Positions 1-44,509 of a stretch of DNA of 44,509 nucleotides are shown one piece after another; position 1 is the first letter of the stretch, and the number at the start of each line of letters is the position of its first letter. Both the position numbers and the translations under genes were made by a program. This DNA comes from Planctomycetaceae bacterium (GTDB taxonomy: Bacteria > Planctomycetota > Planctomycetia > Planctomycetales > Planctomycetaceae), in contig JAGQPY010000006.1 of assembly GCA_020426485.1 (NCBI GenBank), forward strand, positions 1-44,509, given 5' to 3'. Below the pieces are notes generated by a model, which ran no database searches, was not told the DNA's origin, and saw only the letters and a list, made by a program, of their open reading frames with translations.

Positions 1-194
1 GGAAGTTCGAGGAGAACGCCGCCATTAACCCATCCAGCCTTTTTTCCGCCGTCTCCCCTCGAGTGCTCCGCGGCGGCGATTGGAATGGCGCTCCGCACCC
101 CTGTCGTTCGTCGTATCGCCGCGGCAATCATCCGTCGGGCCGTAACTACGACTTCGGTTTTCGTGTGGTGTTGCCGGTCAATGCGGTGAAGTAA
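1..194 (+). CDS. C-terminal end of a SUMF1/formylglycine-generating-enzyme-fold protein (partial, starts before the window)
   Basis: The frame beginning at base 3 is open from the left edge to TAA at 192-194. It encodes the closing segment of a SUMF1 domain: an RVLRGGDW motif, a cysteine-arginine pair, an RRGNHPSGR stretch and the terminal GFRVVLPV motif, all hallmarks of the family's C-terminal core. SUMF1-fold proteins include the enzyme that converts sulfatase cysteine to formylglycine, but most members in Planctomycetota are non-catalytic or have other roles. In true FGE two cysteines five residues apart follow the GGS motif. Here the first of the pair is glycine and only the second is present, so classic FGE chemistry is unlikely. 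The N-terminal part is outside the window, so signal peptides or fused kinase domains cannot be judged. Confidence 0.85.
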   Translation, partial: KFEENAAINPSSLFSAVSPRVLRGGDWNGAPHPCRSSYRRGNHPSGRNYDFGFRVVLPVNAVK

Positions 195-337
195 ACGGTC
201 TGCCAGCAGCCTGAGCCGGCGCCCCCTCACAGGCTGGCAAGGCTGTCGGGCTATGCGGTTCTGCCTCCAGAACGTTGTTCCATTCGCACGGCAAGGCCGA
301 GCGCGTAGCGGCCAGGGATGATGTCCTGAACCGCTGA

Positions 338-2491
338 TCAGCTGGCAAGCAGGTAGGATCGCAGGTTGATCATCAGTTGCAGGCAGCGAAGTTCGAACGT
401 GGCTTCGTTGGGAACTTTCCCGATGGGCGTGATGGTCACGACAACCGTGCGGCGAGTGCGACCTTCGCCGGTGCGAGGATCCTGAACTCTGGTGGTTTCG
501 AATCGAACGTCGATATCGATCGGCTGACGTTCGATGGTAGTTCCCCAGCGGCGAGTGAATCCCAGAGAACCAGTCTGCATTTTCAGATGCCCGTGTTCCT
601 GATGCGTAAGACGCACGTCGGCCGAGGAAATAAACGCATTCAGCTTCATTGCTGTCAGTTCCAGTGACGTCGACATTCCGATTTCGTCGCGAAATGTCAG
701 CACACCGTTGACGGTGGAAACTTTTGATTCCTGCTCTTCAATGACGGGCTGAAGTGCCATTTCGTGGTCCTTTTCCTGGTCTTCCCAGCAGGTTCGATTT
801 CGTCCGGTTTCTTTGGCTCGATACAAAGCCGCGTCAGCTCGTTCCAGAAGCGTTTGAACACTGTCACCCAGTCGCCCCGTGGAAACTCCAAACGACGACG
901 TCACGTTCAGTCGGCTGATGCCGCCGATGGAGCTTTTCATGATGGCGTCACGCAGGCGTTCCGCTCGACGAACGGCGGACTTCAGATCCGTATCCGGACA
1001 CAGCACAACGAATTCTTCACCGCCGTATCGTCCGATGATTTCACCGGAGTAGGTTTCGTGCTGCAGCAGGCGAGTCAGATCGACCAGCACCTGGTCACCG
1101 GCTTTATGTCCGTATGTGTCGTTGATGCTCTTGAATTTGTCCACGTCCAGAAAGATCACGCTCAGCGCTCGCGTGCCTTCATGGTTATGAAAGTCATCCA
1201 GCAAATGCCGGAGTTGCGTTTCCAGCTGTCCGCGATTGGCGACACCGGTCAGGGCGTCACGCGTGGCCGCCAGTTTCAGCTCCACGTATTCCCGAGTCTG
1301 CCGACGGACGCCACCTTTGCAGCGGAACATCTGAACCAGACCGTTGACGCGACTGGGTCCATCCAGAATCGGCAGTGTGTACACATCGACGCTTAACTGT
1401 CGATTTTCATCGATTTCCACCACGCGACTGCCAAACTGAGCTCGACCGTTCCGCAGAACCTGCGGGACGATTTCTTCACTGGGTTCATTCTGGCGAGCGA
1501 CAGTCTGGTTGACGGGCAGCAGGCGGATATCGCTGGGCTGCCAGCTGCGTCCCGCCACCTGAGTCAGATTCATGCCGGACAGTTCTTCCATTCCTGACGA
1601 CCACGCACAGTAATTGCCGTTGGCGTCCAGAATGAAGTAGCCGTCGTACAGGGTCTGAAACTGATAGAGTACGTGAAGGATCTGCGTCAGGACGACGACT
1701 TCGTTGCGTTCTTCGTCGCTGATTTCAATCGGGATGTCGACTTCGCCGAATGGGTCGCCCAGAGCGAACAGGCTGTCTCCGTCGGCTTCATACCAACGGC
1801 TCAGGGTTCGCACGACATTTCCATCGTAGCGGCTGCCGGACTGTTCGTTCAGCACTTTAATGACTTCACTGTGAGCCATCCCGCGTCGATACGACTTCGG
1901 TGAACTCAGCGAATCATAGGCGTCGGCAACGGCCAGAATGCGCGGTCCGAGTGGCAGTTCATGAGGAACACCGGTGCCCTTGGCTTCAACACCGGCACCG
2001 TCGAAATTGTTGTGCAGCATCGACAGCAGCATCAAAAGATTGCTGTCCACATGCAGGGCCTGCAGCAGGCTGATCGCCGCCTGATGGTGCAGCGTCACGA
2101 AATCATATTCTTCGCAGCTCAGCTTGCCTGGCTTTTTCAGAATGTGCTCCGGCACTCCGATTTTGCCCAGATCGTGCAGCAGAGCCGCCAGTTCCAGTTC
2201 CGTACGCTGAGCATCTTCCCAGCCCAGGAGTTCGGCGATTCCTCGTGAAATCGCGGCGATTCTCTGGCCATGAAGAATGATGCCCGGATCGCGAATCTTC
2301 ATGGTCCGCAGCAGCATGTTCATCACGCCGCGACATACCGGCAGTCGAACAGGTGTCGTCGTCAGTTCGTTGCGTGCCTTTTCGCAAAGGACCAGCAGTC
2401 GATTGATCACCGCGCACGTATCCGTCGGGACTGCGGGAACAAGGTCGCAGTACACCTTTGACGAGTGTCGATTGGAGGTGATTCGGGTCAC
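338..2491 (-). CDS. Cyclic-di-GMP signalling protein: HD-GYP-like domain, PAS domain, GGDEF domain
   Basis: A 717-residue cytoplasmic protein starting at GTG (2491) with no obvious strong ribosome site. Residues about 70-235 form an HD-GYP-like phosphodiesterase domain: HD at 106-107 in HDLGK, a second HH at 135-136, and LGPRILAVADAYDSLS near 181-196. The signature that gives the family its name is degraded to HNNFDGAGV (160-168), so activity of this half is uncertain. Residues about 285-395 look like a PAS sensor domain. Residues about 405-570 are a GGDEF diguanylate cyclase domain with an intact GGEEF active loop (490-494). No RxxD inhibitory site is present five residues upstream. The last about 130 residues match nothing I recognise. 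It probably senses a ligand through PAS and makes c-di-GMP. It lies 306 bases downstream of murA on the same strand, so co-transcription is possible but not shown. Confidence 0.9.
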   Translation of the reverse strand: MTRITSNRHSSKVYCDLVPAVPTDTCAVINRLLVLCEKARNELTTTPVRLPVCRGVMNMLLRTMKIRDPGIILHGQRIAAISRGIAELLGWEDAQRTELELAALLHDLGKIGVPEHILKKPGKLSCEEYDFVTLHHQAAISLLQALHVDSNLLMLLSMLHNNFDGAGVEAKGTGVPHELPLGPRILAVADAYDSLSSPKSYRRGMAHSEVIKVLNEQSGSRYDGNVVRTLSRWYEADGDSLFALGDPFGEVDIPIEISDEERNEVVVLTQILHVLYQFQTLYDGYFILDANGNYCAWSSGMEELSGMNLTQVAGRSWQPSDIRLLPVNQTVARQNEPSEEIVPQVLRNGRAQFGSRVVEIDENRQLSVDVYTLPILDGPSRVNGLVQMFRCKGGVRRQTREYVELKLAATRDALTGVANRGQLETQLRHLLDDFHNHEGTRALSVIFLDVDKFKSINDTYGHKAGDQVLVDLTRLLQHETYSGEIIGRYGGEEFVVLCPDTDLKSAVRRAERLRDAIMKSSIGGISRLNVTSSFGVSTGRLGDSVQTLLERADAALYRAKETGRNRTCWEDQEKDHEMALQPVIEEQESKVSTVNGVLTFRDEIGMSTSLELTAMKLNAFISSADVRLTHQEHGHLKMQTGSLGFTRRWGTTIERQPIDIDVRFETTRVQDPRTGEGRTRRTVVVTITPIGKVPNEATFELRCLQLMINLRSYLLAS

Positions 2492-2797
2492 GACAAACTG
2501 CCTGTTGCCATTCTGCGTTCTTCCGGCGTGGTGTGTTTCGCCGGATGAACCTGAAACTGCATGTGCTGAATTGCTGGCCGTCGGATGTGGAAAACCACAG
2601 CCTATAGGTTCAGTCTAGGTTGCATAATGTCGTGCGGACGAAACTTCAGGTTGAATTTTTGAAACAACCATTCGGCGCAATCGATTTCTTTGGTGTAATT
2701 GAACCCAAGGTCGTAGCGAGCGACATCAGTTGGGGCGGGCAGCGGAAGCACATGGTGCTGAGCAGCAGGTTTTCAGGATGAGGGGCGTTGTACGACG
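2492..2797. other. Intergenic stretch between murA and the GGDEF gene
   Basis: I see no convincing coding region, tRNA or T-tailed terminator here. Short open frames on both strands lack recognisable motifs and acceptable starts. It presumably contains the promoter of the GGDEF gene. Confidence 0.5.
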
Positions 2798-4138
2798 TCA
2801 AAACGGATGGGGCTGGTTCTGAAGCTGCGGCATCTGATGGAAGTGGGGTTTCCTGTCGATCCCCGGTGATTCCGGATCGTGGCATCGCCGGATGTTGGCC
2901 CCCAGTTGCTGCAGTCGTGTCTCCAACGCGGAATAGCCTCGATCCAGGTGATAGATCCGCCGAATCTCGGAACGTCCGCTGGCGGACAGAGCGGCAATCA
3001 CCAGTGCAGCACTGGCTCGCAGATCGCAGGCCATCACGGCAGCACCTGTCAACGGTCGCCCTCCGGAGACAATGGCCGTGCTGCCTTCGAGTCGAATATC
3101 GGCGCCCATCCGCGCAAGTTCGGAGACGTGCATGAAGCGATCGGGAAACACGCGGTCCCGAACGACACTCGTCCCCGATATCGTTGTCATCAGCGCCATG
3201 AACTGAGCCTGAGCATCTGATGGAATTTCAGGGTATGGCAGAGCCGTGATGTCGCACGTTCGCAGCGGACGATCGGCGTCGATTTGAATCTGATCCGCTG
3301 AACACCTCACGTTGATATCCATGCGAGACATGGTTTCCAACACGGATTGAAGGTGTTCGGGGCGGACACCGTCAATGATGACGTTTCCGCGAGTTGCCGC
3401 AACAGCCAGTGCCAGAGTCGCCGCTTCAATGCGATCAGGTATGATCCGATGCGCTGTGGCCGACAGATTTTCAACGCCTTTGATTTCAATCACGCTGGTT
3501 CCATGTCCGCTGATTTCAGCACCGGCGCTGTTCAGAAAATCCGCAAGGTCAACCACCTCGGGTTCACAGGCGGCGGACCGCAGTATGGTTCGGCCTTTGG
3601 CCAGACAGGCTGCGGTCATGACATTACATGTTCCGGTGACGGTGCTGCCGAAAGGTCCGCTGAGAGAAATCTCTGTTCCACGAAGCTGATGGCCCTTCGC
3701 GACGACATAGCCGTTTTCAAGTCGAATCTTTGCTCCAAGAGCTTCCATGCCCTTTAAATGCAGATCAATGGGTCGATGACCGATATTGCAGCCCCCGGGA
3801 AGGGAGACGTGAGCGCAACCAAACCTGGCCAGCAACGGACCAAGTACGCAGATTCCTGCACGCATCCGCCGAACCAGTTCGTAGTCTGCGTGCTGACTGG
3901 TGACATTCGATGCATCGACGACGACTTCTCCGTCGTGTCTGTGCTCAAATCGGACGCCAAGACTGCCAAGCAGCAGTTCCATCGTGCGAACGTCGACCAG
4001 TCTGGGCACTCGCCGCAGGGTTGTGCAGCCGGGGACCGCCAGCGCGGCGGCCATGATTGGCAGCGCTGCGTTCTTCGCTCCTTCCACAGTGACGCGACCA
4101 TTCAGCGTGGTACCTCCGTGTACAACCAGCATGTCCAT
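2798..4138 (-). CDS. murA: UDP-N-acetylglucosamine 1-carboxyvinyltransferase (MurA)
   Basis: It catalyses the first committed step of peptidoglycan synthesis: enolpyruvyl transfer from phosphoenolpyruvate to UDP-GlcNAc, in the cytoplasm. The protein shows the MurA N-terminal GAKNAALPI motif with the catalytic Lys-Asn pair near residue 22. It also has the SLPGGCNIGHRP loop carrying the active-site cysteine (near residue 117), which is also the fosfomycin target. The aspartate region FPDRFMHVSEL lies in the C-terminal half. At about 446 residues it is slightly longer than usual owing to a tail of about 25 residues rich in His, Pro and Gln. The ATG at 4138 is preferred over GTG at 4144 because an AAGG ribosome site is too close to the GTG. 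It is the last gene of the rpmE-prfA-prmC-murA run, a gene order also known in other bacteria. Peptidoglycan has been demonstrated in planctomycetes. Confidence 0.95.
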   Translation of the reverse strand: MDMLVVHGGTTLNGRVTVEGAKNAALPIMAAALAVPGCTTLRRVPRLVDVRTMELLLGSLGVRFEHRHDGEVVVDASNVTSQHADYELVRRMRAGICVLGPLLARFGCAHVSLPGGCNIGHRPIDLHLKGMEALGAKIRLENGYVVAKGHQLRGTEISLSGPFGSTVTGTCNVMTAACLAKGRTILRSAACEPEVVDLADFLNSAGAEISGHGTSVIEIKGVENLSATAHRIIPDRIEAATLALAVAATRGNVIIDGVRPEHLQSVLETMSRMDINVRCSADQIQIDADRPLRTCDITALPYPEIPSDAQAQFMALMTTISGTSVVRDRVFPDRFMHVSELARMGADIRLEGSTAIVSGGRPLTGAAVMACDLRASAALVIAALSASGRSEIRRIYHLDRGYSALETRLQQLGANIRRCHDPESPGIDRKPHFHQMPQLQNQPHPF

Positions 4139-4258
4139 CTGCACTTGCCTTCGTTGAGGATCGGATCACGGCCTGATCATCGTCCGGAAACAACCAACAC
4201 TGTTGTCAAGAATCATCCCGCGAACGCCGCAGATGGCTGAAGAACCTGCGGCGAACAA

Positions 4259-5149
4259 TCAGCCGTTCCAGGTCGCCTCGACCACCCGATCCGAGCGATT
4301 CAGGTCTTTGTGAATGGTGGCGTTGGTAAAGCCAGCCGCTTCGAACAGGCGAACAACGGACAGACACTGAGCAGGATCGACTTCCAAAGCCATCCAGCCA
4401 TTGTGTTTCAGCATCTTCGGCGCGGTTGAAATGAGTTCCCGAACAAGATCCAGACCATCTTCACCGGATACCAGCGCCTCAGGAGATTCAAACTTTCGGA
4501 CTTCCGGTTCCAGAGTGTTCAGTTCGTCCTGACGCAGATAAGGCGGATTGCTGACGATGCCGTCAAATCGGGCGTCCGTGGCCATGGCGATAGCCGTCAA
4601 CCCGTCACCTGCGACCAGATGAACGCGACTTTCGACTTCATGCTTCCTGACGTTTTCCGATGCAAACCTCATGGCGGTGTCAGAAATGTCGCTCGCCCAG
4701 ACTTCGCACTGCGATCGCTGTCGGGCCAGAGTGATTGAAATGCAGCCGGAACCAAATCCCACTTCGCAGACCGTTGCAGGTGACGTTCGACTGATCCGTT
4801 CCAGACAGACGTCGACCAGTGTTTCTGTTTCCGGCCGCGGTACCAGGACGCCGGCACCGACGGCAAAGTCACGGCCGTAGAATTCACGGCGGCCGGTGAT
4901 GTAGGCCAGTGGTTCCCGCCTGGCTCGCCGAGTGACGAAGTCCCGCATGCGAGCACGTTCGTCGTCGGTCAGCGGGGTTTCGAAGTCCGTGTAAAGTCTG
5001 ATGCGAGGACAGCTTCGTGCGTGAGCCAGCAGCAGTTCAGCTTCCAGGCGTGGTGATTCGACATGCTTGCTGCCCAGGAACTCTGTGGTCCACTCCAGAA
5101 TCCTCTGGACGGTCCACACATCTTCCGCTGACGTTTTGGTGTCACTCAT
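4259..5149 (-). CDS. prmC: Release factor glutamine N5-methyltransferase (PrmC/HemK)
   Basis: A SAM-dependent methyltransferase that methylates the glutamine of the GGQ motif in release factors, in the cytoplasm. The predicted 296-residue protein has the PrmC N-terminal helical domain, the TGRREFYGRDF and VLVPRPETE motifs that lead into the catalytic domain, a SAM-binding VGFGSGCISI glycine loop, and the catalytic NPPY motif (SNPPYLRQDEL). The open frame extends upstream to 5287, but that extension is basic, cysteine-rich and unlike the family. The ATG at 5149, followed by MSDTKTS, gives the usual length and has a GGA-rich stretch about 10 bases upstream. It lies downstream of its own substrate gene prfA, with a spacer of 252 bases, and upstream of murA, with 120 bases between. 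Confidence 0.95.
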   Translation of the reverse strand: MSDTKTSAEDVWTVQRILEWTTEFLGSKHVESPRLEAELLLAHARSCPRIRLYTDFETPLTDDERARMRDFVTRRARREPLAYITGRREFYGRDFAVGAGVLVPRPETETLVDVCLERISRTSPATVCEVGFGSGCISITLARQRSQCEVWASDISDTAMRFASENVRKHEVESRVHLVAGDGLTAIAMATDARFDGIVSNPPYLRQDELNTLEPEVRKFESPEALVSGEDGLDLVRELISTAPKMLKHNGWMALEVDPAQCLSVVRLFEAAGFTNATIHKDLNRSDRVVEATWNG

Positions 5150-5401
5150 CGAGCTTTCATCCGTGCCGAGCCAATAAATACAGTTGCCGGGACTGAGTCG
5201 AATCAGCGACCGCCGGAGCGAGACTTTCCTCGCGCAGGACACTGATTTTGCAGCTTGCGAACGGCGCGGAGGTGTTCCGTTGATCAACGCCTCAGGAATG
5301 CCGTTTCCAGCGTGCTAAGGATAACAGGGGGCCGGGGCGACGATAAGTGAACGCTGACTTTCGGGGATGTCCTGTGCTGATTTCTCCCGGCAGTTTGTTG
5401 A

Positions 5402-6472
5402 TTAAAGGGCGGACTGCTTCAGTCGTTCCTGGCGATCGAACTCCAGCAGGCCGTCGATCAATGCGTCCATCTCACCCAGAATAATGCGGTCCAGTTTATG
5501 AATTGTCAGGCCGCAGCGATGATCCGTGACGCGATTATCCGGATAGTTGTAGGTTCGAATTCGCTGGCTGCGGTCACCGGAACCGACCAGTGTTCGGCGC
5601 ACTTCGGCTCGCTCGTTGTGCTGAGCTTCCTGCTGAGCTTCCAGAATCTTGCTCTTCAGAACCCGCAACGCTTTGGCTCGGTTCTTGTGCTGACTTTTTT
5701 CGTCCTGAATCTTCACCACGATCCCTGTGGGAAGGTGCGTCATGCGCACCGCGCTTTCGGTCTTGTTCACCTTTTGTCCGCCGGGTCCACCCGCTCGCAT
5801 GGTGTCCACCTGCAGGTCTTCGGGTCGAATATCAACTTCGACATCACTGGCTTCCGGCAGAACGGCGACCGTTGCGGCGCTGGTGTGAATTCGTCCCTGA
5901 GTTTCGGTTTCGGGAACTCGCTGAACTCGATGACCACCGCTTTCAAACTGCAGCCGGTGAAAAGCACCTTCGCCGGTGATGGAGCACACAACTTCTTTCA
6001 GGCCGCCCAGTTCGGTAGGCGAGAATTCCAGAACCTCGACCTTCCAGTCGTTGGTTTCGCAGTACTTCATGTACATGTCGTATAAGTCTTTGGCAAACAG
6101 TGCAGCTTCGTCTCCACCCGTGCCGGCGCGAATCTCCATGATCAGCGAACCCCGCGTGATGGAATCACCCGCGGTCGCCAGATCTTCGAGTTCTTCCTGC
6201 ATGGCTTCCTGCTGTTTCAGAAGCTGATTCAGTTCCTGTTTGGCGTAAGCTCGCGATTCCGCATCTTCTTCTTCGTCCACCATCATGCGAGCGGCTTCGA
6301 TGTCGCCTTCCAGTTCATGGAAACGACGAACGGCCGTCGCGATCTTGGTCAGTCCGCCCATCTCCTTCTGGAGCTGCAGCATCTTTTCCACGTTGGACAG
6401 AACTTCCGGGTCCTGCAACTGACCTTCCAGTTCTTCGTATCTGCGTAGCTTTTGTTCGAGACTGGGGAACAT
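5402..6472 (-). CDS. prfA: Peptide chain release factor 1 (RF1)
   Basis: It recognises UAA and UAG stop codons on the ribosome and triggers peptide release. The 356-residue protein has the RF1-type tripeptide anticodon in [14 protein letters not shown] (PxT form, as opposed to SPF in RF2) and the universally conserved GGQ loop in [18 protein letters not shown]. The N-terminal coiled-coil domain and the [20 protein letters not shown]-terminal motif are both present, and the length is normal. The ATG at 6472 is chosen; a TTG at 6481 would add three residues. It is followed by prmC, which modifies the GGQ glutamine, and preceded by rpmE with a terminator hairpin between them, so its transcript is either attenuated read-through or starts in the 6473-6578 interval. 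Confidence 0.96.
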
Positions 6473-6578
6473 CTTCAGCAAACTCTCAGGGAAAATGCGC
6501 GGTCAATTCGTCGATCGTTGGATGCAGAAATCGCAGAGCCCGATTTCTGAGACATGCACACGCAGCTTGCGAGGCTGC

Positions 6579-6615
6579 AAAAATAAAGGACGCACGCAGT
6601 TGACTGCGTACGTCC
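6579..6615 (-). terminator. Intrinsic terminator after rpmE
   Basis: Read on the minus strand, a 12-bp stem (6604-6615 paired with 6588-6599, one mismatch) with a 4-base loop is followed directly by a T-rich run (TTTATTTTT). This is a textbook Rho-independent terminator 26 bases past the rpmE stop codon. A second weaker hairpin (GCAGC/GCTGC) lies just beyond it. It should reduce prfA transcription from the rpmE promoter. Confidence 0.8.
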
Positions 6616-6641
6616 CATCGTAGGATTCAGATTAAGCGATG

Positions 6642-6908
6642 CTAAGATTCGGCGCTGTCTTTCTTGCCCCAGTTGTACTTCTTCTGGAACTTTTCGACGC
6701 GGCCGGCGGAGTCCACAAACTTCATCTTGCCGGTGAAGAATGGATGCGACGCAGAACTGATTTCCACCTTAAACAACGGATACTCGTTACCGTCGTCCCA
6801 CGTATCGGTTTCTTTACACTTGATGGTGGACTTCAGCAAAAATCGAGTGCCGTTTGACGTGTCCTGAAAAATCACGTCGCGATATTCGGGGTGAATTCCC
6901 TTTTTCAT
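6642..6908 (-). CDS. rpmE: 50S ribosomal protein L31 (type B, zinc-independent)
   Basis: A large-subunit ribosomal protein that helps bridge the two subunits. The 88-residue product begins [14 protein letters not shown] and contains the family motifs [10 protein letters not shown] and a terminal basic segment [10 protein letters not shown]. Only one cysteine is present, so the CxxC zinc ligands of type A L31 are missing and this is the C-minus, zinc-independent form. The open frame reaches 6935, but homologous L31 proteins start at the ATG at 6908, which has a GAG-containing site about 4-6 bases upstream. It heads the prfA-prmC-murA run. Confidence 0.95.
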
Positions 6909-7921
6909 GTTCTCATTGCCTTTTGCAGCAATCATCGACGGGTGACAAGTACACCAATCCAGTGATGAAGCTGAGTGACCAGATTGAAGAATGGTGCTTC
7001 AATCAAAAACTGTATTCCTGTCTCGGATGCAGGTGTCACATCCGGCAGAGTCGCCTGGAACGTACCTGTTCCGAGCCAGTGCCCGTCCGAACTCGCAGCG
7101 AGTCCATCCGGAGGGTCGGAAGTCTAAGCCTGCCCCGTCAAATCGGCAAGCAAAAACCGCAGTCTTTACCCGCGAATGACCTTCCGGTGGGTTTTGAATG
7201 ATCTGGTGGCCCCTGTCGATTCGGTACTGAACCCTGAGGCGGCAGGATTCTGCGAAGTTTTCATGGCTTGTTCTCCGGGGAATCCGGTTTTGGGGGCCGC
7301 CGGAACTTCGCCGCAGGAAACAACGGTGAGGATGCTCGACGGAATTCTCAGAATCGAAATCGAGAGCAGTTGGCTGCCTCGAATGCTCCCGGAACTAGTG
7401 CCATCGCTGTGCTCGGCGACGTCGTCCGTCCAAAACTGCCCACAAATGGGCCTCGACGATCTTCACGGTCTGCAGGTCCTGGCTCGCGGCGAATCATCAA
7501 ATGATCGGGAAAACGCCTTAACCGTTAATTCTGCATGTCACAATTCCGGAAGTCTTATGTGTCACCGATCGGAAGGTTGTCCCCGCTGGACGACACCGCC
7601 ACAATAGTTGACGGTCAAACCGAGTTTTCCATGATCCAAAGGCCCGGTCTCGACATAGAGCGAGCGGTCATTGAGAAAATTCCGCGGCGAAAGCTGTCGG
7701 CTTGCGAAGACCAGCCGCGCACCGAAGCTGGAAACTTACCTCACTGATTTTTTTCGTAACGGCTGGACGTCGGGGGGGCTTGGTTTGGAGTGTCTGGCGG
7801 TGAGATGGCCACCATCCGGCAATGGCTGTGGCAGAGCAAGAGAATCGTTGTCCGACACTGCAATTGGTTGTTCTTGCCCACTTTATCTTTCTGAAATCAC
7901 CTGACTGGAAGACGTTTTCAA
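6909..7921. other. 1-kb gap between divergent rpmE and the secreted SUMF1-fold gene
   Basis: No gene can be supported here. The longest open frame (7176-7607, plus) has no recognisable motif, no ribosome site and atypical composition. It may be the eroded remains of a gene or simply a long divergent regulatory region. The left part should contain the rpmE promoter and leader, and the right part the promoter of the gene at 7922. Confidence 0.45.
7121..7149 (-). promoter_or_regulatory. Possible sigma-70-type promoter of rpmE
   Basis: On the minus strand TTGCCG (7149-7144) and TAGACT (7126-7121) are separated by exactly 17 bases, each matching four of six consensus positions. Transcription would start near 7114, giving rpmE a leader of about 205 bases. 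The first bases of that leader can fold into a hairpin (ACTCGC/GCGAGT core, 7083-7111). Other promoters in the 1-kb gap cannot be excluded. Confidence 0.3.
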
Positions 7922-9085
7922 ATGCGCCGATCCTGCCTGATTTTGTTGAGTCTGTTCGTGGCGACTCTGCCTGCTGTTGCAAACGAGCTTCCCGGAATCG
8001 TCAAAGCGAAACCTGCTGAAGGTCGGTTTGTGGAAACACCAGACGGTTTCATGGTGCCCTATCAGGTGACGATTCCGAACACGGAAGTCACGTTCTGGAT
8101 GGAGCCGATCCCCGGCGGAGAATTCCTGATGGGAAGTCCGGAAGGTGAAGCGGGGCGCGACAAGCAGATGGAAGGACCTCAACGCAGGTTTCAGGTTGAG
8201 CCTTTCTGGATGGCTCGTTGTGAAGTGACGTGGGCGGAATACAAGAAGTACATGCAGGTCTATCACGCTTTCAAGAAGTTCGAAGAACTGGGACTGCGAA
8301 AGGTGACGGACGACAATCGCATTGATGCCATTACGGCTCCCACGCCGCTGTACGAACCTGACTTCACGTTCGAGTTCGGCGAAGACGATCAGCAGCCAGC
8401 CGTGACGATAACTCAGTATTCGGCCAAGCAGTACAGCAAGTGGTTGTCCGCGGTCACACAGCAGCAGTTTCGTCTGCCAACAGAAGCGGAATGGGAATAC
8501 GCCTGCCGTGCGGGTTCAACAACGGCCTATTTCTTTGGTGACGACGCTTCTCAACTGGGTGACTATGCCTGGTTCGCTGAGAATTCCGAAGATGCCGGAG
8601 CAAAGAAGGTTGGTCAGAAGAAGCCCAATTCGTGGGGACTGCTGGACATCCACGGAAACGTGGCGGAATGGGTTCTGGACGCTTACGAACCCTACAAGCC
8701 GTCCGAAAAACCACTCAATGCGGCCACTGACTGGGTGCGTTGTACCAATCTGGATCCTCGCATTGTCCGTGGCGGCAGCTGGGAATTCGATGCCGATGCC
8801 TGTCGAGCGGCTTCACGATTTCCATCGGATTCCACAGTGTGGAAGGAGACCGATCCAAATCTTCCGAAGAGCCCATGGTGGTACACCGACGATCCGGCTC
8901 GCGGAGTTGGTTTCCGACTGATTCGACCGCTGAAGGCAGTTTCTCGCGAAGCGATGGAAGAATTCTGGAAGATTGACAACGATGACACGAAATACGATGT
9001 GGCCGATCGTCTGAGTGAAGGGCGCGGCGTGATTGGCATCGTGGACAAAGACCTGCCGGAAGCCGTCAGGAAACTGGACGACTGA
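7922..9085 (+). CDS. Secreted SUMF1/formylglycine-generating-enzyme-fold protein
   Basis: A 387-residue protein with a clear signal peptide (basic MRR, hydrophobic core, cleavage near AVA-NE at 20-21). It has a complete SUMF1 domain from about residue 55 to 345: MEPIPGGEFLMGS, a tryptophan-rich EVTWAEY segment, LPTEAEWEYACRAG at 185-198, LDIHGNVAEW at 241-250, VRGGSW at 282-287 and GVGFRLIRP near 340. The active-site pair of FGE is incomplete: the position of the first cysteine is phenylalanine and only C294 remains, so it is probably not a sulfatase-activating enzyme. About 50 extra residues follow the domain. It may be a periplasmic or surface binding domain, a very common expansion in Planctomycetota. 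It is transcribed alone. Confidence 0.9.
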   Translation: MRRSCLILLSLFVATLPAVANELPGIVKAKPAEGRFVETPDGFMVPYQVTIPNTEVTFWMEPIPGGEFLMGSPEGEAGRDKQMEGPQRRFQVEPFWMARCEVTWAEYKKYMQVYHAFKKFEELGLRKVTDDNRIDAITAPTPLYEPDFTFEFGEDDQQPAVTITQYSAKQYSKWLSAVTQQQFRLPTEAEWEYACRAGSTTAYFFGDDASQLGDYAWFAENSEDAGAKKVGQKKPNSWGLLDIHGNVAEWVLDAYEPYKPSEKPLNAATDWVRCTNLDPRIVRGGSWEFDADACRAASRFPSDSTVWKETDPNLPKSPWWYTDDPARGVGFRLIRPLKAVSREAMEEFWKIDNDDTKYDVADRLSEGRGVIGIVDKDLPEAVRKLDD

Positions 9086-9607
9086 TTCGGGACCAGCGAC
9101 GCCGCTGAACATTCCGCAAGTTGCGGCGTCTCATCATGCCTGTCCCAATGCAGAATTCCAGATTCAGACATGCCCCCAAGCAAAAAGCACGCTGTTTCGG
9201 ATTGCCGGACCAACTGGCTTGAATTCTGTTCGTTGCAGCCGGCCGTGTGGTGTGCGTCCTCCTCTAATCCGCTCTCATTACAGTGGCGGCGATGTTTGAT
9301 GTTTACAGTGACGGCGGTGTCAGTCCTAGCAGGAAGGCCACGCGATCGTCATGTCCGTGGAAACGAAGAGCCGTTCTCCCGAAAGTCAAAAAGGCGAGCC
9401 TTTTTTGTATGCGTTGAGTACGACGGGCAGGGCACCCGTTGTTCCGGTGAACAGATTTCCCCCTTTCACCAGACTGAGGTCGTGAGTTCCTGCACTGACA
9501 ATCTTCGACATCAGCTGAATTCTTCCAGGAACCTTCGCCGGGCCCAGGGATTGATTTTTGAAACGATCTCGGTGTTGTTCACGATCACATGTCTGACGGG
9601 GAGGCGA
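9086..9607. other. Convergent intergenic region
   Basis: It separates the plus-strand SUMF1-fold gene from the minus-strand SDR gene. No gene is apparent. A short hairpin with A5 and T6 flanks at 9388-9406 (AAAAAGG/CCTTTTT, loop CGAG) has the form of a weak bidirectional terminator. Confidence 0.5.
9388..9406. terminator. Weak bidirectional terminator-like hairpin
   Basis: AAAAAGG and CCTTTTT form a 7-bp stem with a four-base loop and a T-run on either strand. The GC part is only two pairs, so the strength is doubtful. Its position between two convergent genes fits a terminator role. Confidence 0.35.
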
Positions 9608-10384
9608 CTATCTCCGTTCGTCGCTGCGAGCGTACATGTGGCGGCCGCCGTCGATGGGAAGGCAGGCTCCCGTGATGAAGGTGTTTTCCAGCAGGAACTG
9701 CACGGCGTGAGCCACCATGTCCGGGCAATTTCCGTCCCGCAGCAGGGTCGAATCTTTCAACTCGCGAGCTTCAGCATCGCTGGTCCCTTCCGGAAACATC
9801 ACCGGTCCGGGCTCAATACAGTTCACTCGCACTTTGCGATTGCGGTTTGCCAGTTCCAGAGCCAGCGTTCTGGTCAGTGCCGGAATCGCACCCTTGGAGA
9901 TCAGGTAAGCGGCATGATCCAGATACGGTCGCTCCACCGCCCAGTCACCAATTGTGACAATTGCTCCCCCCTGCGACTGCTGTACCATGACCCGGCCCGC
10001 TTCCTGAGCCACAAGGAATGTTCCCAGAGTATTGACGTCAAAACTGCGCCGCAGATCTTCTGCCGTCGTTGATTCCAGCGGCCGGCGGTTCCAGATGGAG
10101 GCGGTCGTCACCAGTCCGTCAATCGTTCCGAAGTCGTCCGCGACCGCAGTCACCAGGCGTTGAACATCTTTGGCGTTGCTGACATCTGCCTGATACGCCT
10201 GACACGGTATCCTCAGCAACTGCAGTTCTTCGCAGATCCGGCTGGCCGACTCCTGCGAAGAATGATAGTGCAGCGCGATGGAGTATCCTCGCTGAGCCAG
10301 ATAGCGGGCGATCACATAGCCAACACGTCGGCGTCCGCTTCCGGTGATCAGAACCGTTTTCCCGTTTGCAGCTGTCGCGTTCAT
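9608..10384 (-). CDS. Short-chain dehydrogenase/reductase of the pteridine-reductase-like type
   Basis: A cytoplasmic NAD(P)H-dependent oxidoreductase of about 258 residues. The nucleotide loop reads TGSGRRRVG (about 14-22), the TGxxxRxG form typical of pteridine reductases, as opposed to the usual TGxxxGxG. The following ALHYHSS segment also fits that group. The catalytic Tyr-Lys pair is in YLISKGA (Y160, K164), and the position usually held by serine is aspartate (TIGDWA, D147), as in PTR1. FolM-like dihydromonapterin or dihydrobiopterin reduction is therefore a reasonable guess, though other substrates are possible. The ATG at 10384 is preferred to the TTG at 10396. No pterin or folate gene is adjacent. 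Confidence 0.85.
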   Translation of the reverse strand: MNATAANGKTVLITGSGRRRVGYVIARYLAQRGYSIALHYHSSQESASRICEELQLLRIPCQAYQADVSNAKDVQRLVTAVADDFGTIDGLVTTASIWNRRPLESTTAEDLRRSFDVNTLGTFLVAQEAGRVMVQQSQGGAIVTIGDWAVERPYLDHAAYLISKGAIPALTRTLALELANRNRKVRVNCIEPGPVMFPEGTSDAEARELKDSTLLRDGNCPDMVAHAVQFLLENTFITGACLPIDGGRHMYARSDERR

Positions 10385-10556
10385 GAAGCCATTCAAATTC
10401 TCTGGTCGTCCCAGTCAGGAAACCGTTCGAAATACCGTAAACCGTGAGATCACCATGCAGCAGATTGGACCGGCACCGGCAGCGAAACTAGTTCGTTTGA
10501 AGACAACGTCCGGTGACTGATCAAACGTCGGCACTGTGCATCAACGTCTCGGCGCA

Positions 10557-11831
10557 TCAACGTTTCGGCAGTTCCACAAACACGATGTGCGATGGATTAC
10601 CCACCGGGACATATTGCCCTGTGAATTCCAGCCGGCCGGATTTGCTGTTCACTCGAAACGTCGTCACGTGGTCAGCACGCTGGTTACCGCAGTACAGAAA
10701 TTGTCCGGAAGGATCAAAACTGAAGCTGCGAGGATAATTGCCACGTGTCCAGACGTCTTCCACGTGAGTCAGCGAACCATCAGCGTCATTCACAGCAAAG
10801 ACACCGATGCTGTCATGCAATCGATTTCCTGCGTACACAAACCGACCGTCAGCTGACACAAGGATTTCTGAACAGAAGTTGCTGCCGGCGTAACCCGGCG
10901 GCAGGGTCGAAATTGTCTGTCGAGCCTTCAGTGCTCCACTCACGCTGTCGTAGTCGAACAGTACAATGGTGGAGCCTTCTTCCTGAATTGAATAGAACCA
11001 GTGTCCATTGGGGTGGAAATGAAAATGACGTGGTCCGTCGCCCGAAGGCAGCGAAACCCATGGCGTTTCATTCGGTGTCAGGCGCCCCTGCTGATCGTCA
11101 AACTTCCAGAGATAAATGCGGTCCTGTGCCAGGTCAACATGAAGAACTCGCTGTCCCGTTGGATCTGTCTGAATCATGTGGGCATGCGTGCGATCGTGCC
11201 CGCTGAAGGCAAAACTTCCGGGCGGAGCATTGGTGGCTCGCGTGGGGCCGACGGCAGCTTCGTCAAGTCTGACATCGGTCGCTTTGCCAAGTCGACCGTC
11301 GGCGGCAATGGGAAGCACGGCCACAGAACCGCCAAAGTAGTTGGCCACCAGCAGAAACCGACCGGATGGATGGAGGCTCACATACGTTGGCCCGGCACCA
11401 CCGGACGGCACCGTGTTCAGCAGTGTGAGTTGCCCGGTTGCCGGATCAATCGTCCAAGCACTGACGGATCCATGTCCCAGATCGTTGACGCGGTCCGTTT
11501 CATTGGCGGAATACATGCAGGTTCCCGCCGAATTGACGGCCAGGCAACTGGGACTGGTCCCAAGATCCAGCGTTCCGGCTGCCGTCCATACTCCCGTATT
11601 GCGATCAACGGAGAATATGTGAATTCCGCGTCCGTTGCCGGGCGGAAGGTCAACCTGAGTCGCCGGAACATCCGACAGCGGCGAACTGAATGTTCCCACG
11701 TAGGCCATGAGTCGCACCGGTAACTCAGCGGAGCCCTGTGCAAATGTTTGACTGATGAACGTTGCCGTCAGCATGCTGAGCAACAAGACCGACCGCAGAC
11801 ATCGACGAATCTGAACCACTGAGAGAATCAT
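10557..11831 (-). CDS. Exported lactonase-family seven-bladed beta-propeller protein
   Basis: A 424-residue protein with a signal peptide (hydrophobic core about 12-30, cleavage near FAQ) followed by repeated beta-propeller blades of the lactonase family related to 6-phosphogluconolactonase YbhE/Pgl. Blade motifs of the type HPSGRFLLVANY, DPTGQRVLHVD, HPNGHWFYSI, SADGRFVYAGNR and DPSGQFLYCGN are spaced evenly through the chain. Because it is exported, a role in the pentose phosphate pathway is unlikely. It more plausibly hydrolyses or binds a sugar lactone outside the cytoplasm. It lies on the same strand as the SDR, with a 172-base spacer. Confidence 0.88.
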   Translation of the reverse strand: MILSVVQIRRCLRSVLLLSMLTATFISQTFAQGSAELPVRLMAYVGTFSSPLSDVPATQVDLPPGNGRGIHIFSVDRNTGVWTAAGTLDLGTSPSCLAVNSAGTCMYSANETDRVNDLGHGSVSAWTIDPATGQLTLLNTVPSGGAGPTYVSLHPSGRFLLVANYFGGSVAVLPIAADGRLGKATDVRLDEAAVGPTRATNAPPGSFAFSGHDRTHAHMIQTDPTGQRVLHVDLAQDRIYLWKFDDQQGRLTPNETPWVSLPSGDGPRHFHFHPNGHWFYSIQEEGSTIVLFDYDSVSGALKARQTISTLPPGYAGSNFCSEILVSADGRFVYAGNRLHDSIGVFAVNDADGSLTHVEDVWTRGNYPRSFSFDPSGQFLYCGNQRADHVTTFRVNSKSGRLEFTGQYVPVGNPSHIVFVELPKR

Positions 11832-11999
11832 TTTTGCTTCACCTTTAGATCCGACATCACTGCCGGTTGGCCTTCAATCTGATTTTTGAATCATTACCGA
11901 TGGTGCCCCGGATGAAGGGGAAAATTTCTTTCCACGACATTCTTCCGAACACCGCGGCCTGATCACAGAAACCACACCGGATACCGGAAGTCTGCACCG

Positions 12000-13151
12000 C
12001 TACGGATTCGTTTTGGCAGCGGGAAGGTCATCGGACCGAAGAAGTTGTGACAGGAACGTCTTTTCCAGATCACGAATCTCCTCGGTCGAAAACTCCGGCC
12101 CGCCATGACCGCCACCTTCAATAATCTTAAGCTGCGCGGATACCCCCGCTTTTTTCAGAGCATCGTGCAGCAGCGTACTTTGATTCAGCGGCACCGTCCT
12201 GTCATTGCTTCCATGAATGATCAGAAACGGAGGATCGTCCGAATCGACGTAGGTAATGGGGTTGACGATTCCGATTTGATCCGGGGATGACAACACTTCG
12301 CCGCCACCAAGTAGTTTTGATTCCGGTGATCCGTCCTGATTGTGTCGTTCGTATCCGGACGTGGTCACGAAGGCTCGGAAGTCGGTCGGGCCGTACAGAT
12401 CGAGAACGGCATGAACGCGACTACTCTGGTCCGGCCACCCCCCGTTTCCTTCCAGACTCTTTTCGCCGCCGGAAGTCCCCAACAATGCAACCAGATGACC
12501 TCCAGCTGAACTGCCGCCCACGGCAACTCGGTTTGGGTCGATCCCATATTTTTGAGCGTGAGCTTTCAGAAATCGAATCGCGCATTTGCAGTCTTCAATC
12601 TGAGCAGGAAACGGGGCTTCACCCGTCAGACGATATTCAATTGTGGCACCAACAAATCCCGATCGCACAAGTGGAATCACCTGAGCCAGCCCGCCTTCCT
12701 TGCTTCCCGACTGCCAGCCGCCGCCGTGAATCCAGACAAAGGCGGGACGCAGCTGCCGGTCTGACTCCGCTGGCAGCACAATGTGCATTTTAAGATCCCG
12801 GCCACCGCCGGTGCCGAAAACGACATCACGAACAACCGTCACATCATCCGGAATACGGATACGGCGTTCCGTCAGATCGCCCACCCGATCGAAATCCTCC
12901 TCTGTCAGCACCTGATCGCGGTTACGGTCGAGGCGTTCGAACAGTCTTACCGGACCCTTGAATTCCTGTTTCGTGACCTTACGGTCATGGTCGCCGTCTT
13001 CTCGCCGAAGGATCTCTTCAAAGTTGATTCTCGGTCCTGACGGAAGCTGCGTCTGCTGTGCCAGGAAGGAACCCGACCAGGCTACGAAACTCATGACTGG
13101 AAACATCAGAAAAAAGCAACATCTCACAGAAATCTCCTTCGCGCCCGGCAT
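12000..13151 (-). CDS. Secreted EF-hand / alpha-beta hydrolase (esterase) fusion
   Basis: A 383-residue protein with an N-terminal signal peptide (hydrophobic stretch about 12-30). Two EF-hand calcium loops follow, D52-E63 and D75-D86, both of the DxDxDG-like 12-residue form. Then comes an alpha/beta hydrolase domain of the BD-FAE/hormone-sensitive-lipase style: oxyanion HGGGW at 142-146, nucleophile S215 in GSSAG, acid D317 in GSNDRTVP and H349 in GGGHGG complete a catalytic triad. It likely hydrolyses ester bonds on polysaccharides or small acyl esters in the periplasm or outside the cell, with calcium possibly stabilising it. It is divergent from the DUF1573 gene and about 170 bases upstream of the lactonase gene on the same strand. 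Confidence 0.88.
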   Translation of the reverse strand: MPGAKEISVRCCFFLMFPVMSFVAWSGSFLAQQTQLPSGPRINFEEILRREDGDHDRKVTKQEFKGPVRLFERLDRNRDQVLTEEDFDRVGDLTERRIRIPDDVTVVRDVVFGTGGGRDLKMHIVLPAESDRQLRPAFVWIHGGGWQSGSKEGGLAQVIPLVRSGFVGATIEYRLTGEAPFPAQIEDCKCAIRFLKAHAQKYGIDPNRVAVGGSSAGGHLVALLGTSGGEKSLEGNGGWPDQSSRVHAVLDLYGPTDFRAFVTTSGYERHNQDGSPESKLLGGGEVLSSPDQIGIVNPITYVDSDDPPFLIIHGSNDRTVPLNQSTLLHDALKKAGVSAQLKIIEGGGHGGPEFSTEEIRDLEKTFLSQLLRSDDLPAAKTNP

Positions 13152-13347
13152 CCGAGTGAACCTCGCCGGATGCTACCGGGCATCAGCCGCAAAATCGATC
13201 AATGCACGCAGAATCAAGATTCGGCGAACCGCATCGACGTTCCCGAAACGAAGTATGTCCGTTAATATCCGACTGTCTTCATTGAGACTGCCTCGCCAAT
13301 GCCGGCTGGCTTTTCCGTGCGAATGATCGGCCACTCACGTCGGACCG

Positions 13348-14589
13348 ATGAGTCAAGCTTCAGGGACGAACATGACGAACGCCTCACCCACGACTTCACC
13401 AGATCGATGTTCCCGCACCGGCGCAACCGAAGCGTCTGCCGAACAGGCCGAAAGTGCCACCTTTGATCAACGGTACCGGGTTGCGATAACTCTTCTGATG
13501 ACAGCCGTGCTGGCTCTGTTACCCGTCGGTCAGCAGATTGCAGCAGCGTTTCGATCAGATCCGTTACCACCACTCAATATCAACAAATCACGTCCGTCGC
13601 TGCTGTTTGCCACCTACATGTACCACCACGGCACGGATCCTGTCGAACTATCCTCAACTCTCGAATCCAGATTCGTCTTTCGCAACGAAGGTACAGAACC
13701 GGTTGTGATTGGCGAAATTGAACGCAGCTGCGGCTGCATGTCTCCACGGTTGACTCAGCGAGAAGTCGCTCCCGGTGAACGAGGTGAGATTCTGGTACCA
13801 ATCGCCACGGTGAATCAGACGCCCGGGTTTCACGAGTACACTCTGACCGTCCATTACAATGATCCACAGCCACGTCGCACGACGCTGACCATCAAGGCGA
13901 CGTTTCCGGAACAGATGGTCGTTGTTCAGCCCAGAGCACTGTATCTGTCGCAAAAAACCGACAGGACGATACCGTTTCAGGTATCTGTGTCTGACTTTCG
14001 GGAGCAGCGTCTGAAGGTGACCGGTGTTCAATCATCGACACCGTACGTCAAAGTCAACCTGCAGACAGAAACGAAGAATGCGACCATCCAACAGACAGCA
14101 TTCGCGGATCACGATGCCGGTTCCGTCTTTCGAATCAATGGCGAAGTCCAGCCCAGCATTCCTTCCGGACGGCACGACGTCCTGCTGGTGGCTCAGACTG
14201 ATGATCCGGACTACGCCATGCTGACGGTACCAATGCTGCTCAACGGCCCCGCTCGACCATCCGACCAACAGGTCACGGTATCACCACCGCAGCTGCGAAT
14301 ACCGATCACTGGAATGCAGGTCATTGACCGAACCTTCGAAGTCCTGCTGAATCTTCCCACCGACTGGAAGATCAGTCAGGCAACGGCATGGCCGGAACAG
14401 TTAGACGTCGAGTTTGATAACGCCCTCTCAAACAATTCCGAACCTCAGCTGGAAGGCCGTCAGGACGTACCGGTTCGCGTGAGACTCTCTGCGCTGCCGG
14501 AATTTCCCGTGAAGGATGGCGTGATTCACCTGTCCGCGAATGACAATCGGGATCTGGTCACCATCAAGGTCAATTTCCACTGGCCATAG
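13348..14589 (+). CDS. Membrane-anchored DUF1573 protein
   Basis: A 413-residue protein with a polar N-terminus, one transmembrane or uncleaved signal segment (about 44-66) and an extracytoplasmic beta-rich part. The DUF1573 hallmark FxxxNxGxxPVVIGEIERSCGC is present, with SCGC at 127-130, followed by a PGERGEI turn. DUF1573 has an immunoglobulin-like fold of unknown function and is highly expanded in Planctomycetota and Bacteroidota. A second Ig-like stretch may occupy residues about 300-410. Start at ATG 13348; an ATG eight codons later is an alternative. It opens a run of envelope genes on the plus strand but is separated from the next by about 540 bases. Confidence 0.85.
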   Translation: MSQASGTNMTNASPTTSPDRCSRTGATEASAEQAESATFDQRYRVAITLLMTAVLALLPVGQQIAAAFRSDPLPPLNINKSRPSLLFATYMYHHGTDPVELSSTLESRFVFRNEGTEPVVIGEIERSCGCMSPRLTQREVAPGERGEILVPIATVNQTPGFHEYTLTVHYNDPQPRRTTLTIKATFPEQMVVVQPRALYLSQKTDRTIPFQVSVSDFREQRLKVTGVQSSTPYVKVNLQTETKNATIQQTAFADHDAGSVFRINGEVQPSIPSGRHDVLLVAQTDDPDYAMLTVPMLLNGPARPSDQQVTVSPPQLRIPITGMQVIDRTFEVLLNLPTDWKISQATAWPEQLDVEFDNALSNNSEPQLEGRQDVPVRVRLSALPEFPVKDGVIHLSANDNRDLVTIKVNFHWP

Positions 14590-15130
14590 GATGCGCGGCG
14601 ACGCGACACCACCATCCTGCACTACGGCAACATCAGCTTCGATCGAGGGTCGAGAGACGGGGAATTCAAGTTCACGGAAGAAGATGCGCGCTTCATTGAG
14701 GTCGACTCTAATCCAGCGCTGTGGTCCGGATTGGTTTTTTCGTGACGGAAGTCCCGTTATCATCAGACAGGTCACGGGCACCAACTTTTCCGCAATCTCA
14801 CCTTTCGGACGTGTCACATCTGCTAGGTTTTCGGACAGCCTGTGCCTGCCGTTGGCACACACTGCGGAATGCTTTGGACGGAAATACCAACCGATGATCT
14901 CGCCTCCACAAGACTGCCTTTTCAAGCTTCGTTTCGGATTCCCAGGGACGGATCATCCAGGATTAAGCGCGCTGCTCAACGCGGTGAACAGATTTCGTAG
15001 CCGAGTTCGGGAGAACTCGGAAGCTGGCCCATGCTCTCAGAAGTCTCACGACTTCTGCGACGGTCCTCACGACTTCTGCGACAGTCCTGTTCCTGCGGAA
15101 TCGGGTGACAAGAAACCTTCACGGCGTTGC
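14590..15130. other. Gap between the DUF1573 and DUF1592 genes, containing repeat copy A
   Basis: The plus-strand frame of the following gene stays open through this whole gap back to 14540. The deduced residues upstream of 15131 show no family similarity, and no ATG lies close to the signal peptide, so I read the extension as non-coding. The right third (14979-15129) is the 151-bp inverted-repeat element. The left part holds nothing I recognise. Confidence 0.55.
14979..15129. repeat. 151-bp structured inverted-repeat element, copy A
   Basis: It aligns without gaps to 26331-26481, with 22 differences by hand count. The ends are imperfect inverted repeats (ACGCGGTGAA and TTCACGGCGT). Inside are two perfect hairpins: 15001-15020 (CCGAGTTC, loop GGGA, GAACTCGG) and 15039-15056 (AGAAGTC, loop TCAC, GACTTCT). 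A short direct repeat, ACGACTTCTGCGAC, follows. It has no coding capacity for a transposase, so it is MITE-like or a structured RNA. It abuts the proposed GTG start of the DUF1592 gene. Confidence 0.85.
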
Positions 15131-17536
15131 GTGCTGCTGTTCTGTGTCGCCTTTCTGAGTCAACTTGCGATTCCTGTCGACGGACGTGGCGATGATGACG
15201 CCGTTACCGGGTTTCTGAAACAAAACTGCACGTCCTGCCACGGTGCCGAAACACGGGAAGCGAATATCCGTCTCGACGAAATCTCACTGTCCAGTCTCGG
15301 CAGCGAAAATGTTTCGGCGGCTGCGGACGCGACTTCCATCTGGAACAGAGTGCTGAATGTTGTCGAATTCGGAGAAATGCCGCCATCAGATCAGACGCAG
15401 CCGACTACAGAAGCTGTACAGGCGTTTCGAACGCAGATCATCGAGTCGCTTGCACGCCACGCTGGAAACAGACCGGCCGCACTACGACGGCTGAATCGTC
15501 GGGAATACGAAAACACGGTGCATGACCTGCTGGGCATTCAGGTCCCGCTGAGTGACCTTCTTCCGGAAGACGGAAGCGTGCAGGGCTTTGACAATGTGGC
15601 GGATGGTCTGAGCATCTCATCAGTGCTGATGGAACAATATCTGGAAGCCGCAGACACGGCCTTCGAAGCTGCCATTCGCCGAATTCGGCCTTTGCCCGCG
15701 GAAGTACGTCGAGTGCAGTTAATGGATGTCAGTGAGAACATTGATTCCGTCGACAAGGCCAAAGGCGGCACCATCGAAGTCGAAAACTCATTTGTCAAAT
15801 TCACACCCGGATGGCCTCCGGCTCGACTGGATGCCGTCCATCCCATCGAAGACGGCGTTTATCGCTGCCGAGTCGCCGTCTGGCCGCATGACGCGGGTGA
15901 ACGCACTCTGTCGCTGGCCATCTATGTGGGAAGCCTGTTTGGCCCGGAAACACGAAAATTCATCGGCATTTTTGACGTCACCGGCACATCGAAGGAACCG
16001 CGAGTCATTGAATTCACAACCTTCCTGAAAGAGGGCCACGCCATTCACCTGGAACCTCGAATCTGGCCGGAACACGTCACCTGGCGCGATAAGCACGAAA
16101 AGCGACCGGGGATTGGAATTGTCTGGTCAGAAACTCACGGACCGCTTGATCAGGACTTCCCCAGCCTGTCTCAGAATCGCCTGTTCGGTTCCGGTGACAC
16201 GATTTCAATGCAGGAAGATCGCCCGATCTATATGCGGCATCGCAAAGGAGTAAAGACTCACATTGTTGTTTCCACTCAGCCGGAACAGGACGCCGAACGC
16301 ATCATCTACGACTTTCTTCCCCGAGCCTTCCGACGCCCCGTCACCGCAGAAGATGCAGAACCGTTCGTTCGTCTGACTCTGGATCGCCTTCAAAGCGGTC
16401 GGACATTTGAACAGGCCATTCGCGCGGGAGTGACGGCGGTGCTGTGTTCGCCTCAGTTCCTGACGCTTAACTCCGCAACGACGGTCGACGACTTCACGAT
16501 TGCGTCCCGCCTGTCCTACTTTCTGTGGTCAACCATGCCGGATCAGGAACTACTCTTGCTGGCCGGACAGGGCCGGCTGAGCCAGCCCGAAGTTCGTTCG
16601 GCTCAGATCGAACGCATGCTGCGGGATGAACGATCCGAGAACTTTGTGAACAACTTCACCGGACAATGGCTCAACCTGCGAGATATTGAATTTACCACAC
16701 CCGACAAAAAGCTGTATCCGGAATTTGATCATCTGCTGCAGGAAGCCATGGTGGCCGAATGTCGTCAGTTTTTTCATCACGTTCTGATGAATGATCTCAG
16801 TGTCACCAGCTTTATTGACTCCGACTGGACTTTTCTGAACGAACGCCTGGCACGGCACTATGGGATTCCGGGAGTGAAGGGCAATGAGATTCTGCGGCGG
16901 ACTTCCATACCGGACGACAGCATCCGTGGTGGAGTGATGACGCAGGCCGGTGTGTTAAAGGTCACTGCGAACGGAACAACGACGTCGCCCGTCATTCGCG
17001 GAATCTGGGTGCTGGACCATCTGCTGGGGCGACCAGCCCCGCCGCCTCCACCGGGCGTGCCGGCAGTGGAACCAGACATCCGTGGAGCAACAACCATTCG
17101 CGAACAACTGGACAAACACCGCAACATCGCCGCCTGTGCGAGTTGTCATCGACGAATTGACCCTCCGGGGTTTGCCATGGAAGAATTCGATGCCATCGGC
17201 GGAGTCCGCTCATGGTATCGTTCCGTGGGTGAAGGAGAAAAGCTGGAAAAACGGCTGCCATACTTCAAAGGACACGATGTGAATTCGACAGCCGTGATGG
17301 CCGACGGCCGAGAATTTTCAAGCTTCAAAGAGTTCCGTCAGTGTCTGCTTCAGGATCGGGAAATCGTCGCCAGAGCCATCGCCGGCAAACTTCTGACCTA
17401 CTCGACGGGAAGACGTCTGGTCCCGGGCGATCGAAAGCAGCTGGACAGCATCGTGATGCAGGCCGAATCCTCAAACCTCGGCCTGAAGTCAATGATCCAC
17501 GCCATCGTGAACAGTGACCTGTTCCTTTCGCCTTAG
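15131..17536 (+). CDS. Planctomycete cytochrome-C-domain protein with DUF1587, DUF1595, DUF1592, DUF1588 and DUF1585
   Basis: An exported protein of about 801 residues. After a hydrophobic leader comes a heme-binding CxxCH (C33, C36, H37) of the PSCyt1 type. Then follow DUF1587 (about 116-180, LRRLNRREYENTVHDLLG), a middle region that may bind carbohydrate (about 190-370), DUF1595 (about 390-450), DUF1592 (about 453-580), DUF1588 (about 590-697, with a second CxxCH in CASCHRRIDPPGFAMEEFD) and DUF1585 (about 713-800). This is the standard domain order. Function is unknown; a periplasmic redox or polysaccharide-related role is usually proposed. The start is uncertain. No ATG is near the leader, and GTG 15131 lies right after repeat copy A. 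The residues KKPSRR just upstream, encoded by the repeat, would make a good signal-peptide n-region if translation began earlier. The stop codon lies in the 264-bp inverted repeat. The DUF1552 gene that commonly follows this family is not here. Confidence 0.85.
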   Translation: MLLFCVAFLSQLAIPVDGRGDDDAVTGFLKQNCTSCHGAETREANIRLDEISLSSLGSENVSAAADATSIWNRVLNVVEFGEMPPSDQTQPTTEAVQAFRTQIIESLARHAGNRPAALRRLNRREYENTVHDLLGIQVPLSDLLPEDGSVQGFDNVADGLSISSVLMEQYLEAADTAFEAAIRRIRPLPAEVRRVQLMDVSENIDSVDKAKGGTIEVENSFVKFTPGWPPARLDAVHPIEDGVYRCRVAVWPHDAGERTLSLAIYVGSLFGPETRKFIGIFDVTGTSKEPRVIEFTTFLKEGHAIHLEPRIWPEHVTWRDKHEKRPGIGIVWSETHGPLDQDFPSLSQNRLFGSGDTISMQEDRPIYMRHRKGVKTHIVVSTQPEQDAERIIYDFLPRAFRRPVTAEDAEPFVRLTLDRLQSGRTFEQAIRAGVTAVLCSPQFLTLNSATTVDDFTIASRLSYFLWSTMPDQELLLLAGQGRLSQPEVRSAQIERMLRDERSENFVNNFTGQWLNLRDIEFTTPDKKLYPEFDHLLQEAMVAECRQFFHHVLMNDLSVTSFIDSDWTFLNERLARHYGIPGVKGNEILRRTSIPDDSIRGGVMTQAGVLKVTANGTTTSPVIRGIWVLDHLLGRPAPPPPPGVPAVEPDIRGATTIREQLDKHRNIAACASCHRRIDPPGFAMEEFDAIGGVRSWYRSVGEGEKLEKRLPYFKGHDVNSTAVMADGREFSSFKEFRQCLLQDREIVARAIAGKLLTYSTGRRLVPGDRKQLDSIVMQAESSNLGLKSMIHAIVNSDLFLSP

Positions 17537-17795
17537 AACCCCTAACAGAACCTAAGAGTCCGCGTTGTGACGACAGTGGTCGAGATGCAAGGAAGAGCGA
17601 CGAGGCGACACACGTCGTCGAGGAGTGATGACGCCGCAGATCGGCTGCTGTCGTCGCAACCCTTCGGGACGCCTGTGGTTGCGTCTCAGGCGGCGGCGCT
17701 CGGCGTCGACGAGATGTCTCGCCTCCTTCTCGCTTCTTGCCTGAAACACAACCACAAGCGTCGCGGATCTCTTAGGTTTTGTTAGCGGTTCTTAG
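17532..17795. repeat. 264-bp long inverted repeat (MITE-like or long-hairpin element)
   Basis: The left end (from 17532) and the reverse complement of the right end (to 17795) agree over the first 27 bases with three mismatches. After a one-base indel, CCGCG follows in both. Weaker complementarity continues inwards (AGGCGA, TCGTCGA and a CGCAACC/GGTTGCG inner stem around 17654-17692), so the whole segment can fold into one long hairpin. Small open frames on both strands inside it look like by-products. The left terminus overlaps the TAG stop of the DUF1592 gene (17534-17536). Confidence 0.8.
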
Positions 17796-18107
17796 TTTGT
17801 CGCGGTGAAGGTGACAACATCGCCACGGGAAACAGCCGCAACGGGTTCGTCGAGCTGCGTTTTCCGGTCGTCGGTGGCGTATTTGCCCGATCGAAGCAGG
17901 CCTCACAGACTGCCCCGAACTCGGACCATTTGCGATCCCCTTTCGCCGAAAACGTTGGCGAAACAATTTGATTTTCCGCATAATGCAATGACTTCGTCGG
18001 CACTGACGGCGGAGTCGTTCCCACCTGAACTCTGCCCACCGGTCACATCCAAGCCTGCGTGACCAGTCTCTTCTGCACGTCCTGCACCCACCGTCGGAGG
18101 ACCGCCC
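17796..18107. other. Leader region of the DUF1549/DUF1553 gene
   Basis: No gene is visible. It ends with a strong ribosome site (GGAGG at 18096-18100) before the GTG at 18108. It probably contains that gene's promoter. Confidence 0.45.
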
Positions 18108-20612
18108 GTGTCTGATCGAGTCAACACATCTGACTTACGACCTGTTGTTCAACGGATCATCTTTGCCATCGCATTGAGCGCCGCACCGATGGGTGTCTTT
18201 GGCGGCCAGCCCGCCGGAATCGAGGTTCAGCCGCCGCAGATTGAACTCCATGGCAACTTCGCGGAAGCACAGCTGCTGGTGCGACAAAAGTCGTCCGCTG
18301 ATTCGCTGAAGACCGCCCAGGATTTGACTCGGGCAGCCACCTACCGCTGTGCGAATCCTGAGATCGTGCAGGTTGGGCCAAGTGGACAACTGCTGGCTCT
18401 GACCAACGGAACCACCGTGATTCATGTGGAGCATTCTGGCAGCAAGGCAGAAGTCGCTGTCAGCGTTTCTGACGTCAGTGACATTCCCAACGTCACCTTT
18501 GATGGCTACGTGCGACCTATTCTCAGTCGGCTGGGCTGCAACGCCGGAGCATGTCACGCCAGTCAGTTCGGGAAAGGAGACTTCGTGCTGTCGGTAGTGG
18601 GCTTTGACCCGAAACTGGACCACAATTCGATGGTTCGTGATCGCTTTCAGCGACGAGTGAATCTGGTTCAGGCGGACGAAAGCCTGCTGTTGATGAAACC
18701 TACCATGCAGGTTCCGCACGGTGGCGGTCAACGGCTGCTGAAAGACTCCACGGCCTATCAAACTCTTCGGGCATGGATTGCCACCGGAGCCGCCGGTCCC
18801 GATGCGAAAGCGCCGGCTCCGGTGAAGATCACGACCTGGCCACGGGAGCGAATCGCAGAACCCGGCCAGCAGCAGCAGCTTCGAGTTGTCGCGGAGTTTG
18901 ATGACGATACAACACGAGACGTCACTTCGTGGGCGAAGTTTGATTCAACCGACGATGCCGTTCTGTCTGTGACACCCGAGGGCCTTGTGACGGTCGAAGG
19001 GCGAGGACAGGCTCCCATTATGGTTCGGTTCGAAGGGCAGGCCGACATCGCGATGTTCGTGTCACCTTTCGGTCCGGCTCCCGAACTGAACGACTGGACA
19101 TCAGAAAATCTGATTGACGTCGCCGCGGTTCAGAAGTTTCGGGAACTGGGAATCGCCCCCTCAGACCTCTGCCGTGACGAAACCTTTATTCGGCGAGCGT
19201 ATCTGGATGCTGTAGGGACTCTTCCCACGCCAGTGGAAGTCGCTGCTTTTGTCGCAGATCAGCAGCTCGGCAAGCGTGAACAACTGGTGGATGCACTGCT
19301 GGGACTGACCGGCGATCCGGAAAAGGACCGCTTCAATGATGAATATGCCGCACTTTGGACACTCAAATGGTCTGACCTGTTGCAGAATTCCAGTAAAGGG
19401 CAGGCCGCCGATGAACAGCGCATGTGGGCCATGCACAACTGGATTCGTGAATCGTTCCGAGTTAACAAGCCCTTCGATCAGTTTGTGCGGGAACTGATCA
19501 CCGCCAAGGGATCCATCTACGCCAGCGGACCAGCCAGCTATTTCAAGATCAACTCCAATTCCTCCGACCTTGCCGAGGTGACGGCTCAACTGTTTCTGGG
19601 CGTGCGGCTTCAATGTGCCAAGTGTCATCATCATCCGTTTGAAAAGTACAGTCAGGCAGATTACTACTCTTTCTCAGCCTTCTTTTCGCGAGTCGGCAAC
19701 AAGAACAGCCAGGAATTCGGTCTCTTCGGACGTGAAACCGTGGTGATGGTGAAGTCGTCCGGCGATGTGCGTCACCCCCGAACAGGGGAACTGATGAAGC
19801 CCAGCCCGCTGGATGGCGAACCGGTGGACCACGAACTGGACCGTCGAATTCCTCTTGCCGCATGGCTGACGTCTGCGGCAAACAAAGACTTTGCTCGCAG
19901 CGTTGCTAATCGTTATGTGGCTTATCTGCTGGGTCGAGGCCTCGTGGAACCTGTCGACGACATGCGGGCCACAAACCCACCCACAAACCCGGCGATGCTG
20001 GAACAACTGGCAGATTCCTTCATTGCCAGCGGGTTTGATTTGAAGCAGCTGATCCGAATCATCATGACATCGCGGCTGTACCAGCTGGATTCGCAACCAA
20101 CGACAGCCAACGCCTCGGATGAAAAGTTCTACTCGCATTTTAAGGTCAAGCGCCTTTCGGCCGAACCGCTGCTGGACGCCATCGATTACGTCACGCAGTC
20201 GCAAACCAAGTTCAAAGGCCTGCCGCGCGGAACCAGAGCCATTGAACTTCCTGACGGCGAATACCCGGACTACTTTCTGACAACTTTCGGGAAGCCCAAA
20301 CGAGTCAGTGTCTGCGAATGTGAACGAATGCCCGATGAGAATCTTGGACAGGCTCTGCACACACTAAACGGTGATATTGTTGCCGGAAAAATTTCGGACA
20401 AAGCTGGACGCATCGCAGCACTGCTGGCGTCCGAAAAGACTGATGCGGAAATCATCACAGAACTGTACCAGGTCATTCTGTGTCGTCAGCCAACCGTCAG
20501 GGAAACCGAAACGGCACTGTCCTTCCTGCCTCAAAGTACCGGTCGAAAAGAATTCTTCGAAGATCTGACCTGGGCGTTGCTGAACAACAAGCAGTTCCTG
20601 TTCGTGTACTGA
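18108..20612 (+). CDS. Exported DUF1549/DUF1553 protein with Ig-like domains and cytochrome motifs
   Basis: An 834-residue protein starting at GTG with GGAGG eight bases upstream. A signal peptide (about 14-33) is followed by a bacterial Ig-like (BIG2-type) segment (about 40-125) and a heme-like motif CNAGACH (near 143-149) in a PSCyt-type region. A second Ig-like stretch lies at about 225-320. DUF1549 (about 340-525) contains CxxCH in CAKCHHHPFEKYSQADYYSF (near 503), and DUF1553 (about 580-820) follows. This architecture is almost confined to Planctomycetota and Verrucomicrobiota. Its role is unknown, but it is usually encoded beside DUF1501 or PPC-domain genes. Here the next gene, 99 bases on, is a PPC protein, which supports a two-gene operon. 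Confidence 0.92.
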   Translation: MSDRVNTSDLRPVVQRIIFAIALSAAPMGVFGGQPAGIEVQPPQIELHGNFAEAQLLVRQKSSADSLKTAQDLTRAATYRCANPEIVQVGPSGQLLALTNGTTVIHVEHSGSKAEVAVSVSDVSDIPNVTFDGYVRPILSRLGCNAGACHASQFGKGDFVLSVVGFDPKLDHNSMVRDRFQRRVNLVQADESLLLMKPTMQVPHGGGQRLLKDSTAYQTLRAWIATGAAGPDAKAPAPVKITTWPRERIAEPGQQQQLRVVAEFDDDTTRDVTSWAKFDSTDDAVLSVTPEGLVTVEGRGQAPIMVRFEGQADIAMFVSPFGPAPELNDWTSENLIDVAAVQKFRELGIAPSDLCRDETFIRRAYLDAVGTLPTPVEVAAFVADQQLGKREQLVDALLGLTGDPEKDRFNDEYAALWTLKWSDLLQNSSKGQAADEQRMWAMHNWIRESFRVNKPFDQFVRELITAKGSIYASGPASYFKINSNSSDLAEVTAQLFLGVRLQCAKCHHHPFEKYSQADYYSFSAFFSRVGNKNSQEFGLFGRETVVMVKSSGDVRHPRTGELMKPSPLDGEPVDHELDRRIPLAAWLTSAANKDFARSVANRYVAYLLGRGLVEPVDDMRATNPPTNPAMLEQLADSFIASGFDLKQLIRIIMTSRLYQLDSQPTTANASDEKFYSHFKVKRLSAEPLLDAIDYVTQSQTKFKGLPRGTRAIELPDGEYPDYFLTTFGKPKRVSVCECERMPDENLGQALHTLNGDIVAGKISDKAGRIAALLASEKTDAEIITELYQVILCRQPTVRETETALSFLPQSTGRKEFFEDLTWALLNNKQFLFVY

Positions 20613-20711
20613 TCTTCGAACTTCTCTGCGGCATTTCCCAGACCGTCCTTCCACCCGCAGCGGCAGCCGAAACACAGACCGACTGCTCCTGCATTGCTAT
20701 CGGTTCGCCTT

Positions 20712-22829
20712 ATGTCTATCCGACTTGTTCCAACTGCGCTGGCACTGATCTTTTTCAGCCGCTGTGTTCAGGCTCAGTCGTCCTATCCGATGCTGATGAG
20801 TCTTTCACCTGTCGCAGCCTGCCGGAACCAGACGTCAGAGCACACACTGGATGCTCGTTACAGCATGTACGGCGCTTATGACGTGATTGTGACGGGCTCT
20901 GGTGTTACCGGCCGGATCGTGACGCCCATGGAGCCGGACAAAGACGGCAAAATTCCGTCGATGACGAAAATCAAAGTTCAGTTTCAGGTCGAATCCGACG
21001 CGCTGCCGGGGGTCCGGGATTTCCGCATTGTGGGGCCGACGGGGCCAAGCACTCTCGGACAGCTCGTCATCGTCCGTGACCCTGTCGTTCAGGAGGAACC
21101 AAAGAACGACACAGCCGACACCGCACAGGCGATTCCCGTTCCGAGTGCAGTGTGCGGAACCGTCGAACGTGCAGAAGATGTCGACTTCTATCGCTTCACC
21201 ATTGAAACTCCGGGACAGTGGACGTTTCACTGTCGCGGGATGCGGCTGCAGGATCGGATTCATGACCTGCAAACTCACATTGATCCCATCATCACGATTC
21301 GGGATGCGAAGTCCGGCAGCACTCTGGCAGCGGCCGACAACAACTTCGCCGCCGACCCGTTCCTGACGTTCGATTTCCGCAAAGGCGACTACCTGCTGGA
21401 GGTCCGCGATGTCCGCTACAGCGGCAACGCCTACTGGAACTACTGCATCGAAATCAACAATCGACCCTTTGTCTCCAGTGTTTATCCGGCCTCCGTTCAG
21501 CGCGGGCAAACATCAGAGCTGCAACTGATCGGTTCCGGCCTGTCGTCCGCCTCCGTTGTCCGTCACACCGCAGCAGAGAACACGGATGCATGTGTTCAGG
21601 AAACCGCACTCTCGCTGGAAGGAGACACCACCAATCCGGTTCCCGTTCTGATCAGCGACCTGCCTGTCGTGATGGAAACAGACAAAGACAACAACAGCGT
21701 CCCGTCAGCTCTGCCAATCGAGATTCCGGCGGCGCTAACCGGGCGGATTGAAACAGAAGCAGACATCGACTGTTTTGCCTTCACGGCGACCAAGGGAGAA
21801 CATTTGACTCTGGAAATCAAAGGACGACGCTATTCTTCCGGACTGGATTCCAACCTGCGCATCCTGAATGCTGAAGGAAAACAGCTGGTCGAAAACGACG
21901 ATATGCGACTGTGGAATCGGATGACTGCACAGGATTCGCAGATTGAAAACTGGGTGGTGCCTGCCGATGGCACCTACATTGCCGAAGTCAGAGACGTGCA
22001 TCTTCGGGGCGGCCCGGACTTCGTATACACGCTGGAAATCACCAGAGCCGAACCCCATTTCGAACTGGTGGCGGACTCGGACAAGACGTGGCTGACTCCT
22101 GGAGGTGCCGCCGCAATCTTTGTTCGCATCGTCAGAAAGAATGGCTTTGACGGAGAAGTTCAACTGAACGTTGACGGCCTTCCGGATGGTGTTCAGGCGG
22201 AATGTGGTCGCATCCTGTCCGGAAAGAACGAAGACGGCTGCATCATTCTGATGGCTTCGCCGGATGCGAAAATGGCGGCTTCCAATATCACGATCCGCGG
22301 CACCGCAGTCACCGGCCGGAACAGCAGCAATGCGGACAAACCGACAACGGATCTGCCGCTCAGTGCCGTCGCCGTGGCGATGCAGGAAACCTACATGCCC
22401 GGTGGAGGCCGCAGCCACTGGCCGGTGGAAATTCACACAGTTGCCGTCGGCCAGCCATCTTCCGCAGATGTTCTGCAGGTGAAGATCAGCACCAACGAAC
22501 TTACACTGAAACGCGGGCAATCCGGATCGGTCGATGTCGAAGTCATTCGACAGGAAGGCTACGACAAAAACATCACTCTGGACCTGCTTTATCAGCATCT
22601 GTCCAGCAAATTTGCAAACACGCTGCCCGAAGGTGTCACAGTCGACCTGAAGAACAGCCAGACTCTCCTGACCGGTTCTAAGTCGACGGGGAAAATCACG
22701 CTGACCGCCGCTGCGAATGCTCCGCTGGTCCGGCGTCAGCAATGTGCCGTGATGGCCAATGTCTCCATCAACTTTGTGATGAAGGCAACTTACAGCAGCG
22801 AACCGTTGTTTGTTTCCGTCACGGAATAA
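20712..22829 (+). CDS. Secreted protein with two pre-peptidase C-terminal (PPC)-type domains
   Basis: A protein of about 705 residues with a signal peptide cleaved near VQA (about 21). Two PPC-like beta-sandwich domains can be seen. The first (about 130-235) begins EEPKNDTADTAQAIPVP and contains GTVERAEDVDFYRFTI. The second (about 325-440) contains GRIETEADIDCFAFTATKGEHLTLEIKG. Between and after them are IPT/Ig-like strands. No protease or other catalytic domain is present, so it is likely a structural or binding partner of the DUF1549/DUF1553 protein upstream. ATG 20712 places the signal peptide at the very N-terminus; TTG 20694 would extend it by six residues. It is convergent with mraZ. 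Confidence 0.85.
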   Translation: MSIRLVPTALALIFFSRCVQAQSSYPMLMSLSPVAACRNQTSEHTLDARYSMYGAYDVIVTGSGVTGRIVTPMEPDKDGKIPSMTKIKVQFQVESDALPGVRDFRIVGPTGPSTLGQLVIVRDPVVQEEPKNDTADTAQAIPVPSAVCGTVERAEDVDFYRFTIETPGQWTFHCRGMRLQDRIHDLQTHIDPIITIRDAKSGSTLAAADNNFAADPFLTFDFRKGDYLLEVRDVRYSGNAYWNYCIEINNRPFVSSVYPASVQRGQTSELQLIGSGLSSASVVRHTAAENTDACVQETALSLEGDTTNPVPVLISDLPVVMETDKDNNSVPSALPIEIPAALTGRIETEADIDCFAFTATKGEHLTLEIKGRRYSSGLDSNLRILNAEGKQLVENDDMRLWNRMTAQDSQIENWVVPADGTYIAEVRDVHLRGGPDFVYTLEITRAEPHFELVADSDKTWLTPGGAAAIFVRIVRKNGFDGEVQLNVDGLPDGVQAECGRILSGKNEDGCIILMASPDAKMAASNITIRGTAVTGRNSSNADKPTTDLPLSAVAVAMQETYMPGGGRSHWPVEIHTVAVGQPSSADVLQVKISTNELTLKRGQSGSVDVEVIRQEGYDKNITLDLLYQHLSSKFANTLPEGVTVDLKNSQTLLTGSKSTGKITLTAAANAPLVRRQQCAVMANVSINFVMKATYSSEPLFVSVTE

Positions 22830-23150
22830 TCCGGAAGGTCGGACTGCATGTCAGTTCGATGGCTGCGCGATCTGAGAGTCTGCGTGACGAAATCTGTCGG
22901 CCATAGAGGTCGCGGCAGTCGGCGGGAACCGACATCACGATAGGCGTCGTCAAACAGCCGTCAGTCGCACATGTCAGGCCGTTCGTTCCTCGCACCATCC
23001 GTGGGGTCATCAGAACGAACGGCCTGTGGCCCGTTTCCGGGCCATGTGCCGAGACAAGAGAATCCATTCTCTCATCAGGTCTTCCGCGAAGCCCGGTGAA
23101 GCCTGCGGTCGAACGCAATTGAGCGATGAAACTCAGACTGATTGAGACGA
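22830..23150. other. Convergent gap between the PPC gene and mraZ
   Basis: It holds two strong hairpins (22975-23026 and 23027-23044) and no credible gene. A minus-strand frame opens at a GTG overlapping the mraZ stop, but it runs through both hairpins and into the PPC gene and resembles nothing. rsmH (mraW), the usual gene after mraZ, is absent. Confidence 0.6.
22975..23044. terminator. Tandem hairpins between convergent genes
   Basis: A perfect 14-bp inverted repeat (22975-22988 with 23013-23026, 24-base loop) is followed directly by a 7-bp GC-rich stem (TGGCCCG, loop TTTC, CGGGCCA; 23027-23044). Neither has a T-run, so they may act as RNA 3-prime stabilisers or Rho-assisted terminators for the two converging transcripts. 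Confidence 0.45.
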
Positions 23151-23618
23151 TCACCCGTCCGTGGGTGTCCCGACAATGAAACTGTCGAGTGCTTCCGATG
23201 TCAAATCGTCGTACTCAGCTGTGTGACCACTCAGGAACTGCTCCCACTTGGATTTGTCCCAGATTTCCGCGTGGTCGTTGACCCCCAGAATGACAACTTC
23301 TCGTGTCAGTCCGGCGTGGGTCATCAGGCGATCCGGGATGAGAATACGGGCCTGCTTGTCCAGTACCACACGCTCCGCGCGGGCGTAGAACAGTCGCAGA
23401 AAAGTGCGGACATTGGCTCGCCCGGGAGAGAGGTTGGCGAGCCGGTGAGCAAATCGATCGAATCCTTCCGTTGAAAAGACTGACAGGCACCCTTCGTTGC
23501 CTGGTGCCAGATAGAGCTCATCAGAATCCTTCACCCCAAAACCATCTTTCAGTGGTTTGGGAATGGCCAGTCGGAACTTCTCGTCGACAACGCGTTCATA
23601 GGTGCCGGTCAGCGTCAT
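23151..23618 (-). CDS. mraZ: Transcriptional regulator MraZ
   Basis: A 155-residue protein made of two SpoVT/AbrB-like repeats. The first (about 1-60) begins MTLTGTYERVVDEKFRLAIPKPLKD. The second (about 70-125) contains LDKQARILIPDRLMTHAGLTREVVILGVNDHAEIWDKSKWEQF, the MraZ hallmark. MraZ forms ring-shaped oligomers, binds TGGG repeats upstream of its own gene and controls the division and cell-wall cluster in most bacteria. Here the gene stands alone: the bases after it contain no rsmH, ftsL or ftsI, and the next gene is convergent. A good operator lies 73 bases upstream of the ATG. Planctomycetes are known to lack FtsZ and to have a scattered cluster, so autoregulation and unlinked targets are likely. 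Confidence 0.95.
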   Translation of the reverse strand: MTLTGTYERVVDEKFRLAIPKPLKDGFGVKDSDELYLAPGNEGCLSVFSTEGFDRFAHRLANLSPGRANVRTFLRLFYARAERVVLDKQARILIPDRLMTHAGLTREVVILGVNDHAEIWDKSKWEQFLSGHTAEYDDLTSEALDSFIVGTPTDG

Positions 23619-23690
23619 TGACGTTCAGTTTCATCAGCATTCTGTACACAACTACTGAATTCACAGTGACTTGCGGCAGGGGACTCAGTT

Positions 23691-23715
23691 CCCCACTTTT
23701 CCCCACAAGCAACCA
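23691..23715 (-). promoter_or_regulatory. MraZ operator: three TGGKK boxes with 5-base spacing
   Basis: On the minus strand the order is TGGTT, 5 bases, TGGGG, 5 bases, TGGGG, with exactly the 10-base period described for MraZ direct repeats (TGGGN separated by 5). The two downstream boxes are perfect and the upstream one is degenerate. It lies 73 bases before the mraZ ATG. The interval could hold the core promoter (for example TACAGA about 25 bases before the ATG). Confidence 0.8.
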
Positions 23716-23830
23716 CTGAGGGGCAATTTAGCTATCCGAAAGGGTGCGTCAAGTCGATCAGCGACATTCGATCGTTGCGACCCGCCCCCCAGTCGTCGCA
23801 GGTCGTTGGCTGACAACGATCTTGGCGAAT

Positions 23831-24985
23831 TCAGCAAAATTCAGATTCGTCTTTCGACTCAAGAATCTGTCGGGACGAGTTCAGCAGATCTCGCAACAAA
23901 CGGTCGTATCGCTCGACGCACAGATTCCAGCTAAACTTCTGTGTGACAACATGTTGCGCGTTCTTGGCAAATGTGCGACGGAGGTCCGGGTCAGAAATCG
24001 CCACCTCCATCGCTCTGGAAAGGCTGGCTGGATCGCCTGCCCTGACCAGCCACCCCGTTTCGCCGGAAACAATCAGATCCCGGACCCCATCCACTTCGGT
24101 GGCCAGAACCGGCAGACCTTCTGCCATGGATTCCAACACAACATTCGGAAGTCCCTCCCAAAGTGACGGAAGGACCAGCAAGTCCGCCCGTCGCATCAGC
24201 AGCCGCACGTCGTCTGAACGTCCGTGAAGGTGAACCAGATGACTGATGCCGTATTGGGCCGCAGTCTTCTGAATGGACTCTCGAAGTGGACCGTCACCAA
24301 CAAAGCTGAGCCGACATCGTTCTCTCAACAGGGCAGGCAGTTGAGAGAATGCCTGCAACAGATCCAGTGGGGCTTTCTGAGGAACCAGGCGGCCCACATA
24401 CAACAGTTCGAATGTCTCCGATGAATGGCCTGTCACGACATCATGATCGGGCAGCAGGTCAACGCCGTTGCAGATCGTGGAGACTCGGTCCGCAGAAATC
24501 GAACACAGTTCGGCGTGCAGTCGGGCAACGGACGGGCTAACCGCGATGTAGTGATCGCACAGGCGACTCGTCAGTCGATCCGGCCAGACAACACTCGCTC
24601 GTCGATCGGCCACTCGAACACCGGAGACCAGCAGTCGTGGCTCCGCCGCTCGGTCTGTGAAGTGCAGTACACACCGAGCAAGACGCCCGTAGATGTTCGC
24701 CTGATTCAGAAAACACAGCAGCACATCAGACGGTGCTGAGCGAAGAGCATTCGCAAGTCTCCGGACGGCTCGAAGATCTGCCATTCCTCCGCAGTTCAAA
24801 GCGGTGACAGGAATCCCGGCATCCATGATTCCTTTCGCCAGCGGTCCGGCATCTCTCAGACTGATGACTCGAACTGTCCAGCCACGTCTGTGCAGACCGA
24901 CCGCGATTCGCGCAAAGGCGTTTTCTGCACCGCCCACATCCAGTTCGGTGATACAACAGGTGATCGATGGAGATGCTTCATCCAT
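23831..24985 (-). CDS. GT4-family glycosyltransferase
   Basis: A 384-residue GT-B fold enzyme. The N-terminal acceptor domain has ITELDVGGAENAFARIA, with the GGAE motif near 18-21. The linker ICNGVD leads into the C-terminal nucleotide-sugar domain with LLYVGRLVPQKAPLDLLQAF, FVGDGPLRESI and the retaining-transferase E-x7-E motif in LWEGLPNVVLESMAEGLPV (about 275-295). It should transfer a sugar from a nucleotide donor to a lipid or polysaccharide acceptor on the cytoplasmic face of the membrane; donor and acceptor cannot be told from sequence. It is transcribed alone, away from queA. Confidence 0.92.
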   Translation of the reverse strand: MDEASPSITCCITELDVGGAENAFARIAVGLHRRGWTVRVISLRDAGPLAKGIMDAGIPVTALNCGGMADLRAVRRLANALRSAPSDVLLCFLNQANIYGRLARCVLHFTDRAAEPRLLVSGVRVADRRASVVWPDRLTSRLCDHYIAVSPSVARLHAELCSISADRVSTICNGVDLLPDHDVVTGHSSETFELLYVGRLVPQKAPLDLLQAFSQLPALLRERCRLSFVGDGPLRESIQKTAAQYGISHLVHLHGRSDDVRLLMRRADLLVLPSLWEGLPNVVLESMAEGLPVLATEVDGVRDLIVSGETGWLVRAGDPASLSRAMEVAISDPDLRRTFAKNAQHVVTQKFSWNLCVERYDRLLRDLLNSSRQILESKDESEFC

Positions 24986-25191
24986 TTTGGAACGTCGTCA
25001 AATTCGATATTGTTCCGCCTGCCGCACACTCAACCACTGAACCCGACCTTTGCGTTTTCCGGCGCGACGAACAGAATTGCCTTTCGATGATGAATCCTCA
25101 CGAAGCAGTTTCGTGAACCGTTTCGTGGGGGTTGCCTGCGGCGACCCTTCTCTCGACACCCCGAGCCTGACTTTTCGAACCAGGATTTCCA

Positions 25192-26286
25192 GTGATTCCT
25201 GATCTCGACAACCTGTCTGCGTGGCAATATGACCTGCCACAGCATCTGATTGCCTCCCGTCCGGCCGAGCAGCGCGATGGTGCCCGCCTGATGGTCGTCG
25301 ATCGGAGTTCCGGCCGGATCAGTCATCATCAGGTTCGAGATCTCCCGGATCTGCTCAGTCCATCAGATCGCCTGGTATTCAACAATACGAAAGTGATCCC
25401 CGCGCGTTTGTTCGGATTCCGCACATCCACCGGCGGACGCTGGGAAGGCCTGTTTCTGAACACAGAACCCGACGGACGATGGAAAATCACCGGACAGACT
25501 CGCGGAAGGCTGCAGGTTGGCGAAACACTGACCGTGATTCCGGCCCTGCCCGTGGAATCGGACGCCTCTGCGGTCCCGACTCCTGAAAAAACACTCATCC
25601 TGACGCTCACCGGGCGATGCGAGGATGGCACGTGGCTGATGTCTCCTGAGGACGAAACCAAGTCGTTCCTGGAGTCGCTGGAAGAATTCGGAACTCTGCC
25701 GCTGCCGCCGTATATCGGTCGAAAGATTGCCGATCAGGAAGACTGCCAGCGCTATCAGACCGTCTTCGCCAGTCAGCCGGGAGCCATCGCGGCCCCCACG
25801 GCCGGGCTGCATTTCAGCGAAGCGCTGCTTCAGCAATGTCAGCAGCGGGGAATCCGGCAGAGCCATGTGACGCTTCATGTCGGAATCGGCACTTTTCGAC
25901 CGGTCTCAACGGAACGTTTGTCTGACCATCAGATGCACTCCGAGTGGGGCTGTGTTTCAGAAGAAACCGCTCAGGAGATTGCCTCAACGCAGCGAGAGCA
26001 GGGCAACGTAGTGGCCATCGGTACGACATCCGTTCGAACTCTGGAAGCCGCCAGTCTCCACGGAAAACTGCTGCCCTGGAGCGGTTACACCGATCTGTTC
26101 ATTCGGCCGGGTTACCAGTTTCAAACGGTGGATCGACTGTTGACCAACTTTCACCTGCCGGGTTCGACACTACTGGCCCTCGTTGCTGCACTTGCAGGCT
26201 ACGAAACCATCATGAACGCCTATGCGATCGCGGTCGCCGAAAAATATCGCTTCTTCAGCTACGGCGATGCGATGCTGATCCGCTAA
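25192..26286 (+). CDS. queA: S-adenosylmethionine:tRNA ribosyltransferase-isomerase (QueA)
   Basis: It transfers and isomerises the ribose of SAM onto preQ1 at the tRNA wobble position to make epoxyqueuosine, in the cytoplasm. The 364-residue protein has the family landmarks: LSAWQYDLPQHLIASRP at the start, VFNNTKVIPARLFG, GTLPLPPYIGR, RYQTVFASQPGAIAAPTAGLHFSEALL, HVTLHVGIGTFRPV, and LLTNFHLPGSTLLALVAAL near the end. The start is GTG at 25192 with AGGA about eight bases upstream. No other queuosine gene is in the window. Confidence 0.96.
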   Translation: MIPDLDNLSAWQYDLPQHLIASRPAEQRDGARLMVVDRSSGRISHHQVRDLPDLLSPSDRLVFNNTKVIPARLFGFRTSTGGRWEGLFLNTEPDGRWKITGQTRGRLQVGETLTVIPALPVESDASAVPTPEKTLILTLTGRCEDGTWLMSPEDETKSFLESLEEFGTLPLPPYIGRKIADQEDCQRYQTVFASQPGAIAAPTAGLHFSEALLQQCQQRGIRQSHVTLHVGIGTFRPVSTERLSDHQMHSEWGCVSEETAQEIASTQREQGNVVAIGTTSVRTLEAASLHGKLLPWSGYTDLFIRPGYQFQTVDRLLTNFHLPGSTLLALVAALAGYETIMNAYAIAVAEKYRFFSYGDAMLIR

Positions 26287-26766
26287 TAGCCCGCCACTTC
26301 GGAAGCGTGTAGTGGACGGATCTGAGCGCTACGCCGTGAAGAGATTTCGTAGCCGAATTCGTAAGAATTCGGAAGCTGGTCCATGACCTCAGAAGTCTCA
26401 AGACTTCTGCTGCGTTCCTCACGACCTCTGCGACGCTCTTTTTCCTGCGGAAACTGGTGACAAAAACCCTTCACGGCGTTGGAGTCTGCCCCTCTCTGTT
26501 CAGCCCTCCAAAGGGTCAGACCGCTTTTTCAGATCGCCTCTGACACGGTTCGCTCCGCCGGCAAACAACCCCAATTGTGGATCTTCCTGAAACTCAAAGG
26601 CCACCTGAGTTCCGGCATTCAGCAGGACCTGCCGGTTTTGCTGGACCTCCGTGCCGGTAACCACTGCCGGAGCCCGGCCCGTGGGGGGATCTGATCTTGT
26701 GACTGAATCGGGACCACCGCTAGAAATACCCGAACTTCCACCGTTTTCCCGGACGATTCCTGCGCG
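26287..26766. other. Gap between queA and the zinc-ribbon gene, with repeat copy B and a coding-like minus-strand remnant
   Basis: 26331-26481 is the second copy of the 151-bp element. To its right, the minus-strand frame ending at the TGA at 26500 has protein-like composition for about 80 codons but no good start before it runs into the divergent zinc-ribbon gene. It could be a small gene or a broken one. Confidence 0.45.
26331..26481. repeat. 151-bp structured inverted-repeat element, copy B
   Basis: It is the same length as copy A and aligns with no gap. Its ends are a perfect 10-bp inverted repeat (ACGCCGTGAA and TTCACGGCGT). The internal hairpins are conserved: 26353-26372 (CCGAATTC, loop GTAA, GAATTCGG) and 26391-26408 (AGAAGTC, loop TCAA, GACTTCT). 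The first hairpin differs from copy A by a matched G-C to A-T change in the stem. It lies 45 bases after the queA stop. Confidence 0.85.
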
Positions 26767-28704
26767 ATGTGGTGCTCCTACTGCAAATCGGAAACAGAAT
26801 TCATCGGCACTGCCGCGGAGCCACAGTGCGCGCGGTGTGGCCGACGAATTACTCGCCGAACCACTTCCGATCAGGCCGTTCGCCACGCGAGGGACATCAT
26901 TGCCCGATGGGCCAACAGCGACATCTTTGATCAGATTTCGGCTCTGCCGGAGATCCCTCCGATTCCATCGCCACATTACTCCAATGTGGCCACCCCGGAA
27001 CCGAAAAGTCACAAGTCACCAGCCGACACAGCGTCTACACCGCCGCCCGCGCTGGACGACTCCGAAGCTGCGGACGTATCTGCAGGAGCTGCGGAATCTC
27101 CAACGCCGCAAACAGAAACCCAACCGACTGGGTCGAATGATCAGCCGACTGAGCCATCTCGGTCAGCCGAAGTTGTCACGTCGCAAGCAGCCGATCACTC
27201 GCCCGAGGAAAGCCCGCAGCCCGCAGCCAGACAGATTGTCGATTCAACGGAGGCAACCGCCCTACTCACAGAAGCCGAAGACAAAAATGGCGGTGCTTTC
27301 ACTCCGATCCATGCTACAGAGGAGTCTGCCCCCCTGATATCGATACCGGTGGCGCACTCTGATGGCCACGTGATGCACGGACCATTTCTGGAGCGGCTTC
27401 GCAGGAATCAGTCTCCGTCCCGTCCGGAAATCACAGACACCGAAATTTCTTCCGCAGCCTCCGATCCGGCCCCTGTGGACGATGTTGATGAATCTCCGCT
27501 GATCGCATCGACAGAGCTGACGGACCAGTCGACTCAATCCGTGTCCGGCGAGTTGCTGTTTCCCGATGCAACCGTCCCCGCGGATGCAGAAGCATCCCAA
27601 AACGTGAAGGCGGAGTCTTCAGATTCTGCCGTGATCGACGCCAAGCCGGAAAAGACCGTCAGCGTTCAGGAGACAAATGAGCTGTGGGCTTCCATTGATG
27701 GGCTTCCGAGCATCGAAGAGATCACCCAGCAGCAAATGACGACGATCTGGGGCGAATCACAATCGGTGGTTTCCGCTGGTGAAGCATCTGATCAAAGACG
27801 ACCGGCTGCGGCAGGCAAGGAGACGAAAGTCGGCTCTTCGCGTGGCAGTTCTACGGCGGGTCACGAACAGCGTTCAACCGATTCGGGCGACGACGTCACG
27901 GCTTTGACGCCGAGTCCTTCAGATCCGTCATCCCGGAAGTTTCGAAGTCGACAGCGATCCATCGGCAGACCGCCGATTTCTCGACAGAATCAACCAAGAA
28001 TTCAGCTTCCGCGCGAGCGAAAGTCTGCGGCTGCAGCAAAAGGACAAGGTCACGTGAATCGAAAACTTCGAGTAGACAATCCGGGCGGTCACCAGGATCC
28101 CGAACGATCGGAAGCCACTGAATCCGTGACGTCTTCCGGACAGCGAATTCAAAGCAACGCGTCCCCGGGAGGACAACGCTTTCGATTCGATGCTGGTCAG
28201 CCGGTCTCAGAAACGATTCAGACGGCCGATCATCGGTCTCGGACTCAAAACCATCCTCACCAGCGATACATCGATGAAGGTCATGGCCTGAACCTGCGCG
28301 GACCGCACTTTCAGGTAACCAGTCCCCGGCGTTCCAATCTGACCTCCGCGACCGGTCAGTTTCTGGCATATGTTGGCGTGCTGGGTCTGACCGTCGGCAC
28401 TGCCATGGTGATCTATGGACACTTTGGAGGCTATTCGGAGTACACGCCAACTGGCTGGCTGGTGACCACCGTGGCTCAGATGATGCTGTTTCTGGGCGTC
28501 ATCAATCTGGTGTCCGGCGGCATCGAACAGAACAACGATGACGTTTCTCAGCGAATCAATTCTCTGGGCGAACAACTGATGAGAATTGAACAGGTCACTG
28601 AACAGGCGCTTCGCGGACCGCGTATTCCCGCTCATCGCTATGTGGAAGGCGGCAACCAGGTCGAGTCGGAACGAGAAACCGTTACGGTGACGCGCGGCGA
28701 GTAA
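26767..28704 (+). CDS. Zinc-ribbon, low-complexity, C-terminal membrane protein of unknown function
   Basis: A 645-residue protein. The first 25 residues form a zinc ribbon (C3, C6, C21, C24 as CxxC and CxxC). Residues about 75-520 are low-complexity, rich in Ser, Glu, Thr, Pro and Gln, and probably disordered. They are followed by two transmembrane helices (about 533-554 and 563-585, linked by a short GGYSEYTPTG loop) and a polar helical tail (about 586-640, QRINSLGEQLMRIEQVTEQ) that may form a coiled coil. The layout suggests a cytoplasmic zinc-binding head tethered to the membrane by a long flexible linker. I do not recognise the family. The ATG at 26767 begins right at the zinc ribbon. 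Confidence 0.75.
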   Translation: MWCSYCKSETEFIGTAAEPQCARCGRRITRRTTSDQAVRHARDIIARWANSDIFDQISALPEIPPIPSPHYSNVATPEPKSHKSPADTASTPPPALDDSEAADVSAGAAESPTPQTETQPTGSNDQPTEPSRSAEVVTSQAADHSPEESPQPAARQIVDSTEATALLTEAEDKNGGAFTPIHATEESAPLISIPVAHSDGHVMHGPFLERLRRNQSPSRPEITDTEISSAASDPAPVDDVDESPLIASTELTDQSTQSVSGELLFPDATVPADAEASQNVKAESSDSAVIDAKPEKTVSVQETNELWASIDGLPSIEEITQQQMTTIWGESQSVVSAGEASDQRRPAAAGKETKVGSSRGSSTAGHEQRSTDSGDDVTALTPSPSDPSSRKFRSRQRSIGRPPISRQNQPRIQLPRERKSAAAAKGQGHVNRKLRVDNPGGHQDPERSEATESVTSSGQRIQSNASPGGQRFRFDAGQPVSETIQTADHRSRTQNHPHQRYIDEGHGLNLRGPHFQVTSPRRSNLTSATGQFLAYVGVLGLTVGTAMVIYGHFGGYSEYTPTGWLVTTVAQMMLFLGVINLVSGGIEQNNDDVSQRINSLGEQLMRIEQVTEQALRGPRIPAHRYVEGGNQVESERETVTVTRGE

Positions 28705-29105
28705 TTCGGCCATCATGTTTCGCCGGGCTCCGAAATTTCTTTAGCGGCAGCTCCGCTGGCAGCGGAGGCGATTCCGGGAACCTGGCCTGTACAAGGCATG
28801 ATGCTCGGACAGACGAGAGGTTTTTCGTGTGATCCCTCTGACCTGAGCAAAACAGGGGACTGTGCGGGAGTCGCCGCGCAGGTTTGCTGATTTCGATTGT
28901 CGACAACCGGATGCAGCCGATCCGGCATGCTGTGAAATCGAATCCGTTGTTCATTCTTCGACCCCTTCGGCAGACAAATCTGCCTGAAGGAAGTGTCTGT
29001 GGTGCAGTGGGCCGGCGACGCATCGGAAGCGGCCGTCGACAGAAGTGAGGAGCCTCCGCACGACGTCAGCAACGGTGTTTGGTAAGGTTTTTCCGGGAGA
29101 AACGC
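28705..29105. other. Gap between the zinc-ribbon and NTF2-like genes
   Basis: No convincing gene is present. It contains two small hairpins: CTCCGCT/AGCGGAG near 28750-28768 and GGCAGA/TCTGCC near 28970-28987. It ends in a good ribosome site (GGGAGAAA) for the gene at 29106. Confidence 0.45.
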
Positions 29106-29648
29106 ATGCACCTGCTCACAGATAATCCATGGCCGCTGGTCATTGCATTTGCAGCGGCAGCCGTCGTGGCAGCCCTGACTGGTTCGCCTCGCGGACAGAA
29201 AATGGCAGGTGTGTTCCTGCTGATGGCGGCCGGTGTCTTTCTGCTGGAACGCTACCTCGTATCACCGGAAGAACGGGTCGAAGCCACGGTCCAGCAAATG
29301 CTGGACAATTTCAAGCAAAGGAATCTGGATGGAATCCAGTCACAGATTTCACCCCACAGTCCGGCGTTGATTGAAATTGCTCGGCAGGGACTGGATTTGG
29401 TTGACCTCAGCCCTGCGTTCCACATCAAGAGCGCTGAAGTGACCCTGAATGACACGAAGACCACGGCCACCGCCATGGTCAGAGCCAACGGAGAAGTCAC
29501 GCTTCGAAAACACGGCGGAGCGACTCACCGAGTTCCCAATTACTGGCGTACGGAATGGGTTCTGGAAGACGGTGTCTGGAAACTCTCTTCTGCCACGCGT
29601 CTGAATCCCGTCAACGGAACGGAAATGGGCTATTTCGCCGGCAACTGA
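29106..29648 (+). CDS. Small membrane protein with an NTF2-like extracytoplasmic domain
   Basis: A 180-residue protein with two hydrophobic helices (about 9-26 and 33-50). A soluble domain of about 125 residues follows, with the shape of an NTF2/SnoaL-like cone: a helix VEATVQQMLDNFKQRNLDGIQSQIS, central strands FHIKSAEVTLNDTKTTATAMVRANGEVTL, and a closing W-x-L-x-x-G-x-W-K-L motif. The ATG at 29106 has GGGAGAAA just upstream; a start at 29079 would add nine basic residues. The function is unknown. The same fold recurs five times in the lipoprotein encoded next, about 450 bases on, which suggests a related job in the envelope. Confidence 0.75.
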   Translation: MHLLTDNPWPLVIAFAAAAVVAALTGSPRGQKMAGVFLLMAAGVFLLERYLVSPEERVEATVQQMLDNFKQRNLDGIQSQISPHSPALIEIARQGLDLVDLSPAFHIKSAEVTLNDTKTTATAMVRANGEVTLRKHGGATHRVPNYWRTEWVLEDGVWKLSSATRLNPVNGTEMGYFAGN

Positions 29649-30096
29649 ACTGGCACAGCCCAGAAGGCTGGTCAACGACAACCGAATATCATCAGGGCTG
29701 TCCTCCGCCGAGCCGTGGTAGCACCTGATCCGCCAGCGTGGTTGTCGCAGATTCTGCCGAATTGTCTGCGATCGGTCCCGATCAGGATACCGGAAGGCCC
29801 GAAGAGCGGGATGCCCACGTTGACCACAATCCTTCAAACTGGGACAAATATCAGATCGTTCGATCGTCCTTTCTGATGATGGCGAGCTTTCGGGAATTCT
29901 CAACCCGAGGTCACCGCTGCTGATCACCACGGGATTCCGCGCGAGTCTTCTCAACTTCGATTTAAAAAACGCTGAGCCGAACACTCACCACGGCTTCGCG
30001 ACACCTCTCCTCTCTCTCCATTCTGATCGCTGCCAACGTCAGCCGAACGTGTTTCGGCAAACAGGCAAATCCCTATCTCTCGGGGACGAATAAAAA
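29649..30096. other. Gap between the two NTF2-like genes
   Basis: No gene or strong terminator was seen. It presumably contains the promoter of the lipoprotein gene. Confidence 0.45.
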
Positions 30097-32655
30097 ATGA
30101 AGCCAACATGTATGGCCATTCTGCTGGCGAGTTCCTTCTGTGCTTTCGGCTGCGCGCAGTCGCTGCTGAATCAGACTCGTATGGAACAGCGCGTGGTGGA
30201 ACAGTTTGCGGCAGCATTGGATGAGGAGAATGAACCGGCACTGCGTCGTATCACATCTTCCCGCTTCGAACAGCTGGCTCTGCAGTCAGATGATGTGCTG
30301 ACCGACCTGCGAGTTCTTCATCTGCCGACCAGTGAAGTTTCTGTTGTTGAAGTCAACAAGCTGGACGATGATCGTCGTGAAGTGATTGTGAAGGAAGAGG
30401 CGGGAGGAAAGTATCAGTTTGTTCTGGTCAAAGATGATTCCAAAGGCTACTGGACCGTTGACGACGTGATGGTTCGCCAGAAAAACAAGGGGACCCGCGT
30501 CACTCGATCCACGACTGAAGTCATGGACCTGTTGATGACACTTCGGCAGTTTCTGGGCGTCTGGGAATCCGGAGATCGTGAAGAGATTCTGGCCATGACG
30601 TCACCGGAACTGGCAGCATCACTGGAACCACTTCCTGATGAATGGCTTCGGTCACTGACACGCCGCATCGCATCAACCTACGAAGAAGGCATGGCTCGCA
30701 AACCGGAAGCCAACCTGACCGATGTGGATGCCGTCGTAAAACTGCCGGCACGAAACGGTCACCTGCTGCTGCGAATTGTCCGCAGCGAATCCGGATGGCT
30801 GGTGGACGATGTGGAATCGCACAATCACCGTGAAGATCATCATCCCGGTTCTGTTCGGCGGCAGGCAGACGCCATCAATTCGGTCAACGCGTTTCTGGCG
30901 GCCTACCGTGCTGAAAATCACGAACAACTTCAGCACGTCACATCCAAAGAATTCTACGATGCGTCGCTGAAGGTTGCCGATCTTTCACTGATTGAGCTGC
31001 CGACAGCTTCCGATGTGCCGGATGAATTCGATATTCGGGCCTTTGAAGATCAACTGACGTTCATGATTCCCTCGGGGTCCGAAATCGTCCGAGTCGATCT
31101 GGAAGAGCGTTCTGACGAAGGCGGCCCGACCGCCAGTGGCGAAACGGGAACCTCCATGGATCATACGTCGCCGAAAACCAGATTCCTCATTCGCGATGTC
31201 ACGCTGTACGAACGATCGACTCAGCGACAGCGCTCCCTGTCGTCCGTCTTCACGGCCCCCACTCACGCCATGGTCTTCTTCAAGGCGTTAAGAGAACGTG
31301 ATCACAAAGTGCTGAGCCGGACTTCGACGGATGATTTCGGCCGAGCAACGTGGAACCGCATTTCTCCGGAAATCCTTCAGGCCCTCCCGATTCCTGAATT
31401 CGATACTGACCAGCTGAAACTGACCGACAGCCACACGCAGTCACAGCGAACAGAACTGGAATTCCAGACAGGAAGCGGCCTGCTGTTGTCCTGTCGCATG
31501 GCAACCAGCCCCGATGGTTTTCTGCGCGTGGAGGACATTCAGTACCCGAATGAGCAGGGCAACGTGACATCGCTGCGAACCAGACTGGAACTGACGATCC
31601 CGCTGACGGAACTGGCGATGGCATGGAAAAGCCAGGACATGGAACTGCTGCAGAAGTCCTGTTCCGCAGACTTCAACCGTCTGGTCTGGAGTCATCTGCG
31701 AGGTATTCCGAATCAGTTCCCCGGCATGGCTGACCATCTGCTGGACCCGGTACGGACATCTCGGGTCACACAGGACAGAGCGACGGTTTCACTTGGAAGT
31801 TCCGAAGGGAATACCATCAATGCCAGCCTGGTGATGGAACACGGCTTCTGGGTCATTGATGAAGTCCGAACGTTCAGCAGCGGGCAACCGGTGGCCGTGC
31901 GCGATACGCTGCGAAGTCAAATCGCTGCCAGGCTCCTGAACGGTTCGTACTCAACCGTTCAAACCGAACGCGGCGAACAAATTGTGAAGCCATACGGCCC
32001 CGGAAACGCGGAAAACGACTGGCCACGTGGATTCATTTCACCAGAATCTGCGGCAGACAAAACAGTAATGCAGGTCTCAGCAACACAGGATTCCGAACAA
32101 TCCCGTCGACGCGTCAACCCGGCTGTCCACACGCGTACCGACGAACAGCCATCCGCGTCCCCGGTTTCGAATGCCGTCTACACGCAGGAATTTCCTGCCG
32201 ACCAGATGGCAGAAAGCCAGCGTCGTGAACGCAGGTCACCAGCTGACAGCCGTATCCAGCCGGCAGGACATCAGGTCTCTCAGGATTTGAATCCGTTTGC
32301 GACGGGAGAGTTTAGTGCCCCGACAGCCAGAGCCGGCAATCAGGCCGCATCGACATCGACCAGCGGCGTGCAGGTCTTTGGCCCGGACGCAGATCGCCTG
32401 ACGGAATCCATGAAATCACGCCGCACGAACGTCAATCAAGGCGAGAGCCCGGCTGGCTCCGCAATCGACATGACTCCGCCGGAATTTGATCGCAAGGCGT
32501 TCGAAGATCCTGCAGCGGAAGATACGTTCCTTTACTTCGGGCCAACGGTGAATCCACTGGCCGAGAAATCTCTCGACACTCAATCGGCGCCTGAAACTGA
32601 AACGATTCCACGAAGGATCACCAATCCTGCCGATCACCCGATTCCAATTGAATAG
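30097..32655 (+). CDS. Probable lipoprotein with five tandem NTF2-like repeats
   Basis: An 852-residue protein with a short hydrophobic leader ending in a lipobox-like AFGC (C19). Five repeats of about 95-125 residues follow at roughly 30-127, 141-241, 258-382, 387-494 and 500-603. Each opens with a helix of the form F-x-x-A-x-x-x-x-D/N-x-E-x-L (FAAALDEENEPAL, FLGVWESGDREEI, FLAAYRAENHEQL, FFKALRERDHKVL, LAMAWKSQDMELL), then a Ser-x-x-F/L step. Each closes with a strand such as YWTVDDV, GWLVDDVE, FLIRDV, FLRVEDI or FWVIDEV. This is the NTF2-like pattern. Residues about 620-852 are low-complexity, rich in Ser, Gln, Pro and Arg. No catalytic residues stand out. It is probably an envelope scaffold or ligand-binding protein. 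Confidence 0.75.
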   Translation: MKPTCMAILLASSFCAFGCAQSLLNQTRMEQRVVEQFAAALDEENEPALRRITSSRFEQLALQSDDVLTDLRVLHLPTSEVSVVEVNKLDDDRREVIVKEEAGGKYQFVLVKDDSKGYWTVDDVMVRQKNKGTRVTRSTTEVMDLLMTLRQFLGVWESGDREEILAMTSPELAASLEPLPDEWLRSLTRRIASTYEEGMARKPEANLTDVDAVVKLPARNGHLLLRIVRSESGWLVDDVESHNHREDHHPGSVRRQADAINSVNAFLAAYRAENHEQLQHVTSKEFYDASLKVADLSLIELPTASDVPDEFDIRAFEDQLTFMIPSGSEIVRVDLEERSDEGGPTASGETGTSMDHTSPKTRFLIRDVTLYERSTQRQRSLSSVFTAPTHAMVFFKALRERDHKVLSRTSTDDFGRATWNRISPEILQALPIPEFDTDQLKLTDSHTQSQRTELEFQTGSGLLLSCRMATSPDGFLRVEDIQYPNEQGNVTSLRTRLELTIPLTELAMAWKSQDMELLQKSCSADFNRLVWSHLRGIPNQFPGMADHLLDPVRTSRVTQDRATVSLGSSEGNTINASLVMEHGFWVIDEVRTFSSGQPVAVRDTLRSQIAARLLNGSYSTVQTERGEQIVKPYGPGNAENDWPRGFISPESAADKTVMQVSATQDSEQSRRRVNPAVHTRTDEQPSASPVSNAVYTQEFPADQMAESQRRERRSPADSRIQPAGHQVSQDLNPFATGEFSAPTARAGNQAASTSTSGVQVFGPDADRLTESMKSRRTNVNQGESPAGSAIDMTPPEFDRKAFEDPAAEDTFLYFGPTVNPLAEKSLDTQSAPETETIPRRITNPADHPIPIE

Positions 32656-32681
32656 CCACCGTTCCTGATCAAAAGGCAATT

Positions 32682-32720
32682 CCGAAATCCGTGCGCAAAC
32701 TGCAGCGCAACGGAAATCGG
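32682..32720. terminator. Imperfect hairpin between convergent genes
   Basis: CCGA, an AA/AA internal loop, TCCGT and GCGC pair with GCGC, ACGGA and TCGG across an 8-base loop, with one bulged A. It sits in the 87 bases between the convergent lipoprotein and metallopeptidase genes. It has no T-run, so a terminator or transcript-end role is inferred from position. Confidence 0.4.
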
Positions 32721-32742
32721 TACTGACAAAGCAGCGTGGCGC

Positions 32743-33621
32743 TCAAAGGCTTTCGTACGGAACACTGAACAACTGTTCGCAGTCTTTCAGCCTTCCTGAT
32801 AATAATCCCTTGCGAAACCACTTCACGCGCTGAGCGGAAGTGCCGTGGGTGTAGCGTTCCGGAACCTTGTACCCCATGGCTTCCATCTGCAGCGTGTCGT
32901 CGCCGATCTGATTGGCCGCCTGAATGGCTTCTTCCATGTCGCCTTCTTCAAGAATGCCATACTCCTTGTGAGCATGGTGCCCCCAGACTCCGGCCAGAAA
33001 ATCGGCCTGCAGTTCCAGTCGGACAGAAGCCTGATTACTGGCCAGTTCGTCGCCTTGACTGCGAACCTGATTCACCGCATCACTGAATCCCAACAGATTC
33101 TGAACGTGATGCGAGACTTCGTGAGCGATGACGTAGGCCTGAGCAAAATCGCCGGGGGCACGGTGTCGGCGAGCCAGATCTTCGAAGAACGTGGGATCAA
33201 TGTAGACCTGACGATCCGCCGGGCAGTAGAACGGCCCCATCGCCGCCTGACCCATTCCGCAGCCGGTATTCGTCTGGTCAGAAAAAATGATCAGCTTTGG
33301 TGGAGTGTAACTGCCGCCCTGAACCTGTTCGTCGAATAGTCGGTCCCACACGTTCTCCGTGTCGCGAAGAACCACCTGAATGAACTCCCGGTAGTCATCG
33401 TCGACGCCCGCTCCCGGACCGGGTTCTGCCTGTCGCTGTTGAGCCTGCTGCTGAACCACCTGGCCGGCCATCTGCTGCAGTGGTGCCGGTGCTCCCATCC
33501 ATTTCAGAAGCAGAACGACAAGAATCGCCAGGATGCTTCCACCACCGCCCATCGCCATCCGTGGAGACATTCCACGACGGTCTTCCACATTTTCGCTGCG
33601 TTCACGCCCCTTCCAGCGCAT
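32743..33621 (-). CDS. Neutral zinc metallopeptidase (YpfJ/KPN_02809 family)
   Basis: A 292-residue single-pass membrane protein. The N-terminus MRWKGRERSENVEDRRG is the family signature, followed by a glycine-rich stretch, a transmembrane helix (about 29-43) and a zincin-type domain with HEVSH at 167-171. A downstream RLELQADFLAGVWGHHA segment probably supplies the third zinc ligand. A TNTGCG segment and FYCPADRQVYID precede the metal site. The length matches the family. The start is supported by AAAGGAGAAG upstream. Substrates are unknown. It is convergent with the lipoprotein gene. Confidence 0.92.
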   Translation of the reverse strand: MRWKGRERSENVEDRRGMSPRMAMGGGGSILAILVVLLLKWMGAPAPLQQMAGQVVQQQAQQRQAEPGPGAGVDDDYREFIQVVLRDTENVWDRLFDEQVQGGSYTPPKLIIFSDQTNTGCGMGQAAMGPFYCPADRQVYIDPTFFEDLARRHRAPGDFAQAYVIAHEVSHHVQNLLGFSDAVNQVRSQGDELASNQASVRLELQADFLAGVWGHHAHKEYGILEEGDMEEAIQAANQIGDDTLQMEAMGYKVPERYTHGTSAQRVKWFRKGLLSGRLKDCEQLFSVPYESL

Positions 33622-34033
33622 GACTTTCTTCTCCTTTAACGTGAGTGACGGTCTTATCCGCCAACTTCAACTGTCTTTCTGTTTCCAACAAGCGTTGCCC
33701 GGCATCGGAGAACGCAGCCCTGACTTCTTATTCTGCAACTGACCTCTGCGACAATTGCGTCCCGGTAAAAGCCGACGATGGCCATCAGGAATCTGACAGC
33801 CTGCGTCACTCGACGGAGGCTGTTCGCCCCACCGCCCACGGCTGTCCGCCTCGACGGAATCATCCAGCACAAAATCCGGAAACTCACGGAAGAGCTGTGT
33901 CGCCACAATTTCGCTTCGCATTCTATGGAGCGGCGAATTCCTGTCGCGAGATTTGTGCCTTCAATTTCTGAAGTCGCAACAAGATTCTCCGGCAGATGAC
34001 ATGATCCAGCGCTTTCGTCGTCAGAATTCCGGT
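33622..34033. other. Gap between the sulfatase and metallopeptidase genes
   Basis: Overlapping open frames on both strands (for example minus 33654-34037, which would overlap the sulfatase stop) have no recognisable motif. I see no gene or structure here beyond the metallopeptidase promoter region. Confidence 0.45.
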
Positions 34034-35551
34034 TCACAGCTTCGCAGGATTGACAGGACCGCGCGGAATCTGACCGCTGGCCTTCGCGTCCAGTCGTGCT
34101 TTCAAACTTCTGATGACCGCCGCGTGATCGTCAGACGGATTGATGGCCAGATTCTCAAACTCGCCCGGATCTGCATGGTGATCGTACAGTTCAACGCCCG
34201 CCCGGCCTTCGTCCCAGTCTGTAAAACGCCAACGTTCCGTGCGAATGCTGCGTCCCATGACCATTTTTCTCAGGCGGCTGTCTGCGGGACGAAGGATCTG
34301 AGTCACCGCATCACTTTCCCACGGTTGCAGCGGATCGTTCAGAAGCGGTGTCAGGTCTCGACCTGCAAGGTCACTCGGCGCGGGGACTCCGCAGAGAGCC
34401 GATAACGTGGGATAGATATCCACAAACTCCACGACACGCCGACAGATTTGACCGTTCCCCGATCGCCCGGGAGCGGCCACAATCAGCGGGCTGCGAGCGG
34501 CCTGTTCGAACAGCGTTCGCTTCTGCCAGATTCCCTGATGCTCACCAAGATGATACCCGTGGTCGCTCCACAGAACGGTGACAGTTCGGTCCAGTTGTCT
34601 CGCGTCTTCCAGAGCAGCCAGCAATCGCCCAATCTGAGCGTCGACGAACGAAACACAGGCGTAGTACGCCTGCAGCGACTTCAGCAGCACCGCCTCATCC
34701 AGACCATAGTTGGGAACTGGACAGTTGTGAGCAAACGCCGCCACGGGAATGTCGTCACGATCGTTGTCCGGAGCAAACGGCAGCGCCATTTCGCTGACCG
34801 GATACATCTCGAAATACCGCCTGGGAGCAACGTACGGCGTGTGCGGCCGAAAGAAGCCGACAGCAAGAAACAGTGGTTGCCGCCAGTCATGTGTTTCCAG
34901 TGTCCCGACCGCCTCCGAAACAATCATGCCGTCCGTCTGCTCGTCGTCCGTCCCTTCCGCAGCCAGCCAGCTTAAAGCGGCACTGACGGGACGATGAGGC
35001 TCCGCGTTGGTGATCAGGCCTTCCTCGTGGACATCTCGCCCCTTCGGATTGATGCGAACATCCCATGAGACATCGTCGTCCAGACCGTTGGTCCCGATTC
35101 CTGCCGGCACGTTGTAGTGGTAAATCTTTCCAATCCGAACGGACCGATAACCAGCCTTCCGAAACGCCTGAGGCAGCGTCACGACATCCGGGAGTTCGTC
35201 ACGAAAATGTCGCTCCAGATCATAGACCTGCAACCGATCCGGACGCAGTCCTGTCATCACGGAGGCACGAGTGGGATTGCAGAGCGGCAGCTGGTTGTAG
35301 GCTCGGTCAAACAGGACCCCGCGAGCCGCCAGTCGGTCGATGTGCGGAGTCCTGGCGATCGCATCTCCGTAGCAACTCAGTGCGGTCGTGAGATCATCGA
35401 CAGCAATGAACAGAAGGTTCGGACGAAGACTTTCCGCCTTCACGCCGTCCGCCTTCCCGAAGACCGTGATCAACACGCCCAGAATCATTGTCCGAACGAA
35501 CGAACGAAGACAGATGTCGCTGAAAATCACTGCTGAGAACCCTTGAATCAC
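34034..35551 (-). CDS. Exported sulfatase of the iduronate-2-sulfatase type
   Basis: A 505-residue alkaline-phosphatase-fold enzyme that should hydrolyse sulfate esters on polysaccharides outside the cytoplasm. The N-terminus has a hydrophobic export signal (about 19-38). LFIAVDDL (about 47-54) supplies the paired metal-binding aspartates. The formylglycine signature is intact as [11 protein letters not shown], with C91 to be oxidised. The metal-site motif [22 protein letters not shown] is typical of the S1_7 iduronate-2-sulfatase-like group. The start is GTG 35551, which has GGGGAGG eight bases upstream, in preference to ATG 35488, which lacks a site. The cysteine-type signature requires a formylglycine-generating enzyme; the SUMF1-fold proteins visible in this window do not look catalytic. 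Confidence 0.93.
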
Positions 35552-36384
35552 AAACGGAACCTCCCCGATCTCATCGAAGCCTGCATACGAATATCAGCCG
35601 AGTTCGCGAAATCAGCGGTCATTGCAGGAGCAGTAAGAACTCAGTCTTGACAGGAACTGCTGCCTGCACAGGGTTTGGTTTCGCTATGCCGGAGTTAATG
35701 GACGGAAAGGGCAAAGCAGGTCAGCCCGAAGGCGATGCCGTCGGCCGCCGCACTCAATCGACCCTGTTTCGGTGGGCCCCGGACCGCCGGGAGAGTCCGG
35801 AGACTAACGAATTGCCTCAATGAATCCCGCAGCAAACGGGAGAAAAACCGCGAGTTTTTCAGCCGGAACGACGTTCGACCAAAGCCGATTCGACGCACTG
35901 CACACGCATTTTCCTCGAACGCTCCGGCACGCTGCTCAATCACGAAAATCTGCAAATTGTAGCGGATAAATTCCCCGAAAGAGTCCTCAGTGAGGGAGTT
36001 CCTCATTATCTTTTCGCCTACGCGGGCTCCTCCACTAGTGAAGATCAGTGAGTGATCCGGCGATGAGAGCGTCTTTTCAGACCGGCGCAATCGAATCCCG
36101 GTCCCCACTCTGCTGGGTCGACCCGGCTCCCGGGAATTCTCCACAGACAATCACAACGACTAAACCATCGTGTCCCGCCACAATCAGCTGGTCCAAAGCT
36201 TGTCTAGCCTGGAATGTCTCACCGGAATGACCTCATTTGCAGAAGACCATGTACGTCCGGGAACCGCTCACAAGACCAGGACTGAAGCCCGCAACGGGGC
36301 AGAAGCCGGGTGAAACAGCTGTCGGGACGGATGTCTGTCCCGTTCTTTGTCAGGGCCCCCAGGATGGAGTAAAGGAAAAACTGA
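35552..36384. other. 833-base gap between divergent sulfatase and spoVG genes
   Basis: No gene can be supported. The minus-strand frame 35695-36150 has biased composition and no motif. A perfect hairpin GAAAAAC, loop CGCGA, GTTTTTC lies at 35842-35860. Short GC-rich palindromic patches (CGGACTCTCCCGGCGGTCCG and neighbours, about 35770-35815) suggest further folded structure. The right end holds the spoVG ribosome site (AAAGGA). Confidence 0.5.
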
Positions 36385-36816
36385 GTGGAAGTCACTGATG
36401 TTCGAATCAAGCTGATGCGCGACAATGACGATCGCCTTCAGGCATTCTGTTCGATCACATTTGATAATGAATTTGTCGTCAGGGATGTGAAGATCATCGA
36501 TGGGCCACGAGGGATCTTCATTGCCATGCCCAGCCGACGAATCATGGGAAAATGTCCGGCATGTCAGGAGAAGCACGACCTGAAGGCTCGGTACTGCAGT
36601 AGCTGCGGTAAACCATTGTCGACTCAGCCTGCTGCATCCGACCAGCGAACCCGTCGGTTTGCCGACATCGCCCACCCGATCAACGCGACGTGTCGAGAGA
36701 AAATTCACGCCGCCGTGACCGCCGCGCTGAAGGAAGAACGCGTTCGCGCTCAACAACCGGGCTACGTGTGTAATTATGACGATCCGGACGTCGACTCCCC
36801 GGAGCCGAAAGACTGA
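36385..36816 (+). CDS. spoVG: SpoVG-family nucleic-acid-binding regulator with an inserted zinc ribbon
   Basis: A 143-residue protein starting at GTG with AAAGGA about ten bases upstream. The SpoVG fold is clear: MEVTDVRIKL at the start, FCSITFDNEFVVRDVKIIDGPRGIFIAMPSRR (about 21-52) and FADIAHPINATCREKIHAAV (about 92-111). SpoVG proteins bind RNA and DNA and act as regulators. Where ordinary SpoVG has a short loop between MPSxR and DIAHPI, this one has about 40 residues containing C57, C60, C71 and C74 (CxxC-x10-CxxC), a likely zinc ribbon. The C-terminus is short and acidic. It is convergent with phnX, 57 bases apart. Function in this lineage is unknown; a post-transcriptional regulator is the natural inference. 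Confidence 0.9.
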   Translation: MEVTDVRIKLMRDNDDRLQAFCSITFDNEFVVRDVKIIDGPRGIFIAMPSRRIMGKCPACQEKHDLKARYCSSCGKPLSTQPAASDQRTRRFADIAHPINATCREKIHAAVTAALKEERVRAQQPGYVCNYDDPDVDSPEPKD

Positions 36817-36873
36817 ACCCACGGCTCCGGAAATCCGGCTGTTCACCATCCGACGTCATTCAGGGTGACTCAA

Positions 36874-37692
36874 TCAGATCGGAACATGGCTCTCCGCCAG
36901 ACGCTGTTCGATTTCACTCAAAACTGAGCGAATGTCGGCCACAGATTCCACCACATAGTGAGCACCGGCAACTCGAAGTTTGGCCTCCGTTTTGGAAATC
37001 AGATCCGTGACAGCTGCCACAGAAGCCTTCTGCAGTTCACCAACGGACAGTCCGACTCCGTTTCCTGTCCGAGTGATCCCAATTGTCCAGCAGCCCGCAT
37101 TTCGGCCCGCCGCAATCCCGACCGGAGTATCGTCGACCTTCACAATCTTCCACATCGGATAGACGTTCATGCGTTTGGCAGCCTCATGCAGCAGCCACGG
37201 AGCCGGACGTCCTTCCGGCGCGTCTTCGGAACACAGGACACAGTCGGGCACATAACCCTGTGCTGCGGCGGATGCCGAAACAACCTCCATTAGTTCACGA
37301 GTGTACCCGGTGGAAGAACCAATCTTCAGTCCACGCTGTCGACACCACTCGACTACTTCCGTCGCGCCGTCGATCAGCGTGCTGTGATCCTTCAGTGTCT
37401 GCTTCTGCAGCGGCAGAAAGTCGGCATACATTGCATCAATCTGCTCCTCCGAGCAGGCTTCGCCGTGTTGTTGCAGCCATGCCGCAGAAATCTCGGGCAT
37501 GGCTGCGATGGCAGCAATATGTGCTCGCTTGGCCATGCCCATGGGTTCGCGGGCCTGCTCCGGTGTGACCGTGATCCCTCGCCGCCGAAAGATCTCCTGA
37601 AAAACGATCGCCGGAGCCAAACAGCCGTGATCAATGACGGTTCCCGCCCAGTCAAAAACGACCGCCTTTAATTGCTGAAACTGTTCCGTCAT
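36874..37692 (-). CDS. phnX: Phosphonoacetaldehyde hydrolase (phosphonatase, PhnX)
   Basis: It cleaves the C-P bond of phosphonoacetaldehyde to acetaldehyde and phosphate, in the cytoplasm. This HAD-superfamily enzyme of 272 residues has the nucleophile motif DWAGT (D14), the phosphonatase-specific lysine that forms a Schiff base with the substrate (MGMAKRAH, K55), a GSSTGYT motif II-III region (about 125-131) and VDDTPVG for Mg binding (about 186). All residues expected of a working PhnX are present. ATG 37692 has AGGGAAG five to six bases upstream; a TTG one codon earlier is less likely. It is the last gene of the phosphonate operon, after a 190-base spacer that has no terminator. Confidence 0.95.
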   Translation of the reverse strand: MTEQFQQLKAVVFDWAGTVIDHGCLAPAIVFQEIFRRRGITVTPEQAREPMGMAKRAHIAAIAAMPEISAAWLQQHGEACSEEQIDAMYADFLPLQKQTLKDHSTLIDGATEVVEWCRQRGLKIGSSTGYTRELMEVVSASAAAQGYVPDCVLCSEDAPEGRPAPWLLHEAAKRMNVYPMWKIVKVDDTPVGIAAGRNAGCWTIGITRTGNGVGLSVGELQKASVAAVTDLISKTEAKLRVAGAHYVVESVADIRSVLSEIEQRLAESHVPI

Positions 37693-37882
37693 CAATCTTC
37701 CCTTTCTACAAGGTCAACACGCAAAAGGTCTGTGTCGTGTGTCAGCCAACCTCAGCTTCAGGCACTGGCCGCCATCAGAATCATGCCGTGCTGAGCACCA
37801 TGCATGCAGTACACATCATTTCCGAGAGACAGTGTCAGGATTCCGAGCGTCCGCTCGAATTAGGACAGGAACAAAGTCTCGT

Positions 37883-39004
37883 TCACGTCCAGCGACTCCA
37901 GGCACGTTCGGCCAGCCCGAACGACATCGTCATCCCCGCACCGCCGGGCCCCACGCACACGTGGACTCCGGGCTGCGGCTCGGCCTCAAAAATCGGCTGA
38001 TGAGGATGTTTGGCATACACGCCATGCCAACGTTCTTTGATCGTCCAGTCATCCAGACGGATAATCTTACGCAGCTCCTGAAGAATCAAATCATCGATCT
38101 GACTCTTGTCGAAAGGTGAGATCCTGTCGCCGTATTCGTGAGAATCTCCCAGAATGAATTCCCCGTTGGCAGACTGAGTCGCCATCACATGGATTCCGTA
38201 GCGATCGAGATCCGCGTTCTGTTCGGCAAAGCGTTTTCTGAGACTCGCCAGAGACGCACAGTCTTCGAACGAATGATAGTGACGAAGCGTCAACCCGCTG
38301 GCGACATGCGCCTGCTGGCGAATGGAAGGCTGAGCAACCGTGCGGAGCATTTGCAGCTTGCACAGCACGAGACCTGAAGACTGCAGCACGTCGGGAAACA
38401 GTGTGTGGAGGTCACTGCCCGAACAAATCACCGTTCGCCGGGCTCTCCATTGCTGTCCATCGGCCGACGTCAGAATTCCATCCCGAACACTGACAACGGG
38501 CGTTGCCGTGTTCACACGCACCTCATAATCTGCCTGCAGCCACGCCGCAATCGAAGCCGCAGTCACACGAGGATCAACTCGCAATTCGGTCGGACTCCAC
38601 AGACTTCCAACCAGACCATCCGGATTTGCAATCGGAGCGTGCTGCAGAGTTTCCCGAACGGACAGCAGTCGACAGTCGTGTGTCTGTTTGGCACAGAATT
38701 CTTCCAGGACCGCCAGTTCGTCAGCGTGATGGGCCAGGTGCAGTGAACCGCATTGATTCGCTGCGACGGCCTGAGCGGCCTGCAGTTCCAGCCATAGTTC
38801 TCGTGAACGAAGTGCAAGGCGGTAGAGTTCACCGGCCGGCTGTCCGATGGGCCAGACCATTCCGAAATTGCGAACGGTCGCACCGACTGCGCGAGTTGTT
38901 CGATCAAAAACCACCACGCTCAACCCTCGCCGAGCGGCCATCCATGCGTGAGCCAGTCCGACAATTCCGGCACCGACCACAGCAACATCAAAGGAATGTG
39001 TCAT
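37883..39004 (-). CDS. TIGR03364-type FAD-dependent oxidoreductase of phosphonate catabolism (PbfD-like)
   Basis: A 373-residue DAO-family flavoenzyme. The Rossmann motif VVGAGIVGLAHAW (G11, G13, G16) binds FAD, and the segment VGATVRNFGMVWPIGQPAGELYRLALRSRELW matches the TIGR03364 phosphonate-linked group. The C-terminal GVHVCVGPGGAGMTMSFGLAE motif closes the FAD site. Members of this group, named PbfD in recent work, oxidise N-methylated 2-aminoethylphosphonate (and, poorly, 2-aminoethylphosphonate itself) to phosphonoacetaldehyde. That product is the PhnX substrate, which fits the phnX gene downstream. Its ATG overlaps the stop codon of the phnZ-like gene by four bases (ATGA), so the two are translationally coupled. 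Confidence 0.9.
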   Translation of the reverse strand: MTHSFDVAVVGAGIVGLAHAWMAARRGLSVVVFDRTTRAVGATVRNFGMVWPIGQPAGELYRLALRSRELWLELQAAQAVAANQCGSLHLAHHADELAVLEEFCAKQTHDCRLLSVRETLQHAPIANPDGLVGSLWSPTELRVDPRVTAASIAAWLQADYEVRVNTATPVVSVRDGILTSADGQQWRARRTVICSGSDLHTLFPDVLQSSGLVLCKLQMLRTVAQPSIRQQAHVASGLTLRHYHSFEDCASLASLRKRFAEQNADLDRYGIHVMATQSANGEFILGDSHEYGDRISPFDKSQIDDLILQELRKIIRLDDWTIKERWHGVYAKHPHQPIFEAEPQPGVHVCVGPGGAGMTMSFGLAERAWSRWT

Positions 39005-39561
39005 TCGGCCGGTCCTTTTGCAGCAGCGGCAGCCTGCAGATGCGAACGAAAGTGTTCGATGGTCGGAGTTTCCAGATCCGGAACCTTCGCCAGATCATCC
39101 CAGCGTCGCAGCCTGACCGCATCAGCGTGGAAAGGATTGGCTTCGAACTCACAAATCTCAGCCTGCGACATTGGTCCGCCCTGCAGGTGCAGACTGGTCA
39201 GGGATGGCTGACTAAGCTGCCGCTGATACTCGAAATCGATCGCACACAGATAGCGTTTGGCAGCAACGTGCATGGCCACAGGTTCCGTCACGCGTTCATC
39301 AAACATTCGCCGCAGGTACCGCTGCCCCAAAGCTTCGTGCAGGTCATCGACACCCTGTTCCGGCGCGTCGTTCGGCAGAGTGTGAACCAGATGCCCGACG
39401 TCATGTAACAGAGCCGCCACGATCAGGCAGGAATCCGCATCTTCCGCTTCGGCCAAAGCTGCACACTGCAGTGCGTGCTGAAGTTGAGTCACAGCTTCGC
39501 CGCCGTATTCGGAATGACCACGTTCTCGAAACAGTTCAATGATCTTATCAATTCCACTCAC
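39001..39561 (-). CDS. phnZ: PhnZ-like HD-domain mixed-valent diiron oxygenase
   Basis: A 186-residue HD-domain protein. Known PhnZ cleaves (R)-2-amino-1-hydroxyethylphosphonate with O2 to glycine and phosphate. From the GTG start, Y19, E22, H29, HD at 53-54, H57, H75, H98, K102 and D155 fall at constant offsets (five to six residues) from the iron ligands and substrate residues I recall for characterised PhnZ (Y24, E27, H34, H58/D59, H62, H80, H104, K108, D161). A working diiron site is therefore likely. The frame is open to ATG 39621, but family members start at M/V-SGIDKI, and the GTG at 39561 has AAGGCGAGG upstream. It could instead act on another phosphonate, as the TIGR03276 group is broader than PhnZ. 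Confidence 0.87.
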   Translation of the reverse strand: MSGIDKIIELFRERGHSEYGGEAVTQLQHALQCAALAEAEDADSCLIVAALLHDVGHLVHTLPNDAPEQGVDDLHEALGQRYLRRMFDERVTEPVAMHVAAKRYLCAIDFEYQRQLSQPSLTSLHLQGGPMSQAEICEFEANPFHADAVRLRRWDDLAKVPDLETPTIEHFRSHLQAAAAAKGPAE

Positions 39562-39617
39562 AATCGACCTCGCCTTGTAGTTTGACTTCCATCGGTCTTC
39601 GGTTCCCACACCTCTGA

Positions 39618-40679
39618 TCATTGCGCTGTCGAATCCGGCAGCACGGCAACGCGAATCGGTCGCTCCTGCACCGCATACTCAAACGCAGCGTTAACGTCGG
39701 ACAGCGGCCATGATCTTTCCACCAGTTCCTCAAACGGACAGGACGCATGATTCGCCTGCAGAAACTTCACAGCCGTCACCAGATCTTCCGGAAGGTAATT
39801 ATGAACTCCGCAGATCGTCAAAAGTCTTCGCACGACACGTTCGGGATCAACCGCCACAGGCTGCGACGGACTCACTGATCCCACCAGCACAATTCTCCCG
39901 CCCACGGTGGCAGCCCTGATGGCCGCCTCCACGGCAAAAGCGTTCCCGGACATTTCAAAGACGCAGTCAAAGTCTTCAGAATCGATGGCCGCGACAGCCT
40001 CCGTGGCTCCAAACTTTAACCCCAGCACCCTTCGAGCTTCTACGGGATCGCACAAACAAACGGAAGCAGCATCGGCGGCCCTGGCGAACGCACACGCCGT
40101 CAGCCCCAGCATGCCGGCCCCCATCACCAGCACTCGACGTCCCGCCAACGCGCCCGCATTTCGAACGGCCGCTGCCACCGTCGCCGTAGCACAACTGGCA
40201 GGACAAGCGATCCTGTCCGGCAGATCGTCGGGCAGCTTCATGATCGCGGTTCCGGAATGCAGTACACAGTAGTCCGCCAGCCCGCCGCTCAGTTCCGTCC
40301 CATTCGCAAATCGCTCATGGCCATACTTGAACAGTGAATCACACTTCTGAGGCATCCGACGTTCGCAGCGATCACACTGGCCACACGACGCAGCAACGGA
40401 CCACGTGACTCGGTCACCCGCTCGCAGAGACTGACCACAGACGTCTGAAATTCCTCCAGCCGGCAGACGTTCGATTCTGCCGATGATCTCGTGCCCCAGT
40501 ACGCCCGGAGTTGGTGACGAACGTGCTCCTGTAAACGAATGCAGATCACTGCCACAGATCGTACAACAGGTTACCTGAACCAGAACCTGATGCGGCAGTA
40601 GTTTCGGCAACGGAAGTGTTCGAAGTTCCAGTGGCGAACCTGCCGCCACAAAAACGGCAGCTCGACAGAATTCCGTCAT
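39618..40679 (-). CDS. Zinc-dependent alcohol dehydrogenase associated with phosphonate catabolism (TIGR03366-like)
   Basis: A 353-residue medium-chain dehydrogenase. The catalytic zinc ligands are C42 (CTICGSDLHSFTG) and the GHE motif at 62-64. The structural zinc site is complete (C99, C102, C105, C113). The Rossmann loop VLVMGAGMLGLTACAFARA binds NAD(P). The length and motifs fit the alcohol dehydrogenase family repeatedly found in phosphonate operons. The substrate is unknown; it could be an alcohol or aldehyde released from a phosphonate, or a hydroxyphosphonate. A long upstream extension of the frame to 41051 is only the shadow of the transporter gene. ATG 40679 overlaps the transporter stop by four bases. 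A 56-base spacer leads to the phnZ-like gene. Confidence 0.9.
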   Translation of the reverse strand: MTEFCRAAVFVAAGSPLELRTLPLPKLLPHQVLVQVTCCTICGSDLHSFTGARSSPTPGVLGHEIIGRIERLPAGGISDVCGQSLRAGDRVTWSVAASCGQCDRCERRMPQKCDSLFKYGHERFANGTELSGGLADYCVLHSGTAIMKLPDDLPDRIACPASCATATVAAAVRNAGALAGRRVLVMGAGMLGLTACAFARAADAASVCLCDPVEARRVLGLKFGATEAVAAIDSEDFDCVFEMSGNAFAVEAAIRAATVGGRIVLVGSVSPSQPVAVDPERVVRRLLTICGVHNYLPEDLVTAVKFLQANHASCPFEELVERSWPLSDVNAAFEYAVQERPIRVAVLPDSTAQ

Positions 40680-42037
40680 GACACGACAACCTCCGAAAGC
40701 ACACGACGAAAATACCGCAGAGCGAATACCAGCAATACGACGCAGGCCACGGACGTCACCAAAATGCCGACTCGGAAGAACGGAAAGATTCCCGCGCCCG
40801 GCGGAGCAATCGCCTTCCAGGTCATCAGCACGGCGTATCCCAGGTAGCCAATGGAATCTGCCAGATACATCAGAAATCCCAGATTTCCCTGTCGTGGCGA
40901 AGCGGCGATGATGCGTTCGAAAATCGTGGTGTGAAAGGCAACGTACGGAATATACAAACCGATTCCACAGGCCACCATAAACGGGAACGGAGCCAGGTGC
41001 CCCGACCACTGAGCCAGTGTGGCAACGGCGACAAATCCAAAGCCCGCACACATCAGGACGGTCGTGGCCGTCAACGCCGCAAGATTGCCCACGATACAGA
41101 TGGCCAGAGCATTCACCAGAGTCGCCACGACAGCAACAACAGTTTCCGACTGTGCGAATACGGCCGGTGTTCCCGACACGCCCAGAGCCTGCCAGATTTC
41201 CACGCCAAAGTCGTCTCGCAGAGTTCGAATGATCGTCAGGCCCACGTACACCAGCAGCAAGAGCAGCAAACCCGGCCGATAAGCTCGGAAGAATCCCTGA
41301 CGTTCGGACCGCCTCATCACCGTTCGTTCAGAACGCATGCGACGGTCTTCACTGCTGGGCAAGGGGGTCTTCTGCAGCAGCCAGACGCAGAACAGCATTG
41401 GAACGAAGAACATCAGCCCCGTGATCCAGGGCATGTCGAATTCCGAAACGTTTTGTTCCACCATCAGCCATCGTCCGACGGACTTCACGACTCCGGATGA
41501 AACGATGAAACTGGCACAAAGCCCGGCCGACAGGGCTTCGGTATGCCGTCGCCCTTCAAGGTACGCCAGCACCAGGCCAAAGACCATTCCCAGCGGCAGC
41601 CCGTTCAGAAACAACATCAACACCTTGCCGGGCAGTGGCAGAAACGCAAAGCCAACCAGAGCCAGTTCGGCGAACGCCATCAGGCCGACCATCGTGACGG
41701 CTCGACGCGACGCCGGCATTTCGGAAACCACCTTGACCCCAATGAACTTCGACACCATGTAGCCGCACAGTTGAGACAGCACCAGCACCGTCTTCAATGC
41801 CAGCCCCCAGATTTCCTGATCCGCAAATGTGGCGGCCGTAAATGGTTTCCGAAACGCGTACATGCAAAAGTACGTGCCGAATGCCGACACTACGGCAATA
41901 TACGTCGACGTTCGAGTATTCTGATCCGACGAGTGCAACTTGAACTCCTGCCTGACAAGAAAGAACGTCGGCAGATTACACACAATCGCCAACGCTGCAA
42001 TCCACCGCACGATCCTCGACGACCGAACCCGTTCCAC
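40676..42037 (-). CDS. DUF5690 / MFS-type membrane transporter, first gene of the phosphonate operon
   Basis: A 453-residue integral membrane protein with about 12 hydrophobic helices. The motif TYIAVVSAFGTYFCMYAFRKPFTAATF near residue 45 and KFIGVKVVSEMPASRRA near 100 are typical of the DUF5690 group, which resembles major facilitator transporters (the sequence FRKPF recalls organophosphate:phosphate antiporters such as GlpT and UhpT). A basic cytoplasmic loop follows TM6. By position and by its ATGA overlap with the next gene, it is the probable importer of the operon's phosphonate substrate. No PhnCDE ABC transporter is nearby. The start is GTG 42037 without a strong ribosome site, so the exact N-terminus is uncertain. 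Confidence 0.88.
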   Translation of the reverse strand: MERVRSSRIVRWIAALAIVCNLPTFFLVRQEFKLHSSDQNTRTSTYIAVVSAFGTYFCMYAFRKPFTAATFADQEIWGLALKTVLVLSQLCGYMVSKFIGVKVVSEMPASRRAVTMVGLMAFAELALVGFAFLPLPGKVLMLFLNGLPLGMVFGLVLAYLEGRRHTEALSAGLCASFIVSSGVVKSVGRWLMVEQNVSEFDMPWITGLMFFVPMLFCVWLLQKTPLPSSEDRRMRSERTVMRRSERQGFFRAYRPGLLLLLLVYVGLTIIRTLRDDFGVEIWQALGVSGTPAVFAQSETVVAVVATLVNALAICIVGNLAALTATTVLMCAGFGFVAVATLAQWSGHLAPFPFMVACGIGLYIPYVAFHTTIFERIIAASPRQGNLGFLMYLADSIGYLGYAVLMTWKAIAPPGAGIFPFFRVGILVTSVACVVLLVFALRYFRRVLSEVVVS

Positions 42038-42595
42038 GGAGTCTGCTTCATGAGGTGAGATTCCGCGTCGTGAAGAAGTCTGTTCGGGGAAAAATCCGTT
42101 CGTCTAACGCGATGCCGAAGGCCAGGAAAGGTGCGAGCCGGTTCGGCCTGGCCAGTCGGCCACGGGTGAAACGAAGTATGAATTCTTCACACTTGAAGGC
42201 TGACCACATGAAATCGAAACTCTGATTCACTTCCGGCGAACAAATCAAGCGGGAAGGTGCGGCAAGGGAATGGCGAATCGGGGAAAGGGAGAATCCATCC
42301 TTGCCATTGCTGCAACGGGGCAGGGGCGGCAGACCAGCACACAGCGATTCCGGCCGAAGATACGTGACCGGGAATGCAATCCAAGAAAAGCTCGCTGATG
42401 TTCAAAGAGAAAGATCAACCGACCGAAGCGCCACCGGCGGGACGTCGCTTCATCCGTCCGGGCAGGAGACTGACCCTCAACCCGTGATCAGCGCCACGGC
42501 GAGGGCGATCAGAGAAACCGACTCACAGCGGGGGCGAGAACTGCGGCGAAGAAAGGATCGTTTTGCCCCTTCGTTTTTTTGCGAATGCAGTCTGC
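42038..42595. other. Gap between glgC and the phosphonate operon
   Basis: It should carry the phosphonate operon promoter on the minus strand. No Pho box-like repeats or regulator gene were recognised. Small open frames on both strands look non-coding. Confidence 0.45.
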
Positions 42596-43876
42596 CTACT
42601 GCAGCACTTTCTCGCGGCGGCGAATTCCGACATCGTGCCCTGGTTTCAGGACGTTCTCAGGCCAGGCGGTGAAGCCTTTGGGGATGACCAGGATTCCGCG
42701 TTCGGAGATGCCTACACCGGTGACGCCTCGAAATCGGTCGACGCTGACGACCGTGTTGGGTGGCACGGAAACGCCTTTTTCGATAATGGCTCGCGTCACC
42801 ACGGCTCCGGCTCCGACACAAACGCCGTCAAACAGTATCGAATCCGAAACGTGAGCTCCGCAATTGACTCGAACGTACGGCGACAGAATTGAATTCTCCA
42901 CATTGCCGCCGCTGACGATGGCTCCAGGAGAGATGATGGAGTTGCTCAGCCGCGGCTCGCTGCCACCAACGCCGTCGCAGGTTCGAGCAGGCGGAGCATT
43001 GACCAGAGCAGTTCGAATCGGCCAGTCAGTCTGATACAGATCGATGGGGGGAACAGGCTTCAACAGATCCATGTTGGCTTCGAAGTAGGAATCAATCGTC
43101 CCGACATCGCGCCAGTAACGATCCGCGGTCACTCGACCTTCCTCGCCGCCGAATTCGTAAGCAGACACAGCATGCGAATGAATCATCTTCGGCAGGATGT
43201 CCTTCCCGAAGTCGTGCGACGACTCCTCAACCTTCTGATCGTTAATCAGTGTTTCCATCAGAAGCTCGCAGTCAAAGATATAAATGCCCATCGATGCCAG
43301 CGACATCAGCGGATTGCCGGGGACCGTGGCAGGATCTTTCGGCTTCTCCTGAAACTCGATCACCCGCTGATAAGCATCCACTTTCACCACGCCGAATCCA
43401 CGAGCATCCTCGACCGGCACCTTCATACACGCCAGCGACACTTCCGCTCGTTCGTCTACGTGGTGTCGCAGCATCTGAGCGTAGTCCATACGATAGATGT
43501 GATCGCCGGAAAGAACCAGAATCTGCTTCGCACCGCTGCGCTGCAGCAGATAGACATTCTGAAAGATGGCATCGGCAGTCCCCTGATACCACGAAGAGCT
43601 GGTCCGCATCTGAGGCGGGACGGGCGTGATGTATTCACCCAGCGACGGATTGAATACGGACCATCCGTCTCGCAGATGCTTCATCAGAGAATGCGATTTA
43701 TACTGCGGCAACACCAGAATCCGCCGCACTCCCGAATGCAGACAGTTACTCAGCGCGAAGTCGATGATGCGATACTGGCCCCCAAAGGGCACGGCCGGTT
43801 TCGCTCGATCCTCCGTCAAGGGATGCAATCGCGAACCAATGCCACCTGCCAGAATCAACGCCACCACATCATCCAT
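42596..43876 (-). CDS. glgC: Glucose-1-phosphate adenylyltransferase (ADP-glucose pyrophosphorylase)
   Basis: It makes ADP-glucose from glucose-1-phosphate and ATP for glycogen synthesis, in the cytoplasm. The 426-residue protein begins with VVALILAGGIGSRLHPLTEDRAKPAVPFGG, the nucleotide-binding and regulatory motif. It contains WYQGTADAIFQN, LVLSGDHIYRMDY (catalytic aspartate), the substrate-binding FQEKPKDP region, YWRDVGTIDSYFEANMDLL, and a C-terminal left-handed beta-helix of hexapeptide-like repeats. The ATG at 43876 has AGGAG nine bases upstream. No other glycogen gene is in the window. Confidence 0.95.
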   Translation of the reverse strand: MDDVVALILAGGIGSRLHPLTEDRAKPAVPFGGQYRIIDFALSNCLHSGVRRILVLPQYKSHSLMKHLRDGWSVFNPSLGEYITPVPPQMRTSSSWYQGTADAIFQNVYLLQRSGAKQILVLSGDHIYRMDYAQMLRHHVDERAEVSLACMKVPVEDARGFGVVKVDAYQRVIEFQEKPKDPATVPGNPLMSLASMGIYIFDCELLMETLINDQKVEESSHDFGKDILPKMIHSHAVSAYEFGGEEGRVTADRYWRDVGTIDSYFEANMDLLKPVPPIDLYQTDWPIRTALVNAPPARTCDGVGGSEPRLSNSIISPGAIVSGGNVENSILSPYVRVNCGAHVSDSILFDGVCVGAGAVVTRAIIEKGVSVPPNTVVSVDRFRGVTGVGISERGILVIPKGFTAWPENVLKPGHDVGIRRREKVLQ

Positions 43877-44237
43877 TTCTTCTGCTCCTGGACATTCGCC
43901 TGCTCCGGCGAACTCGCCTGTCCGTCATTGACTGAAAACAACTCGCGGCCTGACCTCACCACGGTGTTCGCTCTGTTGAGCTGAACCCTGTGTTCAGCGA
44001 GTTGCGAACTGTCCCTCGGAGGAAAGCAAACCCCATTCCGAATCCAAAGCGCTTTTGCTTCCGGATATCCGGATCGGCACGGCACAATCTCTCGACAGAT
44101 GCCTCTCACGAATGAATGACCGATTTTTTTCACGAAAACGTCCGGTCGAACGTTGCAGGAAAATCAGCGTTCAAGCCATTCTCCGGTCATGACAGAGACC
44201 ACTCTCCTCACCACGATTGCCCGATTCGTAAGCAGCC
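43877..44237. other. Divergent gap upstream of glgC
   Basis: It contains a perfect 7-bp hairpin GCTGAAC, loop CCTGT, GTTCAGC at 43980-43998, about 105 bases upstream of the glgC ATG, which could be an operator or leader structure. No gene was recognised. Confidence 0.45.
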
Positions 44238-44509
44238 ATGCCACAAGGAAACGGTTCTGCCGCTATCAATAGCTCAGAAAATCAGCAAACGGCTGGATCG
44301 CGTCGACGGGATCACGTCGACGGGGCCGAATTTCCGAAAACACAGCAGCCACTCGGCTCGGGCCACGCGAAGAATCCGTCGGTTTCCAGAATTCGCCGAC
44401 ACAAGCGAACTTCTGACGAGATTTATTTGTCGACTGAAAGACAAATCGGGACCAAACTTGAACAGCATTCAAAGTTCCTGCTATTCTCCCGCATCCAACG
44501 CTTTCCTCT
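44238..44509 (+). CDS. Possible 5-prime end of an unknown gene, cut by the window edge
   Basis: From ATG 44238 the frame stays open for 90 codons to the right edge. The deduced peptide is polar, rich in Arg, Ser and Gln, then ends in a more hydrophobic KFLLFSRIQ stretch. I see no family motif and no strong ribosome site, so it may be chance. It would be divergent from glgC. Confidence 0.25.
   Translation, partial: MPQGNGSAAINSSENQQTAGSRRRDHVDGAEFPKTQQPLGSGHAKNPSVSRIRRHKRTSDEIYLSTERQIGTKLEQHSKFLLFSRIQRFP

Follow-up and report, generated by a model that had tools for sequence, protein, structure and literature searches.

Which kind of element is a protein-free repeat that occurs twice in one planctomycete contig, folds into hairpins and ends in inverted repeats: a MITE, a REP-like sequence moved in trans, or a structured RNA family? 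The three options were raised in a preliminary description of the window, by which we mean the whole stretch of 44,509 nucleotides analyzed (contig JAGQPY010000006.1), from the Planctomycetaceae bacterium assembly GCA_020426485.1, a 6.3-Mb MAG of 933 contigs that is 86% complete. The evidence assembled here makes it highly probable that the first two apply together, and that the element is a nested, non-autonomous one, an IS4-type MITE shell around a REPIN.

The preliminary description placed the two copies at 14979-15129 and 26331-26481. Their alignment needs no gaps and shows exactly 22 mismatches over 151 positions, in line with what had been claimed (BLAST E-value of copy A against copy B, 4e-44). 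The 151-bp repeat is thus real; its left ends had been set 2 bp short and lie at 14977 and 26329, because the target-site duplications and other copies place them there. With corrected ends each copy is 153 bp long, and the two differ at 23 positions. Terminal inverted repeats are likewise present as described, with a length of 13 bp rather than 10 (CAACGCCGTGAAG-type) and with two mismatches in copy A and one in copy B. The outer features are as follows.

14977..15129, plus strand: copy A, whole element, MITE shell with REPIN cargo, 153 bp
14968..14976, plus strand: copy A, left target-site duplication CGCGCTGCT, 8/9 identical to the right one
14977..14989, plus strand: copy A, left terminal inverted repeat CAACGCGGTGAAC
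15117..15129, minus strand: copy A, right terminal inverted repeat CAACGCCGTGAAG
15130..15138, plus strand: copy A, right target-site duplication CGTGCTGCT
26329..26481, plus strand: copy B, whole element, 153 bp
26329..26341, plus strand: copy B, left terminal inverted repeat CTACGCCGTGAAG
26469..26481, minus strand: copy B, right terminal inverted repeat CAACGCCGTGAAG

The flanks of copy B were checked for a target-site duplication as well, and none is recognizable there. Copy A, by the start of the PSCyt1 gene, falls within an open frame that precedes a gene, and no conserved domain covers it; copy B lies downstream of queA. That the element carries no protein agrees with what was found: it is short, multi-copy and non-coding and has terminal inverted repeats, the features by which a MITE is known.

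The preliminary description had made its reading depend on further copies and on covariation; some covariation is present (see below), and further copies are numerous. A BLAST search of the source MAG with copy B found 44 places at E<=1e-3, and a covariance model (R1), trained on 34 elements drawn from four genomes, gave 114 matches at E<=0.01 in the same MAG; many of these represent the two strands of a single place, which leaves roughly 70 places. The outer end CAACGC[CT]GTGAAG, with at most one mismatch, occurs 234 times, compared with 27 for a control pattern. Beyond this MAG, the core pattern was found in 42 stretches from named genomes, every one a planctomycete MAG; among these are Pirellulaceae bacterium PLA7, Planctomycetaceae bacterium CSSed162cmA_153 and Pirellulales bacterium MAG_21, where the elements are mostly 132-133 bp long and have the same ends; the same pattern had no match among viral contigs. 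From the class, 199 genomes were sampled; 41 of them contain at least one 20-bp end, mostly one or two and, in a few genomes, dozens. The repeat is abundant in planctomycete genomes, and it is unannotated there. Many copies sit at contig ends of planctomycete MAGs.

Direct target duplications abutting the ends of an element are the footprint of a DDE transposase. Across 47 elements, the 9-bp direct repeats that abut the CAACG...CGTTG ends have a mean identity of 0.72, compared with 0.36 for permuted pairs, and 19 of the 47 carry duplications matching at eight or more of nine bases where 0.5 would be expected; among the elements of the source genome, 11 of 19 match at seven or more. Perfect duplications include CCTGAAAGG at L104, CCGATACGG at L110 and CCTGCTCAG at L033, and about a third of the elements have no recognizable duplication. 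Insertion targets tend to be short GC-rich palindromes. Flanks of the form GGGCnnnGCCC were considered as part of the element and rejected; they represent the duplicated target, because their variable center usually agrees between left and right at a given locus and differs across loci. On the strength of the 9-bp duplications and the terminal inverted repeats we read the outer layer as a MITE of a DDE transposase.

A class-wide search for the end recovered, in another genome of the same class (G148), a pair of inverted ends that match closely and are separated by 1.6 kb. They delimit an insertion sequence of 1,614 bp (L320:239-1852), with CAACGCCGTGAAGGATTTTA at both ends, an exact 19-bp end pattern at both (19-20-bp ends being common to it and the MITE), the 9-bp duplication CCTGAAAGG on either side, and an intact open frame for a transposase of 491 amino acids. 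The protein contains a DDE_Tnp_1 domain (PF01609, E 4e-13), and its translation includes YKMRWGIEVEFRGLK, which fits the IS4-type Y(2)R(3)E(6)K motif. Judged by these shared ends and the coding sequence between them, L320 is likely to be an autonomous relative of the MITE shell. In its DDE transposase, its motif and its 9-bp duplications it resembles IS4-family insertion sequences; it differs from them in that its best NCBIfam match, NF033592 IS4_1 (E 2e-25), scores 89.6 bits, below the curated cut-off of 115, and for this reason the transposase possibly represents an undescribed IS4 subgroup. Three further insertion sequences (L331, L332 and L333) encode proteins 33-42% identical to that of L320 and have CWACGCCGT-type ends, with 9-bp duplications matching at 9/9 in L331 of PLA7 (CCCTGCGGG), 9/9 in L332 and 7/9 in L333; PLA7 also holds a decayed transposase beside an exact CAACGCCGTGAAGGATTTT end (L335). 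In the source MAG, 86% complete in 933 contigs, no relative of the L320 transposase was found at E<=1e-5. Among the matches listed for DDE_Tnp_1 loci of the source MAG, PLA7, CSSed162cmA_153 and MAG_21, no good end pair with a duplication was found, and one such gene in PLA7 (L295/L331) was recognized as a relative of L320 with diverged ends. A pair of ends 1.35 kb apart at L177 was considered as an autonomous element and rejected, as it consists of two separate MITEs.

The earlier guess of a MITE thus holds for the outer layer, by virtue of the duplications and the likely autonomous partner. The shell is bounded by IS4-type insertion sequence ends, CAACGCCGTGAAG[C/G]ATTTT, and an IS4-type transposase would move the MITE copies in trans, presumably by making cuts staggered by 9 bp at GC-rich and more or less palindromic targets, which gives rise to the 9-bp duplications.

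The guess of a REP-like element holds for the inner layer. Both hairpins have one format, namely a GTAG tag, an 8-bp stem and a 4-nt loop, and they stand in opposite orientation; the inner pair is a head-to-head dimer of GTAG-tagged REP hairpins, or REPIN, with the following parts in the window.

14997..15020, plus strand: copy A, REP unit 1, GTAG and an 8-bp stem hairpin, CCGAGTTC-GGGA-GAACTCGG
15038..15061, minus strand: copy A, REP unit 2, inverted, CAGAAGTC-TCAC-GACTTCTG, then the degenerate tag CGAC
15066..15082, minus strand: copy A, extra half REP CTCACGACTTCTGCGAC, a partial tandem repeat
26349..26372, plus strand: copy B, REP unit 1, GTAG and CCGAATTC-GTAA-GAATTCGG
26390..26413, minus strand: copy B, REP unit 2, inverted, with the degenerate tag CTGC

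In most copies the tag of REP unit 2 is CTAC, while in both window copies it is degenerate; the number of half-REP tandem repeats differs among copies. REPINs without a shell were found in other planctomycetes (n=30): these have no duplication signal (best mean identity 0.35 versus 0.26), and their stems show matched changes (GAATTC, GAACTC, GAAGTC and GATCTC among the 30 dimers). In relatives, at L120, L225 and L230, short IS200-type Y1 genes have on their flanks GTAG hairpins that follow the same format with other stems. The source MAG has a single clear RAYT-like gene (L115; NF047646, below cut-off), and it sits between GGGGACGCAG inverted repeats, which are unrelated to the GTAG REPs. A RAYT flanked by the exact REP of the element was found at none of the Y1 loci examined, the source MAG being incomplete, and at L251 some 600 bp separate a GTAGCCGAAGTC REPIN from a Y1 fragment, which it does not flank on both sides. 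The cargo is a GTAG-REP dimer of the kind that is copied elsewhere by IS200/IS605-like HUH transposases (RAYT/TnpA-REP), and such an enzyme, or else recombination, may have brought REPINs into the shells.

The cargo of the shell is interchangeable, as at least two palindromic cargoes occur besides the REPIN. At L203 and L222 the MITE shell, with 9/9 duplications, contains a GTTTAACCCG palindrome (GTTTAACCCGATGCCGCAGGCGAGG...CCTCGCCTGCGGCATCGGGTTAAAC) of which the genome holds 159 half-sites (control, 0), and in PLA7 (L152, L176 and L183) the shell contains a GTAGCGGAACGGCGCAAGCCGTCCGG palindrome of GTAGCGG type. One shell of 295 bp (L031) apparently encloses both main cargoes. REPINs and the GTTTAACC palindrome are also found bare, or within different outer repeats.

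The case for a folded RNA had started from the first hairpin, for which the preliminary description reported a paired G-C to A-T change and a GNRA loop in both copies, and from an unchanged second stem. The change (CCGAGTTC-GGGA-GAACTCGG in copy A, CCGAATTC-GTAA-GAATTCGG in copy B) and the constancy of the second stem (CAGAAGTC ... GACTTCTG) are both borne out, the change being seen in 1 of 34 aligned sequences. The GNRA loop is correct for hairpin 1 of the two window copies and is not conserved across the 34 elements: hairpin 1 has GNRA in 24 and GCCA in 7, and the plus-strand loop of hairpin 2 has GNRA in none, being usually the complement, TCAC. GNRA was accordingly rejected as a diagnostic feature. 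Pairing itself is well kept, with 94.2% of cells in the 34-element alignment paired and both sides changed in 37 cells versus 16 in shuffles, a signal that is abolished by sliding the pairing partners. On these grounds one could propose a structured RNA family, of cis-regulatory elements or small RNAs, that a transposon has spread and that is retained for its folded RNA. We regard this as extremely improbable. The compensatory change falls largely on a few pairs, mainly two in hairpin 2 and one in the terminal repeat, as expected for any palindrome under transposase selection; a search of the window against Rfam at gathering thresholds gave no match; unrelated palindromes can replace the cargo; and the outer duplications are typical of double-strand DDE transposition. 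The step from preserved pairing to a folded RNA is therefore unsupported. Covariation of this sort would be ordinary for maintained palindromes, for which a role as transposase substrate suffices without an RNA function, and the stems probably persist as such substrates, not as RNA.

Two other readings retain the REP dimer and dispense with the nesting. The whole element might be a long REPIN or BIME that travels as single-stranded DNA with the help of a RAYT-type HUH transposase, the outer repeats doing no more than lengthening the hairpin. Its core is indeed a textbook GTAG REP dimer, single-strand DNA folds of the full element lie 3.4-5.9 SD below mononucleotide shuffles, RAYT-like genes are present in the source genome and in related ones, and REP dimers within outer palindromes have been reported in other phyla (PMC3733652). 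Against it, identical ends bound an insertion sequence with an IS4-type transposase, and the shell is also found with unrelated cargo. The 9-bp duplications, moreover, abut the outer ends, and HUH enzymes are not known to produce target duplications; this reading is accordingly very unlikely. The second possibility is that the REPIN is no mobile passenger, and is instead internal sequence of one spreading MITE family whose likeness to GTAG REPs reflects common descent only. The REPIN does keep a constant position within the shell, just inside the left terminal repeat; the identical format, however, occurs bare or in other outer repeats in many planctomycetes, and shells with different palindromes exist, so that we consider this explanation improbable, if less so than the two preceding ones. 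An IS4-type MITE shell around a mobile REPIN remains the preferred account.

Bacterial MITEs such as NEMIS, RUP, ERIC and Nezha are non-coding elements of 70-300 bp with terminal inverted repeats and target duplications, mobilized in trans by the enzyme of an insertion sequence (in part PMC3733652). The element described here is like them in size, non-coding nature, inverted repeats, duplications and, presumably, trans-mobilization; unlike theirs, its interior can be exchanged and itself belongs to a known class of mobile palindromes. With the GTAG REP dimers and REPINs associated with RAYT (PMC3733652; PMC3116915) it shares the GTAG tetranucleotide, the short hairpin, the spaced inverted pair and the high copy number; it differs in that its dimer is enclosed by a shell bearing terminal repeats and 9-bp duplications, and in that no cognate RAYT was found in the source MAG. 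Earlier work already names planctomycetes and R. baltica among the hosts of GTAG REPs (PMC3733652), and in GTAG-15 of A. variabilis and CGTC-1 of H. neapolitanus a longer inverted repeat regularly encloses the REP dimers, as here (PMC3733652). Those outer palindromes were treated as targets, in a main text that does not use the word "duplication" (PMC3733652); in the present case, by contrast, duplications and a likely autonomous insertion sequence mark the outer layer as a MITE. What appears to be new is the combination of a MITE shell with a REPIN, for which we found no earlier report in the openly accessible literature; parts that resemble it, REP dimers within outer palindromes, were already known.

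More tentatively, IS4-type MITE shells could be a general vehicle for HUH-mobilized palindromes, with REPINs and other palindromic cargoes entering the shells and replacing one another, and two unrelated chemistries, double-strand DDE and single-strand HUH, could jointly spread one composite across Planctomycetota; we see this as possible rather than probable. L320, for its part, names the likely transposase for an abundant planctomycete repeat. The usual view is that REPINs rely on a single chromosomal RAYT. When carried by an IS4-type MITE, a REPIN could move without an enzyme of its own, even in genomes that lack a RAYT. MITE-borne REPINs would help to explain why some REPINs have no RAYT, and also why REP dimers have been seen within outer palindromes, which had been a puzzle.

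The MITE shell, with its IS4-type terminal inverted repeats, is common to the REPIN (the head-to-head pair of GTAG-tagged REP hairpins) and to a second abundant palindrome, which has 159 half-sites in the window's own genome and is also found outside the shell.

L203:1329-1513; L222:1501-1636; L253-L282: second abundant palindrome, GTTTAACCCG...

One 295-bp shell (L031:416-710; duplication 8/9) appears to hold a REPIN and a GTTTAACC palindrome together, and a further palindrome, TACAAGCACGACACGCGAGCGAGTG..., lies inside a 144-bp shell at L326 (G219:C12:2400-2850; duplication 8/9). REPINs of the same type are also surrounded by unrelated outer inverted repeats in two other genomes and in the own genome.

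L056/L065 (G013), L045 (G022), L039 (own genome): outer inverted repeats enclosing REPINs, AACTCGCAAG; AGTGCTTTGTCAAAC; GTCGTGTCTCTCAAG

Within element copies L177:1524-1676, L084, L099, L107 and L109, REP units are partly duplicated internally, probably through replication slippage on the hairpins. The RAYT-like gene of the own genome has inverted repeats on its flanks, as do the TIRYT genes (PMC3733652).

L115:1190-1867: RAYT-like gene, inverted repeats GGGGACGCAG / CTGCGTCCCC on its flanks

Several contigs of genome G171 (L321, L322, L323, L328) terminate within ~60-100 bp of the shell's terminal repeat, which suggests that an insertion sequence sharing these ends is present there in several copies and that the assembly failed to recover its body; the protein of L320, a likely autonomous relative, found no match in G171.

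In the window, at 14540-17536, copy A lies on the upstream side of a PSCyt1/PSD-type cytochrome gene and is read through in frame, its right terminal repeat giving a would-be KKPSRR stretch directly followed by a hydrophobic, signal-peptide-like segment. The GTG CTG CT within copy A's right target duplication could provide the start codon of this gene.
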